From contig OX638345.1 of assembly GCA_951813535.1 (NCBI GenBank), positions 4,208,608-4,272,607 of the forward strand: 64,000 nt of DNA. The letters run 5' to 3'. A model generated the notes under the pieces. It saw only the letters and a program-made list of their open reading frames with translations. It ran no database searches and was not told the origin of the DNA. Source of the DNA: an uncultured Dehalococcoidia bacterium (GTDB lineage Bacteria; Chloroflexota; Dehalococcoidia; Lucifugimonadales; UBA3495). Both the position numbers and the translations under genes were made by a program. This document shows positions 1 to 64,000 of this stretch, piece after piece. Each line of letters starts with the position of its first letter. Positions within the stretch are counted from its first letter, which is position 1.

Positions 1-1758
1 CTCCTGGCGTCCACCCTGGTCGCCCTCACGGCCGTCCCGGTGCTGGCTTCCTGGTTCCTGCGCACGGGCGACATGGTAGACGATCCCGCCAACCCCCGAG
101 GCGACACCTACCTGCAGAAGCTGTACACCCCGGTGCTCCGGCTGGCCCTGCGCTTCCGGCTGACCACCGCCGTCGCCAGCATCCTGGTGGTGCTGGCCAG
201 CCTGACGCTCATCCGGACGCTGCCCGTCGAACTGTTTTCACAGGGGCGAACCGAGGGCATTCGCATCGACCTGAACCTCAGCGGCAATCCTTCTACCATC
301 CAACTGGTGGAAGAAGTAAGCGTCGTCGAAGGCATATTGGATGAGTTTGTCTCGACGGGAGCCGTCGCAAGCTACCAGGTAACCCTGGGCGCCAGCAGCC
401 GAAGCTTCGGGTCCACCGCCGATGCGGCTTTCGACCGGGCCGGGTTCAACATCCTGCTGGGAGAGAATGCTCCGGACGACCTCGACGAACAAATCAGGAG
501 CGCCTTGCCTGAAAAGCAAGACGTCACCACCCGCGTTTTTGCGGACTCCGGCGGGCCGGGGCGTGGCGGCGGCCTGCGCCTCACCCTCACCGGCGCCAAC
601 TACGAAGACGTGCGCATCGCCACCGACCGATTGCGGTCCGCCGTCGAACGCGACCCCGGCGTGCGCAACGTGCAGACCAACATTGTGGACGGTCGAGAGG
701 AACTGACCATCGCCATCGACCCCGACGCCGCCGGACGCTACGGCCTGTCCACGATGAGCGTCGCCAATCAGATCCGCACCTGGATGCGCGGCAGCGACGT
801 CGCCGAAATCGACATGGGCGGAGAAACTCTGGACGTGGTGGTGCGCGCGGTTGCCGAAGCCGTGGACGACCCGTCGGATCTCCCACTCCTGCCCATCGGC
901 AGCAACGCCGGAGCCATCCCGTTGGGCAGCATTGCCGACACGCGGCATACCGTGGGTCCCACCGTGGTCACCCACTACGACGGCCACCGCTCCGCCACCG
1001 TTTCCGGCGGGTTGGCCGGACGGGACGCCGGCGCCATCGGCGAACGCGTTGACGCCATCGTCGCCGCCACGCCCCTTCCCCCAGGCGTCACCGTGCGATC
1101 CGGTGGCACCTTCAGCGACATCCGCGAGGAGTTCAACAACGTTTATGTCGCCATGGTCATCGGCGTTTCCCTGGTTTACCTGGTCATGGTGGCCACCCTG
1201 GGTTCGCTGAAGATCCCCTTCATCGTGGTGCTCAGCATGCCGCTGGCCGTGGTGGGCGCGCTGATCGCGCTGGTCATCACCGACCGGTCATTGAGCCTGC
1301 CCGCCCTGATGGGGTTCCTGCTCCTGGTGGGCATCGTGGTGACCAACGCCATCGTGCTTCTGACCTTCGTGCACCAGCAGCGTCGCGCCGGCCTGGAGCC
1401 ACTGGAAGCGGTGATGTCCGCCGGCCGGACCCGCGTGCGTCCCATCCTGATGACCGCGTTCACCACCATCCTGGCGCTGATCCCCCTTTCGCTCAGCGAA
1501 TCGGCCGGGTTGGTCGGCGCGGAGTTGGCCACGGTCGTCATCGGCGGCCTGATCAGTTCCACCTTCCTCACCCTGGTGGCGGTCCCGGTGGTCTACATGC
1601 TCTTCGAGGAATCCATCCCCAACCTCTACCGCCGCGTGCTGCGGCTACTTGGAATATCGCAAGCGAGAACCCAGGCTGAGCCGGATCAGGCGCGCACGTT
1701 CGCCGCAACCGACATCGAGGCCAACCCCGAACCGGGCGGCTCCCCGGCCTCTGATTGA
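1..1758 (+). CDS. RND-family efflux transporter, C-terminal half (partial)
   Basis: The reading frame is open from the first base, so the N-terminal half lies outside the window; 585 residues are visible. It begins in a membrane helix ending PVLASWFLR, typical of the middle of AcrB/HAE1-type pumps, continues through a large periplasmic porter/docking region (about residues 70-370), then a block of membrane helices. The stretch AGRTRVRPILMTAFTTIL is the conserved cytoplasmic loop of the family. These proton-driven inner-membrane pumps export drugs, lipids or metals with a periplasmic adaptor. The tail is hydrophilic. The substrate cannot be told from this part. Confidence 0.93.
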   Translation, partial: LLASTLVALTAVPVLASWFLRTGDMVDDPANPRGDTYLQKLYTPVLRLALRFRLTTAVASILVVLASLTLIRTLPVELFSQGRTEGIRIDLNLSGNPSTIQLVEEVSVVEGILDEFVSTGAVASYQVTLGASSRSFGSTADAAFDRAGFNILLGENAPDDLDEQIRSALPEKQDVTTRVFADSGGPGRGGGLRLTLTGANYEDVRIATDRLRSAVERDPGVRNVQTNIVDGREELTIAIDPDAAGRYGLSTMSVANQIRTWMRGSDVAEIDMGGETLDVVVRAVAEAVDDPSDLPLLPIGSNAGAIPLGSIADTRHTVGPTVVTHYDGHRSATVSGGLAGRDAGAIGERVDAIVAATPLPPGVTVRSGGTFSDIREEFNNVYVAMVIGVSLVYLVMVATLGSLKIPFIVVLSMPLAVVGALIALVITDRSLSLPALMGFLLLVGIVVTNAIVLLTFVHQQRRAGLEPLEAVMSAGRTRVRPILMTAFTTILALIPLSLSESAGLVGAELATVVIGGLISSTFLTLVAVPVVYMLFEESIPNLYRRVLRLLGISQARTQAEPDQARTFAATDIEANPEPGGSPASD

Positions 1759-1913
1759 TTGCGTGAAGTATCCGTCCCGCTGGGTGCGACGTTCCTGACA
1801 GCGCGCCAGCAACCGACCCGATGGCTCGGAACTTGCCGCACGCGCGTCGACGCGAAATTCGGGTATCATAATCGTGCTCGTACGCCAACTATCAATTTCA
1901 CAAGGAGGCGGTG

Positions 1914-2303
1914 ATGGCTACCGCCGGACCGGACACCATCGCCCAATGCGTCGAACAGGCCGTTGCCTTCCTGGCGCAGTCGGACCGTGAATTCGACGCG
2001 GGAGACCGCCGACAAGGCTCGGAAAAGCTCTACGGCGCGGCCACGCAAGCCGTCATCGCTGCCGCCCAGCAGCGTGGCTGGCAATACCGCAGCCACCGCG
2101 CCACCAAAAACGCAACCATCCGACTTGCCGACGAATACGATGATCCATTCCTGTCCGCCGGATTCGTCGCCGCCGAAAAGTTCCACAAGAACTTCTTTCA
2201 CGATGAGATGGAAGACTACGAAATCGTAGCCGACCGGCCCATCGTTCACCGCTTTGTGAACCGTTTGGTGACACTGGTCAACGACTATGCACCGGACGCC
2301 TGA
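1914..2303 (+). CDS. HEPN-like / PaREP1-type small helical protein
   Basis: A 129-residue helical protein. ATG 1914 is preferred over GTG 1911 because AAGGAGG (1902-1908) sits 5 nt from ATG and only 2 nt from GTG. The layout (helix with EKLYGAATQAVIAAAQQRGW, later FHKNFFHDEMED) matches the PaREP1/HEPN-like superfamily by pattern. The same pattern recurs in the protein at 25585-25944 (SEKGWGAATQMLKAIAEQRGW, ALHENFYENDME), so the window holds two paralogues. No clear RxxxxH RNase motif is visible, so catalytic activity is uncertain. It stands alone with no obvious partner. Confidence 0.6.
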   Translation: MATAGPDTIAQCVEQAVAFLAQSDREFDAGDRRQGSEKLYGAATQAVIAAAQQRGWQYRSHRATKNATIRLADEYDDPFLSAGFVAAEKFHKNFFHDEMEDYEIVADRPIVHRFVNRLVTLVNDYAPDA

Positions 2304-2354
2304 TGCAACGCGACAAGCTCAATGCAAATTGAAAGTTGTCAGAAGGAGAAGAAC

Positions 2355-2678
2355 ATGTACGTACTGCGGAGAATTTTCAAGACCAAGCCCGGCGAGGCGC
2401 GCCGCGTTGCCAGCCTGCTTCAAAAGCAGGCGCAGATCTACCACGACGCCGGTCAGCGCAGCGAGTTCCGGGTTTATTTCAACGGCGCCACCACTCCGGC
2501 GGAGCAGGACGTTGTCATTCTCGAGTGGACCGATGAGTCCCTGATGTCGCCCATGCGCGGTGACAATCAGCTGCCCCCGGCGGCGCTGGAAGTGGGTGGA
2601 CAGATCAGGCCGCTGGTGGAGAGCAACCGCATCGAATTCTGGGAGATGATGTCGCCCGACAAGATGATGGACGTCTAA
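2355..2678 (+). CDS. small protein, probable dimeric alpha-beta barrel fold
   Basis: A 107-residue protein. ATG 2355 is chosen over an upstream in-frame ATG at 2322 because AAGGAG lies at 2343-2348. The opening MYVLRRIFKTKPGEARRVASLLQKQ, with a central FRVYFNGATTP and a later VVILEWTD strand, resembles NIPSNAP/antibiotic-biosynthesis-monooxygenase-like dimeric barrels. That assignment is by pattern only. No catalytic residue can be named. It sits 27 nt upstream of the CinA-like gene and may be co-transcribed with it. Confidence 0.55.
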   Translation: MYVLRRIFKTKPGEARRVASLLQKQAQIYHDAGQRSEFRVYFNGATTPAEQDVVILEWTDESLMSPMRGDNQLPPAALEVGGQIRPLVESNRIEFWEMMSPDKMMDV

Positions 2679-2705
2679 TCGCTTGCAACTTCAGGAGGCA
2701 GCATC

Positions 2706-3176
2706 GTGGAAGTAGCAAAGGTGGCAGAAATACTGCTGGAGCGCGGACAGACCGTGTCCGTGGCCGAGGCCTGCACCAACGGCCTGCTCGGCTACACGCT
2801 GGGCACCATCCCGGGCGCGTCCCGCTTTTTCCCGGGCGGCGTCGTCGCCTACACCGGCGGGCTGAAGGAAAAGATCCTCGGCGTGCCTGACGAGCTTTAT
2901 GAGACCGCCGGCAGCGTGAGCCGGGAGATGGCCATCGCCATGGCCCGCGGCGCCCTTGAGCTCACCGGCACCAACTTTGCCCTGTCGACCACCGGAGTCA
3001 CCGGCCCGGCCGCGGGCCGTAGCGGCCTCCCCATCGGCACCTTCTGGATCGGCCTGGCTGTCAAGGACGGCGAGGACGCCGCCATCGAGATCCGCGTCGG
3101 CGGCGACCGCGACGCCACCAAGCACGGCGCGGTACAGGCCGCCATCGACCTGCTGGGCCGGGAGCTGACCGGCTGA
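2706..3176 (+). CDS. CinA C-terminal-domain protein (nicotinamide-nucleotide amidase, PncC-like)
   Basis: A 156-residue single-domain protein with a GTG start at 2706 behind AGGAGG (2693-2698). The family signature is visible: VSVAEACTNGLLGYTLGTIPGAS near residues 15-37, FFPGGVVAYTGGLKEKILGV, and TTGVTGPAAGRSGLPIGT around residues 97-114. Such domains deamidate nicotinamide mononucleotide in the NAD salvage cycle. The N-terminal MoCF-like domain of full CinA is absent, as in E. coli YgaD/PncC. The usual SCTGG is ACTNG here, a mild deviation that could affect activity. Confidence 0.85.
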   Translation: MEVAKVAEILLERGQTVSVAEACTNGLLGYTLGTIPGASRFFPGGVVAYTGGLKEKILGVPDELYETAGSVSREMAIAMARGALELTGTNFALSTTGVTGPAAGRSGLPIGTFWIGLAVKDGEDAAIEIRVGGDRDATKHGAVQAAIDLLGRELTG

Positions 3177-3480
3177 CTGGCAACAAGCGCATCGCTGGGC
3201 GCTCCCGACGAGCCTCGCGCGAGCCCTCGGCGATGCAATCGTCAATCCGCCGGAGCGGCATTCGCCGCGCTGGTGGGTTTCCCGTCTCGTTCCTCCAACT
3301 GCAACGACGGCAGAATTTATAATGGCGGTTGCCACCTTGCTCCGCCATACGGAGATAGGACAGTTCGGGCATCTGTTGGCCGCCACCAATTTTCTGGACC
3401 GAGCCGTCAGCGCAACCCACGTCGACCCGGCAGTATCCCTCGCGGTCCTGGCGATTACGCACATCGGAGGCAATCGCATC
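3177..3480. other. intergenic stretch with a candidate -10 box
   Basis: No supported gene lies in these 304 nt. A perfect TATAAT at 3318-3323 overlaps an in-frame ATG at 3322. If it is a -10 box, transcription would start near 3330, so the true start of the following gene must be later, in agreement with ATG 3481. No good -35 is visible at the matching distance. Confidence 0.35.
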
Positions 3481-3669
3481 ATGGCACTACTGGAAATTTT
3501 GATGAGGCCGCTTCTCAACGCTCAACTGGAAGCCGGAATTGAGATCGGCAAGAAGGAATTTGAAGCCTGGAAAGAGCGTCAGCGCGCCGCCGGCGTCCAG
3601 TTTGTAGAGCACGATGAGCAACCCCAAGACCCACCTGAGCCGTCCGAATCCCCGGACAGCGATGTATAG
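3481..3669 (+). CDS. small hypothetical protein
   Basis: A 62-residue protein starting MALLEILMRPLLNAQLEAG. The start is supported by GGAGG at about 3466-3470. An amphipathic N-terminal helix is followed by a charged helix (EIGKKEFEAWKERQRAAG) and an acidic, proline-rich tail. The family is not recognised. It lies 48 nt before the luciferase-like gene on the same strand. Confidence 0.5.
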   Translation: MALLEILMRPLLNAQLEAGIEIGKKEFEAWKERQRAAGVQFVEHDEQPQDPPEPSESPDSDV

Positions 3670-3717
3670 CGTGAGTTTGCCAGGTGGCTGTAAAACCGTG
3701 AAGTTATCGGAGTAGCA

Positions 3718-4728
3718 ATGAAATTCGGAGTTTCCCTTTCCGCCATCGCCCAGCAACCGGCCGGCGCTGACATGCAGCAGGCCTTCGCCGACATCTGCTC
3801 CTACGTCGGCGCCGCGCGCGACCTGGGGTTCGACATGGTCTACCAGGGCCAGCACTACCTGACCGACCCCTACCAGCAGCTGCAAACGATGCCGCTGCTG
3901 GCCCGGATTTCGGCGGAGGCCCGTGGCATGGGCCTGGTGGCAACCATGCTGGTCCCTCTGCATCATCCGGTGGACCTGGCGGAGCGCGTCGCCACCATGG
4001 ACGTGATCACCGGCGGTAATTTCACCCTCAGCGCCGCCCTCGGCTACCGCGACGAGGAATACGACAACTTCGGCGTGCCGCGCCGCACGCGGGTGAGCCG
4101 CTACCTCGAATGCCTGGAGGCCATGCGCCTGCTGTGGTCCGGCGAGAAGGTCAACTACGAGGGCCAGTACTTCCGCCTCACGGACGCCCAACTCATGCTG
4201 CGCCCCGTGCAGCAGCCCCATCCTCCGGTGTGGGTGGCCGCCAACAGCGACGCCGCCATCACCCGGGCCGCCCGCATGGGCTACACCTGGTACGTGAACC
4301 CCCACGCCAAGTTCGAAACCATCAGCCAGCAGGTGGAGATGTACCACGAAGCCGCCGGCGCCGCCAACTCAGGCGCGCCCGACCGCCTGCCCCTGGGCCG
4401 CGAGGTCTTCGTGGGCCGGACCCACGAGGAGGCCTTCGCCAACGCCGCCCCCTACCTCGGCGGCAAGTACGAGGCCTACGCTCAGTGGGGCCAGGACAAG
4501 GCTCTGCCCGGCGAGGAGAACTTCCGCGAGCCCTTCGAGGACCTGGCCCGAGACCGTTTCGTCATCGGCAGCGCCGACGAAGTGGTGGAGGAGCTATCCC
4601 GCTACCGCGAGTTGGGCATGTCTCACGGCTGCTTCCGAATGATGTGGCCCGGCATGCCGCTGGACGACGGCATCGCCAACCTCGAACTCTTCGCCGACCG
4701 CGTCGCGCCGCACCTGCGGGAGGGGTAA
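3718..4728 (+). CDS. luciferase-like (LLM class) flavin-dependent oxidoreductase
   Basis: A 336-residue protein with the bacterial luciferase TIM-barrel pattern: MKFGVSLS at the N-terminus, DMVYQGQHYLTDPYQQ, the strand VATMLVPLHHPVDLAERVATMD, the signature TGGNFTLSAALGYRDEEYDNFGV, then ECLEAMRLLWSGEKVNYEGQYF and PPVWVAAN. The family uses FMNH2 or F420H2 and oxidises diverse small organic substrates. No flavin reductase gene is adjacent, so the cofactor and substrate are unknown. Confidence 0.88.
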   Translation: MKFGVSLSAIAQQPAGADMQQAFADICSYVGAARDLGFDMVYQGQHYLTDPYQQLQTMPLLARISAEARGMGLVATMLVPLHHPVDLAERVATMDVITGGNFTLSAALGYRDEEYDNFGVPRRTRVSRYLECLEAMRLLWSGEKVNYEGQYFRLTDAQLMLRPVQQPHPPVWVAANSDAAITRAARMGYTWYVNPHAKFETISQQVEMYHEAAGAANSGAPDRLPLGREVFVGRTHEEAFANAAPYLGGKYEAYAQWGQDKALPGEENFREPFEDLARDRFVIGSADEVVEELSRYRELGMSHGCFRMMWPGMPLDDGIANLELFADRVAPHLREG

Positions 4729-4730
4729 AG

Positions 4731-5120
4731 CTAGCTGCGCTTTTCCAGGAAGGGTTTGGCCATAAACATAACGGCACAGACCACCAATGATGTATAGAGT
4801 GGCGGGATGAGTACCAACCCGGCCAGAGCTTGGTTAACATCCAGCAGAGCTTGGAATGTGGCAATGAAGATTATTATTGCCGCCAGCAGACCCGCAATGG
4901 CTGCCAAGTGCAATCCTTTCCGAAACCATTCAGGAACCAGACCTATCAGGATGATAGATGCTGCTATGAACTGCCATGCGTGAGTTCGGGCCGGGTAAAG
5001 TTCCGTAAGCAATTCCGTGTTCAGGGACGGTGCAGTCAGTAGAAATAATCCCTCAGCAAACAGCGTCGCGATCCAGGTCCAGCTTAGTGCCTGCCAAATC
5101 CAACCCAATCCCGCTAGCAT
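4731..5120 (-). CDS. small four-helix membrane protein
   Basis: A 129-residue hydrophobic protein with about four membrane helices (residues roughly 5-28, 48-65, 70-90 and 100-122) and a C-terminal KPFLEKRS. The family is not recognised. Its start overlaps the end of the upstream membrane gene (5114-5404) by 7 nt, so the two are probably translated from one mRNA and may form a complex. It converges tail to tail with the luciferase-like gene. Confidence 0.6.
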   Translation of the reverse strand: MLAGLGWIWQALSWTWIATLFAEGLFLLTAPSLNTELLTELYPARTHAWQFIAASIILIGLVPEWFRKGLHLAAIAGLLAAIIIFIATFQALLDVNQALAGLVLIPPLYTSLVVCAVMFMAKPFLEKRS

Positions 5121-5404
5121 ATAAAGGGTTCGGCGCCATTACTGCGTTGGACCCATTTGACCCATAAGCCCCAGACCGCGATAACTGGTAACAGCATCGT
5201 CATTATGCCGGCGCAAACCAACAGTAACACCAAAAAAACTGGGCTGGCTTGCCATATGGCGATAGCGTCGGCCGCAACTTGGGGCACCATTTGCCATATG
5301 AAATACGTTATCGCCGGCGGCGTTACCAAAAGCGCAGCTGTTAGCCCGACCGGGAAGGCCAATTGACTAAGAGAAGCTTTGCCGACGATTGTTGCCACTG
5401 CCAT
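5114..5404 (-). CDS. small membrane protein paired with the downstream gene
   Basis: A 96-residue protein (99 if the GTG at 5413 is used) with two to three membrane helices (about residues 12-36, 50-80) and a short basic end. The family is not recognised. The 7-nt overlap with the next gene suggests translational coupling. Its base composition is less GC-rich than its neighbours, which may reflect hydrophobic codons or transfer. Confidence 0.55.
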   Translation of the reverse strand: MAVATIVGKASLSQLAFPVGLTAALLVTPPAITYFIWQMVPQVAADAIAIWQASPVFLVLLLVCAGIMTMLLPVIAVWGLWVKWVQRSNGAEPFIC

Positions 5405-5467
5405 GTCGTTCACCGCCGCTTTCGCTGCCCTTTTCCCGATTTTAGCACGGTTCCTGCACGGGAGCTG

Positions 5468-7825
5468 CTACCCCGCCCGCAGCGTCTGCTCCGTCTCCGC
5501 GCCGCTCTGGATCCGCTCCCAGTCGTACAGCATGGGCGCCATGCGCACCTTGCTCCACATCTTCGACTGGTCCGAGTAGTGCGGGCTGGCCGGGTGACCC
5601 GAGGCACCCAGCGGAACCGCCCATAGCGAGCGGTTCCAGTCGGCCGGGTCGTAGGCATATCGGAACACCGAGAGCCCGCCCACCGTCGCCAGGTCGCCCG
5701 GCGCGTACGAGCCGGCCCACGGCGTGTCGCCGTCACCGCCGGTGGGTATTTCCGGCGGGTCCAGCAACTCACCCAACTCCGGCATCGCCATGGACAGCGG
5801 ATGCTGCGGCCGCGCCCGGTGCACCCGGTCCCACCGCCAGCCGGCGATGTCGGAACCCAGCCTGGCCGTCAAGGTACGGACCGCCTCCTCCAGGGCCGCC
5901 GTCAACGCACCCGTCCAGTCCTCGCCCTCGGGCAGCGGGTCGCTGTCGCCGGCGGCGACGGCGTCGGTCATCAGGTTCTTGAACCGGTTGAGGAAGACGC
6001 CGCGCCCCCGGTCGGCCGGCTGCCAGCCCATGGCCGCAAGGTCCTCCCCGATGTTGTGCTTCAGCAGTCGCCACAGCAATGCATCCCGCATCGCGCTGTA
6101 GATGGTCGGCTCGACCGCGCCGGGATCAATGCTGCCCGACCAGTCCTGCAGCATCGCCAGCGCAGCCGCCGCAGTGGGGTCGTCGGGCGCGGGCACAGTG
6201 GAAAGCGCAGCCGCATAGGTTTTCGCCGGGATGGATACCCGCTCGGCATGGATGCGGCCCATGTCTGCCGCCGCCGCGTTGGGGACACTCTCCACGCCGT
6301 GGGTGACGCGCATCGCGCGATAGCCGGGGGCAAAGTCCATCGAGATGTAGTACGGATAGTCCGCGCCCACTGGCCGGTTGTTGGCCGTCACGATGTAGCC
6401 CGGCGCCGGATTGATGTAGCGCGGCATGTCCGCGAAGGGAATGCTGCCCTGCCACTCATGCTCCCCGTCCCATCCGGGAACCGGCAGCGGAGCCGGCGCT
6501 TCGCCCGGCCGACGGGGTATCTCGCCTCGGCACTGGTATCCGATGTTGCCGTGAACGTCGGCCATCACGAAGTTGTTCACCGGGTCGACCCAGCCCTCCA
6601 TGGCGTCGGCCAGCTCCTCCACGCCGGTGGCCTCAAGCATTGCCGGCAGGATGTCCGTCCACGGGTCGCCGCCGTCGCCGGACGTGTACCGCAGGGCCAG
6701 GCCGTAGCCGGACATGGGGTCGCCGCCCACCACCGGCCCATGATGCGTCGCCCACGTGCGCAGGTGCACGTCCTCGCCGTCTTTGACCCGGATAACCTCG
6801 TCGCGAACGTCCGCGTTGTACCAGTCCTCCTGGTGCTGGTAGAGGGACGGATCAGCGTCGTTGAAGAGTTCGATGTACAGGTCCTGGTAGTCGGCGGCGG
6901 TATGGGTCACGCTCCAGGCCACCCACTGGTTGTGCCCGAAGTGCGGGAAGCCGGGCACGCCGGCGAAGGAGTTACCGACCACGTCGAAGGTGTCGCAGGC
7001 CAGGTGGTTCTGATAATAGACGCTGGGCGTATCCAAGCCCCGGTGGCTGTCGCCGGCCAGCAGCCCCTTGCCGGTGGCGGTACGGTCCGGCCCGATGGCC
7101 CACGAGTTGGACCCGCTGTCCATCTCGCCGATGAGATTCAGGTTGGCAGCGTGTTCCAGCAGTTGCCCCAGGCCGACATCCACCGCGCCGTCGTAATCAG
7201 CGCCAGTCGGGATGATCACCGGCTGCCCCGGCGGGTAGGACGGGAACAGCGCGGCGGCCCGTTCCGGTCCCAGCGCCTTCACCAAACGTGCCCGCCACGC
7301 CTTGGTCTCGAACACGCCCATGAAGATGTGACGCACCTTGTAGATGGCCAGGCTGTGCCACGGTTCCCACGGCTCCGGTGCGATGCCGGCGATGGCGTAC
7401 TCCGCCGGCAGTGGCGCGTCGCTGCTGATGAAGGCGTTGACGCCGGCGGCGTAGGCCTCCAGCATCGCTTTCGCGCGAGGACCGGCCGCCTCGCAATCCG
7501 CCCGAGCCGCGTCCTCCAGCCGGTGCCGGCGCATCTGCATGTCCTGCCCCACGGCGGACTCGCCGGCCGCCTCGGCCCAGCGACCCACCGCCCGCAGACG
7601 ATCAAACTCCATGGCCCACAGCCGGTCCTGCGCGGTGACGAAACCCTGGGCAAACCAGGCATCGTGCTCGTTGGCCGCGCGCACGTGGGGAATGCCCCAC
7701 TGGTCACGCCAGACGCGAACGTCAGCCTTCAGGCCCGGCAGGTCCAGCACGCCGTCCAGCGGAGGGATCGCGCTCTTCAGATCGTGAGCGGTTGCGGAGG
7801 CGGGGTTGGCGGCAGTGATCGTCAT
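5468..7825 (-). CDS. penicillin acylase family (Ntn-hydrolase) amidase
   Basis: A 785-residue protein. ATG 7825 is preferred to an earlier in-frame start because a GGAG lies 9 nt upstream. Penicillin-amidase layout is clear: an alpha region with VWRDQWGIPHVRAANEHDAWFAQGF-type signature, AQDRLWAMEFDRLRAVGR, then the self-cleavage site DSGSNSWAIG, where Ser239 should be the new N-terminal nucleophile of the beta chain, followed by GKGLLAGDSH. The family hydrolyses amide bonds of penicillins, acyl-homoserine lactones or other N-acyl compounds. No export signal is evident at the chosen start. The substrate is unknown; quorum-signal quenching is possible but not shown. Confidence 0.92.
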   Translation of the reverse strand: MTITAANPASATAHDLKSAIPPLDGVLDLPGLKADVRVWRDQWGIPHVRAANEHDAWFAQGFVTAQDRLWAMEFDRLRAVGRWAEAAGESAVGQDMQMRRHRLEDAARADCEAAGPRAKAMLEAYAAGVNAFISSDAPLPAEYAIAGIAPEPWEPWHSLAIYKVRHIFMGVFETKAWRARLVKALGPERAAALFPSYPPGQPVIIPTGADYDGAVDVGLGQLLEHAANLNLIGEMDSGSNSWAIGPDRTATGKGLLAGDSHRGLDTPSVYYQNHLACDTFDVVGNSFAGVPGFPHFGHNQWVAWSVTHTAADYQDLYIELFNDADPSLYQHQEDWYNADVRDEVIRVKDGEDVHLRTWATHHGPVVGGDPMSGYGLALRYTSGDGGDPWTDILPAMLEATGVEELADAMEGWVDPVNNFVMADVHGNIGYQCRGEIPRRPGEAPAPLPVPGWDGEHEWQGSIPFADMPRYINPAPGYIVTANNRPVGADYPYYISMDFAPGYRAMRVTHGVESVPNAAAADMGRIHAERVSIPAKTYAAALSTVPAPDDPTAAAALAMLQDWSGSIDPGAVEPTIYSAMRDALLWRLLKHNIGEDLAAMGWQPADRGRGVFLNRFKNLMTDAVAAGDSDPLPEGEDWTGALTAALEEAVRTLTARLGSDIAGWRWDRVHRARPQHPLSMAMPELGELLDPPEIPTGGDGDTPWAGSYAPGDLATVGGLSVFRYAYDPADWNRSLWAVPLGASGHPASPHYSDQSKMWSKVRMAPMLYDWERIQSGAETEQTLRAG

Positions 7826-7926
7826 GGCGGTCAACTCCAGTATCGGATGCCGCCATCTTACCGCACTACGGGATAAACGAGGCAACCGCGACCCGGATCC
7901 GTGCCGAGGTTACCCGGGACGAGGAG

Positions 7927-8784
7927 CTAGCGTTGCGCTGACTCTCGCTCGGCCGGCGTCCCCTGCAGCATTTCACGCACTTCCAGGGCCGAGGGAATTT
8001 CCGCAGCCTCCGCGCCGGGTACATCGCCGGATCCGGCCAGCTCGGTTTCAGCAGCCGCAATGCGCTCGCGGGCCAGGCGGCAGTATTCGTCGGACAGGTC
8101 GATGCCGACGTACCGGCGACCCTCCATGAGGGCGGCGATGGCCGTGGTTCCGCTGCCGATGAACGGGTCCAGCACCACCTCTGCGGTGGTTGCCGCGATG
8201 GCCCGGCGCGCCAGTTCCACCGGGAAAGACGCGGGATGCGGGTTCCCTCGGTCCTGTCGGATCTGCCAGACGTCGCCGATGCCGCCGGCCTTGGGCGCCA
8301 GCTTGAATTCGGGGTTGGCGACCAGGTAGATCACCTCGTAGGTGGGCAGGAAGTACCCGGGATTGTGGTTGAACCCGCCGGAGCGTTGCCAGATGATGAT
8401 CTGCCGCACCGGGAACCCGTCCATGATGTCGGCCCGGTCCTGCAGCAGACCGCGCTGCACCCGCCACTTGTGGTTGTAGAAGATCGCCCCGTCGGGTGTG
8501 AGCACCCGCAGCATTTCCCGCAGGCACTCGCGCTGCCATTCCACGTAGTCGTCGTGGGGCATTCTGTCGCCGTGCTCGGCGTATCCTCGCTGCAGCATCA
8601 GGGTGGCGCGCGACCACTTGCCGCCGTTGCCGTTTTTCATCCCGTTCCCGCTGCTGTTGAGCAGGTTGTAGGGCGGCGAGGTCACCACCAGATTCACCGA
8701 CGCCGACGGCATCCGGCCCATGGCCGAAAGGCAGTCGTCGCAGTGGATCTGATTGATCCAGGGTTCTATATTGGTGGGATTCAT
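7927..8784 (-). CDS. DNA methyltransferase, N6-adenine/N4-cytosine type
   Basis: A 285-residue protein from ATG 8784 (an in-frame GTG at 8802 is possible; neither has a strong ribosome site). The catalytic motif TSPPYN is at residues 35-40 and the SAM-binding DPFIGSGTT at 206-214. Motif IV before motif I gives a beta-class order. SPPY occurs in both N4-cytosine and some N6-adenine enzymes, so the modified base is unclear. No restriction nuclease is adjacent; the next genes upstream on the same strand are a HEPN protein and an unknown small protein, so it could be an orphan or part of a defence island. Confidence 0.9.
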   Translation of the reverse strand: MNPTNIEPWINQIHCDDCLSAMGRMPSASVNLVVTSPPYNLLNSSGNGMKNGNGGKWSRATLMLQRGYAEHGDRMPHDDYVEWQRECLREMLRVLTPDGAIFYNHKWRVQRGLLQDRADIMDGFPVRQIIIWQRSGGFNHNPGYFLPTYEVIYLVANPEFKLAPKAGGIGDVWQIRQDRGNPHPASFPVELARRAIAATTAEVVLDPFIGSGTTAIAALMEGRRYVGIDLSDEYCRLARERIAAAETELAGSGDVPGAEAAEIPSALEVREMLQGTPAERESAQR

Positions 8785-8894
8785 AGAAAGCGTATGAAAC
8801 ACGCTTATTGAACCCCAACCAGTGGATTTTGCGCATAGTGAGGCCCCGGCGGGTTTCGGCGTTTCTGCCCGCCGGCAGAGGACCCTGAGGGCGA

Positions 8895-8911
8895 GTTACC
8901 GTTAGGGTAAC
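8895..8911. repeat. short inverted repeat in the HEPN-methyltransferase gap
   Basis: GTTACC, a 5-nt spacer and GGTAAC form a perfect 6-bp inverted repeat between the HEPN gene and the methyltransferase. It could be an operator or a small hairpin; nothing else supports a function. Confidence 0.3.
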
Positions 8912-8963
8912 GTGCGGGTGGAGGTAGATGCCTTCCGGAAGGTGCGGAACATGCATAACCGGT

Positions 8964-9413
8964 TCAGCGCTGGCCGGCGAGGGTTGCGATCGCAACCATG
9001 GACCTTTCCTGACGGGTCGAGGTGTTGAAATCGTGGATGGCCCGTTCGGCGCGGTCAATCCAGGTGGCAACCTGGTTTTGAGCAAAGCTGACATCGGGGT
9101 TGTAGTCAGCGTCTTCCCGTTGTTTCTTGATACCCGCAATGATAACTGCGAAGTTCTGGATCGGCTGGCTGAAGAGATGGGGCCAACCGTACAGAGGATT
9201 TTCGGCACGGAAGTGGCGCAGAGATCGGTAGATCGCCGTCCAGTCGGATTGGTTGGACCGCGTCTTGGTCCCTACGATAATGTCGGCGTTGCTGGAAGCA
9301 AGGGCATGAAACATAGCGTAGTACGCGGTGCTGATGGCGCGACGCAAGGCCCCTTGAGAAGGCTGCCCGCCAGCCAGAAGGCGGCTGGCCCTGATCAACT
9401 CTACCCAGTCCAT
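8964..9413 (-). CDS. HEPN-domain-like protein
   Basis: A 149-residue helical protein. The segment GALRRAISTAYYAMFHALASSNAD (about residues 21-44) is the characteristic HEPN helix found in HEPN/MNT and related toxin or abortive-infection proteins. The C-terminal half contains helices with WIDRAERAIHDF. A canonical Rx4-6H motif is not evident, so RNase activity is unproven. Its start overlaps the 103-residue upstream gene by 13 nt, implying coupled translation. The methyltransferase gene follows 179 nt downstream. Confidence 0.7.
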   Translation of the reverse strand: MDWVELIRASRLLAGGQPSQGALRRAISTAYYAMFHALASSNADIIVGTKTRSNQSDWTAIYRSLRHFRAENPLYGWPHLFSQPIQNFAVIIAGIKKQREDADYNPDVSFAQNQVATWIDRAERAIHDFNTSTRQERSMVAIATLAGQR

Positions 9414-9712
9414 GGCGCACCCAACTGGTCGGCCTCACTCTCAGGGATGTAGGAGATTGATGGGATCGCGTGGATGCCAACGCTGCGCAGGGCCCCCATG
9501 AGATAAATGTCAAACGAGTTGAGCAGGCCAGTGTCGAGGCTGCAAGGCTTGCCGCCATAGATCACCCAAACGTCCAGGAAAGGAATGTCATCAAAATCTT
9601 GGCCCGGCTTGGTCCACACTTTCCGGAAGGGCACACGGTGCTGATGGTGGATGTTCAAGCATTCGAGAATGATCCCCTGCGCTTGGTCCGCCTGCTCTGC
9701 GGTGATGGTCAT
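9401..9712 (-). CDS. unknown 103-residue protein coupled to the HEPN gene
   Basis: The start ATG 9712 opens with MTITAEQADQAQGIILECLN. A longer frame extends upstream, but its added residues are arginine/proline-rich shadow sequence of the ComB gene on the same strand in another frame. The core DDIPFLDVWVIYGGKPCSLD and GIHAIPSISYIPESEA suggests an alpha/beta fold. The nucleotidyltransferase GS...D-x-D motif expected of an MNT antitoxin is not seen. The 13-nt overlap with the HEPN gene makes it the likely cognate partner. Function is unknown. Confidence 0.55.
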   Translation of the reverse strand: MTITAEQADQAQGIILECLNIHHQHRVPFRKVWTKPGQDFDDIPFLDVWVIYGGKPCSLDTGLLNSFDIYLMGALRSVGIHAIPSISYIPESEADQLGAPWTG

Positions 9713-9810
9713 GGTGTGCTCCAGTTGAGGCCATGGTAGGCGACTGGTTGATTCCGAGTACCTGCTGAAAAAGGTGAGGGGATCAGAATAACCCACCCAG
9801 CCAGCGGAGG

Positions 9811-10521
9811 TCAGGATAAGCCGGTGCGTCGGGCCACCAGCAGGCCGTCCTCCCGTGTGACCCGCATGGCGAAGGGATAGCGGTCCACTTCCAGAGCGAG
9901 GCCCACGTCGCGGGGGTGGAACTGCGGCTGGGCGTCGTCGAAGAACTTCTGAGTGGCGCCACCGGCCATGATCAGCTTGCGCAGCGCTTCGGGGTCGGGG
10001 TTCCGTCCCTCGAGCCGGTTGCGCAGGTACATGGCGCAATGCTCGTCCTCGTCGGCCCGGTTCACCCCCTGGTCGCCCATGGCCAGGATGGTCACCCGCC
10101 CTGGCAACGGATCCTCCCCCAGCAGCGCCTGGGCGGTTGCGCCGGCCACCACAAAGGACGTCACATAGATCGGGTCGCAGCCGGCCGCGCCGGCGGCCGC
10201 CGTTCCCACCGTGCCGGCGCGCGTGGACTGCACGACACTCTTGCCGGCGAAATCCACCGAGGACGCTTCATAAGGAGAGTTGCCGTAGTCGAACCCCTCG
10301 GGCCGGCGGCCGTCCACCTCGCCCATCAGGATGTCGGCGATGGCCGGACTGTTCCGCCGGATCTCCAGCGCTTCCTCCACCTCGGCCACCAGGGTGATCT
10401 GTTCCGCGCCCCGGTCAAACGCGATGGCCGCCGTGGTGAAGGCGCGGAACACGTCGATCACCAGGGCAGCGCCGGTGGCCTCGCTGGCGTCACGGGACAG
10501 GCTGCCAATGCGAATTTCCAT
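9811..10521 (-). CDS. 2-phosphosulfolactate phosphatase-like (ComB family)
   Basis: A 236-residue protein from ATG 10521. Family pattern: ALVIDVFRAFTTAAIAFDRGA near the N-terminus, GEVDGRRPEGFDYGNSPYEA, a QSTRAGT loop, and GVNRADEDEHCAMYLRNRL toward the C-terminus (Mg-binding Asp/Glu region). ComB removes phosphate from 2-phosphosulfolactate in coenzyme M synthesis, and bacterial homologues are widespread without that pathway. No ComA or ComC is nearby, so the physiological substrate here is uncertain. Confidence 0.85.
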   Translation of the reverse strand: MEIRIGSLSRDASEATGAALVIDVFRAFTTAAIAFDRGAEQITLVAEVEEALEIRRNSPAIADILMGEVDGRRPEGFDYGNSPYEASSVDFAGKSVVQSTRAGTVGTAAAGAAGCDPIYVTSFVVAGATAQALLGEDPLPGRVTILAMGDQGVNRADEDEHCAMYLRNRLEGRNPDPEALRKLIMAGGATQKFFDDAQPQFHPRDVGLALEVDRYPFAMRVTREDGLLVARRTGLS

Positions 10522-10537
10522 AGTATTGTTCTCTTTT

Positions 10538-10609
10538 ACATCGATGAACAGGATAATCAAGATGTATCAGTAAAAGTCGAAAATCCTGTTTATCCTGTAC
10601 ATCGATGTC
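10538..10609. repeat. dispersed palindrome, family C copy 1
   Basis: A 72-bp imperfect palindrome with ends ACATCGATG and CATCGATGT and inner arms with AACAGGATAA and TTATCCTGT. It lies between the ComB gene start and the NHL gene end. The inner ATCCTGT motif recurs in the copy at 56401-56476. Confidence 0.6.
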
Positions 10610-10616
10610 AATTAAT

Positions 10617-11564
10617 TCAGGCGGTTTTCACCAACTTCTGCAACGAGCGGACCTCGCGCGGCGGGTCCAGGTGCTGCCCGGTGTGGGTCCAGGAGACCTC
10701 TCCCACGTAGATGTTCCCCACGGAGTCCAGGCAGACCCCGTGCGGCGCGATGAACTGGCCGGGCGCTTCACCCTCGGGCCCGTCACCCACTCGGGCCTGC
10801 TGCCGGCCCTCGGTGTCGTACACGCTGACCCTGGGGCCAAGGCCGGTAGCCTGGGAGTTGGGGCCGATGGCCGAGCCCAGTTCGCCGATGTACACCAGGC
10901 CGGCGTCCTGGTCGATGTACAGGCCGCAGGGACGGGACATGTCGTTCCACTGCCCCATGAACCTGCCGTCAGGATTGAACACCTGCACCCGGTGGTTCTC
11001 CCGGTCGGCCAGGTACACCAACCCGTCGCGGTCGGTGCCGATGTTGTGGGCGATGTTGAACTCGCCGGGGCCGTTCCCCGACTTGCCCCAGGAGAAGATC
11101 AGGCGTCCGTCGGGACTGTACTTGTGGATCCGGGCATTGCCATAGCCGTCGGACACGTAGAAATCGCCGTTCCGAGGATCGATGGCGACGTGGGTGCAGC
11201 GGTTGAACGGGTCGCCGGACATGAAGGCCGCCGGGTGTCCGCTGGTGCCCAGGGTCAGCAGTACGTCGCCCTCCAGGGTGCACTTGCGCACGGTATGGTC
11301 GCCGTCGTCGGTCAGGAACACGGTCCCGTCGGGGGCCATGGTGACCCCGTGCGCTCGGGGGAACACACCCTCGCCCCAGGACTGGATGAAGTTTCCGTCC
11401 TTGTCGAACACGATCATCGGGTGATCGCCCCGGTTGAAGGCGTAGACGTTGTCGTCGGCGTCGCAGCCCACGGCAGCCACTTCTCTGAACGCGTAGCCGG
11501 CCGGTAGCTGCCCCCAGCCTTCCTGCACCTCGTAGGTGAACTGGCCCTCTCCGATAGTAACCAT
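10617..11564 (-). CDS. NHL-repeat beta-propeller protein
   Basis: A 315-residue protein. ATG 11564 is chosen because AGGAGG lies just upstream; the longer frame has no support. Five to six NHL-type repeats are visible, each with an aromatic/Gly-Asp pattern such as NVYAFNRGDHPMIVFDKDG, FLTDDGDHTVRKCTLEG, FYVSDGYGNARIHKYSPDG and VYLADRENHRVQVFNPDG. These form a six-bladed propeller used for protein, ligand or lyase functions (peptidylglycine alpha-amidating lyase is a relative). No signal peptide is seen. The catalytic role is unknown. Confidence 0.85.
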   Translation of the reverse strand: MVTIGEGQFTYEVQEGWGQLPAGYAFREVAAVGCDADDNVYAFNRGDHPMIVFDKDGNFIQSWGEGVFPRAHGVTMAPDGTVFLTDDGDHTVRKCTLEGDVLLTLGTSGHPAAFMSGDPFNRCTHVAIDPRNGDFYVSDGYGNARIHKYSPDGRLIFSWGKSGNGPGEFNIAHNIGTDRDGLVYLADRENHRVQVFNPDGRFMGQWNDMSRPCGLYIDQDAGLVYIGELGSAIGPNSQATGLGPRVSVYDTEGRQQARVGDGPEGEAPGQFIAPHGVCLDSVGNIYVGEVSWTHTGQHLDPPREVRSLQKLVKTA

Positions 11565-11876
11565 CGGTGTTCCTCCTGTGGTGGTGGAGACGCTCGCCGG
11601 CGTCGCGCACGGCGGTGATTGTAACCCATACGGCGCGTCCTCAACCCAAAGGACACGGGTCTCACGCGTGCCTACTTTCCCCAAAGTGTCATTGCGAGCG
11701 GAGCGCGGCAATCTCGTCGCCGGAGGGACCGTCTCCCAGCCCACGAGATCGCCGCGTCACTGCGCTCCTCGCGATGACAGACCGGGCGCGCGTGAAGGTC
11801 CCGGGGCCGATGCTACAATGGGCCATCATCATCCCAGTTCCTGACTCGAACGTACCCCAACCCAAGGAGACCCACG
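11565..11876. other. intergenic region holding a family D palindrome
   Basis: No gene is supported in these 312 nt between two divergent genes. It contains the family D repeat (11687-11780). Promoters for both flanking genes should lie here but no strong -35/-10 pair was identified. Confidence 0.5.
11687..11780. repeat. dispersed palindrome, family D copy 1
   Basis: A 94-bp imperfect palindrome with ends TGTCATTGCGAG and CTCGCGATGACA and inner arms GCGGCAATCTCG / CGAGATCGCCGCG. A diverged copy lies at 60771-60861. This TCATTGCGAG type of dispersed repeat is common in many bacterial genomes. Confidence 0.75.
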
Positions 11877-12590
11877 ATGGCCGACCCGCGACGCGATTTC
11901 GTCAAGTACACGTTCTTCAAGGTGCAGCCGGAGTGGCGTCGCCTCCCCGCCGGCGAACGCGATGCCGCCAAGGATGAGTTCGCCGCCGTGGCCGCCGAGC
12001 ACTCCGACCGGGTCGCCCTGAACACCTACACCCTGGTGGGCGCCCGCGGCGACACCGATTTTATGCTGTGGGGCGTGTGCCCCGAGCTGGAGCCCATCAA
12101 CGAGATGGCGGCGCGGCTCAACGGTACCCGCCTGGGCGGCTACCTGGAGACCCCGCATTCCTACCTCGGCATGACCCGTCGCTCGCCCTATATCGACGAC
12201 CACCAGCACGAGGGCCAGGAAGGAACCGGCGACGCCGCATCCATGCGCCCGTCCTCCATGCGAATGATTGGCCGCCAATATCTCTTCATGTACCCCTTCT
12301 GGAAGACCCACGACTGGTACCAACTGCCCAAGGACACGCGCCAGGAGATGATGAACGAGCACTTCGTCATCGGCCACAAGTATCCCCAGGTGAAAATCTC
12401 CACCGCTTACTCCTTCGGCCTCGACGACCCGGAGTTCATCCTCGGCTTCGAGACCGACGAACCCGGCACCTTCCTGGACCTGGTCATGGAACTCCGCGAG
12501 TCCAAGGCCCGCCCCTACACCCTGCAGGACACGCCCATCTTCTCCTGCATCAACCGCCCGCTGCGCGACTGCCTGGACGACGCGGCGTAA
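11877..12590 (+). CDS. chlorite dismutase family protein (coproheme decarboxylase-like, HemQ/ChdC)
   Basis: A 237-residue protein starting at ATG 11877 behind AAGGAG. It has the two ferredoxin-like halves of the family; the C-terminal half carries YPFWKTHDWYQLP (Tyr139 corresponds to the reactive tyrosine of the HemQ YPM-K loop), NEHFVIGHKYP (His162 is the best candidate for the proximal haem ligand) and the strand SFGLDDPEFILGFE. HemQ/ChdC oxidatively decarboxylates coproheme to haem b in the last step of the coproporphyrin-dependent pathway. No other haem genes are adjacent, so a different haem-linked role remains possible. Confidence 0.85.
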   Translation: MADPRRDFVKYTFFKVQPEWRRLPAGERDAAKDEFAAVAAEHSDRVALNTYTLVGARGDTDFMLWGVCPELEPINEMAARLNGTRLGGYLETPHSYLGMTRRSPYIDDHQHEGQEGTGDAASMRPSSMRMIGRQYLFMYPFWKTHDWYQLPKDTRQEMMNEHFVIGHKYPQVKISTAYSFGLDDPEFILGFETDEPGTFLDLVMELRESKARPYTLQDTPIFSCINRPLRDCLDDAA

Positions 12591-12602
12591 GGAAGCGACA
12601 CG

Positions 12603-13283
12603 ATGACAACACAGACCGTCGCCACACCCCAACCCGACGTTACGGCCAACTCGCCAGACGCCGATATGCCGGCGCCCTTCTCGCTGGACATCAGCTCCAT
12701 ACTCGCTCTGCTGCCGGATGATCACGCGCTGGATGACTGGTTCCTGCGTTTCACCGCCGACAATGCGGATTTGGGGTACCAGTTTGAGATTGACCAGCAG
12801 GGGAGATTGTGGGCGATGGCATCGGATGCTGTATTTGGCTGGCGATGGTCACTCAATCTATGCTTCGACTTGATAACCTGGTCGGATGCCGGTCCTGGCG
12901 GCCTGGTGTTTCCGGGCAGCGCCATGATCAGAACTCGGCCCGGTGGACGTCGCGCCGCCGACGCCGGCTGGATTGCCCCGGGGCAGATAACCCCTGCACT
13001 GCCATCAGATTGGCAATTTCACGGCATACCCTTCGCGCCTCATTTCGTAGCGGAGATTCGCTCCCGTTCCAACTCGGTAGAAGAGCAGCAGGCCAAAATG
13101 GAGGAATGGATCGCCTACGGCGTTGCCCTGGGCTGGCTGATCGACCCGTTCCTGCGCCAGGTCCACGTCTATCGCCCCAACGCCGACCCGGTGGTACTCG
13201 AAGATCCGGAAACCGTGAGCGGCGAGCCCGAGTTGCCCGGCTTCGTATTCAACGTCCGCAGCCGCATTTTTGATTTGGATTAG
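12603..13283 (+). CDS. Uma2-family (DUF820) restriction-endonuclease-like protein, copy 1
   Basis: A 226-residue protein from ATG 12603 with AAGGAAG upstream, 12 nt after the HemQ-like gene. The PD-(D/E)XK-like core is visible: RAADAGWI (Asp), FVAEIRSRSNSVEEQQAKMEEWIAYG (Glu plus the family helix) and LGWLIDPFLRQVHVYRP. Uma2 proteins are abundant in cyanobacteria and Chloroflexota and are presumed nucleases, but their role is largely unknown. The next gene is a paralogue. Confidence 0.82.
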   Translation: MTTQTVATPQPDVTANSPDADMPAPFSLDISSILALLPDDHALDDWFLRFTADNADLGYQFEIDQQGRLWAMASDAVFGWRWSLNLCFDLITWSDAGPGGLVFPGSAMIRTRPGGRRAADAGWIAPGQITPALPSDWQFHGIPFAPHFVAEIRSRSNSVEEQQAKMEEWIAYGVALGWLIDPFLRQVHVYRPNADPVVLEDPETVSGEPELPGFVFNVRSRIFDLD

Positions 13284-13306
13284 CGTTCAGGAAGAGAAGC
13301 GCGACG

Positions 13307-13993
13307 ATGACTGGGCAAACTGCATTTTACGAACCGGAGTCGCTCCGCACTGCGGGCTGGGTCGCCGGGGACAAGAACCCGGCGCCAGTGCATATCGACT
13401 TTCGCCCCGTCCTGGAACTGATCGATGGGCTGAGCGATTACGAAGTCGACAAGTGGTGGCTGCGCTTTTGCCGGCTCAACAAAGACGTGATGGGCAAGCT
13501 GGAGATCAACTCCGAGGGAGCGCTGCTCATTACGCCATATCCCGGCTGGGGTGGATCCAAATCCCTCGGCGAGTTTATGTTCGCGTTGCACCAATGGGCC
13601 GAAGCGACGGGCGGAGAGGCTTACGCCATAAACTTGGGCGTTCGCCTGCCCAACGGTTCCCGATACATCCCGGATGCCTGTTGGCTGTCAGACGAGCAAC
13701 TGGAACTGCACAAGCCTGACCATGATCACATACCGTTATTTTGTCCAGCCTTCATCATGGAGATGCGCGGATATAACGAAGAATTGCGGGTTCTGCGTCG
13801 CAAAATGCGAGAGTATATCGCCAACGGGGCGAAACTGGCGTGGCTGATCGATCCCTACGACCAGCAGGTCCACATCTACCGCCCTGACTCGGCTGTAGAG
13901 GTGCTGGACAACCCAGAGACCATCAATGGCGATGACGTGCTGCCGGGGTTCGTGTTTGAGGTGCGGAAGCAGATTTTTGATGTGATCTGGTAG
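13307..13993 (+). CDS. Uma2-family (DUF820) restriction-endonuclease-like protein, copy 2
   Basis: A 228-residue protein from ATG 13307. The same core is present: RYIPDACWL, FIMEMRGYNEELRVLRRKMREYIANG and LAWLIDPYDQQVHIYRPDS. The two neighbours share the same ending pattern (LPGFVF-V/E-VR-IFD), so they are probably an old tandem duplication that has diverged strongly. The ExR in copy 1 is ExR here too, rather than the more usual ExK. Confidence 0.82.
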   Translation: MTGQTAFYEPESLRTAGWVAGDKNPAPVHIDFRPVLELIDGLSDYEVDKWWLRFCRLNKDVMGKLEINSEGALLITPYPGWGGSKSLGEFMFALHQWAEATGGEAYAINLGVRLPNGSRYIPDACWLSDEQLELHKPDHDHIPLFCPAFIMEMRGYNEELRVLRRKMREYIANGAKLAWLIDPYDQQVHIYRPDSAVEVLDNPETINGDDVLPGFVFEVRKQIFDVIW

Positions 13994-14035
13994 GTTCGTG
14001 GTACAGTGGGCTACGACTGCTAATTCGCAAACTGA

Positions 14036-14062
14036 AGCGCTCCGACAAATCGCCGGAGCGCT
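14036..14062. terminator. bidirectional stem-loop between convergent genes
   Basis: AGCGCTCCG (14036-14044) and CGGAGCGCT (14054-14062) form a perfect 9-bp stem with a 9-nt loop. CTTATTATT follows on the plus strand. It sits between the ends of the Uma2 copy 2 gene and nadA, a typical position for a shared terminator. Confidence 0.75.
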
Positions 14063-14088
14063 CTTATTATTGGCCGTGTCGCGGCGCC

Positions 14089-15297
14089 CTACCGCAGCGC
14101 CAGCATCCGCTCCAGCGCCACCACCGACTCCTGCTGCATCTGGTCAGGCACGGTGATGCGGTTGACCACCTCGCCGGCCACCAGGCTCTCCAGCGTCCAC
14201 AGCAGGTAGGCCGGGTGGATACGGTACATTGTGGAGCATGGGCAGCTCACCGGGTCCAGGCAGAAGACCGTCTTGTCAGGGTTGTGCATGGCCAGCCGGT
14301 TCACCAGGCTGATCTCGGTGCCCACCGCCCAAACCGAGCCGGCGGGGGCCTCGTTGATGGTCTTGCGAATGAATTCGGTCGAGCCGTTCAGATCAGCGGC
14401 CTCCACGGTCTCCATGGGGCACTCGGGGTGTACCAGCACCGTCACATCCGGATAGCGCTGCCGGGCCGAGTCGATCTGCTTGGTGGTGAAGCGGGTATGC
14501 ACCGAGCAGTGGCCCTGCCACAGCACCATCTTGGCCTTCCGCAACTGCTCCGGCGTGTTCCCGCCCATGGCCTTGAAGGGGTTCCACACCACCATCTCAT
14601 CCAGCGGGATGCCCAGCTTGAGCGCGGTGTTGCGACCCAGGTGCTGGTCGGGCAGGAACAGGACCCGCTCGGCATCGCCGAAGGCCCACTCCAGCACGGC
14701 GGCGGCGTTGGACGAGGTGCAAACCGCTCCGCCGTTGCGGCCGCACAGGGCCTTGATGGCGGCTACCGAGTTCATGTAGGTGACGGGCACGATGCCGCCG
14801 TGGTCGCCGAGAACGTCTTGCAGGTCCTCCCAGCCGTCCTCAACGTCCTGGATGGGCGCCATGTCGGCCATGGAGCAGCCGGCCGTGATGTTGGGCAGGA
14901 TGATCTGCTGGTGATCGCCGGCCAGGATGCAGGCCGTCTCAGCCATGAAGTGGACACCGCAGAAGATGATGAAGTCGGCCTCCGGGCGGGAAGCGGCTTC
15001 CTGGCTGAGCAGGAAGGAGTCCCCCTGGAAGTCGGCGTACTTGATGACCTCCTCGCGCTGGTAGTGGTGGCCAAGGATGGTCACGCGTTCGCCCAGGGCG
15101 CGGCGGGCAACCCCGATGCGCTCGTCCAGCTCGGCGGGAGAGCAGGCCAGGTACTCGCCGGGGATCTTCTGCCAGCGGACGTTGATCGCCAGCTCCTCCG
15201 CCAGGGACTTGGCCGGCAGTTCGTCTTCCGGTTTGCAGAAGGCGGCGTGCTCGATTTCGGTGAGGGGAATTGTCGGGTGCCTGGTTTGCGTGACCAT
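14089..15297 (-). CDS. nadA: quinolinate synthase
   Basis: A 402-residue protein starting ATG 15297 behind AAGGAGGCGG. NadA condenses iminoaspartate with dihydroxyacetone phosphate to quinolinate in de novo NAD synthesis, using an oxygen-sensitive [4Fe-4S] cluster. Visible signatures: VTILGHHYQREEVIKYADF, IIFCGVHFMAETACIL, PNITAGCSMADM, HPECPMETVEAAD and CLDPVSCPCSTMYRIHP; the conserved cysteines within these supply the cluster. The length matches the long Bacillus-type form. It follows miaB by 32 nt on the same strand. nadB and nadC are not nearby. Confidence 0.96.
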   Translation of the reverse strand: MVTQTRHPTIPLTEIEHAAFCKPEDELPAKSLAEELAINVRWQKIPGEYLACSPAELDERIGVARRALGERVTILGHHYQREEVIKYADFQGDSFLLSQEAASRPEADFIIFCGVHFMAETACILAGDHQQIILPNITAGCSMADMAPIQDVEDGWEDLQDVLGDHGGIVPVTYMNSVAAIKALCGRNGGAVCTSSNAAAVLEWAFGDAERVLFLPDQHLGRNTALKLGIPLDEMVVWNPFKAMGGNTPEQLRKAKMVLWQGHCSVHTRFTTKQIDSARQRYPDVTVLVHPECPMETVEAADLNGSTEFIRKTINEAPAGSVWAVGTEISLVNRLAMHNPDKTVFCLDPVSCPCSTMYRIHPAYLLWTLESLVAGEVVNRITVPDQMQQESVVALERMLALR

Positions 15298-15329
15298 AAA
15301 AGCCGCCTCCTTAAACTAAAAAAGCGGTA

Positions 15330-16628
15330 CTACGCCAGCGCTCCGGCCAAAGACCATGGCCCGGTGCGCGTAATCTTAACGTCGACCAAATGGCCGGCAA
15401 GGTCGGTGTCAGCGGAGCAGTTGGCGGTTTCGGGGACGTCGAAATAGACCAGCTTGTTGCCGCGGGTGCGTCCGGTCCAGCTGCCCCGCTTTCGATTTTC
15501 GGCCAGCACCTGCACCGTGCCGTCCATGTAGGCGGAGTTGATTTCGGTCAGGATGCCTTCCTGCAGCGTTTCCAGCCCCTTGAGCCGGGTCTGCTTTTCT
15601 TCCTGTGGTACGTCATCTTCCATGGTGCGGGCCGCAATGGTGCCGGGCCGCGTGGAATACGCGGCGCCGTGGACCTTGTCGAATCTCAGGTCATCCACCA
15701 GCCGCAGCGTGTTCTGGTACTGCTCATCGGTTTCCCCGGGGAAGCCGACGATGATATCGGTGCTGACGGTGACATCGGGTATGGTGTCGCGGATTTCGCT
15801 GATGATGTCCCGGTACTCGGCGGTCGTATAGGGCCGGCGCATCCGCTGCAGGACGTCGTCGTCGCCCGATTGCGCCGGCAGGTTGATGTGCTCACACACC
15901 TTGGACAGCTCGGCAACGGATCGGATGATCCGGCTGCTCATATAGGACGGGTGGGAGGTGAGGAAACGGATGCGATCCAGTCCGTCGATGTCGTTGAGGC
16001 GGACGAACAGGTCGGCGAGATCCTGGCCGTCGTCGCGGTCGTGGCCGTAGGCATCCACCGTCTGCCCCAGCACCGTGACTTCGCGAACCCCGCGAGTGGC
16101 CAGCAATTCCACCTCGTGGGCAATGTCGCCCACCGAGCGGCTGGCCTGCCTTCCCCGTCGGTAGGGAATGATGCAGAAGGTGCACATCAGGTCGCAGCCG
16201 TGGATGATGGGCACGTAGGTTGCCACGTCGGGCCGCTGGGGCGCCAGGGAGCCGACGCAGCCCTCCCAGTCCAGTCCGAGGCGTTCGCCCACCAACTCCA
16301 GCAGCGGCTCGAACTCCTGGGGACGCAGGAAAAGGTCGACGTGCGGAAACCTGCGCTGCAAGTCCTCGGTGCGGGGGCCAACCATGCAGCCGGTGAGCGC
16401 CAACACCGCATCGGGCCGCTTCTTCCGCAGGGGTTGGTTCAGGTTCAGCGTGCCGGTCACCTTGTCCTCGGCGGACTGGCGGACCACGCACGAGTTGAGC
16501 ACCACCACGTCCGCGTCGGCGGGACGTGGAACGGGCGTGAGGCCCATTTGCTCTAACGCCGACCCCAGTCTTTCGGAGTCGGCGGTGTTCATCTGGCAGC
16601 CTATGGTCCAGATGTGGTAGGTCTGCAT
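15330..16628 (-). CDS. miaB: tRNA-2-methylthio-N6-dimethylallyladenosine synthase
   Basis: A 432-residue radical-SAM methylthiotransferase. N-terminal UPF0004 domain cysteines are in TIGCQMNTADSERL, LNSCVVRQSAEDK and TGCMVGP; the radical-SAM triad is in HGCDLMCTFCIIPYRRG; a TRAM domain forms the C-terminus (EINSAYMDG...RTRGNKLVYFDV). MiaB adds a methylthio group at A37 of tRNAs reading UNN codons. The second cluster and the PYRRG specificity favour MiaB over RimO. It heads a probable miaB-nadA operon, and a tRNA-Ser gene lies just upstream. Confidence 0.95.
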   Translation of the reverse strand: MQTYHIWTIGCQMNTADSERLGSALEQMGLTPVPRPADADVVVLNSCVVRQSAEDKVTGTLNLNQPLRKKRPDAVLALTGCMVGPRTEDLQRRFPHVDLFLRPQEFEPLLELVGERLGLDWEGCVGSLAPQRPDVATYVPIIHGCDLMCTFCIIPYRRGRQASRSVGDIAHEVELLATRGVREVTVLGQTVDAYGHDRDDGQDLADLFVRLNDIDGLDRIRFLTSHPSYMSSRIIRSVAELSKVCEHINLPAQSGDDDVLQRMRRPYTTAEYRDIISEIRDTIPDVTVSTDIIVGFPGETDEQYQNTLRLVDDLRFDKVHGAAYSTRPGTIAARTMEDDVPQEEKQTRLKGLETLQEGILTEINSAYMDGTVQVLAENRKRGSWTGRTRGNKLVYFDVPETANCSADTDLAGHLVDVKITRTGPWSLAGALA

Positions 16629-16670
16629 TCGAGTTTGTTCCCGTGTAGAAGGGGGCGTCCGGGATGGAGA

Positions 16671-16762
16671 TGGCGGAGGGAGTGGGATTCGAACCCACGA
16701 TCCCAGTTTCCCAGGATAAGCGCTTAGCAGGCGCCCGCACTAGACCACTATGCGATCCCTCC
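16671..16762 (-). tRNA. tRNA-Ser (anticodon GCU)
   Basis: A full cloverleaf folds on the minus strand: acceptor GGAGGGA / TCCCTCC, D-arm, anticodon stem GGCGC / GCGCT with loop CTGCTAA (anticodon GCT at 16726-16728), a long variable arm typical of class II tRNA, and T-arm GTGGG-TTCGAAT-CCCAC. Discriminator G and a genomically encoded CCA (16671-16673) follow. It decodes AGC and AGU. The IS66 remnant begins about 75 bp away. Confidence 0.96.
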
Positions 16763-16827
16763 CTACCCTTCTGGGCAACCATAATTATAGCCTATTGTGA
16801 AGCGCGTTACAAACTTTGGTGATGGGT

Positions 16828-16841
16828 CGTAACAGTTCAGA
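16828..16841. repeat. inverted repeat flanking the IS66 remnant, left copy
   Basis: CGTAACAGTTCAGA is the exact reverse complement of 17425-17438. This copy overlaps the transposase stop codon, as expected near a true IS66 3-prime end. Confidence 0.7.
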
Positions 16842-17438
16842 CTTGAGGGGAAGCGAGGAGTTGTCGGCAGGCAGAGAGGGTGTTGAGGCCTTGTGATCGC
16901 CAGGGGCCAAATAGTGAGGCCAGGGTCATCTTGGTGTGGGTGCCTTGCTGGGAGCGGGTGCCGCCGCTGATTTTGCGACTGACGACCAGGTGGCGCAGGC
17001 TGCGTTCGGCGGCGTTGTTGTCTGGTGGCGCCTGGGGCTCGGCCACAAAGACGAAGAGTTCTCCGCATCCAGTGCGGGGCAGGCTCTTGATGTGGCGTTG
17101 GATGCGTCGGCACAGCTTGCTCTGGGCTGCCGAGGGGTCGTCGAGGAAGGCCTGGCGGATGCTCAGTAGTCGCCGTTCCAGGCCCAGTTGGTGGTGAGCC
17201 GTCGCATTGGCTGATGATGATGATCAAGGGCTGTGGCGTGGCGGTAGGTGTCCTGAACTGCGCCAGCCCTCTGGGTTACGGAGGCGTCATCTGGGTAGAT
17301 GGTTTGCAGGTCGTGGATGTCCCGCAGCAGGTGAGCCCAGCAGCGCTGTATTGGGCCGTCGTAATGGTGGTAGGCGGAGTAGAAATCGCTGACCAGCACG
17401 CCGGAGGCGCGCTCCAGCACCTCCTCTGAACTGTTACG
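16837..17438 (-). pseudogene. IS66-family transposase remnant, truncated and frameshifted
   Basis: Two reading frames together give IS66 (DDE) transposase sequence. The upstream frame has SGVLVSDFYSAYHHYDGP and QRCWAHLLRDIHDL; the downstream frame has the family C-terminus EPQAPPDNNAAERSLRHLVVSRK, ISGGTRSQQGTHTKMTLASL and CRQLLASPQV. The frame changes near 17190. All sequence N-terminal of the EEVLERASG segment is missing. Matching 14-bp inverted repeats (16828-16841 and 17425-17438) bound the fragment exactly. It cannot encode an active transposase. Confidence 0.88.
17425..17438. repeat. inverted repeat flanking the IS66 remnant, right copy
   Basis: TCTGAACTGTTACG is the exact reverse complement of 16828-16841 and lies exactly where transposase homology stops. 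This suggests a deletion or rearrangement guided by the repeat. Confidence 0.65.
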
Positions 17439-17849
17439 CAGACTGGGATGCCATATCGCCGCCAGGTGTTTTCCAGTACAATAAAGATATGCAGATGGAT
17501 CATCACCTAAATCGATATTGCTCATGCTGTGGGCATTGATGCTACGTCTAGCTATTATTCTTACTGTCGCCCGTGCCATCCTGTTCAGCACGGGCTTCGG
17601 TCCAGCCGGTTACGCAATTGCAACCAGGATTCGCGAGGTCTGTCAAAGCGCCGGGACCAACACGAGCATTGCCGGAAACCTCGGCACTCCATGAGATGGT
17701 TCGTGCGCGTCGCGGGTCCATCCCTGAGCGGTGGTCTCACCGCAGCCGGCTACGCTGTGATGGTTTAGCTCGCTTGTGTGGCCGACCATCCGGAGGGCCG
17801 CTACCCGTCCGACCCGTGAACTGAACATGCCATCTGCACGCCGGGGGCT
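17439..17849. other. gene-free stretch after the IS66 remnant
   Basis: No coding frame here has a recognisable protein pattern or a ribosome-binding site. The sequence just after 17438 is more AT-rich than its surroundings and may be residual mobile-element or flanking DNA. Confidence 0.4.
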
Positions 17850-19538
17850 GTGACGCCGATGATTCCCACGATGACGCCGCCGGAGTTCATTACGCGCTGG
17901 CGGGGAGCCGGCCTCGGCGAGCGGCAGAGGGTGAAGTCGTTCTTCAACGACCTGCTGTGGCCGAAAACGGTGCACGGAACCGGCGAACCAACAACCTACA
18001 GTGGGCTATGCGCCGCGGCGTTGACCCACCCGGTCACGCTTGGAGCGCTGGCCATCCTTCTACTCAACGATTTGGTCCTGAAGGCGCTGTGGCCGGACCC
18101 CTGGACGACGGGCAAACTGAGTGATCTGGCCTGGGTGATGTTCGCTTCGCCGCTCCTTGCCTGGCTGATCTCGTTGCCGGCGGGGAAGAATCAAGCGGCG
18201 CAACGAGCGGGGTGGTGGGCGTCCTACGCGGGATTGCCCCTGCTGTATGCGGCCTACAACACTTTTCCGGTGGTTCACGGCGCAATTCTCCAGGGCATAT
18301 CGCTGTTATCCGGCGGGATAGCCGGTTCGCCTCTGGACCCGACCGACTCGGTGGTGATTCCGCTGGGGCTGGCGGTGGCGCTTTGGGTGTGGCGCCGCAG
18401 CGCAATGTCGCCCAGCAACCTGCGCGGGCGGCTATCGGCCCTGATGGCTGGCACAGCGGTAATCGCGTCGGTGGCTACTTCCTACCCTGAGACACATCGT
18501 GGCGGCGTGTTCGAATTCGCATTGACGGAGCGGAACACTGTGCTGGCCGACGGCCGAGAAGACTATCGAATTGCACCGACGACCGCGGACGGCAGGATTT
18601 TCGTCCGCAGACCTGAAACATCGGACGGCGGATTCACGTGGAATGAACGTGCATATGACCAGAAGCGCGTGAACTTCTCTGCGCTAACGAGTGTGGAAAC
18701 GCCGCGCGGCCGTTTTGCCATCGAGGGAACCGATATTGTTCGCACCGACGCAAACGGGAGCGCCGAAGTGGTCCATTCGGTGGGCTACCTTGCCGGCGGC
18801 TCCAGCCGTTGGGTCCAAATCCAGAATTCGACGCGGCTGGATTCGCAGCCAGTTTCCACACATCCGGAGGCCATCATTTATGACCCGGATTCCCGGAACA
18901 TAATTGTGGCGATGGGTATTCAGGGAGTCGTAGTGGGCACTCCGGAGGGCGAATGGACTCCTGTTGCCGTGGGCCCATACCGGCCCACCATCCACTCCCG
19001 ATATCAGCGAACGGTTACATTGCTCAAATCACCGGCATTTTGGTTCCCGGTGATCCTGCTGCCGGTGGTCGCAACGGCGTTTGTCGTCACCCTGGCCCTG
19101 CTGATAGCCAGGCTAATCTCACCTGTTGCTCCCACGAGAGGCAAAATCGCACCAACCATAGCGTTTGTATTCAGCTTCTTTGCGTTACTGATCGGTGTCC
19201 ATGTGCTGTTTACTTTTGATGACTTCGGATCAGGCACGAATCTGCTTTATGACGAGGGCAGAGTGGCGATTGTAGTGGTGGGATGTTGGTTGGCGATCTT
19301 GGCGGTGGGTCTCAGCATCGACCCAATTCGGCGTTGGCGCGAGGAGGGCATAGAACTGATCACCTGGGCACATGTCGCACTGAGCGTGCTGGCGATGCTG
19401 GCTTGCACTGTCCTGATGTTCGTACTGTGGATACAGTTCAACCTGTCTCCGCTTTTTGTACATTTCTCCGCCCTTGTGTTGGCCGCGCTCACGGGATTTG
19501 CCACTTTGCGATACGTGTTGCCGCGTGTCCGGTCGTAA
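17850..19538 (+). CDS. multi-pass membrane protein with an extracytoplasmic beta-rich domain
   Basis: A 562-residue protein. GTG 17850, ATG 17859 and ATG 17871 are alternative starts and none has a clear ribosome site. About four membrane helices lie in residues 50-205, then a soluble, mainly beta-strand region (about 215-390, with RGRFAIEGTDIVRTDANG and IIYDPDSRNIIVAMGIQGV, propeller-like), then five membrane helices to the end (SPAFWFPVILLPVVATAF onward). The family is not recognised. It stands alone between the IS66 remnant and the TRAP-type lipoprotein. Confidence 0.7.
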   Translation: MTPMIPTMTPPEFITRWRGAGLGERQRVKSFFNDLLWPKTVHGTGEPTTYSGLCAAALTHPVTLGALAILLLNDLVLKALWPDPWTTGKLSDLAWVMFASPLLAWLISLPAGKNQAAQRAGWWASYAGLPLLYAAYNTFPVVHGAILQGISLLSGGIAGSPLDPTDSVVIPLGLAVALWVWRRSAMSPSNLRGRLSALMAGTAVIASVATSYPETHRGGVFEFALTERNTVLADGREDYRIAPTTADGRIFVRRPETSDGGFTWNERAYDQKRVNFSALTSVETPRGRFAIEGTDIVRTDANGSAEVVHSVGYLAGGSSRWVQIQNSTRLDSQPVSTHPEAIIYDPDSRNIIVAMGIQGVVVGTPEGEWTPVAVGPYRPTIHSRYQRTVTLLKSPAFWFPVILLPVVATAFVVTLALLIARLISPVAPTRGKIAPTIAFVFSFFALLIGVHVLFTFDDFGSGTNLLYDEGRVAIVVVGCWLAILAVGLSIDPIRRWREEGIELITWAHVALSVLAMLACTVLMFVLWIQFNLSPLFVHFSALVLAALTGFATLRYVLPRVRS

Positions 19539-19901
19539 CCGCCGCCGGGGTACGCCTCCGGGAAGGGGTCCGCGTTGGGTCCGGTGCCAGCTGCGCAATA
19601 CCGACGCATCGCATGGGGTGCGAAGCTATTGGAAGCAGGGGCGAGATAGCCGCGATTCGCTGGCAACGACACTCCGAGTGAAAATGGGCAGGCATGAGAT
19701 TGGATAGAGATTGCCACGGCGCAGGCGTCTGGCGATGACAGCCTCCTGGATACTGAACAGTTACGATGGATCGACCACTCCGGCAGCCGGAATTCGGATC
19801 GCCCCGCCGCAACCAAAACCAGCGAATCGTCGTACACTGGAATACCGTGCCGTTTATTCGGGGACACGGGAAACGAGAGCACGGACCGGAGGAGAGCGGC
19901 G
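19539..19901. other. 363-nt intergenic region
   Basis: No gene is supported. Near 19711-19740 a fragment with ATTGCCACGG and GCGATGACAG resembles one arm of the family D palindromes, but its partner arm is not convincing. The ribosome site for the next gene (GGAGGAG) lies at its right end. Confidence 0.4.
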
Positions 19902-21557
19902 ATGAGGCAGAGGCGCATGATGATCTTGCTCGCGGCGGCGCTGGCAATCGTAACGGTTCTCGCATCGATAGCGTGCGGCCAGGACGAACCGGCTGCCGGG
20001 CAAACCGTTGAGCCCCGGGCCGAGGCGACAGCGCCCGCTGCTCCTCCGGCAACCACAGCCTCGCCGGCGCAAGCGATGCCCGCCACGGCCGCTCCAACGG
20101 CCGCCGCCCCTCAACCCGACCCGACGCCCGCAGCGACGGCGCCGGCCGCCCCGCCGGCGCAGCCCATGCCCTCCCCCGCTGCGCCCGCCGCTACGGCCAC
20201 TCCTACCGTCGTCCCCACGGAACCTGCGCCCACCCAGCCGGCGCCGACTCCCCAACTGGTCGTGAGCCCCGAGTTGCAGGGCTACGCTGACGAGCACGCC
20301 CACGGGCCGGGTGCAATCTACGTGGGCGATGCCACCCAGTTGCTCGGCCCGCCGCCCCACCAAAGCCTGATGTTCGGCGTACCGGAAGCGATTTACCGGC
20401 AGGCTTCGGCGGCGGCAGTTCTGGGCTTCGAGCCGGCCGGCGTTCCCGACCACCAGTTCATCTATAACAACGACTACTACCGCAACCTGATCGACAAGGC
20501 CAACCTGACCGAGCCCACCGAGCTAACGTCCTCGGGAGAGACCATCGAGATTCAGCACGTGTGCATCGACCGCAACCTGCCGACCTGCGTGCTGATCCAA
20601 ACCTACTGGGCCCCCAACCTGTGGGAACGCACCGACGGCCAGGTGGACCTGTCCGTCACGTCCTTCGTCGAGTTGGGGCTCTCCGGTCCCGACACCCTCA
20701 GCCAGGTCGCCGACGGGTCGCTCGACATGGTCAACATCTTCACCGGCTACGTGGCCGGCGCCCACCCGTCCCTGGAGGTGCAGTCCCTGTGGGGAACGGC
20801 CACCGACTGGGAAACCTCCTACTCGGCGCTGGCGGACATGGCGCCCGACATCGATCGCATGCTCCTGGACATCACCGACGGCAGCCCGGTGCTCAACCGC
20901 AATTGGTTCGCCGGTTCCGACCAGTGGTTCTTCAGCAACCAGCCCATGCGTTCCGTTGACGACTTCGAAGGTCAACAGATCCGCACCCACTCGGCGTCCA
21001 TGTCCGACTTCATCCGGGGCATGGGCGGCGAACCCGTCGAGCTCAGCGTCGGCGAACTGTACACCGCCCTGCAGATCGGCACCGTGGACGCAGCGGTGAC
21101 CACCCTCCTGCTGGGCGTCACCGGCAGCCTGTACGAGGTCGCCGACCACATCGCCGGCCCGGTGATCGGCTTCGGCTACACCAACAACGTGATCAACCAG
21201 GACGTGTGGGACGGCATACCGGCCGACTTGCAGCAGATCATCATCGAGGAAGGCGCGAAGGCCGAACTGGAAGCGTTGCGCCTGGCGCCCTTCCAGAACT
21301 TCATCGCCCTGGAAGTCGCCGAGGACCTGGGCCTGGAGGCCGCGCCGTTTTCCGACGAAACGCAGGAGCACATCCAGACCGTGGTGCTGCCGGAGCACGT
21401 CATCCCCGGCTGGCTCCGCCGGCTGGGTTACTCCGGCAGCGGGGCGGACGCCGTCGCTATCTACAACGAGAAGTCCGCTCCGTACACGGGCCTGATGATC
21501 AACCCCGATGGCTCCGTGGAGCGTGTGCCGATCACCAGGGGGCCGCGCGCTCGATAA
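19902..21557 (+). CDS. TRAP-type (DctP-like) substrate-binding lipoprotein
   Basis: A 551-residue protein. The N-terminus has basic residues, a hydrophobic helix and a lipobox ending LASIAC (Cys25), so it should be lipid-anchored outside the membrane. Residues about 27-110 are an Ala/Pro/Thr-rich linker. A DctP-like periplasmic-binding fold follows, with VELGLSGPDTLSQVADGSLDMV, the SVDDFEGQQIRTHSA signature, GGEPVELSVGELYTALQIGTVDAA and DVWDGIPADLQQIIIEEGAKAE. TRAP receptors bind organic acids for Na+-driven import. No DctQ/DctM membrane subunits are adjacent, so it is an orphan receptor. Confidence 0.88.
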   Translation: MRQRRMMILLAAALAIVTVLASIACGQDEPAAGQTVEPRAEATAPAAPPATTASPAQAMPATAAPTAAAPQPDPTPAATAPAAPPAQPMPSPAAPAATATPTVVPTEPAPTQPAPTPQLVVSPELQGYADEHAHGPGAIYVGDATQLLGPPPHQSLMFGVPEAIYRQASAAAVLGFEPAGVPDHQFIYNNDYYRNLIDKANLTEPTELTSSGETIEIQHVCIDRNLPTCVLIQTYWAPNLWERTDGQVDLSVTSFVELGLSGPDTLSQVADGSLDMVNIFTGYVAGAHPSLEVQSLWGTATDWETSYSALADMAPDIDRMLLDITDGSPVLNRNWFAGSDQWFFSNQPMRSVDDFEGQQIRTHSASMSDFIRGMGGEPVELSVGELYTALQIGTVDAAVTTLLLGVTGSLYEVADHIAGPVIGFGYTNNVINQDVWDGIPADLQQIIIEEGAKAELEALRLAPFQNFIALEVAEDLGLEAAPFSDETQEHIQTVVLPEHVIPGWLRRLGYSGSGADAVAIYNEKSAPYTGLMINPDGSVERVPITRGPRAR

Positions 21558-21617
21558 CACTGCCACCCGGAGGACGTGTCGAGTCCAAGGGCCTCATGCG
21601 TACCCATTTTCGCAAAT

Positions 21618-21729
21618 CGTCAGAATCGGGATTTACGGGATTTTATGATCTGGCAGGATTGGGCGAGCTCCATCCCAGAACGGTTCCAATCCTGACAATC
21701 CGTAAATCTTGAAAATCCTGATTCTGACG
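21618..21729. repeat. dispersed long palindrome, family B copy 1
   Basis: A 112-bp imperfect palindrome with ends CGTCAGAATC and GATTCTGACG. Its reverse complement matches 52909-53020 at 105 of 112 positions by direct alignment. It lies between the TRAP lipoprotein and the PHA regulator promoter. Confidence 0.85.
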
Positions 21730-21770
21730 TTCCCCCGCCGCAAACGTATTGCGCATGGGGCGGGTCAGAC

Positions 21771-21798
21771 TTGCACAATCTGACCTTATGTGTAAAAT
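21771..21798 (+). promoter_or_regulatory. candidate promoter of the PHA cluster
   Basis: TTGCAC (21771-21776), a 16-bp spacer and TAAAAT (21793-21798). The predicted transcription start (about 21805-21807) coincides with the ATG at 21807, so the mRNA may be leaderless. ATGTACAT (21797-21804) is a perfect palindrome overlapping the -10 box and is a candidate operator for the PadR-type repressor. Confidence 0.55.
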
Positions 21799-21806
21799 GT
21801 ACATAT

Positions 21807-22223
21807 ATGGTCAGTCCCGATCCCATCGGCAGTCGCAAGCTGCCCAGGAACTTCCTCACCCCGTGGATTCTGCTGGTGCTCAAGCAATGGAGCCTCCACG
21901 GCTACCTGATCATGCAGCAACTCAACAGCATGGGCTTCGCCGAGGTGGACCACCCGACGCTCTACCGTGAACTGCGCCGCCTCGAAAAGGAAGGACACGT
22001 CGTCTCCGAGTGGCAGACCGACGGCAGCGGCCCGGCCAAGCGCGTGTACAGCATCACCGAGGCCGGCGAGCAGATGCTGCTGGGTTGGTCCGAAGTGGTG
22101 TCCGGCTACCAGCGCATGATCGCCGGCTTCTTCGACCTGTACGCCCAGGCGTTCGGGATGGCTCCGCCCGCAACCGGACCCGACGCGCCAACCGAACCGG
22201 AATTCAACGACAACGTAACCTGA
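21807..22223 (+). CDS. PadR-family regulator, PhaQ-like
   Basis: A 138-residue protein from ATG 21807. The winged-helix pattern is clear: LPRNFLTPWILLVLKQWSLHGY, then HPTLYRELRRLEKEGHVVSEW and GPAKRVYSITEAGEQMLLGW, followed by a C-terminal helix (YQRMIAGFFDLYAQAFG). The LP-NFL-P-ILL and W-LHGY motifs resemble PhaQ of Bacillus megaterium, a poly-3-hydroxybutyrate-responsive repressor of phasin and its own gene. Its position directly before a phasin-like gene and phaC supports the same role. Confidence 0.82.
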   Translation: MVSPDPIGSRKLPRNFLTPWILLVLKQWSLHGYLIMQQLNSMGFAEVDHPTLYRELRRLEKEGHVVSEWQTDGSGPAKRVYSITEAGEQMLLGWSEVVSGYQRMIAGFFDLYAQAFGMAPPATGPDAPTEPEFNDNVT

Positions 22224-22287
22224 CCGAAACCAATCCGTAATCAATTGGCCCTAATCTATGGGTCAGAACCTTCAGGAGGATCACAAA

Positions 22288-22791
22288 GTGGCAGCCACCG
22301 TAACCGAATGCGCGCAAGAGATGGTCAAGGCCTACAACCAGATGGTGTCCCAGAGCTTCACCGCCGCACGGATGGGTTGGGAACAATCCACCGCTACCAC
22401 CAGGCTGATGACCGAGGCCTTCCAGACCGAACAGGAAGCCTCCGGCAAGATCTGGGAAGCGTCCATCGGCCGCGCCCGGGATCGCAACGAGAAGATGGTC
22501 GAACTCACCAGGGCCTTCGCCGCCGCTCCCAACGCCGGGGCCAGCCCTGAGAGCAAGGAAATGATCGACGCCATCGTCGTCGGCGACCAGGAATACTTCC
22601 GGACCTGCGCCGAGTACGCCCAGGGCGTGGAAAAGCGCCGCGCCGAGCTGACCGCCACCATGCTCAAGGCCAACACCGACCTCGCGTCTGCCGGCCAGGA
22701 AATGGTCGAGAGCGCCATGAGCTACGGCCGGGCCTTCATGGACTGGTCCTTCGCCGTGAACCGGGGCGCGTCTCCTACGGCGCCCTTCTAA
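22288..22791 (+). CDS. phasin-like granule protein
   Basis: A 167-residue, almost fully helical protein from GTG 22288, chosen for AGGAGG at 22274-22279; an upstream in-frame ATG at 22258 precedes that site. The protein is amphipathic, with AYNQMVSQSFTAARMGWEQSTAT and AEYAQGVEKRRAELTATMLKA typical of phasins, which coat polyhydroxyalkanoate granules. Identity is inferred from composition, length and position between the PhaQ-like regulator and phaC rather than a strong motif. Confidence 0.65.
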   Translation: MAATVTECAQEMVKAYNQMVSQSFTAARMGWEQSTATTRLMTEAFQTEQEASGKIWEASIGRARDRNEKMVELTRAFAAAPNAGASPESKEMIDAIVVGDQEYFRTCAEYAQGVEKRRAELTATMLKANTDLASAGQEMVESAMSYGRAFMDWSFAVNRGASPTAPF

Positions 22792-22829
22792 TCGCAGTAC
22801 TCCAGCGGCAACCGACAGGAGACACACTC

Positions 22830-23906
22830 GTGGTCAACTCGACCGAATACGCCTCCCAATTCCAGCAGGACGCGCAGCAGCAGTGGCAGCGCTTCCAGGC
22901 TATGTTCGACGCCTTTGTCGTCAACCCGGCCGACCCGCCCGCCGAGGTCACGCCCTACGAGGTCATCTGGAAGCGCGGCAACACCCGGCTGCTCCGCTAC
23001 GGCTCCCGCGAAAGGGAAACCCTAGGCATGCCGTACCTGATCGTGCCCTGGCTGGGCATCAGCCGCACCTACGTCCTGGACCTTCTCCCCGGCAACAGCA
23101 TGATCGAGTACCTGGTCAACCAAGGCCACGACGTGTTCCTGCTGGACTGGGGCGTGGTCGGCGAGGAGGACAAGGAACTCGGGTTCGAGGAGGGCGTCTA
23201 CAAGATCATCCCCCGCGCCATCGAACGGGCGCTGGAAGCCTCCGGCGCCACCGAGATCACGCTCAACGGCATCTGCCTGGGCGGGACCCTCAGCGCCGCG
23301 TACCTGGCCCTGCACCCGGATGCCCCGGTGCGCAACTTCGTCGCCGTGGTGACGCCCATCGACTTCGAGCAGGGCGGCATGTTCCGCACCTGGCTGGACG
23401 AGCGTTACTTCCCCGCCGACCTCATCGTCGAGCACTACGGCAGCCTGCCGTCGGTCCTGATGAACACCGGTTTCAAGATGCTGCGGCCCACCCTGGAGGC
23501 CCAGGCCATGGCCGGCCTGTGGTCCAACGCCACCCGTCCCGGCTACATCGAGAGCTACAAGGCCATGAGCCGTTGGGCCAACGACTTCGTCGCCATGCCC
23601 GGGCGTTTCTTCCGTCAGCTCTCCAAGAACCTGTACGGCAAGAACGAGATGATCCGCGGCGAGTTCCTCATCAACGGCCGCGCCGTCAACCTGTCGCGGA
23701 TCAACCAGCCCCTGCTGGTGGCGGCCGCCAACCAGGATTACATCGTGCCGGCGCCGGCGGCCCGCAGCCTGATGGACGTGGTATCCAGCGAGGACAAGGA
23801 GTTCGTGGAACTGCCCGGCGGGCACATCTCCGTGTTCTCCGGCCGGCAGGCCCACCAGACCCTCTGGCCCAAGATCGACGAGTGGGTTTCGGCCCGGTCC
23901 AACTGA
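22830..23906 (+). CDS. phaC: class III polyhydroxyalkanoate synthase, PhaC subunit
   Basis: A 358-residue alpha/beta hydrolase from GTG 22830 (AGGAG upstream). The lipase-box variant GICLGG gives nucleophile Cys149; Asp303 (NQDYIVP) and His332 (GGHISVF) complete the triad. Cys149 has the same number as in Allochromatium vinosum class III PhaC, and the length matches. PhaC polymerises (R)-3-hydroxyacyl-CoA at the granule surface and needs PhaE or PhaR. The next gene encodes a PhaE-like partner. Confidence 0.95.
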   Translation: MVNSTEYASQFQQDAQQQWQRFQAMFDAFVVNPADPPAEVTPYEVIWKRGNTRLLRYGSRERETLGMPYLIVPWLGISRTYVLDLLPGNSMIEYLVNQGHDVFLLDWGVVGEEDKELGFEEGVYKIIPRAIERALEASGATEITLNGICLGGTLSAAYLALHPDAPVRNFVAVVTPIDFEQGGMFRTWLDERYFPADLIVEHYGSLPSVLMNTGFKMLRPTLEAQAMAGLWSNATRPGYIESYKAMSRWANDFVAMPGRFFRQLSKNLYGKNEMIRGEFLINGRAVNLSRINQPLLVAAANQDYIVPAPAARSLMDVVSSEDKEFVELPGGHISVFSGRQAHQTLWPKIDEWVSARSN

Positions 23907-23950
23907 ACCTACCCACCCTCCAGCAACCAGCACACCGGGAGCGCCCACTG

Positions 23951-24679
23951 ATGACCACCGCCGACAATGGCACCACCGAAAACAACGCCAACGCCTTCTT
24001 CGAAGCGTGGCAGGACATGATCCGCAAATCCACCGAGGCCTGGTCGCAGGCCGCCGCCGGCCTCGGCGGCTTCACTCCGCCCAACCCGGGCGCGTCCCCG
24101 TTCGGCGCGTCCTCATTTGCCGGCTTCCCCTTTGGCGCGTTTCCCTTCGGCTTCCCGCCGGGCGCCGGCGCGCCGGGATCCGCTCCCTTCACGCCGCCGT
24201 CCAATCCGGCCGACTTCATGCAGATGTGGCAGCGGATGTTCGAAACCTGGCAGTCCCAATGGATGAACAGCCAGTCAGGTGAGACCAGGCCGCCTTCCAT
24301 CGAAGAGGCGCAGCGCCAGTGGGCCCGCTACCTGGAGACCATGGCCTCTACCTTTTCGGAAGTGATGAGCACCGAGGAGTTCTCCCAGGCGCTGGGCAAG
24401 TACATGGAGCAGGCCCTGGCGCTCCAGGAGCGTACCGCCAAGCAGGTCAACCCGCAGATCAACGCCCTGCTGCGCGCCTACAACCTGCCCTCCCGCAGCC
24501 AGATGGACCGCATGTTTGCCCGGATCATCGGCATGGAGGAAAAGCTGGACGACCTCGAGGACGAGGTCCGCAAGCTCCGCAGCGAACTGAGCGCATCACG
24601 CCGTCCCCAGTCATCCCGTTCCCGCTCCACCCGGGCAGCCGCAACCGGCGCGGCCAGCGACGAAGGAGATCAGGCCTGA
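23951..24679 (+). CDS. phaE: PhaE-like PHA synthase subunit
   Basis: A 242-residue protein from ATG 23951; the frame is open much further upstream through phaC, but that part is shadow sequence. A helical N-terminus (FFEAWQDMIRKSTEAWSQ) leads to a Gly/Pro/Phe-rich linker (about residues 42-85), then MQMWQRMFETWQSQWM, and the PhaE-like C-terminal NLPSRSQMDRMFARIIGMEE plus coiled coil. It ends with a basic Ser/Arg tail. It is shorter than typical PhaE (about 350 residues). It should activate PhaC. Confidence 0.8.
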   Translation: MTTADNGTTENNANAFFEAWQDMIRKSTEAWSQAAAGLGGFTPPNPGASPFGASSFAGFPFGAFPFGFPPGAGAPGSAPFTPPSNPADFMQMWQRMFETWQSQWMNSQSGETRPPSIEEAQRQWARYLETMASTFSEVMSTEEFSQALGKYMEQALALQERTAKQVNPQINALLRAYNLPSRSQMDRMFARIIGMEEKLDDLEDEVRKLRSELSASRRPQSSRSRSTRAAATGAASDEGDQA

Positions 24680-24726
24680 ACCCACCACCTCAACGAAATA
24701 CCCGACCGCAACAACAGGAGGCACAG

Positions 24727-25470
24727 ATGAAACTCGAAGGACGCACTGCCCTCGTCACCGGCGCCTCCCGCGGCATCGGCCGCGCCATCGCCCTCGCCCT
24801 GGCGGAAGAAGGCGCCGACGTGGCCATCAACTACGTCTCCAACGAGGAAGCGGCGGCCAGCCTGGTCGAGGAGATCCAGACACTGGGCCGCCGGGCGGTC
24901 CTGGCCCGGGCCGATGTCAGCGACTTCCCGGACACCTACGCCATGGCCCACTCCGTCCTCAGGGACTTCGGCCACATCGACATCCTGGTCAACAACGCCG
25001 GCGTAACCTCCGATAAGACCTTCGTCAACATGGACCATTCCACTTGGCGCAAGGTGCTGGCCATCAACCTCGACGGCGTCTTCAACTGCACCAAGGTCTG
25101 CATCGACCAGATGGTGGAGCAGAACTACGGCCGCGTGGTGAATATCACGTCCGTCATCGGCCAGATCGGCAACTTCGGCCAGGCCAACTACGCCGCTTCC
25201 AAGGCCGGCGTCGCCGCCATGACCAAGACCCTGGCCAAAGAACTGGCCAGCAAGGGCATCACCGTCAACGCCGTGGCTCCCGGTTTCATCGAGACCGAAA
25301 TGATCTCCTCCATACCCGAAAGCCTCCAGGACCGGCTCCTCAGCCAGATACCGCTGCGCCGTTTCGGCAAGGCCGAAGAGGTTGCCCAGATGGTGGTGTT
25401 CCTCTGCTCTCCCGAGGGCGACTACGTCACCGGCGCGGAACTGGAAGTCAACGGCGGGCTGTTCATGTAA
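24727..25470 (+). CDS. phaB: acetoacetyl-CoA reductase (PhaB) / FabG-type SDR
   Basis: A 247-residue short-chain dehydrogenase from ATG 24727 with AGGAGG 5 nt upstream. The NADP-binding TGASRGIGRA is near residue 12; NNAG and the catalytic Ser (NITSVIG), Tyr and Lys (YAASKAG) are present; the C-terminus VTGAELEVNGGLFM is typical. FabG and PhaB are hard to separate by sequence; the location directly after phaC-phaE favours reduction of acetoacetyl-CoA to (R)-3-hydroxybutyryl-CoA. No phaA thiolase is in the cluster. Confidence 0.88.
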   Translation: MKLEGRTALVTGASRGIGRAIALALAEEGADVAINYVSNEEAAASLVEEIQTLGRRAVLARADVSDFPDTYAMAHSVLRDFGHIDILVNNAGVTSDKTFVNMDHSTWRKVLAINLDGVFNCTKVCIDQMVEQNYGRVVNITSVIGQIGNFGQANYAASKAGVAAMTKTLAKELASKGITVNAVAPGFIETEMISSIPESLQDRLLSQIPLRRFGKAEEVAQMVVFLCSPEGDYVTGAELEVNGGLFM

Positions 25471-25584
25471 CGGCCTCCCGCGGCGCGGTTTTGCCAGTTG
25501 TTGGGACGGGTCGCGCACCTGATACCTTGGCATTTGCCCCTGTAACGTAGCGCTGATAACCTGACATGGCGCAGGAGTTTGCCC

Positions 25585-25944
25585 GTGACCACGCAGCAAT
25601 ATCAACTAGTCAGTGAGCATTTCCTGGCTCAGGCCAGACAGGAACTGGCCGCCGGCGACCTGCCGCAGGCCTCCGAAAAGGGATGGGGAGCCGCTACCCA
25701 GATGCTCAAGGCCATCGCCGAGCAGCGCGGCTGGGAGCACAACCGTCACCGCCACTACCACAGAACGGCCAGCCGGCTGCGCGCCGAGACCGGTGACGGC
25801 GATATATTCCGCCTGTTCGCGGTGGCGGCCGCGCTCCACGAAAACTTCTACGAAAACGACATGGAGGCCCCACTGGTGGCCGAAAGCCTCGACGACGTGG
25901 CGGCCCTCCTAGACAAGCTCCGCCCCCTGTTGGCTCAAACGTAG
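25585..25944 (+). CDS. HEPN-like / PaREP1-type small helical protein, paralogue
   Basis: A 119-residue protein. GTG 25585 is preferred over TTG 25579 because AGGAG (25573-25577) is 7 nt away. It shares the pattern of the protein at 1914-2303: LAAGDLPQASEKGWGAATQM, AIAEQRGWEHNRHRHYHRTA and ALHENFYENDME. It lies between the PHA cluster and the str operon without a clear partner. Function is unknown. Confidence 0.6.
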   Translation: MTTQQYQLVSEHFLAQARQELAAGDLPQASEKGWGAATQMLKAIAEQRGWEHNRHRHYHRTASRLRAETGDGDIFRLFAVAAALHENFYENDMEAPLVAESLDDVAALLDKLRPLLAQT

Positions 25945-26032
25945 CGCTTCACCGGGCCGAGGCGGTGCAACTGTCTGCCCGCACACGTGGAGCGCGGTTC
26001 GAACTTGGAGTGCATCCTTTTCATGGCGTCGG

Positions 26033-26068
26033 GCAGGCTCGCCAAGTCTTAGCGCTTCCCGAGCCTGC
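26033..26068. repeat. inverted repeat upstream of the rpsL promoter
   Basis: GCAGGCTCG (26033-26041) and CGAGCCTGC (26060-26068) form a 9-bp stem with an 18-nt loop just before the TTGACA box. It may terminate upstream transcription or act as an operator. Confidence 0.35.
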
Positions 26069-26074
26069 ATTCAG

Positions 26075-26104
26075 TTGACACAATCCGGCGACTGGCAGTA
26101 ACAT
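26075..26104 (+). promoter_or_regulatory. promoter of the ribosomal protein superoperon
   Basis: A perfect TTGACA (26075-26080), an 18-bp spacer and TAACAT (26099-26104). The predicted start near 26111 leaves a leader of about 40 nt before rpsL, whose ribosome site is GAAGGA. Confidence 0.65.
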
Positions 26105-26150
26105 CATTGCCTGCTATGCCGGAGTCACTATCGGCGGCGAAGGAATTTTT

Positions 26151-26561
26151 ATGCCTACAGTCAATCAACTGGTCCGCAAGGGTCGCAAGCCGATGCGCAA
26201 GAAGACCAAGGCGCCGGCCCTTCACTGGGTGCAGAACTCCCTGCGGAACCGCACGCGCTGGGGCCCCGGTTGCCCGCAGCGGCGCGGCGTGTGCATCCAG
26301 GTGCGCACCATGACCCCCAAGAAGCCCAACTCCGCCCTCCGCAAGATCTGCCGCGTGCGGCTGACCAACGGTGTGGAAGTAACCGCCTACATCGGCGGCG
26401 AAGGCCACAACCTGCAGGAACACTCCGTGGTGCTGATCCGCGGCGGCCGCGTCAAGGACCTGCCCGGCGTCCGCTACCACGTGGTGCGCAGCAACCTGGA
26501 CACCGAGGGCGTCGACGGGCGCCGTCAGGGTCGCAGCAAGTACGGTACTCGTAGAGGCTGA
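26151..26561 (+). CDS. rpsL: 30S ribosomal protein S12
   Basis: A 136-residue protein. The universally conserved decoding-centre loop [20 protein letters not shown] is present with the wild-type lysines, so streptomycin sensitivity is expected at this site. It opens the str operon and precedes rpsG. The length is normal. Confidence 0.99.
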
Positions 26562-26643
26562 CCGCAACCCTGACCGAGAAATAAGGCCACCGTCACCCCC
26601 ACCGCCGGGGGTGGCTCATTTTCGAAAGCAAGGTGGAATCGCC

Positions 26644-27114
26644 ATGTCACGCAGACGTCGAGCCGAACCCAGGATCGTCAAACCCGACCCGCGCTACAAC
26701 AACGCGGAGTTGTCCAAGTTCATCAACCGGGTCATGCTGAAGGGCAAAAAGTCCACCGCCCAGCGCGTGGTCTACGACGCTCTGGAGCTGGTGCGCCACG
26801 ACACGAACCAGGACCCGATCGGCGTATTTTCCACGGCCCTGCGCAACGCCACTCCTCTGGTCGAGGTGCGGCCCCGCCGCGTCGGCGGCGCCACCTACCA
26901 GGTTCCGGTCGAACTGCGGACCAGCCGCAGCGAGGCCCTGGCGATGCGTTGGATCATTCGCGGCGCGCGGGGGCGCAACGGTATGCGCATGGCCCGCGGG
27001 CTCGCCAATGAATTCATGGACGCCGCCCGGGGCGAAGGTTCCGCAGTGCGTCGCAAGGATGAACTGCACCGCATGGCGGAGGCCAACCGCGCCTTCGTAC
27101 ATTACCGCCGCTAA
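26644..27114 (+). CDS. rpsG: 30S ribosomal protein S7
   Basis: A 156-residue head-domain primary rRNA binder from ATG 26644. The conserved FINRVMLKGKKSTAQRVVY and NATPLVEVRPRRVGGATYQVP segments and the C-terminal HRMAEANRAFVHYRR are intact. The length matches the family. Confidence 0.99.
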   Translation: MSRRRRAEPRIVKPDPRYNNAELSKFINRVMLKGKKSTAQRVVYDALELVRHDTNQDPIGVFSTALRNATPLVEVRPRRVGGATYQVPVELRTSRSEALAMRWIIRGARGRNGMRMARGLANEFMDAARGEGSAVRRKDELHRMAEANRAFVHYRR

Positions 27115-27129
27115 CCCCGCTATCCGTCG

Positions 27130-27155
27130 TAGGGGCGAATGAACATTCGCCCTTA
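27130..27155. repeat. dispersed 26-bp palindrome, family A copy 1
   Basis: Core GGGCGAATG-AA-CATTCGCCC. It lies between rpsG and fusA, about 40 nt before the fusA start. Related copies are at 61585-61610 and 63184-63209. Confidence 0.8.
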
Positions 27156-27197
27156 CCTTTGTCTCACTCACTCCCCCAATTCTCCCCAGGTACAGGT

Positions 27198-29279
27198 ATG
27201 ACTGCCGTTACAACCAACGCCGATCTGATACGCAACATCGGCTTTATCGCACACATCGACGCCGGCAAGACCACGGTCACCGAGCGGGTACTCTACCTCA
27301 CCGGCCGCATCCGCAAGGTTGGCGGCGTGGACGAGGGCACCACGGCCATGGACTGGATGCCGCAGGAGAAAGAACGGGGCATCACCATCACCGCGGCTGC
27401 TACCACCGCCTACTGGCGCGACCACCAGGTCAACATCATCGACACCCCCGGCCACGTGGACTTCACCGCCGAAGTCGAACGGAGCCTGCGTGTCCTCGAC
27501 GGCGGCATCGTGGTGCTTGACGCCGTCGCCGGCGTACAGCCCCAGTCGGAAACCGTCTGGCGCCAGGCCGACACCTACAACGTCCCACGCATCTGCTTCG
27601 TCAACAAGATGGACCGGGTCGGCGCGTCCTACGAGCGCACCATCGAGTCCATACGACGCCGTCTGAAAGGAAACCCCGTAGCGGTGCAGGTACCGATTGG
27701 GGAAGAAGACGATTTTCGCGGCGTGGTCGATCTGATTGAAGGCCAGGCCGTTATGTATTCTGACGGGCGCGACGACGTGGCCGACCCGCCCGAACTGATG
27801 CCGGTGCCGCCCGAATACGAACGCGCCTATCACGACTACCGCCAGGAGATGATCGAGAAGATCGTCGAGACCGACGAGGCCCTCCTTATCAAGTACCTGG
27901 AGGGCGAGGACATCTGCGCCGACGACCTCCGCTCCGCCCTGCGCAATGCCACCATCAACCGCCAGTTGGTGCCGGTCCTGTGCGGCAGCGCGATGCGAGG
28001 CAAGGGCATCCACCCACTGCTCGACGCGATCATCTGCTACCTGCCGTCCCCGCTGGACGTGCCGGCCGTGGAAGGCACGGTGCCCGACACCGAAACGGTC
28101 GAGATCCGCGAACCCCTGGACTCCGAGCCCCTGTCGGCCCTGGCCTTCAAGGTCGTGGTTGACCCCTACGTTGGCCGGCTGGTGTTCCTGCGCATTTACT
28201 CCGGCAAGGTCGAGTCCGGCGCCGCCGTGCGAAACGTCACCCGGGGCAACCGGGAGCGCATGGGCCGCCTGCTGAGGATGCACGCCAACCACCGCGAGGA
28301 ACTGCCGGAGATCACCGCCGGCAACATCTGCGCGGCGGTGGGCCTGAAAGACACCTTCACCGGCGACACCATCTGCACCGACCACAAGCCGATGATCCTC
28401 GAACCGCCTCACTTCCCGGAGCCGGTCGTCTCGGTGGCCATCGAGCCCGCCACCCGCGCCGACCAGGACAAGCTCGGCGAAGCCATGCGGAAGCTCTCGG
28501 AAGAAGACCCCACCTTTGTGGTGCGGTTCAACGACGAGACCGGCCAGACCATCATCTCCGGCATGGGCGAACTGCACCTGGAGGTTCTCGTCGACCGCAT
28601 GCGGCGCGAGTTCGACGTGGAAGCCCGCGTCGGCCAGCCCCGCGTCGCCTACCGCGAAGCCATCACCAAGCCGATCCGGGTCGAAGGGCGCTTCGTGCGC
28701 CAGACCGGAGGCCACGGCCAGTACGGCCACGTCTGGCTGGAACTGGAGCCGCAGGAGCGCGGCGCCGGCGCCGAATTTGTCGACGGCATCGCCGGAGGCA
28801 CCATACCACGCAACTTCATTCCGGCTGTCCAGGCCGGCGTGAAGCAGGCTCTGGACAACGGCCCGTTGGCTGGCTATCCTCTGGTGGACCTGAAGGTCAC
28901 GCTGGTAGACGGCAGCTTCCACACGGTGGACTCGTCCGAAATGGCCTTCCGTTCCGCGGCCATGATCGCCATGCGGGACGGGACGCGACGGGCGGCTCCG
29001 GTGTTGCAGGAACCCTTCTTCGAGATGGAGATCGTAACGCCGGGCGAGTTTCTCAGCGAAGTGCTGAGCGACTTGGGAGGGCGCCGCGCCCAGATCCGCA
29101 GCATCGAAGGGCAGGATGACCTGCAAACCGTGAGCGCGATGATCCCCCTCGGGGAGACCTTCGCGTACACCACGGCGCTGCGGTCCCTCACCCGTGGGCG
29201 CGCCTCATACACCATGGAGTTCCGGCACTACGAGCCGGTTCCGGAAAGCGTGGCCCGAACCTTGGCTGTCAACCGTTAG
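27198..29279 (+). CDS. fusA: translation elongation factor G
   Basis: A 693-residue GTPase from ATG 27198. The P-loop AHIDAGKTT, switch II DTPGHVDF and the NKMD base-recognition motif are all present, followed by domains II-V (domain IV with GGHGQYGHVWLELEP). EF-G drives ribosomal translocation and recycling. The tuf gene that often follows in the str operon is absent; rpsJ comes next. Confidence 0.98.
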   Translation: MTAVTTNADLIRNIGFIAHIDAGKTTVTERVLYLTGRIRKVGGVDEGTTAMDWMPQEKERGITITAAATTAYWRDHQVNIIDTPGHVDFTAEVERSLRVLDGGIVVLDAVAGVQPQSETVWRQADTYNVPRICFVNKMDRVGASYERTIESIRRRLKGNPVAVQVPIGEEDDFRGVVDLIEGQAVMYSDGRDDVADPPELMPVPPEYERAYHDYRQEMIEKIVETDEALLIKYLEGEDICADDLRSALRNATINRQLVPVLCGSAMRGKGIHPLLDAIICYLPSPLDVPAVEGTVPDTETVEIREPLDSEPLSALAFKVVVDPYVGRLVFLRIYSGKVESGAAVRNVTRGNRERMGRLLRMHANHREELPEITAGNICAAVGLKDTFTGDTICTDHKPMILEPPHFPEPVVSVAIEPATRADQDKLGEAMRKLSEEDPTFVVRFNDETGQTIISGMGELHLEVLVDRMRREFDVEARVGQPRVAYREAITKPIRVEGRFVRQTGGHGQYGHVWLELEPQERGAGAEFVDGIAGGTIPRNFIPAVQAGVKQALDNGPLAGYPLVDLKVTLVDGSFHTVDSSEMAFRSAAMIAMRDGTRRAAPVLQEPFFEMEIVTPGEFLSEVLSDLGGRRAQIRSIEGQDDLQTVSAMIPLGETFAYTTALRSLTRGRASYTMEFRHYEPVPESVARTLAVNR

Positions 29280-29331
29280 CCAAAGGGTCTCACGGACAGA
29301 ACACACCACTGGAGCGTTATCGGATTAAATT

Positions 29332-29643
29332 ATGGTCGCAAGGCAACAAATGCGGATTATCCTCAAGGCGTTTGACCACAAGATGCTGGACCAGTCCAGC
29401 ACGCAGATCGTGGAAACCGCCGAACTGACCGGCGCCCGCGTCGCGGGTCCGGTGCCCCTGCCCACGCAGATCCGCCGGTTCTGCGTCATCAGGGGACCCC
29501 ACGTCGACAAGGATTCCCGCGAGCATTTCGAGATCCGGACGCACAAGCGGCTCCTGGACATCATGGAACCCACCAGCAAGACCATCGACGCGCTGACCCG
29601 GCTGAATATGCCGGCGGGAGTGGACATTTCCATCAAGCTCTAA
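29332..29643 (+). CDS. rpsJ: 30S ribosomal protein S10
   Basis: A 103-residue protein. ATG 29332 is used; ATG 29350 ([10 protein letters not shown]) is an alternative. The family signature [10 protein letters not shown] and [20 protein letters not shown] is present. S10 also partners NusB in antitermination. An unusually wide gap of 215 nt separates it from rplC. Confidence 0.98.
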
Positions 29644-29750
29644 ATCAGCCGATCCCGTATGCGGCGCAGGCCGAAACTACGGGTGAGGCGGGTAAAACGG
29701 AGTGCGGACGGGTCAATCAGGCTTGAAAGAATAGCCATCCCGTCGTAGAA

Positions 29751-29779
29751 TTGCAGTTCCGGCTGGCGGCTGGCATAAA
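29751..29779 (+). promoter_or_regulatory. candidate internal promoter before rplC
   Basis: TTGCAG (29751-29756), a 17-bp spacer and CATAAA (29774-29779) lie in the 215-nt rpsJ-rplC gap. The spacing is ideal but the boxes are imperfect; this could give independent expression of the S10 operon. Confidence 0.4.
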
Positions 29780-29858
29780 AGCCACCGCCGCCATTTTATC
29801 TAACGAACTCCATCCCTAACACTTTCCATCCGACGGCTACCACTCACAGGCAAAGAAA

Positions 29859-30485
29859 ATGCTCAAGGCGTTCCTCGGCAAGAAGATCGGTATGACCCAG
29901 GTGTTCAACGAAGACGGACAGGTCGTGCCCGTAACCATCATCGAAGCCGGCCCCTGCGCCGTGACCCAGATCCGCACCGCGGAGAAGGACGGCTACCGAT
30001 CGGTCCAGCTGGGGTTCGGACGGGTGCGCAAACCCACCAAGCCCGAGGCCGGCCACCTGCGCGGCAGCCAGATCGGCCGCCGCCTCGAGGAAGTGCGCGC
30101 CGACGACACCGCCGAGTACGAAGTCGGCCAGTTGGTTTCGGTGGACATCTTCGAACCGGGCGAGATCGTTGACGTTATTGGCAAGTCCAAGGGCAAGGGG
30201 TTCGCCGGAACCATGAAGCGACACGGCTTCGCCGGAGGTCCCCGCACCCACGGTCAGTCGGACCGCGCGCGCGCTCCGGGTTCCATCGGCGGCGGCACCA
30301 CGCCGGGCAGGGTCTTCAAAGGACTGAAAATGTCCGGCCACATGGGCAACCGCCGGGTGACCAGCAAGGGCTTGGAAGTGATCCGCGTGGACACCGAGCG
30401 GAACCTGCTGATGGTCAAGGGCGGCATTCCCGGCGCCCCCAACAGCGCCGTTACCATTCGCAAGACCGGCAAGAGCAAGGCATAG
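29859..30485 (+). CDS. rplC: 50S ribosomal protein L3
   Basis: A 208-residue protein opening [20 protein letters not shown]. The central loop with [20 protein letters not shown] and the [18 protein letters not shown] segment reach the peptidyl-transferase centre. The length is normal. Confidence 0.98.
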
Positions 30486-30547
30486 GGAATAGAACGAACC
30501 GATACGCCTGCTCGGCATGGCGGCCATCGGCAAGGAACTGATCCGAA

Positions 30548-31213
30548 ATGGAACTCCCCGTATTGAACACCAGCGGCAACGCCGTGGACACCATCGAGGT
30601 GGACGAGGCCGTATTTGACGTGCCCATGAACCAGACCCTGGTTCACCAGGCGATGGTCATCTACCAGCTGAACCAGCGACAGGGCACCCACTCCACCCGC
30701 ACCCGCGCCGAAGTGTCGGGCGGCGGGCGGAAACCCTGGATACAGAAGCACACGGGCCGCGCCCGCCAGGGCAGTATCCGCTCCCCGCAGTGGCGTCATG
30801 GTGGCATCGCCTTCGGCCCGAAGCCCCGAGACTATCGAAAAGCCTTGCCTCGCGCGATGCGTCGCAAGGCTTTGCAGTGTGTGCTCTCCGAGAAAATCCG
30901 CGGCGGCCGTCTGATTTGCGTCGACTCCATGGACAGCCTGGACGGGAAGACCAAGTCCATGAAGCAGGTGCTGGAAAACCTGAACATCTCCAGCTCGGTG
31001 CTGGTGGTCACGGAAGAAGCCCAGCAGAACGTGGCGCGGGCCGGCGGCAACCTGAAACAGGTGTGGACGCTTCCCTCTGACCTGGTGAACGCCAACGACG
31101 TCCTGAAGCGCCAGACCATCCTGATCACCGTGGGCGCCATTCGCCGCATCGCGGAATTGTGCCAGTCCCCCCGGTACCGGGCCCGCCGGGCGGCGAGTGA
31201 GGTGGCGGAATAA
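30548..31213 (+). CDS. rplD: 50S ribosomal protein L4
   Basis: A 221-residue protein with the extended tunnel loop RAEVSGGGRKPWIQKHTGRA and RQGSIRSPQWRHGGIAFGP. The last base of its stop codon is the A of the rplW start, so translation is coupled. In E. coli L4 represses its own operon; no matching leader hairpin was identified here. Confidence 0.98.
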   Translation: MELPVLNTSGNAVDTIEVDEAVFDVPMNQTLVHQAMVIYQLNQRQGTHSTRTRAEVSGGGRKPWIQKHTGRARQGSIRSPQWRHGGIAFGPKPRDYRKALPRAMRRKALQCVLSEKIRGGRLICVDSMDSLDGKTKSMKQVLENLNISSSVLVVTEEAQQNVARAGGNLKQVWTLPSDLVNANDVLKRQTILITVGAIRRIAELCQSPRYRARRAASEVAE

Positions 31214-31497
31214 TGCACATCAGCGAAGTCCTCCTGCGCCCCACCATCACCGAAAAGAGCACCCTGTTGCAGGAAGAGGGGCAGTACACCTTCGAAATCG
31301 CGCCCAAGGCCAACAAGACGCTGGTCAAGCAGGCGGTGGAACAAAACTTCAACGTCACCGTGGTCAGCGTCAACATCACGCGCAACCACGGCAAGCGCAA
31401 GCGGTACGGCCCCCGTTTCAAGAAACAACCCGATACCAAAAAGGCCGTGGTCACCCTGCAGGTTGGCGACCGCATCGACCTCATCGAGGGCCTGTAG
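31213..31497 (+). CDS. rplW: 50S ribosomal protein L23
   Basis: A 94-residue protein of normal length with the signature LLRPTITEKSTLL and VEQNFNVTVVSVNITRNHGK. It forms the docking site for trigger factor and SRP at the exit tunnel. The stop codon lies in the first unit of a 19-bp triple repeat. Confidence 0.98.
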   Translation: MHISEVLLRPTITEKSTLLQEEGQYTFEIAPKANKTLVKQAVEQNFNVTVVSVNITRNHGKRKRYGPRFKKQPDTKKAVVTLQVGDRIDLIEGL

Positions 31498-31539
31498 TCA
31501 AATCGAGGGCCTGTAGTCAAATTGAAGGTCTGTAGCCAA
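31483..31539. repeat. three tandem 19-bp units over the rplW stop codon
   Basis: Units at 31483-31501, 31502-31520 and 31521-31539. The first two are identical (ATCGAGGGCCTGTAGTCAA); the third differs at four positions. Each holds a TAG, and 19 is not a multiple of three. It looks like a slippage duplication of the gene end. Confidence 0.85.
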
Positions 31540-31571
31540 CCCGCCGTGCGTCCACATCGAGAGCTGAAACC

Positions 31572-32408
31572 ATGCCACTGAAAAATCTACGCCCCATGAC
31601 CCCCGGCACGCGTAACGCGGTGCGCCCCTCCTTTGAGGAGATCACCACCAAGAAGCCGGAGAAGTCCCTGCTGGAACCGCTTCAGAAGCGCGGCGGCCGG
31701 AACAACAAGGGACGCATCACCGCCTATCACCGCGGCGGCGGCTCCCGGCGCATGTACCGGCGTGTCGACTTCAAGCGCCGCAAGGACGGCGTCCCGGCCA
31801 CGGTCAAGACCATCGAGTACGACCCGAACCGGACCACACGGATCGCCCTGCTCCACTACGCCGATGGCGAAAAGTCGTACATCCTGGCGCCGGTGAACCT
31901 TTCCGTGGGAGACAAGGTCCAGTCCGGTCCCGATGCTGAAATCAGCCCCGGCAACACCCTGCCGCTGCGCAACATCCCCACCGGTACCGTGGTGCACAAC
32001 CTGGAGTTGACCCCCGGCCGCGGCGGCCAGTTGGTGCGCGGGGCCGGCACGGGCGCGCAGGTGCTGTCCCGTGAGGGCGACTACGTGCTGATCCGCCTCC
32101 CTTCGGGCGAAATGCGCCGGATCCTGCTCAACTGCCGCGCCAGCGTCGGCCAGTTGTCCAACCCCGACCACAAGAACGAAAGCCTGGGCAAGGCCGGCGC
32201 AAAGCGCCACCTCGGTCGCCGCCCCCACGTGCGCGGCGTGGCCAAGAACCCGGTCGACCATCCCCACGGCGGCGGCGAGGGTCGCTCCCCCATCGGGATG
32301 CCCGGACCCAAGTCGCCCACCGGCAAGCCGACGCTCGGGCACAAAACCCGCAACAAGAAGAAGACCTCCAGCCGCTTCATCGTCCGCGGACGCCGCTGGC
32401 GGAGGTAA
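31572..32408 (+). CDS. rplB: 50S ribosomal protein L2
   Basis: A 278-residue protein. The conserved C-terminal loop with [15 protein letters not shown] includes the histidine long tied to peptidyl-transferase function. [20 protein letters not shown] marks the N-terminal RNA-binding part. The length is normal. Confidence 0.99.
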
Positions 32409-32457
32409 AACCCAACCCTCGTGCCGCCCAGCGGCCCGACAGGCAGCGATTGTCATC

Positions 32458-32742
32458 ATGTCAAGGTCAATAAAAAAGGGACCGTACGTCCACCCCAAAC
32501 TGCTCAAGAAGGTCAACCGGGTTCGAGAATCCGGCGAGGCTACCGTCATCCGCACCTGGTCGCGGGACTCGATGATCATGCCCGAAATGGTCGGCCTGAA
32601 CTTCGGCGTCCACGACGGCCGGCGGCACGTTCCGGTGTTCATCACCGAGAACATGGTGGGCCATCGCCTGGGCGAGTTCGCGCCAACCCGAACCTATCGC
32701 GGTCACGTCGCCCGGTCGGAACGCTCCAGCAGGGTGAGGTGA
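32458..32742 (+). CDS. rpsS: 30S ribosomal protein S19
   Basis: A 94-residue protein opening [19 protein letters not shown], with [20 protein letters not shown] and [19 protein letters not shown] as in the family. It partners S13 in the head and contacts P-site tRNA. It is 4 nt from rplV. Confidence 0.98.
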
Positions 32743-32746
32743 CCGA

Positions 32747-33091
32747 ATGCCAGCCGTGCGAGCAAAGGCCAAGCAGGTGGGGGCCTCCCCCAAGCGCCTC
32801 AAGCCCATCATGGACGCGGTTCGCGGCATGACCGTCAACGACGCCCTCGACCACCTGAGCCTGATGACGTCGCCGTGGGCGCGGTCGGTGGCCAAGGTGG
32901 TCCAGTCCGCCGCATCCAACGCTGAAAACAACGACTTCATGAACCGGAACGAGTTGCGCATCACGCGCATATCGGCGGACCAGGCGCGCCCGTTGAAGCG
33001 CTTCCGGCCCCGCGCCAGAGGCCGGATTGGTCGGGTTACCCGCCGCTCCAGCCACATCATCATCGAAGTGGACGAGATACAGGAGGGCTAA
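32747..33091 (+). CDS. rplV: 50S ribosomal protein L22
   Basis: A 114-residue protein. The core VGASPKRLKPIMDAVRGMTV and the tunnel-reaching beta hairpin region ending RVTRRSSHIIIEVDEI are intact. No macrolide-resistance deletion is obvious in the loop. Confidence 0.98.
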   Translation: MPAVRAKAKQVGASPKRLKPIMDAVRGMTVNDALDHLSLMTSPWARSVAKVVQSAASNAENNDFMNRNELRITRISADQARPLKRFRPRARGRIGRVTRRSSHIIIEVDEIQEG

Positions 33092-33094
33092 CTC

Positions 33095-33832
33095 ATGGGA
33101 CACAAAACCCATCCCTTAGGCTTCCGGCTGGGCATCATCAAGGATTGGCGAACCCACTGGTACGCCAACAACGGAGCCCAATACCGGACCGGAGTGCAGC
33201 AGGACCTTTCGCTGCGTCGCACCATCCACCGGGAGTACGCCTCCTTCTCGGACGCCGGCATCGCCAAGATCGAGATCGACCGCACTGCCCAGGAGACCAT
33301 CGTCAACATCCACTCGGCCCGCCCCGGCATCCTGATCGGTCGCGACGGCGACCGGGTCAAGGGTCTGCGCGCCCGCCTGGAGAATATGACCACCGGCATG
33401 CTGCGGCTGAACATCCTCGAGATCGAGCAGCCGGAAATGGATCCGTACCTCGTGGGCCGCAACATCGCCGACCAGCTGAGCCGTCGCGTGGCCTACCGTC
33501 GCGCCATGCGCCAGGCCGCCCTGCGCACCATGCAGGCCGGCGCCGAGGGAATCAAGATCATCACCAAGGGACGCATCTCCGGAGCGGAGATCGCCCGCAC
33601 CGAGAAGCTGATGATGGGCCAGGTGCCGCTCCACACCCTGCGCGCGGACATCGATTACGCGCTGGCCGAAGCGCACACCGCCATGGGCCGCGTCGGCATC
33701 AAGGTCTGGATCTACAAGGGCCAGATCATGCCCCCGGCCGCCGAGGAAGATGGCGAGCTGGACAGCATCGAGTTCCGGGTCACCAGCCAGGACACCGAAG
33801 CCGAGTTGCAGGCCGCAGAGTTCGAGAACTAG
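33095..33832 (+). CDS. rpsC: 30S ribosomal protein S3
   Basis: A 245-residue protein opening MGHKTHPLGFRLGIIKDW. A KH domain with ARPGILIGRDGDRVKGL is followed by the C-terminal S3 domain (GRISGAEIARTEKLMMGQVP). It has an acidic tail of about 25 residues. It forms part of the mRNA entry pore and helicase. Confidence 0.98.
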   Translation: MGHKTHPLGFRLGIIKDWRTHWYANNGAQYRTGVQQDLSLRRTIHREYASFSDAGIAKIEIDRTAQETIVNIHSARPGILIGRDGDRVKGLRARLENMTTGMLRLNILEIEQPEMDPYLVGRNIADQLSRRVAYRRAMRQAALRTMQAGAEGIKIITKGRISGAEIARTEKLMMGQVPLHTLRADIDYALAEAHTAMGRVGIKVWIYKGQIMPPAAEEDGELDSIEFRVTSQDTEAELQAAEFEN

Positions 33833-33888
33833 CTCCGGCCTGGGATCAGGTAATTCTTTCGTGACGAGCAGATTGGGAGTTTGGCGCC

Positions 33889-34329
33889 ATGCTACAGCCT
33901 AAAAGGACGAAATACCGCAAGATGGGGCGAGGCAAGCGCCGGGGCATGGCTACCACCGGGAGCACCGTGGAATTTGGTGAAATCGGTCTCAAAGCCTTGA
34001 GAGCCGAATGGATCACCGCCCGGCAAATCGAATCGGCCCGTATTGCAATCACCCGTCACCTCCAGCGCGGTGGCCGCACCTATATCCGCATCTTCCCGGA
34101 CAAGCCGGTTTCCAAGAAGCCAGCCGAAGTCCGCATGGGCGGCGGCAAGGCGGCCAACGACCACTGGGTCGCCGTGGTCCGGCCGGGCCGCATCATGTTC
34201 GAGGTCGGCGGCGTGCCCCTGGATCAGGCCGCGGAAGCCCTCCAGAGGGCCGCGCACAAGCTGCCCATCCCCACGAAGGTCGTTTACCAGGACCGCGTGA
34301 ACTCGCTGCTGACCACTTCAGCCAGGTGA
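33889..34329 (+). CDS. rplP: 50S ribosomal protein L16
   Basis: A 146-residue protein with [20 protein letters not shown] at the N-terminus, [13 protein letters not shown] and [20 protein letters not shown]. It helps to organise tRNA acceptor arms in the A site. The next gene starts 8 nt after its stop. Confidence 0.98.
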
Positions 34330-34337
34330 TAGCCGCT

Positions 34338-34529
34338 ATGAAGATGTACGAAATTCGGGCGCTGACCGACCAGCAAATCGAGGAAGAGCTGCAGAAGTCC
34401 TACCGGGAACTGATGAACCTCCGCTTCCGGGACGCCGTCAACCAGCTCACCGACACCAACCAGCCCCGCAAAACCCGCAAGGACATTGCCAGAATGCTGA
34501 CCTGCTTGCGCGAGCGGCAACCCCAGTAG
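34338..34529 (+). CDS. rpmC: 50S ribosomal protein L29
   Basis: A 63-residue protein from ATG 34338 (MKMYEIRALTDQQIEEELQ). The frame continues upstream through rplP, but that sequence is a shadow. The conserved ELMNLRFRDAVNQL is present. It sits at the exit tunnel beside L23. Confidence 0.95.
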   Translation: MKMYEIRALTDQQIEEELQKSYRELMNLRFRDAVNQLTDTNQPRKTRKDIARMLTCLRERQPQ

Positions 34530-34595
34530 AGAAGCCTCGGCCCGTCGTGACCGTGACTCTTCCAGTGCAATGACAGAACTTTCAGGACTATCTTA

Positions 34596-34979
34596 ATGGC
34601 CAAGACAATGCGAAAGATCCGGGTGGGCTCGGTCGTGAGCACCCGGATGGACAAGACCGCCGTCGTGGAATTGGTGTGGAAGCAGCGCCACCGCGTCTAC
34701 CGGAAACAGATGCGCCGCGTTACCCGCTTCTACGTCCACGACCCGGACCGGCAGTGCCGGATCGGCGACACGGTCCGCATCCAGGAAACCCGCCCGATCT
34801 CGCGTACCAAGCACTGGCGGCTCCTGGACATCCTGTCCCGCCGCGCGGTCGCCGATGTTCGCGCCATCGACCTGGAAGGCGATGCGGTGATCGAACCGGT
34901 CGCGGACGCCGAAGACGATGATGCGATGACGGTTGACGATATCGCGGACGAAGCTACCGATGACGACGAGGATGCGTAA
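34596..34979 (+). CDS. rpsQ: 30S ribosomal protein S17 with acidic C-terminal extension
   Basis: A 127-residue protein. The core (GSVVSTRMDKTAVVELVWKQ, FYVHDPDRQCRIGDTVRIQE, RPISRTKHWRLLDIL) ends near residue 84, the usual family length. The remaining 40 or so residues are strongly acidic (about 92-127, with EDDDAMTVDDIADEATDDDE). The stop codon abuts the rplN ATG with no gap. Confidence 0.96.
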   Translation: MAKTMRKIRVGSVVSTRMDKTAVVELVWKQRHRVYRKQMRRVTRFYVHDPDRQCRIGDTVRIQETRPISRTKHWRLLDILSRRAVADVRAIDLEGDAVIEPVADAEDDDAMTVDDIADEATDDDEDA

Positions 34980-35348
34980 ATGATCCAGAGTTACACCAGG
35001 CTGCACGTAGCCGACAACAGCGGCGCGCGACGCATCCGGCTCATCAATATCCCCGGCTCCAGCCGGCGCAAGTACGCCTCGGTGGGCGACATCATCGTCT
35101 GCACCGTGCGCGAAGCCATCCCCAACTCCCCGGTGCGGAAGGGCACGGTGGTCAAGGCGGTCGTCGTGCGACAGGCCGCTCCCCTGCTCCGTCCCGACGG
35201 CACCTACATCAAGTTCGACGACAACGCCGCCGTGCTGATCAACGACAACCAGCTGCCCCGCGGCACCCGCATCTTCGGCCCCGTCGCCCGTGAACTGCGC
35301 GACAAAGGGTTCATGCGGATCGTGTCCCTCGCGCCGGAGGTGGTGTGA
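34980..35348 (+). CDS. rplN: 50S ribosomal protein L14
   Basis: A 122-residue protein opening [20 protein letters not shown], the family signature, with a normal end at [18 protein letters not shown]. It forms the inter-subunit bridge next to S12. It shares one base with the rplX start. Confidence 0.99.
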
Positions 35349-35620
35349 TGGCCCGGACGAAAATCCGGCGCGGCGACGATGTGTTGGTCATCGCCGGCAA
35401 GGACAAGGGCAAAACCGGCCGCGTCCTCAACATGGTGCCCGAAAAGAACCGGGTCATCGTTGAAGGCGTCAACATGGTGACCAAGCACTACAAGCCGCGC
35501 CCCGGCATCCGCCAGGGCGGCCGCGTGCAGCAGGAAGCCTCGATCCACATCTCCAACATCAAGCTCATCCAGAGCAACTACACCGAACCGAGCACTCAGT
35601 TCCGCAACCGGGACGAGTAA
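35348..35620 (+). CDS. rplX: 50S ribosomal protein L24
   Basis: A 90-residue protein from ATG 35348, overlapping the rplN stop by one base (a GTG just before it is also in frame). The KOW motif is visible in [20 protein letters not shown], followed by [14 protein letters not shown]. It is an early assembly initiator of the 50S subunit. Confidence 0.97.
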
Positions 35621-35640
35621 CCCTCTCGGGAGTGACCCTC

Positions 35641-36288
35641 ATGGCTACTGACCAGCAGGAAAGAACCGAACAGGGCGGAGGCCGCCGCCAGCGGCGCCAG
35701 CAGGAAGACGCCGAATCCAACGGCGCTCAGCCGGCCGAGCTGCCCCCTCCCGCTTTCAAGATCCGCTTCCGGGACGAGATCGTTCCGGCGATGGTGTCCG
35801 AGTTCGGATACACCAGCCCCATGCAGGTGCCCCGGGTCACCAAGATCAACCTGAACATCGGACTCGGCGAGGCTTTGACCAATGGCCGGGCCATGGAGAG
35901 CGCCGTGCGGGACCTGACCACCATTTCGGGTCAGAAACCGGTCATCACCCGCGCCCGCCGGTCCATCGCCGGATTCAAGGTGCGCCAGGGCAACCCCATC
36001 GGCACCGTGGTCACCCTGCGTGGCGATCGCATGTATTACTTCCTGGAACGCCTGATCATCACGGCCCTGCCGCGTATTCGGGACTTCCGCGGAATTTCAC
36101 GCAACGGATTCGACGGCCGGGGAAACTTCTCCCTGGGCCTCCGCGAACAGATCGTGTTCCCGGAAATCGACTACAACAGCATCGACCGGCTGCGCGGGCT
36201 GCAGGTGACCATCACCACCAGCGCGCCCAACGACGCCGAAGCAACGAGCCTCCTGGAACACTTCGGTATGCCCTTCGTCCGACCGTAG
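35641..36288 (+). CDS. rplE: 50S ribosomal protein L5 with N-terminal extension
   Basis: A 215-residue protein. ATG 35641 is preferred over GTG 35632 because GGGAG precedes it. Residues 1-38 are a hydrophilic Gln/Arg/Glu-rich extension absent from most L5 proteins (about 180 residues). The core has [40 protein letters not shown] and [16 protein letters not shown]5 binds 5S rRNA. Confidence 0.96.
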
Positions 36289-36338
36289 GCAAACCCCTCC
36301 GGTCGGTACCGAAAGCCAAGCACAGGGAGAAATACACC

Positions 36339-36644
36339 TTGGCCAAGAAATCTTCCATCGTCAAAAACGAACGACGCAAGCAGACCGTCGCCAAGTACGC
36401 GGCGCAGCGAGCCGAACTGCTGGCGGAGGCGCGGGACCTGTCCCGGTCCGCCCGCGAGCGCTTCGAGGCCCGCCAGAAGCTGGCCCTGCTGCCCCATGAC
36501 GCCAATCCCAATCGCATCCGCAACCGGGACGGCGCCACCGGCCGACCCCGTGGCTACATCCGCCACTTCGGCCTGTCGCGCATCTCCTTCCGGGAAATGG
36601 CGCTGGATGGCCTGCTCCCCGGGGTTCGGAAAGCCAGCCTGTAA
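36339..36644 (+). CDS. rpsN: 30S ribosomal protein S14, long zinc-free form
   Basis: A 101-residue protein with a TTG start at 36339 behind GGGAG. It is the long type: NRIRNRDGATGRPRGYIRHF, then GLSRISFREMA, with no cysteine at all, so no zinc ribbon. The short zinc type has about 61 residues and CxxC pairs. It lies in the standard spc position. Confidence 0.96.
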   Translation: MAKKSSIVKNERRKQTVAKYAAQRAELLAEARDLSRSARERFEARQKLALLPHDANPNRIRNRDGATGRPRGYIRHFGLSRISFREMALDGLLPGVRKASL

Positions 36645-36707
36645 CCGCTGGCCCGCCCACCCCCGCCGACCCGGCGGAAGAACTGAAACACAAGGAGCCA
36701 CTCCGCA

Positions 36708-37106
36708 ATGCCCATCAACGACCCGGTTGCCGATATGCTGACGCGCATTCGCAACGCAATCCAGGCCAGGCACCAAACGGTCCTGGTGCCCCAGTCCAAG
36801 GTGAAAGTAGCCATCGCCGACATCCTGAAGGCGCAGGGCTACATTCGCGACTGGGACGCGGCGCGCAACCAGAAATTCCCCACCATGCGGATTCATCTCA
36901 CCTACAAGGACGACGACACCAACGCCATTCGCGGGCTGAGACGGATCAGCAAGCCGGGACTGCGCGTGCACGTCGGCCGTGGTGAGATCCCCCGGGTTTA
37001 TGGCGGGTTGGGCATCGCCATAGTTTCCACCTCCCAGGGAATGATGACCGGATACGAGGCCTGGCGCAAAGGCATCGGAGGAGAATTGGTCTGTTATGTC
37101 TGGTAA
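36708..37106 (+). CDS. rpsH: 30S ribosomal protein S8
   Basis: A 132-residue protein with NDPVADMLTRIRNAIQARH and the C-terminal STSQGMMTGYEAWRKGIGGE. It binds helix 21 of 16S rRNA and in E. coli represses the spc operon. Its end overlaps the rplF start by 11 nt, so the two are translationally coupled. Confidence 0.98.
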   Translation: MPINDPVADMLTRIRNAIQARHQTVLVPQSKVKVAIADILKAQGYIRDWDAARNQKFPTMRIHLTYKDDDTNAIRGLRRISKPGLRVHVGRGEIPRVYGGLGIAIVSTSQGMMTGYEAWRKGIGGELVCYVW

Positions 37107-37710
37107 CGAGATCCCCGTCAGCGCCGGTGTCGCCGAGCGTATTCCTCCCTCCGAACGGCCCCTGTCCCGTATCGGGCGCCAGCCCATCCCGATCCCTGGC
37201 GGCGTCCAGGTTGAGGTGCTCTACGGAGGCATCAGGATCACCGGCCCGCGGGGCGAGGTGACCCAAACGTACCACCCGGAGGTCAACGTCAAGGTCGAGG
37301 ACGACCAGGTCATCGTCGAAAGGCTGACCGACCGCAAGTTCCATCACTCGCTCCACGGCTTGACCCGGTCCCTGATCGCCAACGCCATGGTCGGGGTGAC
37401 CGAGGGCTACAGCCGGACCCTGGAACTCATGGGCGTGGGATACCGCGTTCAGCAGAACGGCGACGGCATCACGCTGAGCGTCGGTTACAGCCACACTGTC
37501 GATGTGTTCCCCGAAGACGGTCTGACCATGGAGGTCGAGGGCAACAACCGGGTTCATGTCACCGGCGTTGACAAGCAGAAGGTCGGCCAGCTTGCCGCCA
37601 AGGTACGCAGGGTCCGCCCGCCCAACCGGTACAAGGAAAAGGGTATCCGGTACCAGGGCGAGGTTCTGCGCCTCAAGCCCGGCAAGGCCGCAGCGCGCCG
37701 CGCCGTTTAA
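37096..37710 (+). CDS. rplF: 50S ribosomal protein L6
   Basis: A 204-residue protein from ATG 37096. About 20 N-terminal residues precede the usual start region (LSRIGRQPIPIPGGVQVEVL). Two L6 repeats and the conserved C-terminal RPPNRYKEKGIRYQGE follow. A 100-bp palindromic repeat follows the stop and separates it from rplR. Confidence 0.97.
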   Translation: MSGNEIPVSAGVAERIPPSERPLSRIGRQPIPIPGGVQVEVLYGGIRITGPRGEVTQTYHPEVNVKVEDDQVIVERLTDRKFHHSLHGLTRSLIANAMVGVTEGYSRTLELMGVGYRVQQNGDGITLSVGYSHTVDVFPEDGLTMEVEGNNRVHVTGVDKQKVGQLAAKVRRVRPPNRYKEKGIRYQGEVLRLKPGKAAARRAV

Positions 37711-37718
37711 ATGGGTCA

Positions 37719-37818
37719 GTCATTCCGGCGAAAGCTGGAATCAAGTACTCCGAGCAGCTAGCATAGTCGACCACAAATTGACCACCACCCTGTGGATTCC
37801 TGCTTTCGCGGGAATGAC
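37719..37818. repeat. dispersed palindrome, family E copy 1, inside the spc operon
   Basis: A 100-bp element with arms GTCATTCCGGCGAAAGCTGG and the partner TGCTTTCGCGGGAATGAC at the far end. It fills most of the rplF-rplR gap. Related copies are at 55770-55867 and 59247-59295. Confidence 0.85.
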
Positions 37819-37839
37819 GGGTTTGAGAGCAAACGTAAA

Positions 37840-38199
37840 ATGCCACGCGACAAAGACTCCCGAAAATTGCGCATCGTCCGGCATCGCCGGGTTCGCAACA
37901 AGGTCCATGGGACCGCCCAACGGCCGCGCCTTTGCGTTTTCCGCAGCCTGAAGGGCATCTATGCACAGATAATTGATGACGTGGAAGGCCACACCATGGC
38001 CTACGCGTCCAGCCACGAGGTCGGCGGCGAAGAGGCATCGCCCAAGACGGCGGCGTCTGCCGCCGTGGGCAAGCTGGTCGCCGAGCGCGCCCGGGCTGCC
38101 GGAGTGACCTCGGTGGTGTTCGACCGGGGTGGCTACCGGTTCCACGGCCGCGTCAAGGCCCTGGCCGACGCAGCCCGCGAAGGAGGGCTTGTATTCTGA
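37840..38199 (+). CDS. rplR: 50S ribosomal protein L18
   Basis: A 119-residue protein from ATG 37840 ([20 protein letters not shown]). The frame is open from 37792, but those residues derive from the palindromic repeat. The conserved [20 protein letters not shown] and [19 protein letters not shown] are present. It binds 5S rRNA with L5. It overlaps rpsE by one base. Confidence 0.97.
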
Positions 38200-39146
38200 T
38201 GGTTTCTCCCGCATCCCGTAGAGGCCCAAGAAGCAACACCGGCGGCAGGGGCGGCGAAGGCGGCCCCGATCGTCGCGGAGGCCGTGGCGGCCGTGGCCGC
38301 GACCGTGACCAGCGGCAACGCGACGACGACAGCGGCGGCATGAACGAGCGGGTGGTCCACACCCGCCGCATCGCCAAAGTGGTAAAGGGCGGACGCCGTC
38401 TCCGGTTCAACGCCCTGGTGGTCGTTGGCGACGGCCAGGGACGCGTGGGCGCCGGCATGGGCAAGGCGCTGGCCATCCCCGACGCGGTCCGCAAGGGAAC
38501 CGCCGTGGCCCGGCGCAGCACCATCAATATCCCCATCAAGGGCAGCACCATTCCCCACGAAATTTCCGTCCGCAAGGGCGCGTCTATCGTCATCATCAAG
38601 CCGGCGCCTCTGGGAACCGGTATCATCGCCGCCGGAGCAATGCGCGCGATGCTGGAACTGGGCGGCGTGCAGGACGTGGTCGGCAAGTCGCTGGGGTCAC
38701 GCAACCCCATCAACATCGTCCAGGCAACCCTGGAAGCCCTCAGCCTCCTGCGCGACCCGGAAACGGAACGCGCCAACCGCCTGGGACTGGCCACGCCCAA
38801 CTCCAACGGCGCCACCGAAACCGCAGCGCCGGACGCACCTGCAACCGCGGCTCCGGCTCCGGCTCCCGAACCCCCGGCTGGCGACCCCCCCGCTGCCGAG
38901 GCCGCTCCCGCTCCAACCGCCGAGGCGGCTCCTGAAACCACAGCGGTTGCCGCAGGCGATTCGCCTCCGGAGGCCAACGCTGCCGCGACACCCCCGGCTG
39001 CACCGGAACCCGCCCCTGAAGCCCCTTCGAACGAAGCCCCTTCCGGCGATGTTCCTTCCAACGAAGCTCCTTCGAACGAATCTCCTTCAAATGAATCTCC
39101 TTCCGGCGACGCCCCTTCCGCTGAAGCGGCCGACCCACAGGCGTAG
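38199..39146 (+). CDS. rpsE: 30S ribosomal protein S5 with very long low-complexity tail
   Basis: A 315-residue protein, about twice the family length. Residues 1-46 are a Gly/Arg/Asp-rich extension; the core (about 47-190) has [36 protein letters not shown] and the [20 protein letters not shown] segment. From about residue 195 an Ala/Pro/Glu-rich tail of roughly 120 residues ends in repeats of the SNEAPSGD / SNESPS type. S5 forms the mRNA entry tunnel and proofreading region; the tail should be solvent-exposed. Confidence 0.95.
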
Positions 39147-39199
39147 ACACTCAAATTCTTCCCATCTGCCGTTCGCGGCAGGCGGCAGGTAATAGGCAA

Positions 39200-39382
39200 A
39201 TGGCGCAAATCAAAATCACCTGGAAGAAAAGCTGCATCGGGCGTCCGTCCTACCAGCGCCGGATCGTGCAGTCGTTGGGGCTCAAGCGTCTCAACCACTC
39301 GGTTGTCCATCAAGACAGCCCGACCATCATGGGCATGGTCAACAAGGTCCAGCACCTGATCACCGTAGAACCGGTCGAATAA
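39200..39382 (+). CDS. rpmD: 50S ribosomal protein L30
   Basis: A 60-residue protein with [20 protein letters not shown] and [20 protein letters not shown], the normal bacterial short form. It stands in the standard position between rpsE and rplO. Confidence 0.97.
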
Positions 39383-39418
39383 CGCCTGATCCGGATAATT
39401 TAGGGAGCGATTGCCACC

Positions 39419-39865
39419 ATGATGGAACACGAAATTTCGTCGCCCAAGGGCGCGCGGCGAGCCCGCAAACGGGTGGGCCGAGGCGACGCCGCCGGCGGCG
39501 GCAGTTACGCCGGCCGCGGCATGAAGGGCCAGAAATCCCGCTCCGGTCCCGGACTGCGACCCGGCTTCGAAGGCGGCCAGATGCCCTTGATCAAGGGTCT
39601 GCCCATGAAGCGCGGGTTCAACAACCGCTACAAGACCTACTACGCGCTGGTGGATCTGGATACGCTGCAAGAGCGCTTCGAGGCCAATACCGAGATAACT
39701 CCGGAATTGTTGCATCAGCTCGGCATCATCCGGCGCACCAAACTGCCGGTGAAGGTGACGGGAGACGGTGAGTTGCAGCAGCCGCTGAACGTGGCCGCCC
39801 ACAAGTTCACCGCCGCCGCCCGAGCCAAGATCGAAGCGGCCGGCGGATCCGTAACCGAGCTCTAA
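39419..39865 (+). CDS. rplO: 50S ribosomal protein L15
   Basis: A 148-residue protein; two successive ATGs (39419, 39422) are possible starts. The Gly-rich N-terminal signature GAGRGD-like segment (RVGRGDAAGGGSYAGRGMKG) and GFEGGQMPLIKGLPMKRGF are present. The length is normal. Confidence 0.98.
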   Translation: MMEHEISSPKGARRARKRVGRGDAAGGGSYAGRGMKGQKSRSGPGLRPGFEGGQMPLIKGLPMKRGFNNRYKTYYALVDLDTLQERFEANTEITPELLHQLGIIRRTKLPVKVTGDGELQQPLNVAAHKFTAAARAKIEAAGGSVTEL

Positions 39866-39903
39866 TCTCGGTAAGCGGTTGGGACTGACGGGGCAAGCGC
39901 GTC

Positions 39904-41235
39904 ATGATTCAGACTGAGGCGCAGGCAGGGGGTCGATGGCCACGCCTGGTACAGGCGGCGATCGACGCTTTCAGCCTGCCCGACCTTCGGGCCAAGATCC
40001 TTTTCACCCTGGCGATGCTGGCTCTCTACCGGCTGGTCGCCCATATTCCCCTACCCGGCCTCGACCTGGCCGCCCTGACCCAGCTCTTCGAAAATAACCC
40101 GTTGCTCGGCTTTTTGGATCTCTTCTCCGGTGGCGCGTTGAGCCGCATGAGCATCGTCGCGCTGGGAGTGTTCCCGTACATCACGGCGTCCATCATCATG
40201 CAGCTGCTGACTCCCGTGATCCCCCAGTTGCAGAACCTGTCGCGGGAAGGCGAAGCCGGTCGCATCAAGATGAACCGCATCACCCACTGGGGCACGGTGC
40301 CCATCGCCATCGCCCAGGCCTTCGCCCAGATGGTGCTCCTGCAGCAGTCCGGCGTGCTCGCCAACGTCGGGTTCGGCCCGGACTCCTTCCTGCCCACACT
40401 GGCCGCCGTTCTGTCCCTGACCGCCGGCACCATGTTCCTGGTCTGGCTGGGTGAGCTGATCACCGAGCGCGGCATCGGGAACGGCATCTCGCTGATCATC
40501 TTCGCCGGCATCGTGGTCGGCTTCCCGGGGCTCCTGGCCACCGGCTTCCTCGACCGCGACAACATCATCGGCGTGTTCTTCTTCGCCCTCATCGGCCTGC
40601 TGATCATCGCCCTGATCGTGGTGTTCAACGAGGCCCATCGGCGCATACCGGTGCAGTACGGCCGCAGCATCTTCCGAGGCGGCCAGATGTACCGCCAATC
40701 GGGTTCAACGTACATCCCGCTGCGCATCAACTCAGCCGGCATGATCCCGCTGATATTTGCCTTCTCCATCGTGATCCTGCCCGGCACTGTCGCCCAGTAC
40801 CTCAGCTCCGCCGGCGGTTTCGTCGGCAACCTCGCCGCCGACCTCCAGCAGGCCCTGAGTCCAACCGGCCCCATCTACTGGGTGCTGGCGTTCTTCCTGG
40901 TGGTGGCCTTCACGTTCTTCTACACGCTGGTCGTGTTCCAGCAGCAGAGCATCGCCGAAAACCTGCAGCGCAACGGTGGTTTCGTCCTGGGCATCCGGCC
41001 CGGCCGGCCCACCCAAGACTACCTGAACCGGGTCATCGTCCGCCTCACCATGGGCGGCGCCCTGTTCCTCGGCTTCATTGCCATCGTTCCCTACATCGCC
41101 TCCCTGATCACCAACGTGGAAGCCATCGCGCTCAGCAGCACCAGTCTCCTGATCATGGTCGGAGTGGGCTTGGACACCCTGCGTCAACTGGAAGCCCAGC
41201 TCATGATGCGCAACTACGAGGGATTCCTGAGATGA
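39904..41235 (+). CDS. secY: preprotein translocase subunit SecY
   Basis: A 443-residue, ten-helix membrane channel. Conserved stretches include HIPLPGLDLAAL, LFSGGALSRMSIVALGVFPYI, TERGIGNGISLIIFAGIV and the cytoplasmic loops carrying the ribosome-binding arginines (AHRRIPVQYG). It forms the Sec pore with SecE/SecG. The adk start overlaps its stop by 4 nt. Confidence 0.98.
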   Translation: MIQTEAQAGGRWPRLVQAAIDAFSLPDLRAKILFTLAMLALYRLVAHIPLPGLDLAALTQLFENNPLLGFLDLFSGGALSRMSIVALGVFPYITASIIMQLLTPVIPQLQNLSREGEAGRIKMNRITHWGTVPIAIAQAFAQMVLLQQSGVLANVGFGPDSFLPTLAAVLSLTAGTMFLVWLGELITERGIGNGISLIIFAGIVVGFPGLLATGFLDRDNIIGVFFFALIGLLIIALIVVFNEAHRRIPVQYGRSIFRGGQMYRQSGSTYIPLRINSAGMIPLIFAFSIVILPGTVAQYLSSAGGFVGNLAADLQQALSPTGPIYWVLAFFLVVAFTFFYTLVVFQQQSIAENLQRNGGFVLGIRPGRPTQDYLNRVIVRLTMGGALFLGFIAIVPYIASLITNVEAIALSSTSLLIMVGVGLDTLRQLEAQLMMRNYEGFLR

Positions 41236-41927
41236 CCGGAGGCAGCGGCGTCAGACTGGTTCTGGTCGGCCCGCCGGGCGCGGGCAAGGGCACGCAGGCC
41301 CAGTTGCTCAAGGAGCGCCTCGGCGTCGAGCACGTCAGCTCCGGCGACCTCTTCCGCCACCACCTGTCCAACGGCACCGAGTTGGGCGAACTGGCCCGGG
41401 CTTACATGGACCGCGGCGAACTGGTGCCCGACGAGATCACCATCGGCATGGTCATCGACCACGTCGACCAAATCGCCGATGCCGCCGGTTTCATGCTGGA
41501 CGGCTTCCCCCGCAACACCACCCAGGCCGAGGCTCTGGAAAGCGCCCTCCAGCAGCGCGGGCAACGCATCGACCGGGTGGTCCACATCCAGGTGGCTGAC
41601 GACGAACTGATCCGCCGCCTGAGCAACCGCTACGTCTGCCGGTCCTGTCAGCGGCCCTACTCGCGAGACTCCGTCACCGGCGCTCCCCCGGCACGATGCG
41701 TGGACTGTCCCGACGGCGGCGACATCTACCAGAGGGACGACGACACCGAGGAAGCGGTAGCCAATCGTCTGTCCGTCTACCAACAGGAGACCGCCCCGGT
41801 CCTGGAGTTCTACCGCCAGCGCGGCCTGCTCGCCGACGTCCCCGGGGAGAGGCCCATTGACGCGGTGCATGACTCCGTGTTGCGCGTTCTCGGCGTCGCC
41901 GACGCCGGCGCAGTTTCAAGATCGTAG
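41232..41927 (+). CDS. adk: adenylate kinase, zinc-lid type
   Basis: A 231-residue protein with P-loop GPPGAGKGT, the AMP site SSGDLFR and DGFPRN. The lid has two CxxC pairs (CRSC...CVDC), as in zinc-binding Gram-positive enzymes. It interconverts AMP, ADP and ATP. The start overlaps the secY stop (ATGA). Confidence 0.97.
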   Translation: MTGGSGVRLVLVGPPGAGKGTQAQLLKERLGVEHVSSGDLFRHHLSNGTELGELARAYMDRGELVPDEITIGMVIDHVDQIADAAGFMLDGFPRNTTQAEALESALQQRGQRIDRVVHIQVADDELIRRLSNRYVCRSCQRPYSRDSVTGAPPARCVDCPDGGDIYQRDDDTEEAVANRLSVYQQETAPVLEFYRQRGLLADVPGERPIDAVHDSVLRVLGVADAGAVSRS

Positions 41928-41942
41928 CGTCTGAGGTATAAT
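41914..41942 (+). promoter_or_regulatory. candidate promoter of map
   Basis: A perfect TATAAT (41937-41942) follows TTTCAA by 17 bp. The predicted start lies at or just after the map ATG (41947), so a map mRNA from here would be leaderless. The -35 is weak. Confidence 0.4.
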
Positions 41943-41946
41943 CATA

Positions 41947-42756
41947 ATGGTGGAAAGCACCCCCAAACGTAAAACCGCCTCCAATTCTCCCTCCTCGTAC
42001 AGCGGAGGGATAACCATCAAGTCCCGTCGCGAGATGGAGGCCATGGAGCGCGCCGGCGCCATCGTTGGCTCCACTTTGACGCTCCTCAAGAAATCGGTTG
42101 CGCCCGGCATGACCACCGCCGATCTCAACCGCATCGCGGACAAGAATATCCGCAGCATGGGCGCTGTGCCCACGTTCCTTGGCTACCACGGGTTTCCCGG
42201 AGCCATCTGCGCCTCGGTCAACGAGGAAATCGTCCACGGCATTCCCGGCAAGCGGGTGCTTAAAGCGGGCGACATCATCAAGATGGACGTGGGCGCGACC
42301 ATCGACGGCTTCATCGGCGACGCCGCCATCTCGGTAGCCGTCGGCGAAATCGGCGAGGACGTGCAGAAGCTCATGGACGATACCGAGGCCAGCCTGTACG
42401 CCGGAATCGCAGCCGCCCAGCCGGGCAATCGCATCGGCGACATCGGCGCCGCCGTATCCGGATACGCCATTCCCCGCGGCTATGGGGTGGTCCGCCAGTT
42501 TGTGGGTCACGGCGTCGGGCGCTATCTGCACGAGGACCCGCAGGTCCCCAACTACGGCGACGCCGGAAAGGGCGTTTTGCTGCGACCCGGCATGTGCATC
42601 TGCATCGAGCCCATGCTGAACATGGGCACCGAAGACACCACCATACTGGACGACGATTGGACCGTGGTCACCGCCGACGGCGCGCTGTCCTCTCACTTTG
42701 AGCATACCCTGGCGATCACCGCCGACGGCCCCAAGATCCTGACCATGCACGACTGA
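41947..42756 (+). CDS. map: methionine aminopeptidase, type I
   Basis: A 269-residue metalloprotease. The ligands are recognisable in [15 protein letters not shown] (two Asp), [13 protein letters not shown] (His), CICIEPML (Glu) and [11 protein letters not shown] (Glu); the substrate His is in [20 protein letters not shown]. About 20 extra hydrophilic residues precede the domain. It removes the initiator methionine. Confidence 0.97.
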
Positions 42757-42818
42757 GAACACCCGCGCTGCCGACAGCCCACTGCCGGTACGTCGAGACA
42801 AAGAAAGAAGGAAGGTTT

Positions 42819-43037
42819 ATGGCGAAGAAAGAAGCGATTGAAGTTGAGGCGCAGGTAACCGAAGCCCTGCCCAACGGCATGTTCCGGGTGGAACTGCCCA
42901 ATGAGCACCAGGTTCTCGCCCACATTTCCGGCAAGATCCGCATGCACTTCATTCGGGTGCTGCCGGGCGACCGGGTGCTGGTGGAACTGTCGCCCTACGA
43001 TCTGACCAGAGGCCGCATCACCTATCGCTTCAAGTAG
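42819..43037 (+). CDS. infA: translation initiation factor IF-1
   Basis: A 72-residue OB-fold protein: [40 protein letters not shown] and [10 protein letters not shown]. It binds the 30S A site during initiation. The length and position are canonical. Confidence 0.98.
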
Positions 43038-43058
43038 CCTGAGCCGCGGAGAATACCC

Positions 43059-43172
43059 ATGAAAGTGTCCGCATCGGTGAAGCCGCGCTGCGACCGCTGC
43101 CGGGTCATCCGGCGCAAGGGCGTGGTGCGCATCATCTGCGTCAACAGCAAGCACGCGCAACGGCAGGGATAG
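43059..43172 (+). CDS. rpmJ: 50S ribosomal protein L36
   Basis: A 37-residue protein, [20 protein letters not shown] followed by a GVVRIICVN segment. Cys11, Cys14, Cys27 and His32 are the expected zinc ligands, so this is the zinc-binding paralogue. GGAG upstream supports the ATG at 43059. Confidence 0.95.
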
Positions 43173-43235
43173 CTCGACCCGGCGTAAGCCGGTCAGCCTG
43201 CTCCACGACTGCAACCCGAATTCAGGAGGGTAACC

Positions 43236-43628
43236 ATGGTCCGAATAGCCGGAGTCGACGTACCCGACCGCAAACGCGCCCACATCGCGTTGCGCAGCAT
43301 CTACGGCATTGGCCCCGCCAAATCTCTCGAGATCGTGGGCAAGGCCAACCTGGATACCAACATGCCGCCGCGCATGAATGAACTTTCCGAGATCGAGGTT
43401 GACCGCATACGGGTCATCGTCGACCAGGACTACATTACCGAAGGCGACCTGCGCCGCGAACACAACGAGAACATTCGCCGGCTCATTGACATCGGCAGTT
43501 ATCGAGGCCTCCGCCACCGCCGGAACCTCCCGGTTCACGGCCAGCGCACGCGAACCAACGCCCGCTCCCGCAAGGGCGCCCGGCGTACCGTGGCCGGACG
43601 CGGTCGGCGCACCGGCGGCAAGAAGTAG
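43236..43628 (+). CDS. rpsM: 30S ribosomal protein S13
   Basis: A 130-residue protein with VRIAGVDVPDRKRAHIALRS, YIGIGPA-like turn (YGIGPAKSLEI) and the C-terminal RGLRHRRNLPVHGQRTRTNA. It contacts S19 and the P-site tRNA. AGGAGG precedes the start. Confidence 0.98.
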   Translation: MVRIAGVDVPDRKRAHIALRSIYGIGPAKSLEIVGKANLDTNMPPRMNELSEIEVDRIRVIVDQDYITEGDLRREHNENIRRLIDIGSYRGLRHRRNLPVHGQRTRTNARSRKGARRTVAGRGRRTGGKK

Positions 43629-43690
43629 TCTGGGTCGTTGGCCTCCAGCCCCGCCCCGGCACACCAGGAATTCTGACGAGGTAAGAACCA

Positions 43691-44074
43691 ATGCCCCGAC
43701 CACGCGCACGTCGCCGCGAGCGACGCTCCATTCCCCTGGGGCGCGCCTACATCTACTCCACGTTCAACAATACGCTGGTCAGCCTGACCGACCCCGATGG
43801 GAACGTCGTAGCCTCCACCAGCGCCGGCACCGCCGGCTTCCGCGGCTCACGCAAGGGTACGGCATTCGCCGCCCAGCGCGCCGCCGAGCAGGCCGCGCGT
43901 CGCGGCGTGGACATGGGCATGCGGAACATCGACGTCTACATCAAGGGCCCCGGCTCCGGCCGTGAACCGGCCATACGAGCGCTGCAGGCGGCCGGCCTGA
44001 ACGTCGCCAGCATTCGCGACGTGACCCCCATCCCCCACAACGGCGTCCGCCCTCCCAAGCGGCGCCGCGTGTAA
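43691..44074 (+). CDS. rpsK: 30S ribosomal protein S11
   Basis: A 127-residue protein with [40 protein letters not shown] and the conserved end [20 protein letters not shown]. It lies in the platform near the mRNA exit. The order is canonical. Confidence 0.98.
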
Positions 44075-44115
44075 CCCGAAAACCCCCTTCTCACAACACC
44101 AACGGAAAGACCAAC

Positions 44116-44742
44116 ATGGGCAGATATACCGGACCCTCGTGCCGCCTGTGCCGCCGCGCCGGCGAAAAGCTCTTCCTGAAAGGCGACCGCTGCTTTTCAC
44201 CGCGCTGCGCCATCGAGCGCCGCCACATCCCGCCCGGAGGCGGCGGCAACCGCCGCCGGCGCGTTTCCGACTACGGCGTTCACCTGCGCGAGAAGCAGAA
44301 GGCCCGGCAGATGTACGGCATCATGGAAAGCCAGTTCCGGAAGTACATGACCGACGCGTTCAATACGCCCGGCATCTCCGGCAACAACCTGCTCCGCACC
44401 CTGGAGCGGCGGCTGGACAACGTCGTTTTTTTGCTGGGGTTCGCCGATTCCCGTAAGCAGGCCCGCCAGATGGTCCAGCACGGCCACTTCAACGTCAACG
44501 GCCGCAAGACCGACATTCCCTCCTTCCTGGTCAAGACGGGCCAGACCATAGGCTGGACCGAAACCTCTCGCAAACGCGAGTTCTTCGCCGACCGCACCGA
44601 AGGTCTGCCCAAGCGCACCCTTCCCAGCTGGTTGACCCTCGACCTGACCCAAATGGAAGGTCATGTGATCTCAATGCCGCCCGACAACGAACTACCCGAA
44701 ACCATCAACTCCCGCCTGATCGTCGAGTACTACTCAAGGTAA
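44116..44742 (+). CDS. rpsD: 30S ribosomal protein S4
   Basis: A 208-residue protein. The N-terminal zinc-type cysteines are in CRLCRRAGEKLFLKGDRC and SPRC. The S4 RNA-binding domain has LDNVVFLLGFADSRKQARQM and VQHGHFNVNGRK. A primary 16S rRNA binder. Confidence 0.98.
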   Translation: MGRYTGPSCRLCRRAGEKLFLKGDRCFSPRCAIERRHIPPGGGGNRRRRVSDYGVHLREKQKARQMYGIMESQFRKYMTDAFNTPGISGNNLLRTLERRLDNVVFLLGFADSRKQARQMVQHGHFNVNGRKTDIPSFLVKTGQTIGWTETSRKREFFADRTEGLPKRTLPSWLTLDLTQMEGHVISMPPDNELPETINSRLIVEYYSR

Positions 44743-44750
44743 CCTGCGGC

Positions 44751-45839
44751 ATGTTAGATCCTCAAATCCTCCCGCCATTGCGGGATCCGGAACCCGAAAT
44801 ACCCTCCCCTTCCATCCGGGTGATCGACAGCAACGATACCTACGCGTGCGTCGCCCTGGAACCGCTGGAACGGGGATATGCCACCACAGTGGGCAACCCG
44901 CTGCGGCGGTTGCTGCTCAGCTCCATCCAGGGCACCGCCGTGACCTGGGTAAAGATTGAAGGCGTGCCCCACGAATACTCGGTCATACCGGGCGTCAAGG
45001 AAGAGGTCATGGACCTCCTCCTCAGCGTCAAGCGCATCCGTATCAACGCCCTGTCCAAGCGCACCGGCAAGATGCGTCTCGACGTGACCGGCGAGGGCCG
45101 CGTCTGCGCCGGCGACATCGCAACCGCCAGCGATCACCAGATCGTCAACCCGGAACTGCACCTCGCCACCCTGGACAACCCGGACGTTTCCCTGTCCATT
45201 GAGTTCAACGTGGAAGCGGGCAAGGGCTACCAGCAGGTGGCCCAGGGTGACAGCATGGCCGGTCTCCCGGTGGGCGTGCTGCCCGTGGATGCCATCTACA
45301 ACCCCGTCCGCAAGGTGGAATACTCCGTTGAGCGGATGATGGTCGGTCAGCAGACCGACTGGGAGCGGTTGATCATGCGGGTGTGGACCGACGGCGCCGT
45401 GAGTCCGCTGGCCGCCATCCAGGAAGCTTCCGAAAATCTCGTCCAGCACTTCTTCATGTTCAACCAGCTCAGCCGACCCGCCGATGCGCCGCTGGACACG
45501 GGCAATCTCACCGTTGCCTCCGAAGTCTACCTGATGCCCATCGAACGGCTGGACCTGTCGTCGCGCACGCTCAACTGCCTCAAGCGCGCCAAGCTGGATC
45601 GCGTCGGGCAGGTGCTCGACCTCAGCTCGGACGAACTGCTGAACATCCGCAACTTCGGACAGAAGTCCCTGGAAGAGTTGCAGGGCAAACTCGCCGAGTT
45701 GGGCGTCAGTTCGGCCCGGGTCAGCCAGGCCGCCAGCGAAGCGGGCCCCGACCTGGACGACGAAGATATGGACGACGTCGACACCCCACTGGTGTTCGAC
45801 CCCGAAGACGAAGAATACGATTACGACAACGGTGACTAG
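44751..45839 (+). CDS. rpoA: RNA polymerase alpha subunit
   Basis: A 362-residue protein. The N-terminal assembly domain has FVLEPLERG-type sequence ([20 protein letters not shown]) and the alpha-CTD has [20 protein letters not shown] plus [16 protein letters not shown], which contacts UP elements and activators. About 35 residues of highly acidic tail follow, making it longer than usual (about 315-330). Confidence 0.98.
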
Positions 45840-45841
45840 CC

Positions 45842-46195
45842 ATGCCTTCCCATCGCGTAGCCGGCCGCAAACTCAGCCGGTACAAGGACCAGCGCAAGGC
45901 GCTGCTGCGGGGCCTGACCGCCGACCTGATTCGCCACGAACGGATCACCACCACCCTGGCCAAGGCCAAGGAGACCCGGGTGATGACCGAAAAGCTGATC
46001 ACCCACGGCAAAAAGGGAACGCTCCACAACCGGCGAACCGCCCTGAGCCGGCTGCCCCAAAAGGACGTGGTGGCCAAGATATTCGACGACCTCGGCCCCC
46101 GTTACGCCGAGCGACCCGGCGGCTACACCCGCATCATCAAGCTGGGACCCCGTCAGGGCGACGGCGCGTCGATGGCCGTTATCGAGCTGGTGTAA
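45842..46195 (+). CDS. rplQ: 50S ribosomal protein L17
   Basis: A 117-residue protein with [20 protein letters not shown] and [13 protein letters not shown]. It starts 2 nt after the rpoA stop and closes the classical alpha operon. Confidence 0.98.
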
Positions 46196-46245
46196 CGCCA
46201 GCGCGACGACACTGTTCGAGGAATTGCCATTGGCCCAATGACCGC

Positions 46246-47070
46246 ATGACATCCCAACGCACCAGCGACGGATCGCAACGCCGCATCGCCCTGGTGGTGG
46301 CATACGAAGGCGCCAATTACGCCGGCTTTCAACTTCAGGCCGACGTCCCGACCATCCAGGGAGAATTGGAAAAAGCCTTCAATCGTCTCACCGGCGAGCG
46401 CGCCAGGGTACGGGGAGCCAGTCGCACCGACTCCGGCGCCCATGCCCTCTGCCAGGTGGTTGACCTCGTGACCGACACCGCGCACGGAACCGACGTGGTA
46501 GTTGCGGCCATGAACCACTACCTGCCGGATGATATCCGCATAATCCTGGCCAGCGACGTGCCCGAAACATTCCACGCCAGGCGCAGCGCCACCAGGCGAG
46601 ACTACCGGTACAGCATCGCCAACCGACCCGTACCGTCTCCTCTCCTCCGGCGCACCCACCACGCAGAGCCGGTGCCGTTGGATCTGGAAGCGATGCGAAC
46701 CGCGACCCACAGCCTGGTGGGAATCCGTGATTTTGGGCAAATCGCCACGGCGCATCCCCGAGACCAGAGCGCGGTGCGACGGGTGTTCCAATGGGACGTG
46801 AAACGCCAGACCGACGACCCTGATGTCATTGTTATCGATTGTGCGGCCAACGGGTTCTTGCGGCATCAAATCAGGCGAACCAACGCAGTGCTGCTGGAGA
46901 TAGGAAAAGGACGATTGCCCATCCACGCCACGGCTGACGCCCTGGCCGGACGAACCCAACAACTACACAACATCCCGACCCTCCCCGCAAAAGGCCTGTG
47001 CCTGCGGTCGGTGCACTACCCCGAATTCAATCACTTGCTGAAGGTAGCCAGTTACCATGAAACGAACTAG
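46246..47070 (+). CDS. truA: tRNA pseudouridine(38-40) synthase
   Basis: A 274-residue protein from ATG 46246; the longer open frame upstream is a shadow of rplQ. The catalytic motif RTDSGAHA holds the nucleophilic Asp, preceded by YEGANYAGFQLQADVPTIQG; FLRHQIRRTNAVLLEIGKG is typical of the C-terminal half. Its end overlaps rplM by 14 nt. Confidence 0.95.
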   Translation: MTSQRTSDGSQRRIALVVAYEGANYAGFQLQADVPTIQGELEKAFNRLTGERARVRGASRTDSGAHALCQVVDLVTDTAHGTDVVVAAMNHYLPDDIRIILASDVPETFHARRSATRRDYRYSIANRPVPSPLLRRTHHAEPVPLDLEAMRTATHSLVGIRDFGQIATAHPRDQSAVRRVFQWDVKRQTDDPDVIVIDCAANGFLRHQIRRTNAVLLEIGKGRLPIHATADALAGRTQQLHNIPTLPAKGLCLRSVHYPEFNHLLKVASYHETN

Positions 47071-47488
47071 CACTTACTTCGCCAAGGCCGGTGACGTGCC
47101 GGATACCTGGCGCGTCATCGACGCCACCGGCATCAGCCTGGGCCGCGTGGCCCGCCAGGTGGCCGTGGCCCTGCAGGGCAAAGACCAGCCCTCCTACACA
47201 CCCCACGTCATCACCGGGTGTCACGTGGTGGTCATCAACGCCGACAAGGTCCGCATCACCGGACGCAAGCTGATGCAGAAGATGTACTACCGGCACAGCG
47301 GCTACGTGGGCAACCTCAAGTCATTCCTCATGCGCGACATGATGGAAGAGCGCCCGGAGCGTGTCGTGCGTCTGGCCGTCAAGGGCATGCTGCCCTCCAA
47401 CAAGCAGGGCCGCCAGATGCTCCGTCGTCTGCGCGTCTACGCCGGCGACCAGCACCCGCATGAAGCCCAGGTCGGCAGCGCCCAGTAG
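47057..47488 (+). CDS. rplM: 50S ribosomal protein L13
   Basis: A 143-residue protein with WRVIDATGISLGRVARQVAV and MYYRHSGYVGNLKS. It starts inside the truA end, so translation may be coupled. It pairs with rpsI as in most bacteria. Confidence 0.98.
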   Translation: MKRTSTYFAKAGDVPDTWRVIDATGISLGRVARQVAVALQGKDQPSYTPHVITGCHVVVINADKVRITGRKLMQKMYYRHSGYVGNLKSFLMRDMMEERPERVVRLAVKGMLPSNKQGRQMLRRLRVYAGDQHPHEAQVGSAQ

Positions 47489-47540
47489 CATCACAACCGC
47501 TTTCAGACAATCGCCCACGCAAGGCAGGTAACCAACCAAC

Positions 47541-47954
47541 ATGGTGACGCAAGCAGAACCGCAAGCGCAGTACTTCTACGGGACCGGCCGGCGCAAGAGC
47601 GCCATCGCCAAGGTGCGCATCTATCCCGACGATGGCACCGCGATTATCGTCAACGACAAGCCCATGGAGGATTACTTCAACTGGCTGCCGTGGCAGTCCA
47701 CCGTGCGGGAACCCTTCGCAACATCGGGAACCGTCGGCCGTTTTCGCGTCATGGCCAAGGTCACCGGCGGCGGCGTCAACGCCCAGGCCGAGGCCATCCG
47801 CCACGGCATTGCCCGCGCCCTGGTCGTCTTCGACCCCAACCTGAAATCCAGCCTGCGCCGCGCCGGCTTCATCACCCGCGACGCCCGGGTCAAGGAAAGC
47901 AAGAAGTACGGCCTCAAGCGCGCCCGCCGCGCCCCACAGTACACCAAGCGGTAG
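47541..47954 (+). CDS. rpsI: 30S ribosomal protein S9
   Basis: A 137-residue protein with FYGTGRRKSAIAKVRIYPDD and the family C-terminus KYGLKRARRAPQYTKR, whose last Lys/Arg contacts P-site tRNA. It is the last ribosomal gene of the block. Confidence 0.98.
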   Translation: MVTQAEPQAQYFYGTGRRKSAIAKVRIYPDDGTAIIVNDKPMEDYFNWLPWQSTVREPFATSGTVGRFRVMAKVTGGGVNAQAEAIRHGIARALVVFDPNLKSSLRRAGFITRDARVKESKKYGLKRARRAPQYTKR

Positions 47955-47985
47955 AGTGGCTCCGGCAGTGCCGGGGAAATTGTCG

Positions 47986-48363
47986 ATGGGACTACCGGAA
48001 ACAATGGCTGTCATCGCCGGCACTGGCTTGGCCGTCACGGTAATAGTGGTGTTGGTCAGAGCCAGCTACCAGTTGGGACGGCTAAGCAGCCAAGCCAATA
48101 ATCACGAGATCGCCATCCGCGATCTGAACGGCAGGGTTGATCACCTGGACGCCAAATTTGAAGCCAAGTTCGACGCCCTGGAAGCCAAGTTCGACGCCAA
48201 GTTTGATGCCCTGGAGGCCAAATTCGACGCCAGGTTTGATGCTTTGACCACAGCCATCAACGAGTTACGCGACGAAGTGCAGCAGATCAACCGAATTCTG
48301 GTCGGCTTGGCCAACCACACCCACGACGCCGACGGCAGGACCGTGTTCACCATCCCGTCCTGA
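47986..48363 (+). CDS. single-pass membrane protein with hendecad coiled-coil repeats
   Basis: A 125-residue protein from ATG 47986 (GTG 47956 and ATG 48004 are alternatives). One membrane helix (MAVIAGTGLAVTVIVVLVRA) is followed by a coiled coil with near-identical 11-residue units of the FDALEAKFDAK type, repeated at DNA level around 48150-48240. The family is not recognised; it may be a membrane-anchored spacer or scaffold. It starts 31 nt after rpsI and is followed by a terminator. Confidence 0.65.
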   Translation: MGLPETMAVIAGTGLAVTVIVVLVRASYQLGRLSSQANNHEIAIRDLNGRVDHLDAKFEAKFDALEAKFDAKFDALEAKFDARFDALTTAINELRDEVQQINRILVGLANHTHDADGRTVFTIPS

Positions 48364-48387
48364 CCGACCCGTTGCCCTGAATTTGAG

Positions 48388-48414
48388 AACCCCTCGGCTG
48401 TGCGCCGAGGGGTT
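48388..48414. terminator. stem-loop terminator between convergent genes
   Basis: AACCCCTCGGC (48388-48398) and GCCGAGGGGTT (48404-48414) form a perfect 11-bp stem with a 5-nt loop. It ends the ribosomal/coiled-coil transcript and probably also the opposing CcdA-like gene. Confidence 0.85.
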
Positions 48415-48421
48415 TGTCATT

Positions 48422-49345
48422 TCAGAACAGGTCCCGGCCGATGGTCAGCCAGTAGAACATGATGTACACGCCGGCCACCACCATCAGCCAGGCCCCCACC
48501 ACGCCCACGTAGGGCAGGATCGCCCGCATCCACTGCACCATCACCGAGCGGGCCAGGGCCATCCCCAGCGTCAGCGCCATGATGACGCTGCCCATCCCGG
48601 CCGCGTACAGCACGAACTGTCCCAGCGTGTCCAGCCACCCTGACGACTGGGCGACGCCCACCCCCAGCACCGCCAGGAACAGGGGCAGCGTGCAGCTCAG
48701 CGACGCCAGCCCATAGCTGACCCCGAACAGCAGGTAGCCGGTCAGGTTCATCTGGCTGGGATCCCCAACACGAGCCGCCGCCCGCTGGGCCAGGCTGGTG
48801 TAGATCTTGCCGCCGCCGGCCATGAACGCCCCGGCCCCGATCAGCAGCACGCCGATCGCCAGGCCCACGTAGGGCAGCGCAGCCACCACGATGGCCTGCG
48901 AACCAAACCCCAGGATCAGTCCCACCAGCCCGAACAGCACGACGAAGCCCGCCGAAACGGTGAGGCCAACCATGACCGCCCGCGCCACCAGGACCATCGG
49001 CCGGCGCTGTTCCTGCTCCCCGCTGCCGCCGCTCACGTACAGGCCCAGGTAGGCGGGCAGCATGGCAAAACCGCACGGATTCACCGCGGAGGCTGCGCCC
49101 ACCGCGTAGGCGAACCCGAGCTTGATGCCCACGTTGCTCAAACCGGTGCCCGACGAACCGGATAACAACTCAACAAACCGGTTCACCCCGTCGATGCCCT
49201 CCGTGCTCCGCAATAGCAGCGCCCCCACCACGGCAATGGCGTAGGCAACGGCGGCGATGAGCGCCGCCACCACGACGCTACGGCTGACGGGTAGTCGGTC
49301 CCAAAGTGTGGTTGCAGTGGTCGGAGTTTCCGCTGGTGTAGTCAT
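48422..49345 (-). CDS. CcdA/DsbD-type thiol-disulfide membrane transporter
   Basis: A 307-residue protein from ATG 49345 (GTG 49354 is also in frame). Six to eight membrane helices. The redox cysteines are in SAVNPCGFAMLPAYLGLY and, half a protein later, LASLSCTLPLFLA, the internal pseudo-repeat of CcdA. It passes electrons from cytoplasmic thioredoxin to the outside, for cytochrome c maturation or disulfide reduction. No thioredoxin-like partner is adjacent. Confidence 0.9.
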   Translation of the reverse strand: MTTPAETPTTATTLWDRLPVSRSVVVAALIAAVAYAIAVVGALLLRSTEGIDGVNRFVELLSGSSGTGLSNVGIKLGFAYAVGAASAVNPCGFAMLPAYLGLYVSGGSGEQEQRRPMVLVARAVMVGLTVSAGFVVLFGLVGLILGFGSQAIVVAALPYVGLAIGVLLIGAGAFMAGGGKIYTSLAQRAAARVGDPSQMNLTGYLLFGVSYGLASLSCTLPLFLAVLGVGVAQSSGWLDTLGQFVLYAAGMGSVIMALTLGMALARSVMVQWMRAILPYVGVVGAWLMVVAGVYIMFYWLTIGRDLF

Positions 49346-49420
49346 GGCTTTCACCCGATAAGCGCGGCGTCTATTTATTTTGGTGCGACCTGCGGTCGAG
49401 TTCGTCTGACCGCAGACCTG

Positions 49421-49756
49421 CTACTCGTTTCTAACGATTACCGTATCGGCCACCCGGTCCGCCAGCGAGCGGTGCTCTTCCTCGTCAATGAGCAGCAAAA
49501 CAATGTCGGCAAAAAAGCCGATGACGAACCAGTGGGCAACGGTCTGGACGATCTCACGCACGAATGTCGTGCCCCACCCGGCCGGATCGCCGTGGCGTTT
49601 CACAGCCCGTATGCCCAGCAGCTGCTTGCCGGGAGTCTGCCCGCGCCCCAACACAATCAGCCACCAGATTAGATAACCGATGATCAGCGTTAGAAAAAAC
49701 AGAATACCGTCGAGTAGAAAGGCGAACATCCGCCGTAACGGCGTGGCATATTCCAT
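49421..49756 (-). CDS. RDD-family membrane protein, copy 1
   Basis: A 111-residue protein: RRMFAFLLDGILFFLTLIIG contains the R and D of the RDD name, TPGKQLLGIRAVKRHG the central motif, and SLADRVADTVIVRN the terminal D. Two to three helices. The role of small RDD proteins is poorly known. A longer paralogue lies at 52276-52716. Confidence 0.8.
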   Translation of the reverse strand: MEYATPLRRMFAFLLDGILFFLTLIIGYLIWWLIVLGRGQTPGKQLLGIRAVKRHGDPAGWGTTFVREIVQTVAHWFVIGFFADIVLLLIDEEEHRSLADRVADTVIVRNE

Positions 49757-49863
49757 CGTACAGCCTCACTGATAAATACGTCGCTTCGTAGTCATCGGTT
49801 CAACGCGTGCGGGTGATCGCACGGAACAAACTCCGGCCAACGCCGGCAGGACCTAACGTCTCG

Positions 49864-50829
49864 TCATTCCCTCAGGCTCAGCAATAGCCGCTCCGCCTCC
49901 CGGCAAATGTCGCCCATCACCTCGGCCGCCGGGCGAATCGCGTTCACCGCGCCCGCCCCTTGCCCCATGTACACCGACGATACCTCGGGATCGTGCCGAG
50001 CGCGGGCGGCAGCCACGTCTGATGCCAACTCCTCCCGATGCTCCATCATGGCTTCGTCCCGGCCGTCCCACTCCCGCACCAGCCGGTTCCGGTATACCCG
50101 ACCGGCAATCCCGGTGGGCCAGGGCGTGTTGCCCAGCAGGTCGTACAGCCGCGTAAACACCGTATCCTGTCCATCGGATCGAACAACCTGCTCCTTGAAG
50201 GCCTCGGGCACCTCCACCGCCTCCGGCGTGGCCAGCAGCGCCGTACCCAGCGACGCGCCCTCCGCGCCGGCGGCCAGGACCGCCGCCAGGGCCCGCCCCG
50301 TGGTGATTCCTCCCGCGGCCAGCACGGGAACCTCAGGGTATTGCTCCACCGTCGCCACCAGCAGCGGCAGCAGGTTCATCCCGCCGGTGTGCCCGCCCGC
50401 TTCGTTGCCCTGAACCAGCAGCATGTCTGCGCCGGCATCGACTGCGAGCCGGGCCAACTCCAGCGACTGCACCTGACAGATGGTGACCGCCCCGGCATCC
50501 CGGGCTCTGCTGAGCCACGGCTCCGGATCGCTGAACGAGAAGATGGCCACCGGAACCTGTTCCTCCAGCACAATCTCAAAGTTCGTCGGGTCAAGCTCAA
50601 TCAGCTGGGTGATGAAACCCACTCCGAACGGCCCGTCAGCGGCTCCCCGTATAAATTGGATCTGCTCCCGCAGCCAGTCCGGCCCGAAGTCGTTGCTGCC
50701 GCCGAAGGTACCCAGACCCCCGGCCCCGGACACCGCCGCTGCAAGCGTACCGCCGCTGTGGTTGCTCATCGGCGCATTCATAGCCGGGAGCGACAGCCCC
50801 AGCAGGTCGGTGAAGCGGGTGCGCAGCAC
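49864..50829 (-). CDS. nitronate monooxygenase-like (NPD family) FMN enzyme
   Basis: A 321-residue TIM barrel. The signature pattern is PMSNHSGGTLAAAVSGAGGL near the N-terminus, VQGNEAGGHTGG (with the conserved His) near residue 140, then PVLAAGGITTGRALAAVLAA and GAEGASLGTALLATPEA for FMN phosphate binding. The family oxidises alkyl nitronates or acts as enoyl-ACP reductase (FabK-like). The substrate is uncertain. It ends a short minus-strand run with the phosphohexomutase 11 nt upstream. Confidence 0.85.
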   Translation of the reverse strand: MLRTRFTDLLGLSLPAMNAPMSNHSGGTLAAAVSGAGGLGTFGGSNDFGPDWLREQIQFIRGAADGPFGVGFITQLIELDPTNFEIVLEEQVPVAIFSFSDPEPWLSRARDAGAVTICQVQSLELARLAVDAGADMLLVQGNEAGGHTGGMNLLPLLVATVEQYPEVPVLAAGGITTGRALAAVLAAGAEGASLGTALLATPEAVEVPEAFKEQVVRSDGQDTVFTRLYDLLGNTPWPTGIAGRVYRNRLVREWDGRDEAMMEHREELASDVAAARARHDPEVSSVYMGQGAGAVNAIRPAAEVMGDICREAERLLLSLRE

Positions 50830-50840
50830 GGCCAGTCCGC

Positions 50841-52253
50841 TCAGACGCCCAGGTGCGCTTGCATGGCGTCCAATAGGCGGGTCACGTCGTCCGTCGTGTC
50901 CGCCTCACAGTAGATGCGCAGCAGCGGCTCGGTCCCCGAGAAGCGGGCCGCGACCCAGCCCGCGTCCAGCATCCAGCGGCGCCCATCGATTTCATCCATG
51001 CTGCGCACGGTCATGCCGGCCAGTTCTTTCAGCGGTTCGCCTCCGAGGCGCTCCATGATCGCCGATCGCTGCGTCGGGTCGAAGCCCACGTCCCGCCGCT
51101 GGTAGTGATGCTCGCCGACCAGGTCAAACAGATGGCGCACCATGCCGGAGGCCGTCAGCCCGGCGATGGCCATGTACTCCAGCAGCAGCAGCCCGCTCAG
51201 GATGCCGTCTCGCTCGGGAATGTGCCCCCGGAAGGCGTACCCGCCGCTCTCCTCGCCGCCCAGCAGCGCGTCGTCCGCCTGGAATCGCGGACCGATGTTC
51301 TTGAACCCCACCGGCATCTCGGCGATGTCCACGCCGTACCTCTGCGCCAGCTTGTTCAGCATCACCGACGCGGTGACCCCCTTCACCAGCGCGCCGCGAT
51401 CTCCCCGCTCCAGCAGGTACAACGCCAGCAGCGAGAACACCTCCAGCGTGCTGACAAACCGCCCGTTCTCGTCCACCAGGCCGATGCGGTCCGCGTCGCC
51501 GTCCAGCGCCAGGCCAGCCGATGCTCCATCCAGCGGCACCCGACGGCAAAGTTCGCTCAGGTTGTGCGCGATGGGTTCCGGCTGCGCCATGCCGGGAAAC
51601 GACGGGTTCACTTCTGCCCGCAGTTCAGTGACCGTGGTCGTCCCGCCTTTCAGCATCCCCGGAATGAACCCCGCGCCGGCGCCGTGCATGGCGTCCACCA
51701 GCACGTTCAACCCGGCGGCGCGAATCGCGTCCAGGTTGACCAGGCCGTCGATGGATTCACGGTACGCCGGAGCGGGGTTGATGTCCTCAAGCAGGCCGGC
51801 ATCACGAGCGGCGTCCGGCGCCAGCGTCCGTGGCGGCCTTGCCGATTCGATGCACAGTTCCAGCGTGTCCGTCATGGCCTGGCTGGCGCTGCCGCCCTGG
51901 GCCGACTTGAACTTGAACCCGCTCCACGCCGCCGGGTTGTGGCTGGACGTGATCACCACCCCGCCGGCCGCGCCGCTGTGCACCACCTGATGGCTGACCA
52001 CCGGCGTCGGCGCCGGCTCCTTACACAGCCTGACCGCAATGCCGTTGCCCGCAATCACCGAGGCCACCGTCTCCGCGAACTCTCGCGACGCGAACCGAGT
52101 GTCGTAACCCACCACCAACCCGTCGCCGGACGATCCTTCAATCCGCAGGTAGTCGGCGAGCCCCTGCGAGCAGCGCGCCACGTTGGCGAAGGTGAAGTCG
52201 TCGGCGATGATCCCGCGCCAACCGTCGGTTCCGAACTTGATGGGAGAGGTCAT
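50841..52253 (-). CDS. phosphoglucomutase / phosphomannomutase
   Basis: A 470-residue alpha-D-phosphohexomutase. Phosphoserine loop TSSHNPAAWSGFKFK, Mg-binding DGDADRIG, sugar-binding GGEESGGYAFRGH and phosphate-binding RFSGTEPLLR are all intact. It interconverts hexose-1- and hexose-6-phosphates; the exact sugar cannot be fixed from motifs. It may be co-transcribed with the NPD-family gene. Confidence 0.93.
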   Translation of the reverse strand: MTSPIKFGTDGWRGIIADDFTFANVARCSQGLADYLRIEGSSGDGLVVGYDTRFASREFAETVASVIAGNGIAVRLCKEPAPTPVVSHQVVHSGAAGGVVITSSHNPAAWSGFKFKSAQGGSASQAMTDTLELCIESARPPRTLAPDAARDAGLLEDINPAPAYRESIDGLVNLDAIRAAGLNVLVDAMHGAGAGFIPGMLKGGTTTVTELRAEVNPSFPGMAQPEPIAHNLSELCRRVPLDGASAGLALDGDADRIGLVDENGRFVSTLEVFSLLALYLLERGDRGALVKGVTASVMLNKLAQRYGVDIAEMPVGFKNIGPRFQADDALLGGEESGGYAFRGHIPERDGILSGLLLLEYMAIAGLTASGMVRHLFDLVGEHHYQRRDVGFDPTQRSAIMERLGGEPLKELAGMTVRSMDEIDGRRWMLDAGWVAARFSGTEPLLRIYCEADTTDDVTRLLDAMQAHLGV

Positions 52254-52275
52254 ACCCGGATTATAGCATCGGGGG

Positions 52276-52716
52276 TCAGCGCCACCGGCGTCGGGCGATC
52301 ACCGTGCCGGCAACACGGTCCGGAATCGACCTCCGCTCGTTGCGATCCCGCAGTATGAAAATGGCGTCGATGAAAAATCCGATGAGTGTGAGGTGCAGCA
52401 GGAATTTCACTCCCGCGCGGACCATCTTCATCCACCAGCTCGCGTTCCCGCCGCGTCGCCGCTTCACGTCCGTGCCGGTCAGCCGACGCCCCGGCGGCCC
52501 GAACTTGATGATTACGCCGAACCACAGGACGTAGGTGATCAGCAGCGCCAGCGGCACCTGTATCGCCAGGAAATCGTAGACGTCGAAATCGATGGCATCG
52601 GGGCCGGGCGACCCCAGCTTCTGGATGATGAACACCACCGCAACGGCAGCGGCCAGGAACAGCAGGCGGTCAATGAGCCAGGAGGCGAACCTCCGCAGTG
52701 GGACTATGCTTTCCAT
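52276..52716 (-). CDS. RDD-family membrane protein, copy 2
   Basis: A 146-residue protein: LRRFASWLIDRLLFLAAAVA at the start, GPPGRRLTGTDVKRRRGG in the middle and RSIPDRVAGTVIARRRW at the end fit the RDD pattern. Three helices. It shares its ending pattern (D-R-VA-TVI-R) with the copy at 49421-49756. It precedes the phosphohexomutase by 22 nt on the same strand. Confidence 0.78.
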   Translation of the reverse strand: MESIVPLRRFASWLIDRLLFLAAAVAVVFIIQKLGSPGPDAIDFDVYDFLAIQVPLALLITYVLWFGVIIKFGPPGRRLTGTDVKRRRGGNASWWMKMVRAGVKFLLHLTLIGFFIDAIFILRDRNERRSIPDRVAGTVIARRRWR

Positions 52717-52908
52717 GAACTACCACTATGTGAATAGATAAAAGGCGCTCCGGCGCCGGAGCAATACAATTCTAGCGGCGGGCATGCCGTAAAAAGGACT
52801 TGCAGCGGTACGGTTTTGACCGATTCCCACACATCATTCTCAACATTAACGCTGCACGACGCCGACCCGGGCAGCAATTTCACGCGTACCCAGTTTGAGG
52901 CGGGGAAA

Positions 52909-53020
52909 CGTCGGAATCAGGATTTTCAAGATTTGGGGATTGTCAGGATTGGAACCGTTCTGTGATGGAGCTCGCCCAATCCTGCCAAATCATAAAATCC
53001 CGTAAATCTTGATTCTGACG
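52909..53020. repeat. dispersed long palindrome, family B copy 2
   Basis: A 112-bp element, 105 of 112 positions identical to the reverse complement of 21618-21729. Similarity continues a short way into both flanks (a GCGAAA...GGTAC segment on one side, GCGGGGAA on the other). Confidence 0.88.
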
Positions 53021-53053
53021 ATTGCGAAAGAGGTACACATGATGGACAGCAAT

Positions 53054-53083
53054 GCGCCCCGCTCCAAATTCGGAACGGGGCGC
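53054..53083. terminator. stem-loop downstream of metK
   Basis: GCGCCCCG (53054-53061) and CGGGGCGC (53076-53083) form an 8-bp GC stem, with a further TCC/GGA pairing inside. It lies 30 nt past the metK stop. There is no clear U-tract. Confidence 0.5.
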
Positions 53084-53112
53084 AAATCAGCGAGTTGCCC
53101 GATGCCGGTGAA

Positions 53113-54354
53113 CTAGTCGCCGGCGGTGGCGACGGCGGCCGCAGCCTGCTTCAGGGTCTCGGCCTTGTCGGTGCGCTCCCAGGGCAGGTCCAGGTCGGTG
53201 CGACCGAAGTGGCCGTAGGCCGCGGTCTTCCGGTAGATGGGCTGCCGCAGTCCCAGGTCCTCGATGATCGCGCCGGGGCGCAGGTCGAAGTGATCGCGCA
53301 CCAGCTCCTCGATCTTCTCGTTGGGGATGTGGTTGGTGTCGAAGGTCTCGATGGCCACGGAGGTGGGTTCAGCGACGCCGATGGCGTAGGAGACCAGCAC
53401 CTCCAGGCGGTCGGCGAACCCGGCGGCCACCAGGTTCTTGGCCACGTAGCGGGCCGCGTAGGCGCCGGAGCGGTCAACCTTGGTCGGATCCTTGCCGGAG
53501 AAGGCTCCGCCGCCGTGCCGGGCGATGCCGCCATAGGTGTCCACCAGGATCTTCCGGCCGGTGAGACCGGTGTCGCCCTGCGGACCGCCCACGACGAACC
53601 AGCCGCTGGGGTTCACGAAGATCTTGGTGTCGGCGTCCAGCAGGTTGGCCGGCACGATGGGCTTGATCACGTGCTCCAGGACGTCGTCGTGGATCTTCTT
53701 GCTGAAGGCCTCGCGGTCGTCGGTGTCGTCGTGCTGCGAGCTGATGACAACGGCGTCCACCCGGTGCGGCTTGCCGTAGCGATATTCCACGGTTACCTGG
53801 CTCTTGCCGTCGGGGCCCAGGTAGGGCAGCGTGCCGTTCTTGCGAACCTCGGCCAGGCGCTCCACCAGGCGGTGGGACAGGTCAACGGTCAGCGGCATCA
53901 GGCCGTCAGTCTCGTTGCACGCGAACCCGACCATCATGCCCTGATCGCCAGCGCCGGTGGCGCGGCGCGCGTCGGCCTCGGAGCCGTTGTTGCGGGCCTC
54001 AAGCGCGGTGCTCACGCCGGCGTTGATATCGGGCGACTGCTGGCTGGCGTTGCGGATGATGCCGCAGGAATTGCCGTCGATCCCGTATTTGAGCTCGGTG
54101 TAGCCTATCTCCAACAGGGTCTGGCGCGTGATGGCGTCGAAGTCCAGGTCAGCCTTGGTCGTGATTTCGCCGGTGACCATGACCAGGTTCTTGCCGGCCA
54201 CGGTCTCGCAGGCCACGCGGCTCATGGGATCGACGCTCAGGGCGGCGTCCAGCACGGCGTCGGAGATCTGGTCGCATACCTTGTCGGGGTGCCCTTCCGT
54301 AACCGACTCGGACGTGAGCAGGTACTTGGGCGAGGTCATAAACTGGATTGGCAT
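53113..54354 (-). CDS. metK: S-adenosylmethionine synthase
   Basis: A 413-residue protein from ATG 54354 behind GGAGGA. Motifs: [19 protein letters not shown] (catalytic His), [13 protein letters not shown], the P-loop-like [20 protein letters not shown]. It makes SAM from methionine and ATP. It is the last gene of the minus-strand methionine cluster, 82 nt after ahcY. Confidence 0.98.
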
Positions 54355-54436
54355 AGTTCGGTTCCTCCGGAGTTTGTAATCGTCTGGTTTGCGGGGCGAA
54401 CCGTCGTCCGCCCCACGGGTGATGTCTCGGCGGGGT

Positions 54437-56014
<1,578 letters not shown>

Positions 56015-56374
56015 TTACGGGTTGTCCCCGTAGGACGTGGGGTTGCCGGCGGCGATCCACGAGGGTGTCCCGTCGTCCACGTTGTACAGGTTCTCCGAGT
56101 CGTAGCCCATGGCGGCGGCCAGCTCGCAGGCCAGGCCGCTGCGGACGCCGGCCGCGCAGATGAACAGCAGCTTCTTGTCCTCCGGCACCTCGTCCATGCG
56201 GCCCGGCAGGTCGTCCACGTTGATGTGGATCGCCCCGCTGGCGTGGCCGGTGACCCATTCGTCGTCTCGGCGCACATCGACTACGACGGTGCCTTCCGGG
56301 TCGGCCTGCAGGATCTGCAAAGCCTCGGGCGAGTCAACCCGGTAGTACGGTTCGCCTGGGTTCTGTCGTGGCAT
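56015..56374 (-). CDS. rhodanese-like sulfurtransferase domain protein
   Basis: A 119-residue single rhodanese domain from ATG 56374 behind AAGGAGG. The active loop is CAAGVRSG (Cys73), and VVVDVRRDDEWVTGHASGAI is the family CH2A region. It carries a persulfide on the active Cys. It sits between the MTA phosphorylase and ahcY, so a link with sulfur salvage is plausible but unproven. Confidence 0.9.
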   Translation of the reverse strand: MPRQNPGEPYYRVDSPEALQILQADPEGTVVVDVRRDDEWVTGHASGAIHINVDDLPGRMDEVPEDKKLLFICAAGVRSGLACELAAAMGYDSENLYNVDDGTPSWIAAGNPTSYGDNP

Positions 56375-56400
56375 ATCGATTACCTCCTTGCATCGTCAGC

Positions 56401-56476
56401 ATGGGTGTACAGGATGTCGAGGATGGAATCATCCGATCAGATAAATCCAAAATCCTGTCTATCCTGTTCATCCATG
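56401..56476. repeat. dispersed palindrome, family C copy 2
   Basis: An imperfect palindrome with GTACAGGATGTCGAGGATGG on one side and CCTGTCTATCCTGTTCATCC on the other, sharing the ATCCTGT arms of 10538-10609. It lies between the rhodanese and MTA phosphorylase genes. Confidence 0.55.
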
Positions 56477-56492
56477 CAATCGGACCTTTGCG

Positions 56493-57377
56493 TCAGTTTG
56501 GTGGCAAATCAAGATGAGTGCCGGCAATCGGGTGCAGCCGGCGGTAGGCCGCTTCGGATATGCGGCGTCGGTCGGTGATGATGGCGTTGGTCAGCGCCGT
56601 CTGGCAGTCGCACGGACCCAGCGCGGCCAGCTCCGGCATGATGTGGCGCAGGATGATGCGGCTATTGGCGACGTTGGCCACCAGGTTCTCCACCACCATC
56701 TCCACCGTCACGTCGTCGTGGTCCGGATGCCAGCAGTCGTAGTCGGTGACCCACGCCATCACCGCGTAGCACATCTCCGCCTCGCGGGCCAGCTTGGCCT
56801 CGGGCAGCGTCGTCATCCCGATGATGTCTCCGCCCCACGAGCGGTACATGTTCGACTCGGCGCGGGTGGAAAACGCGGGGCCCTCCATCACCACCAGCGT
56901 CCCGCCCTGGTGCGTGGGTATGCCCTGTCCGGCCGCGCCGTCGGCGATAACCGTGCTGATGCCGGGGCAGAAGGGATCTGCGAAGGAGATGTGCGCCACG
57001 ACGCCGTCCTCGAAAAAGGTGCTGTCCCGGCGGCGGGTGCGGTCGATTAGCTGATCGGGCACCACCACATGCTGCGGCTCGTACTCGGCCTGCAGGCTGC
57101 CCACCGCGCTGACCGACACGACTTGCTTCACCCCCAGGGTTTTCAGCGCGTAGATGTTGGCCCGGAAGGGCAACTCGGTCGGGTTCACCCGGTGCCCCCG
57201 CCCGTGTCGCGGCAGGAAGGCCACCGGCACGTCCAGCAACTCGCCCACCGTGATCAGGTCGCTGGGCTTCCCGTAGGGCGTGTCGATGTCCAACACGGCA
57301 GTCTCGGCAAAACCCTGTATCTCATACAGGCCGCTGCCGCCGATGATGGCGATTTCCGCTTGTGGTTGGTTTGGCAT
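56493..57377 (-). CDS. mtnP: S-methyl-5'-thioadenosine phosphorylase
   Basis: A 294-residue purine-nucleoside-phosphorylase-fold protein. IAIIGGSGLYEI, FLPRHGRGHRVNPTELPFRA, VSAVGSLQAEYEPQHVVVPD and EGPAFSTRAESNMYRSWGGD match MTA phosphorylases. It turns methylthioadenosine and phosphate into adenine and 5-methylthioribose-1-phosphate, the substrate of MtnA encoded upstream in this cluster. Confidence 0.94.
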   Translation of the reverse strand: MPNQPQAEIAIIGGSGLYEIQGFAETAVLDIDTPYGKPSDLITVGELLDVPVAFLPRHGRGHRVNPTELPFRANIYALKTLGVKQVVSVSAVGSLQAEYEPQHVVVPDQLIDRTRRRDSTFFEDGVVAHISFADPFCPGISTVIADGAAGQGIPTHQGGTLVVMEGPAFSTRAESNMYRSWGGDIIGMTTLPEAKLAREAEMCYAVMAWVTDYDCWHPDHDDVTVEMVVENLVANVANSRIILRHIMPELAALGPCDCQTALTNAIITDRRRISEAAYRRLHPIAGTHLDLPPN

Positions 57378-57468
57378 TAGGTTGAATTTCCTGGAGGTTA
57401 GTTTGGTATCGAACTGTTCGCGTTTGTCTTGCCAGGATGGTCTGTCAGTTGGTGAGGTAATATTGGAC

Positions 57469-58074
57469 TTAGTAGCCGGCGATGGTGAACCACAGGATCA
57501 CTCCCAGGGCCGCCAGTACCATCGCTCCCCTACCCACCCTGGCGCGGTTGGCCAGGTCACCGTCGACCGAGGCCCAGTACCGGTTGAAGTTCGCCTGGAT
57601 CCGGCAGACCATTGCAGTTGCTACCAGCATCCCGACCAGGCTGACCACGTCCAGGATCAGGTCGATCATGACCGCGATGGCGCTCTCGCCCAGGTAGAGG
57701 CTCAGCCACTGGGTGGGCGCCGGGCTCCACGCCGCCGTGGCAATGATCAGGACCACCAGGATGGGCGCCATCTTCAGGTTGTGCGGGACCCCGCGCTCTT
57801 CCATCAGGTCACGGTACGCCTTGCAGTGCGCGTAGAACCGGAACCACCCGTAGACCGGCACCAGCATGGCCAGCGCGTGCCACACCGGATAGACATTCGC
57901 TCCCGTGTGTTCCCGGTACTGGTCCCACGTCCGGTAGGCCCAGTAGAACAGGTACAGGCCGAAGCTGACGACGGACAGCGCGAAGATGCGCGGGGTGGAA
58001 AGGTGGTATCCGTACGTCCGGGCGGCAACAACTGCCATGCCAGCCACCGAGTCGTCGGATTGTCGGGCCGCCAT
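57469..58074 (-). CDS. multi-pass membrane protein, DUF4234-like
   Basis: A 201-residue protein with about five helices. The N-terminal STPRIFALSVVSFGLYLFYW and a following YRTWDQYREHTG resemble DUF4234-type proteins by pattern. It starts 12 nt after the propeller gene stop, so they are probably one transcript. Function is unknown. Confidence 0.6.
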   Translation of the reverse strand: MAARQSDDSVAGMAVVAARTYGYHLSTPRIFALSVVSFGLYLFYWAYRTWDQYREHTGANVYPVWHALAMLVPVYGWFRFYAHCKAYRDLMEERGVPHNLKMAPILVVLIIATAAWSPAPTQWLSLYLGESAIAVMIDLILDVVSLVGMLVATAMVCRIQANFNRYWASVDGDLANRARVGRGAMVLAALGVILWFTIAGY

Positions 58075-58086
58075 CGGGTCTGCCTC

Positions 58087-59193
58087 TCACCGCAACTGTG
58101 GCACCTGCTCCGGCAGGTAGTGAGTGGACCTGAAGACGCTGTTGACCTCAAAGCCCAGCTCGTTAAGCCCGAAATGCGGGTTGATGTACTCCCAAACCAC
58201 CTGGCCGTCAGGGGTGACCTGGAAGATGCGCCCCGGCTGGCCCTCGGTGATCAGCGTGTTGCCGTTGGGCAGCCGTCGCGCGCCGGAAATGTACGCGCTG
58301 AAGAAGTTGAATGGCGGGTTGTCCCGGTACTGCCAGACGATCTCGTTGGTGGACGTTTCCACCTCGATGACCCGGGACGCCGGCAGCGGGTTGAACCGGT
58401 TGTGTGACCCGTTGTCGTAGATCAGCACGTTGCCGTTGTCCAGCATCGACGGGTCGTGCTGCTGTGAAAGCACCTCGTCGCCGATCTGCCACACGATGTC
58501 GCCGCTGGCCTTGTCGATGATCCCCACGGTGGAGATGTTGCGGAAGCTGAACATCACCCGGTCATTGCCCAATGGCACCACTGTGTTGCCGTGGCTCCAC
58601 TCGTCCCGCAGGTCGTTGAAGGTGACGACGTGACGCTCGGGGTCCAGATGCTCGGCGGCGTGCCATTCCCAGACGCGGTTGCCGTTGGCATCGACCTCGA
58701 CCAGCACGTCGGCCCACATCCCGGTGTAGTCTTCCCGCGACTCCGTGCCCGGCTGGCCTCCCCTGATGGTGGCCGCCTGGGCGTCGTCCATCCGCTCCAC
58801 CGTCATGTAGAGGCATCCGCCCGATTCGGTGCGCCGCGCGTCGTGGTGGTGGACCGGGTCCCGGTGCTCCCAGAGGATGTTGCCGTCCCAGTCGGCCTCC
58901 AGCATGATGCCGCCCTTGAACCGCTTCATCGCCTCAAAGGTTTCCCAACCGCCGTCGTCCCGCACCTTGCCCCCGTAGAACAGGTTGCCGTTGGGCAGCA
59001 GGTAGCCGTACAGGCCCGGCGGGTAGGGCATCTGCCACCGTTGGGCCACCTCGCCGTTGATGTCCAGCAGGTAGACCTCGCCGGCGCCGGACATGGGCGC
59101 ATATAGCGTGTACCCGGGACAGGCACGTTCCGGATCGCACGCGGTGAGGCCGGTGCGGGCCATGCGGCGGCGGGTCTGTTGGTCAATGGTCAT
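58087..59193 (-). CDS. arylsulfotransferase (ASST)-like beta-propeller protein
   Basis: A 368-residue protein. Repeats such as PGYTLYAPMSGAGEVYLLDI, NGEVAQRWQMPYPPGLYGYL, LPNGNLFYGG, GNILWEHRDPVHHHDARRTE, DEWSHGNTVVPLGNDRVMFS and HDPSMLDNGNVLIYDNGSHN fit the bacterial ASST propeller family, which uses a catalytic histidine to move sulfuryl groups. No signal peptide is seen, unlike the periplasmic E. coli enzyme, so the activity is uncertain. Its place within a methionine-salvage cluster is unexplained. Confidence 0.8.
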   Translation of the reverse strand: MTIDQQTRRRMARTGLTACDPERACPGYTLYAPMSGAGEVYLLDINGEVAQRWQMPYPPGLYGYLLPNGNLFYGGKVRDDGGWETFEAMKRFKGGIMLEADWDGNILWEHRDPVHHHDARRTESGGCLYMTVERMDDAQAATIRGGQPGTESREDYTGMWADVLVEVDANGNRVWEWHAAEHLDPERHVVTFNDLRDEWSHGNTVVPLGNDRVMFSFRNISTVGIIDKASGDIVWQIGDEVLSQQHDPSMLDNGNVLIYDNGSHNRFNPLPASRVIEVETSTNEIVWQYRDNPPFNFFSAYISGARRLPNGNTLITEGQPGRIFQVTPDGQVVWEYINPHFGLNELGFEVNSVFRSTHYLPEQVPQLR

Positions 59194-59246
59194 GTGTTCC
59201 TTCTAACTAAGGTCTCAGGCGTTTCTGGTGCGCGTCGGATCTGTCT

Positions 59247-59295
59247 CGTCGTTCCCGCGTGTTCATCTCATCATTCCTGCGAAAGCAGGAATCCA
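59247..59295. repeat. dispersed palindrome, family E copy 3 (partial)
   Basis: One complete arm, ATTCCTGCGAAAGCAGGAAT at about 59272-59291, itself a hairpin, plus a preceding CGTCGTTCCCGCG. It lies between mtnA and the propeller gene. Confidence 0.6.
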
Positions 59296-59309
59296 GTGGT
59301 CCGAGAGCG

Positions 59310-60353
59310 TCAGGCCGCGTCCACCGCCTGCCGCAACGACTCGGTGTAAGGCGGCCGGCACACCATGGTCTCGGTGACGATGCCGGCGATGTACCGGTGC
59401 GGTGTCACGTCGAAGGCGGGGTTGTACGCCGGCGTGCCCTCTGGCGCGGTGGGAGCGCCGCCGTAGCCGGTCACCTCGTGCTGCGGCCTTTCCTCGATGG
59501 CGATGTCGTCGCCGTGGGCAATGGCCAGGTCCACCGTGCTGGTCGGCGCCGCGATGTAGAACGGGATGCCGTTTTCGTGGGCCAGCACCGCCAGCATGTA
59601 CGTCCCCACCTTGTTGGCCGTGTCCCCGTTGGCGGCGATCCGGTCCGCGCCGGTGATGACGCACGACACCTCGCCCTTCTGCATCAGCACACCCGCCGCT
59701 GAGTCGGCGATGAGCGTGGCCGGGATGCCCAACTGCTGGAACTCCCAAGAGGTGAGCCGCGCGCCCTGCAGCCAGGGCCGGGTCTCGGTGTTGTAGACGT
59801 TGAAACGTCCGCCGGCTTCCCAACCAGCCCGGATCACGCCCAGCGCCGTGCCGAATGCCGACGTTGCCAGCGCTCCGGTGTTGCAGTGGGTCAGCACTCC
59901 CTGGCCGTCGGCCGGCATCAGAGCCCGCCCGTGTTCGCCGATCCGTCGGTTGATTGCCTCGTCCTCTTCCTGGATGCGACGGGCTTCTGCCTCCAGCCGG
60001 GGCCAGATACTGCCCGGATCGGGCTCAGCCTCGGCAACGCGGAGCATCCGGCGCACCGCCCAGCCCAGGTTGACCGCGGTCGGGCGGGCGGCGGCGATGT
60101 GGGCTCCAGCCTCCCGCAGCGCGCCGATGAAGTGGTCCCGCTCCCGGGACTGCAATTCCGCGGCGGCCAGCACCATGGCGTAGCCGGCGGTCACACCGAT
60201 GGCGGGAGCGCCGCGCACGCGCATCTCGGTGATGGCGGCGGCGGCAGCGCGGTAGTCGGTAATGCGAACGGTAACGTGCTCGTGGGGCAGGAGCGTCTGA
60301 TCCAGAAGCTCCAGCCGGTTGCCCGTCCAGTTGATGGGGCGAATTTCGTTCAT
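59310..60353 (-). CDS. mtnA: S-methyl-5-thioribose-1-phosphate isomerase
   Basis: A 347-residue protein of the eIF2B-like family. RGAPAIGVTAGYAM, LTHCNTGALAT (Cys157) and TGADRIAANGDTANKVGTY (Asp237) carry the catalytic residues, matching Cys160/Asp240 of the B. subtilis enzyme. It converts methylthioribose-1-P to methylthioribulose-1-P in methionine salvage. It is the first gene after the SAM-I riboswitch; no strong Shine-Dalgarno precedes its ATG. Confidence 0.96.
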   Translation of the reverse strand: MNEIRPINWTGNRLELLDQTLLPHEHVTVRITDYRAAAAAITEMRVRGAPAIGVTAGYAMVLAAAELQSRERDHFIGALREAGAHIAAARPTAVNLGWAVRRMLRVAEAEPDPGSIWPRLEAEARRIQEEDEAINRRIGEHGRALMPADGQGVLTHCNTGALATSAFGTALGVIRAGWEAGGRFNVYNTETRPWLQGARLTSWEFQQLGIPATLIADSAAGVLMQKGEVSCVITGADRIAANGDTANKVGTYMLAVLAHENGIPFYIAAPTSTVDLAIAHGDDIAIEERPQHEVTGYGGAPTAPEGTPAYNPAFDVTPHRYIAGIVTETMVCRPPYTESLRQAVDAA

Positions 60354-60437
60354 AAGTGGATCGGCAATGTGAAGTGCGTATGTGGCGCACTGTGTTAGGC
60401 TGCGATCACACTGGTGGAATCCGCGTTCCCGACAGGC

Positions 60438-60470
60438 AAAAATAAAGGCCCACCCGCACTTGGGAGAGCC
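60438..60470 (-). terminator. intrinsic terminator of the SAM-I riboswitch
   Basis: On the minus strand GGCTCTCCC and GGGTGGGCC pair (one mismatch, loop of 6) and are followed at once by TTTATTTTT. This is the expression platform: SAM binding should favour this hairpin and stop transcription before mtnA. Confidence 0.9.
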
Positions 60471-60486
60471 ACCTTACACAGTCCGC

Positions 60487-60630
60487 CCCTCATCTTTCGT
60501 CCTTCCTTGGTATCCGCGCACATCGTGCGCCATATACCGGGACGCCGGATTTAGCACCTCATCCCACGGGGTGAGCGGGACAGGTTGCCAGGCTTCACAG
60601 GGCCGTTCCCTCCGCCTGTCTGAATAAGGG
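60487..60630 (-). ncRNA. SAM-I (S-box) riboswitch aptamer
   Basis: The minus strand carries the S-box core in order: P1 strand CCCTTAT, GGCGGAGGGAACGGCCC, GTGAAGCCTGGCAACC, a variable stem, GAGGTGCTAAATCC, a P4-like stem, AAGGAAGGACGAAAG and the P1 partner ATGAGGG (60487-60493 pairs with 60624-60630). It senses S-adenosylmethionine. It precedes mtnA and the rest of the minus-strand methionine cluster. Confidence 0.95.
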
Positions 60631-60664
60631 TTCCAGCAGCGTATGCAGTTTTTAACTGCTAACG

Positions 60665-60693
60665 ATACTACCTGCCGGGGCGGTAAATGTCAA
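60665..60693 (-). promoter_or_regulatory. promoter of the SAM-I riboswitch transcript
   Basis: On the minus strand a perfect TTGACA (60688-60693), a 17-bp spacer and TAGTAT (60665-60670). The start is expected near 60658, where a small hairpin GCAGTT-AAA-AACTGC (60645-60659) begins the RNA. Confidence 0.8.
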
Positions 60694-60770
60694 GGTGACG
60701 GCGAATTTCGTCGGCTCCTGACGATATCCACAAGCCCCTTCCGCCGACGGATACCCAGTTTGATCAGAAC

Positions 60771-60861
60771 TGTCATTGCGAGAGGAACGCGGCAATCGCG
60801 TTGGGACAGCGGCGTGTCATCCCGCAACGAAATCATCGCGTCGCTGCTCCTCGCGATGACA
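60771..60861. repeat. dispersed palindrome, family D copy 2
   Basis: A 91-bp element with ends TGTCATTGCGAG and CTCGCGATGACA, as at 11687-11780; the inner parts differ. It lies upstream of the flavoprotein gene. Confidence 0.75.
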
Positions 60862-60964
60862 AACTTGGTACGCGTGCGGCATCTTCCCGGTGGCGCGTGA
60901 CGGCCAAATCCGGTATTCTGTGCGCCATCATCAACAGCACCAAGTGCCCGGAGGGTTTGCGACC

Positions 60965-61558
60965 ATGACAACCACCGCTCCCGCAACAGCCGACGACCTC
61001 TGCACCATCGAACAGGAGCCGAGCCGGTTCAACGACGAGTTCGGCGAAATGAGCCCCCGGGCCAAGCTCAAGGTCAAGGGCGAGATGTCCGACTTCGTGC
61101 AGAAGTTCATCGCCGCCTCGCCCTTCGTCGTCATGGCCTCGTCCGACCCGGAAGGCAACTGCGACGCCTCGCCCAAAGGCGGCCGGCCCGGCTTCGTCAA
61201 GGTACTCGACAACACCCGCCTGCTCATGCCGGACGTAGCCGGCAACCGCCTGTTCCAGTCCTACCAGAACATGGACTCCAACCCCCACGTTGGCCTGCTG
61301 TTCATGATCCCCGGCGTCAACGACACCGTCCGCGTCAACGGCACCGTCACCATCGTCAGCAAGGAAGAGCTGGAGCAGCAGAAGGTCGAGCTGGAGCTCT
61401 ACTGGACCGACGACAACTCCAAGCACCTCCAGGGCGTCATCATCAACGTCGAAGAGTCCTACGGCCACTGCCCCCGCGCCTACAACTTCGCCAAGCTGTG
61501 GGACACCGACCAGATCGAGGAAAACCAGACCAACCGCCCCATACCGCTGCGCCCGTAG
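60965..61558 (+). CDS. pyridoxamine-5'-phosphate-oxidase-family flavoprotein
   Basis: A 197-residue protein from ATG 60965 behind GGAGGG; a longer frame adds residues from the repeat region. The split-barrel pattern is visible: FIAASPFVVMASSDPEGNCD, ASPKGGRPGFVKVLDNTRLL, NPHVGLLFMIPGVNDTVRVN and a C-terminal EESYGHCPRAYNFAKLW. This matches the FMN-dependent MSMEG_1061-like group rather than true PdxH. The substrate is unknown. Confidence 0.85.
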   Translation: MTTTAPATADDLCTIEQEPSRFNDEFGEMSPRAKLKVKGEMSDFVQKFIAASPFVVMASSDPEGNCDASPKGGRPGFVKVLDNTRLLMPDVAGNRLFQSYQNMDSNPHVGLLFMIPGVNDTVRVNGTVTIVSKEELEQQKVELELYWTDDNSKHLQGVIINVEESYGHCPRAYNFAKLWDTDQIEENQTNRPIPLRP

Positions 61559-61584
61559 CGCGGCACGCACGACGCAAAACTCCG

Positions 61585-61610
61585 TAGGGGCGAATGATTA
61601 TTCGCCCCTA
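61585..61610. repeat. dispersed 26-bp palindrome, family A copy 2
   Basis: Arms TAGGGGCGAAT and ATTCGCCCCTA around a short centre (GATT). It lies just after the flavoprotein stop and may work as a terminator hairpin. Confidence 0.8.
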
Positions 61611-61627
61611 ACCTTTGCACTGATTGG

Positions 61628-61742
61628 ATTGTCAGAATCAGCATTTCCGAGATTTTTGGATTTGCAGGATTGAAGCGTTTCAGCGACAAAAGCGTCTCAA
61701 TCCTGTCAATCTCCAAATCCGATAAATCCTGATTCTGACAAT
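61628..61742. repeat. dispersed long palindrome, family B copy 3 (diverged)
   Basis: Ends ATTGTCAGAATCAG and CTGATTCTGACAAT with inner GCAGGATTGA / TCAATCCTGT arms. The centre differs from the other two copies. It abuts the stop codon of the M50 protease gene. Confidence 0.8.
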
Positions 61743-62441
61743 TTAACCCACACCAGTCGCCAGCCGGAACACAAACAGCGCCGGCTGAATGAGTATCCGC
61801 CCCAGGAAGTTGATCCCAAAGGCGTAGCTCAGAAACAGGTTAACGCCGATCAGCCCCATCAACGGTATCCAGCCGTACCGCTCGAACTGCAGGTACGACC
61901 GGTAGAGCGACCCGGGGAGCAAACCGCCAACCACCTTGCTCCCGTCCAGCGGCGGCAGCGGGATCAGGTTGAATATCCCCAGGATCAGGTTGAAAAATAT
62001 CGCCAGGAACGCGGCAAAACCCAGGATATCGACGATCCCCGAAACAAACCGTGTGTCGGTGACCACCGGCAGCAACTCGAACCGGAATACCAGCCCCAGC
62101 ACGAACGCCAGCACGAAGTTCGAAAGTGGGCCGGCCAGCGCCACCATTGACATCCCAAACCGTCCGTGCCGCAGGTTGTAAGGGTCCACCTGCACCGGCT
62201 TGGCCCAGCCGAATCCCACCACCAGCAGCAGGATGAACCCCAGCAGGTCGATATGCTTGATGGGATTGAAGGTCAGTCGCCCCATGCGCCGGGCGGTGTC
62301 ATCCCCTTCGATATGGGACGTCAGCGCGTGGCTGAACTCGTGGACGGTGAAGCCAATGATCAGGCCAACCAGCCCGATGCCGATCACCAGGACGAACGCG
62401 GCCGGGTTCTCCCGGAGCAGATCGAGGCTCTGGAGGATCAC
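61743..62441 (-). CDS. site-2-protease family (M50) membrane metalloprotease
   Basis: A 232-residue protein with five to six helices. Zinc motif HEFSH (residues 34-38) lies in the first core helix and NLIPLPPLDGSKVV supplies the third ligand Asp. It is the short YwhC-like form without a PDZ domain. Such enzymes cut substrates within the membrane. The start overlaps the upstream gene by 4 nt (ATGA). Confidence 0.9.
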   Translation of the reverse strand: MILQSLDLLRENPAAFVLVIGIGLVGLIIGFTVHEFSHALTSHIEGDDTARRMGRLTFNPIKHIDLLGFILLLVVGFGWAKPVQVDPYNLRHGRFGMSMVALAGPLSNFVLAFVLGLVFRFELLPVVTDTRFVSGIVDILGFAAFLAIFFNLILGIFNLIPLPPLDGSKVVGGLLPGSLYRSYLQFERYGWIPLMGLIGVNLFLSYAFGINFLGRILIQPALFVFRLATGVG

Positions 62442-63160
62442 GTTGTAGCGCTTTCCAGCCCGGTCCGACCCCCGCGACGCCCCGCCGGCTGCGCGCGGGG
62501 CATGGCCATCAGGTCCGCCTTGATGGCAGCCAGACCCTCAGCCCCATGGTCGTTGGCCTCAGCGACGACGGCCACCGCGCCGGCCTGACGCAGCCCGAGC
62601 AGTTCGTTGGCGCTGGGCCGCGGCCCCACGCGTACGATCAGAAACTTCTCGGCGCGCCGGGCCGCGTCGGCAACCTGTCCAAGGTCAGGCAGCGTCCACG
62701 GCCCGGTCATGGCGGACTTGTCCAGCACCAGGAAGTCCAGCGGCGTACCGGCCAGGATGCGCCACATGTGGTCGTCCACGTCGTCCGGGATGCGCGCGCC
62801 GTGGGTCATCTGCGGATCGGCCAGGTCGACGGCGTCCACCAGTGCGCTGGCAAAGGGAGAAACCGTGAAGTCCGCGCCGGCGTCGTGCCAGGTCTTCACG
62901 ACTTCCGGTTGCATCTGCGCCCCGCCGGCGCCCCAGATGCGGTCTCCTATCTCCGGCAGCGCGTCGGGTGTGATCCCGGGAGCGAATATGACCACCGCGT
63001 CGGCGGCCCCCGCCGCCGCGCCCAGCGCCGCCTCGATGTCGCCCGAGCAGCGGGCGATGAGCGCCATGCCCGGCAGTCGACCGGATTGTGTGGAGCCGAA
63101 TCCCAATGATGGGCCGCTACCCGCTTCAATCCGTTCCAACAGGCTGCGCAACTGCGTCAT
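62438..63160 (-). CDS. hypothetical alpha/beta (TIM-barrel-like) protein coupled to the M50 protease
   Basis: A 240-residue soluble protein. Alternating strands and helices (MALIARCSGDIEAALGAAAG, AADAVVIFAPGITPDAL, LDFLVLDKSAMTGPWTLPDL, FLIVRVGPRPSANEL, AGAVAVVAEANDHG) suggest a TIM-barrel-like fold. The family is not recognised. The 4-nt ATGA overlap with the protease gene points to coupled translation and a shared process. Confidence 0.6.
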   Translation of the reverse strand: MTQLRSLLERIEAGSGPSLGFGSTQSGRLPGMALIARCSGDIEAALGAAAGAADAVVIFAPGITPDALPEIGDRIWGAGGAQMQPEVVKTWHDAGADFTVSPFASALVDAVDLADPQMTHGARIPDDVDDHMWRILAGTPLDFLVLDKSAMTGPWTLPDLGQVADAARRAEKFLIVRVGPRPSANELLGLRQAGAVAVVAEANDHGAEGLAAIKADLMAMPRAQPAGRRGGRTGLESATT

Positions 63161-63183
63161 TCCCGGACCTCCCTGACGTGAAA

Positions 63184-63209
63184 TAGGGGCGAATGATCAT
63201 TCGCCCCTA
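63184..63209. repeat. dispersed 26-bp palindrome, family A copy 3
   Basis: A perfect palindrome: arm TAGGGGCGAATGA followed by its exact reverse complement. It lies in the gap between the hypothetical gene start and the end of the hydrolase gene. Confidence 0.85.
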
Positions 63210-63229
63210 CCGTGCCCACTATTGCGATC

Positions 63230-64000
63230 CTAAAGCGGTTGCCAGACCCGTTTGCTGTCCACGCGGGCGATCTTGCCGATCTGCTTGCCCGGCGGGAAGT
63301 GACCGGCGCAAATCACCCAGTCGCCTTCCTCGGCGGCGTCCAGCAATCGAGCGCGCGACGCGGCCGACTGCTCCTTGTCGGTGTCGACGCCGGCGCACCA
63401 GCTCGGCTCGGATACCTGGGCGATGGTGTGCAGCACGTCCCCCATGACCACGCCGCGCTGGCCGTTGGAGTTGATCAGCACCACCTGGTGACCCGGCGTG
63501 TGACCGGGCGCCAGCGCGATGGAGATTTCGTCGCTGATGGTGTGTTCCGGCTCCTCCAGAATCTGCTGCAGGCGCAGACGGCGCAGCGGCATCACCTGGC
63601 GGTCGATGTAGGGATACATCTGTCGGCCCTCTGCCGAGGTGAAGTAGTCATGGTCCGGCCGCGACATGACGTAGCGCGCCCGGCGGAAGTTCGGCGCCGG
63701 CATTCCGCCGGAGTAGCGCAGGTTCCAGCCCACGTGGTCGCCGTGCAGGTGGGTGTGGATGATGTAGTTCACCGAGTCGCTGGGGCCGACGTTGGTGTTG
63801 TTCACGCCCACGTTGGATTCCAGGTGTGGCCGAAGCTCTTCGTACAGGTTCCCGGTGACGTTGCCCCGGTCGGGGTGCGGGCCCGGGCCCATGCCCGTGT
63901 CCACCAGGATCACGTGCTCCGAGGTCTTGAGGAGGAACACGCCGTAATAAAGCTGGAGTTGGCCGTCTTCCAAGGTGTCCTGGTAATCCGCCCAGGCGGA
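63230..64000 (-). CDS. metallo-beta-lactamase-fold hydrolase (partial, 5-prime end missing)
   Basis: The frame stays open to the window edge, adding SAWADYQDT before a TTG at 63973, so the N-terminus lies outside; 256 residues are visible. The zinc motif HTHLHGDHVG, then APGHTPGHQVVL, VVMGDVLH and ICAGHFPPGK place it in the lactonase/glyoxalase-like MBL group. The substrate is unknown. Confidence 0.9.
   Translation of the reverse strand, partial: SAWADYQDTLEDGQLQLYYGVFLLKTSEHVILVDTGMGPGPHPDRGNVTGNLYEELRPHLESNVGVNNTNVGPSDSVNYIIHTHLHGDHVGWNLRYSGGMPAPNFRRARYVMSRPDHDYFTSAEGRQMYPYIDRQVMPLRRLRLQQILEEPEHTISDEISIALAPGHTPGHQVVLINSNGQRGVVMGDVLHTIAQVSEPSWCAGVDTDKEQSAASRARLLDAAEEGDWVICAGHFPPGKQIGKIARVDSKRVWQPL

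Follow-up and report, generated by a model that had tools for sequence, protein, structure and literature searches.

A probable CGTC-1-type REP dimer in the rplF–rplR gap of a SAR202-type bacterium

The CGTC-1 family of REPs includes the neisserial dRS3 and the rickettsial RPE-6 repeats (Di Nocera et al., 2013; PMC3733652). Its members have an 8-bp stem that starts with A-T and closes a loop of 4 nt, a CGTC tag that is often replaced by TGTC or CCTC, and a CCA tail. They are extragenic, lie close behind the upstream gene, and occur predominantly as head-head dimers with spacers of mostly 20–100 nt (PMC3733652). CGTC REPs apparently have no dedicated transposase (PMC3733652). The phyla listed in this source for CGTC repeats are Proteobacteria, Chlorobi, Bacteroidetes, Spirochaetes, and Thermotogae, and Chloroflexi is absent from that list; a survey from 2025 counted REP-like palindromes in three Chloroflexota genomes under a different definition (PMC12306157). 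Inverted, extragenic REP pairs that are sometimes found within operons are also known from REPIN/RAYT systems and from the BIMEs of E. coli, which, where described, are GTAG-tagged and RAYT-linked (PMC3733652). Among the literature matches listed, none dealt with palindromic repeats of SAR202 or with REPs in the rplF–rplR gap. The NEMIS and Correia elements, hairpin inserts of the MITE type, are processed by RNase III.

The window analyzed here, a stretch of 64,000 nucleotides, belongs to a SAR202-type bacterium whose genome is a single contig of 4,377,943 bases. In its spc operon, the 129 nt between the rplF stop and the rplR ATG contain two inverted copies of the palindrome GTCATTCCNGC-GAAA-GCNGGAATC, which are separated by 48 nt (37718–37819; Table 1). 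The element begins 7 nt past the stop codon of rplF, and the GAGAGC motif follows 5 nt after its end. REP matches were located at 37719–37744 on the plus strand (three mismatches) and at 37793–37818 on the minus strand (one mismatch). The name of rplF was assigned from operon position and from homology in a tblastn-based comparison with the fetched congener set.

Table 1. Features of the rplF–rplR region (window positions).
Feature	Position	Strand	Description
rplF (ribosomal protein L6), upstream gene	37096–37710	+	stop TAA 37708–37710; ORF list, tblastn-based congener comparison
Left REP unit	37718–37744	+	tag AGTC, stem ATTCCGGC / GCTGGAAT, loop GAAA, tail CAA
48-nt spacer between REP units	37745–37792	.	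homologous sequence present in G012
Upstream extension of rplR frame, 16 codons	37792–37839	+	GTG 37792 at edge of right REP unit
Right REP unit	37793–37819	-	tag CGTC, stem ATTCCCGC / GCAGGAAT, loop GAAA, tail CCA
GAGAGC, presumed rplR ribosome-binding region	37825–37830	+	9 nt before ATG; read by eye
rplR (ribosomal protein L18), downstream gene	37840–38199	+	start MPRDKD; ORF list, congener comparison

Both units have the 8-bp stem of CGTC-1 REPs with A-T at the first and second positions, and both have the 4-nt loop, which is GAAA in each case. Seven of the eight stem pairs per unit are Watson–Crick, while the eighth is a G-T pair in the left and a C-A mismatch in the right unit. The right unit carries the CGTC tag and the CCA tail exactly, whereas the left unit deviates from both (AGTC and CAA); the other copies in the same genome mostly have, as read by eye, a CGTC tag and a CCA tail. 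Together the units form a head-head dimer with the tags outside, and this arrangement and the 48-nt spacer fall within the CGTC-1 pattern. The apparent lack of a dedicated transposase is matched as far as PF01797 is concerned (0 of 14 genus genomes). The host phylum differs, however, since the repeat is found here in Chloroflexota, which adds this phylum to those listed for CGTC repeats in PMC3733652, and the spc-operon setting goes unmentioned in the main text of that paper, where the words "ribosomal" and "operon" each occur 0 times. Unlike REPIN/RAYT systems and BIMEs, the window dimer has CGTC and AGTC tags, and PF01797 was not detected in the genus. With NEMIS and Correia elements it has in common that it is a short insert predicted to fold as an RNA hairpin, which could alter mRNA fate, but neither an outer terminal inverted repeat nor an evident target duplication was seen at the window copy. 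Judged by its sequence, the window element fits the CGTC-1 type of REP; the kind is known, and what is unusual is its place in the spc operon.

The first-pass annotation had placed a repeat in this gap, and that repeat is real. At up to three mismatches the window holds four REP matches, namely the inverted pair and two further copies at 55839–55864 and 59270–59295, and no match occurred in any of 100 dinucleotide-preserving shuffles. The entire genome contains 41 copies at the same threshold (reversed control, 0), many of which are single units. At the variable stem pair these 41 copies have C-G (17), T-A (13), G-C (7), or G-T (1), and three do not pair. Over all stem pairs of the 41 copies, which had been found under a limit of three mismatches, both partners are altered yet still pair in 23 cells, and one partner is altered in 13. 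These compensatory stem changes therefore indicate that the palindrome is maintained as such. Thirty of the 41 matches, some at overlapping loci, were examined with a home-made gene caller; 28 of them are extragenic, so that the family resembles CGTC-1 in being multi-copy and mainly extragenic, and 25 lie between co-directional genes, 19 in sense and 6 in antisense orientation. In contrast, 14 of the 17 REP matches in the ribosomal superoperons of the genus are oriented opposite to this majority, and a general rule of REP orientation was dropped because of this conflict.

REP copies occur in 13 of the 14 genus genomes, among which the window genome (G000) is counted, and range in number from 0 (G003) to 334 (G004); in a sample of the class, 47 of 197 genomes contain them. 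In G011, the subtype GTCATTCCGGCGAAAGCCGGAATC recurs as identical single units with unshared flanks (20 places fetched, L117–L136, read by eye), which suggests a recent burst, though PF01797 is undetected. In G004 (L137–L165, odd-numbered), longer elements that carry outer inverted repeats, for example TAGGACTTACGCA and TAGGGCGTGTCGTCAAATT, enclose several REP pairs, and at L140 (G010) and L123 (G011) a full REP is preceded by half-REPs of the CCCGTCATTCCC type in tandem (both by eye).

Comparison of the gap among sister genomes, which the first-pass annotation had proposed, revealed mixed contents. Within the genus the gap measures 39–49 nt in five genomes (G002, G003, G005, G008, and G011) and 93–156 nt in the other nine. 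Five of these nine long gaps contain the REP (G000, G006, G007, G010, and G012); a GTCAGAATC-type element with both ends present fills the gap of G004, a GTCATTGCG-type element, likewise with both ends, that of G009, and another hairpin-like insert is common to G001 and G013. The GTCAGAATC-type family is dispersed in 12 of the 14 genomes, and the GTCATTGCG-type family in 13, with one match of the reversed control in G004. All inserts lie upstream of the GAGAGC motif, which precedes rplR in 13 of the 14 congeners and reads GAGAGT in G011 (by eye). The gap had been said to measure normally a few bases. This is correct for six of nine genomes from other families of the same order, where it has −1 to 4 nt (42, 52, and 57 nt in the others), but it does not apply to the genus, where even the unfilled gap has 39–49 nt. 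The distribution of the REP in this gap is lineage-specific: at up to five mismatches it was found in none of 23 loci outside the genus, which were searched for the REP among the insert families and have gap lengths of −1 to 141. The sequence is thus not conserved across the phylum as a normal intergenic region, the one observation that had been named as speaking against an insertion. Since relatives have either nothing or an unrelated repeat at this place, the gap resembles a tolerated, often reused landing spot more than a conserved control element. The tolerated insertion proposed at first is well supported by the dispersed nature of the family, by gap contents that vary between close relatives, and by the presence of both filled and empty sites.

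A tree of 18 concatenated proteins pairs G000 with G001 (0.995) and G010 with G008 (0.999); the latter pair belongs to a clade that also includes G006 (1.000). G006 and G010 possess the same REP at the same site, and in the sister genome G008 a 40-nt gap joins the flanks there. As read from the alignment, this near-clean filled/empty comparison is one of near-precise loss or exchange by recombination. No target-site duplication was evident by eye in the alignments of filled and empty gaps. The left REP and the spacer are common to G000 and G012, but their right REP units stand in opposite orientations within flanks that otherwise match. In G012 (L004, L070), the inversion relative to the window copy includes the tag and the tail. 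The dimer is thus present in G000 and G012 and not in G001, though the tree joins the latter to G000, and losses or recombination must be assumed for it because it is missing from G001 and G013.

An open frame leading into rplR had also been noted. The frame exists, comprising 16 codons from a GTG onward, but its reading as a gene product is not borne out by the congeners: only 3 of 14 have an upstream extension of rplR with a start codon, the residues of these extensions are unrelated, and in G001 an in-frame stop directly precedes the rplR ATG. The open frame is not conserved and is most likely fortuitous.

The rpsJ–rplQ stretches of the 14 genomes contain 17 REP matches at up to three mismatches, all of them intergenic, compared with 6.06 expected from the genome average, an expectation based on rounded genome sizes, with dimers and inherited copies being non-independent and the stretch of G008 ending at rpoA. 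The REP was counted by a sliding scan, which together with the scan for two other families covered all junctions. REPs are therefore at least not excluded from this operon. The two other families gave seven matches within coding sequences (rplD in five genomes and secY in two), which are attributed to chance resemblance within conserved genes, and none was obtained for the REP. In a tally by hand of three repeat families, in which shared copies were counted once, rplF–rplR received five separate insertions, and any other junction at most two or three. With about 25 junctions, the occurrence of 5 of the 18 events at a single one corresponds to a P of 6e-4 (4e-4 length-weighted), before correction for the post hoc choice of this junction and with both the number of junctions and the length weight rounded by hand. 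Two tandem REPs at rpsM–rpsK in G009 were counted as one event, and a weak match of G013 to the GTCATTGCG family was excluded. Interrupted REPs at rplO–secY (G010, L064) and rpsK–rpsD (G006, L068) were left out of the tally; by eye, these are REP-like palindromes whose loop is apparently interrupted by unrelated palindromic sequence. Because events were hand-collapsed and confined to three families, inputs were rounded, and some events were uncounted, the case for the rplF–rplR gap as an insertion hot spot is only suggestive.

We consider it probable (about 0.8) that the feature is a CGTC-1-type REP head-head dimer lodged in a permissive, repeatedly reused rplF–rplR gap, where its effect would be near-neutral. 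Mobile or copy-prone palindromes would reach short operon gaps and persist where the genes and the ribosome-binding regions stay undamaged. The dimer probably arrived by a copying or transposition process. It sits behind the rplF stop and ahead of the presumed rplR ribosome-binding region, breaks no gene there, and brings no recognizable intrinsic terminator. A promoter and terminator scan of 37400–38200 found no terminator-like site at the element; its one terminator-like match lies inside rplR, and a weak promoter-like match was obtained at 37814–37841 (9 of 12; shuffles mean 0.3, SD 0.6). Presumably the dimer is transcribed with the operon and would then fold into a hairpin that separates the L6 cistron from that of L18, with a small effect on expression. 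In this reading the gap is permissive, perhaps because the tight spacing seen in other families has already been lost here. The superoperon REP excess over the genome average (17 vs. 6.06), however, speaks against this reading, as it could reflect selection for REPs beyond mere tolerance. The main reading implies that a highly conserved bacterial operon tolerates mobile hairpins being replaced repeatedly in its gaps.

Alternatively, the insert might be an RNA processing or stability element: its hairpin would either serve as a substrate for a double-strand RNase or stop 3' exonucleases, and the messages on the rplF and rplR sides would then differ in their rate of decay. The 129-nt gap has a strong predicted fold (−45.9 kcal/mol, z −3.74; equaled by 0 of 200 shuffles), it lies between two co-directional genes, an insert is present in 9 of 14 congener gaps, and REPs and small repeats have been proposed to act in RNA (PMC3733652). 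We nevertheless regard such a function as unlikely, because 5 of 14 congeners are insert-free and the family, position, and arrangement of the inserts vary across species; a required role is disfavored for these reasons.

In E. coli, a REP that follows a stop codon by no more than 15 nt is reported to lower the output of the upstream gene (quoted in PMC12306157). As the left stem begins only 11 nt past the rplF stop, inside this range, a similar stop-proximal effect is possible, by which the REP would stall terminating ribosomes and lower rplF output. Several superoperon REPs of congeners also start 8–17 nt past a stop. By analogy, such a translational damping could be imagined for rplF, but it seems rather improbable, since the 15-nt rule stems from another phylum and another REP family, the REP in the gap starts as far as 29 nt (G012) or 40 nt (G007) past the rplF stop, and selection should oppose any lasting loss of L6. 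Little credence is likewise given to the idea that the gap is an exchange site, in which hairpins of unrelated mobile families would be repeatedly gained and lost as interchangeable modules adjusting L6/L18 output after their tight coupling was relaxed, and which would additionally involve a non-RAYT mover that spreads CGTC REPs and can leave near-precise empty sites.

The inverted REP pair of about 100 bp has a REPIN-like architecture and might have been mobilized by a RAYT, as in Pseudomonas or E. coli. PF01797 (RAYT/IS200-type) was found in 5 of 14 named genomes that served as a control, E. coli among them, and in 61 of the 197 class-sample genomes. In that sample 22 genomes have both the REP and PF01797, 25 only the REP, 39 only PF01797, and 111 neither, a mild association (Fisher P 0.011, odds ratio 2.5, uncorrected for shared ancestry). 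However, PF01797 was detected in none of the 14 genus genomes, including the one with 334 REP copies, and a RAYT was rejected as the mover in the genus for this reason. Furthermore, 25 of the 47 REP-positive class-sample genomes are without PF01797, the GTAG tag is replaced by CGTC and AGTC in the window, and CGTC REPs in general have been described as having no dedicated transposase (PMC3733652). A RAYT-mobilized REPIN is hence very unlikely; the absence of RAYTs despite REP bursts largely holds in the genus, but a diverged mover could escape the Pfam model. REPs have likely spread in the genus by more than one route. With 0–334 REP copies per genome and PF01797 undetected, this genus offers a natural comparison for what mobilizes CGTC REPs, a question left open in PMC3733652. 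Finally, it is hardly credible that the sequence is no repeat at all but an rplR leader with conserved structure or a site for regulatory binding in the spc operon, even though most of the element is common to G000 and G012. This reading is already contradicted by the differing gap contents of other congeners and by the 23 loci beyond the genus, none of which carries the element; the element is a member of a dispersed family, and neither of the two Rfam matches in the window at the gathering threshold coincides with it.

Several other repeats occur in the window. In the str operon, a palindrome from a further dispersed family (TAGGGGCGAATG...CATTCGCCC) occupies 27130–27155, with rpsG on one side and fusA on the other. 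This family matches the same genome 44 times in the forward and 44 times in the reverse direction, largely at coinciding places because the sequence is self-complementary, and it has matches in all 14 congeners. Copies of the GTCAGAATC type, the family that fills the G004 gap, are located at 21615–21745, 52893–53023, and 61628–61742 (140 matches in the genome), and copies of the GTCATTGCG type, which fills the G009 gap, at 11684–11794 and 60768–60876 (20 matches). A 15-nt unit is repeated in tandem at 39018–39122, within the predicted C-terminal tail of rpsE, and a SAM riboswitch (RF00162, 56.9 bits) is situated on the minus strand at 60517–60630.
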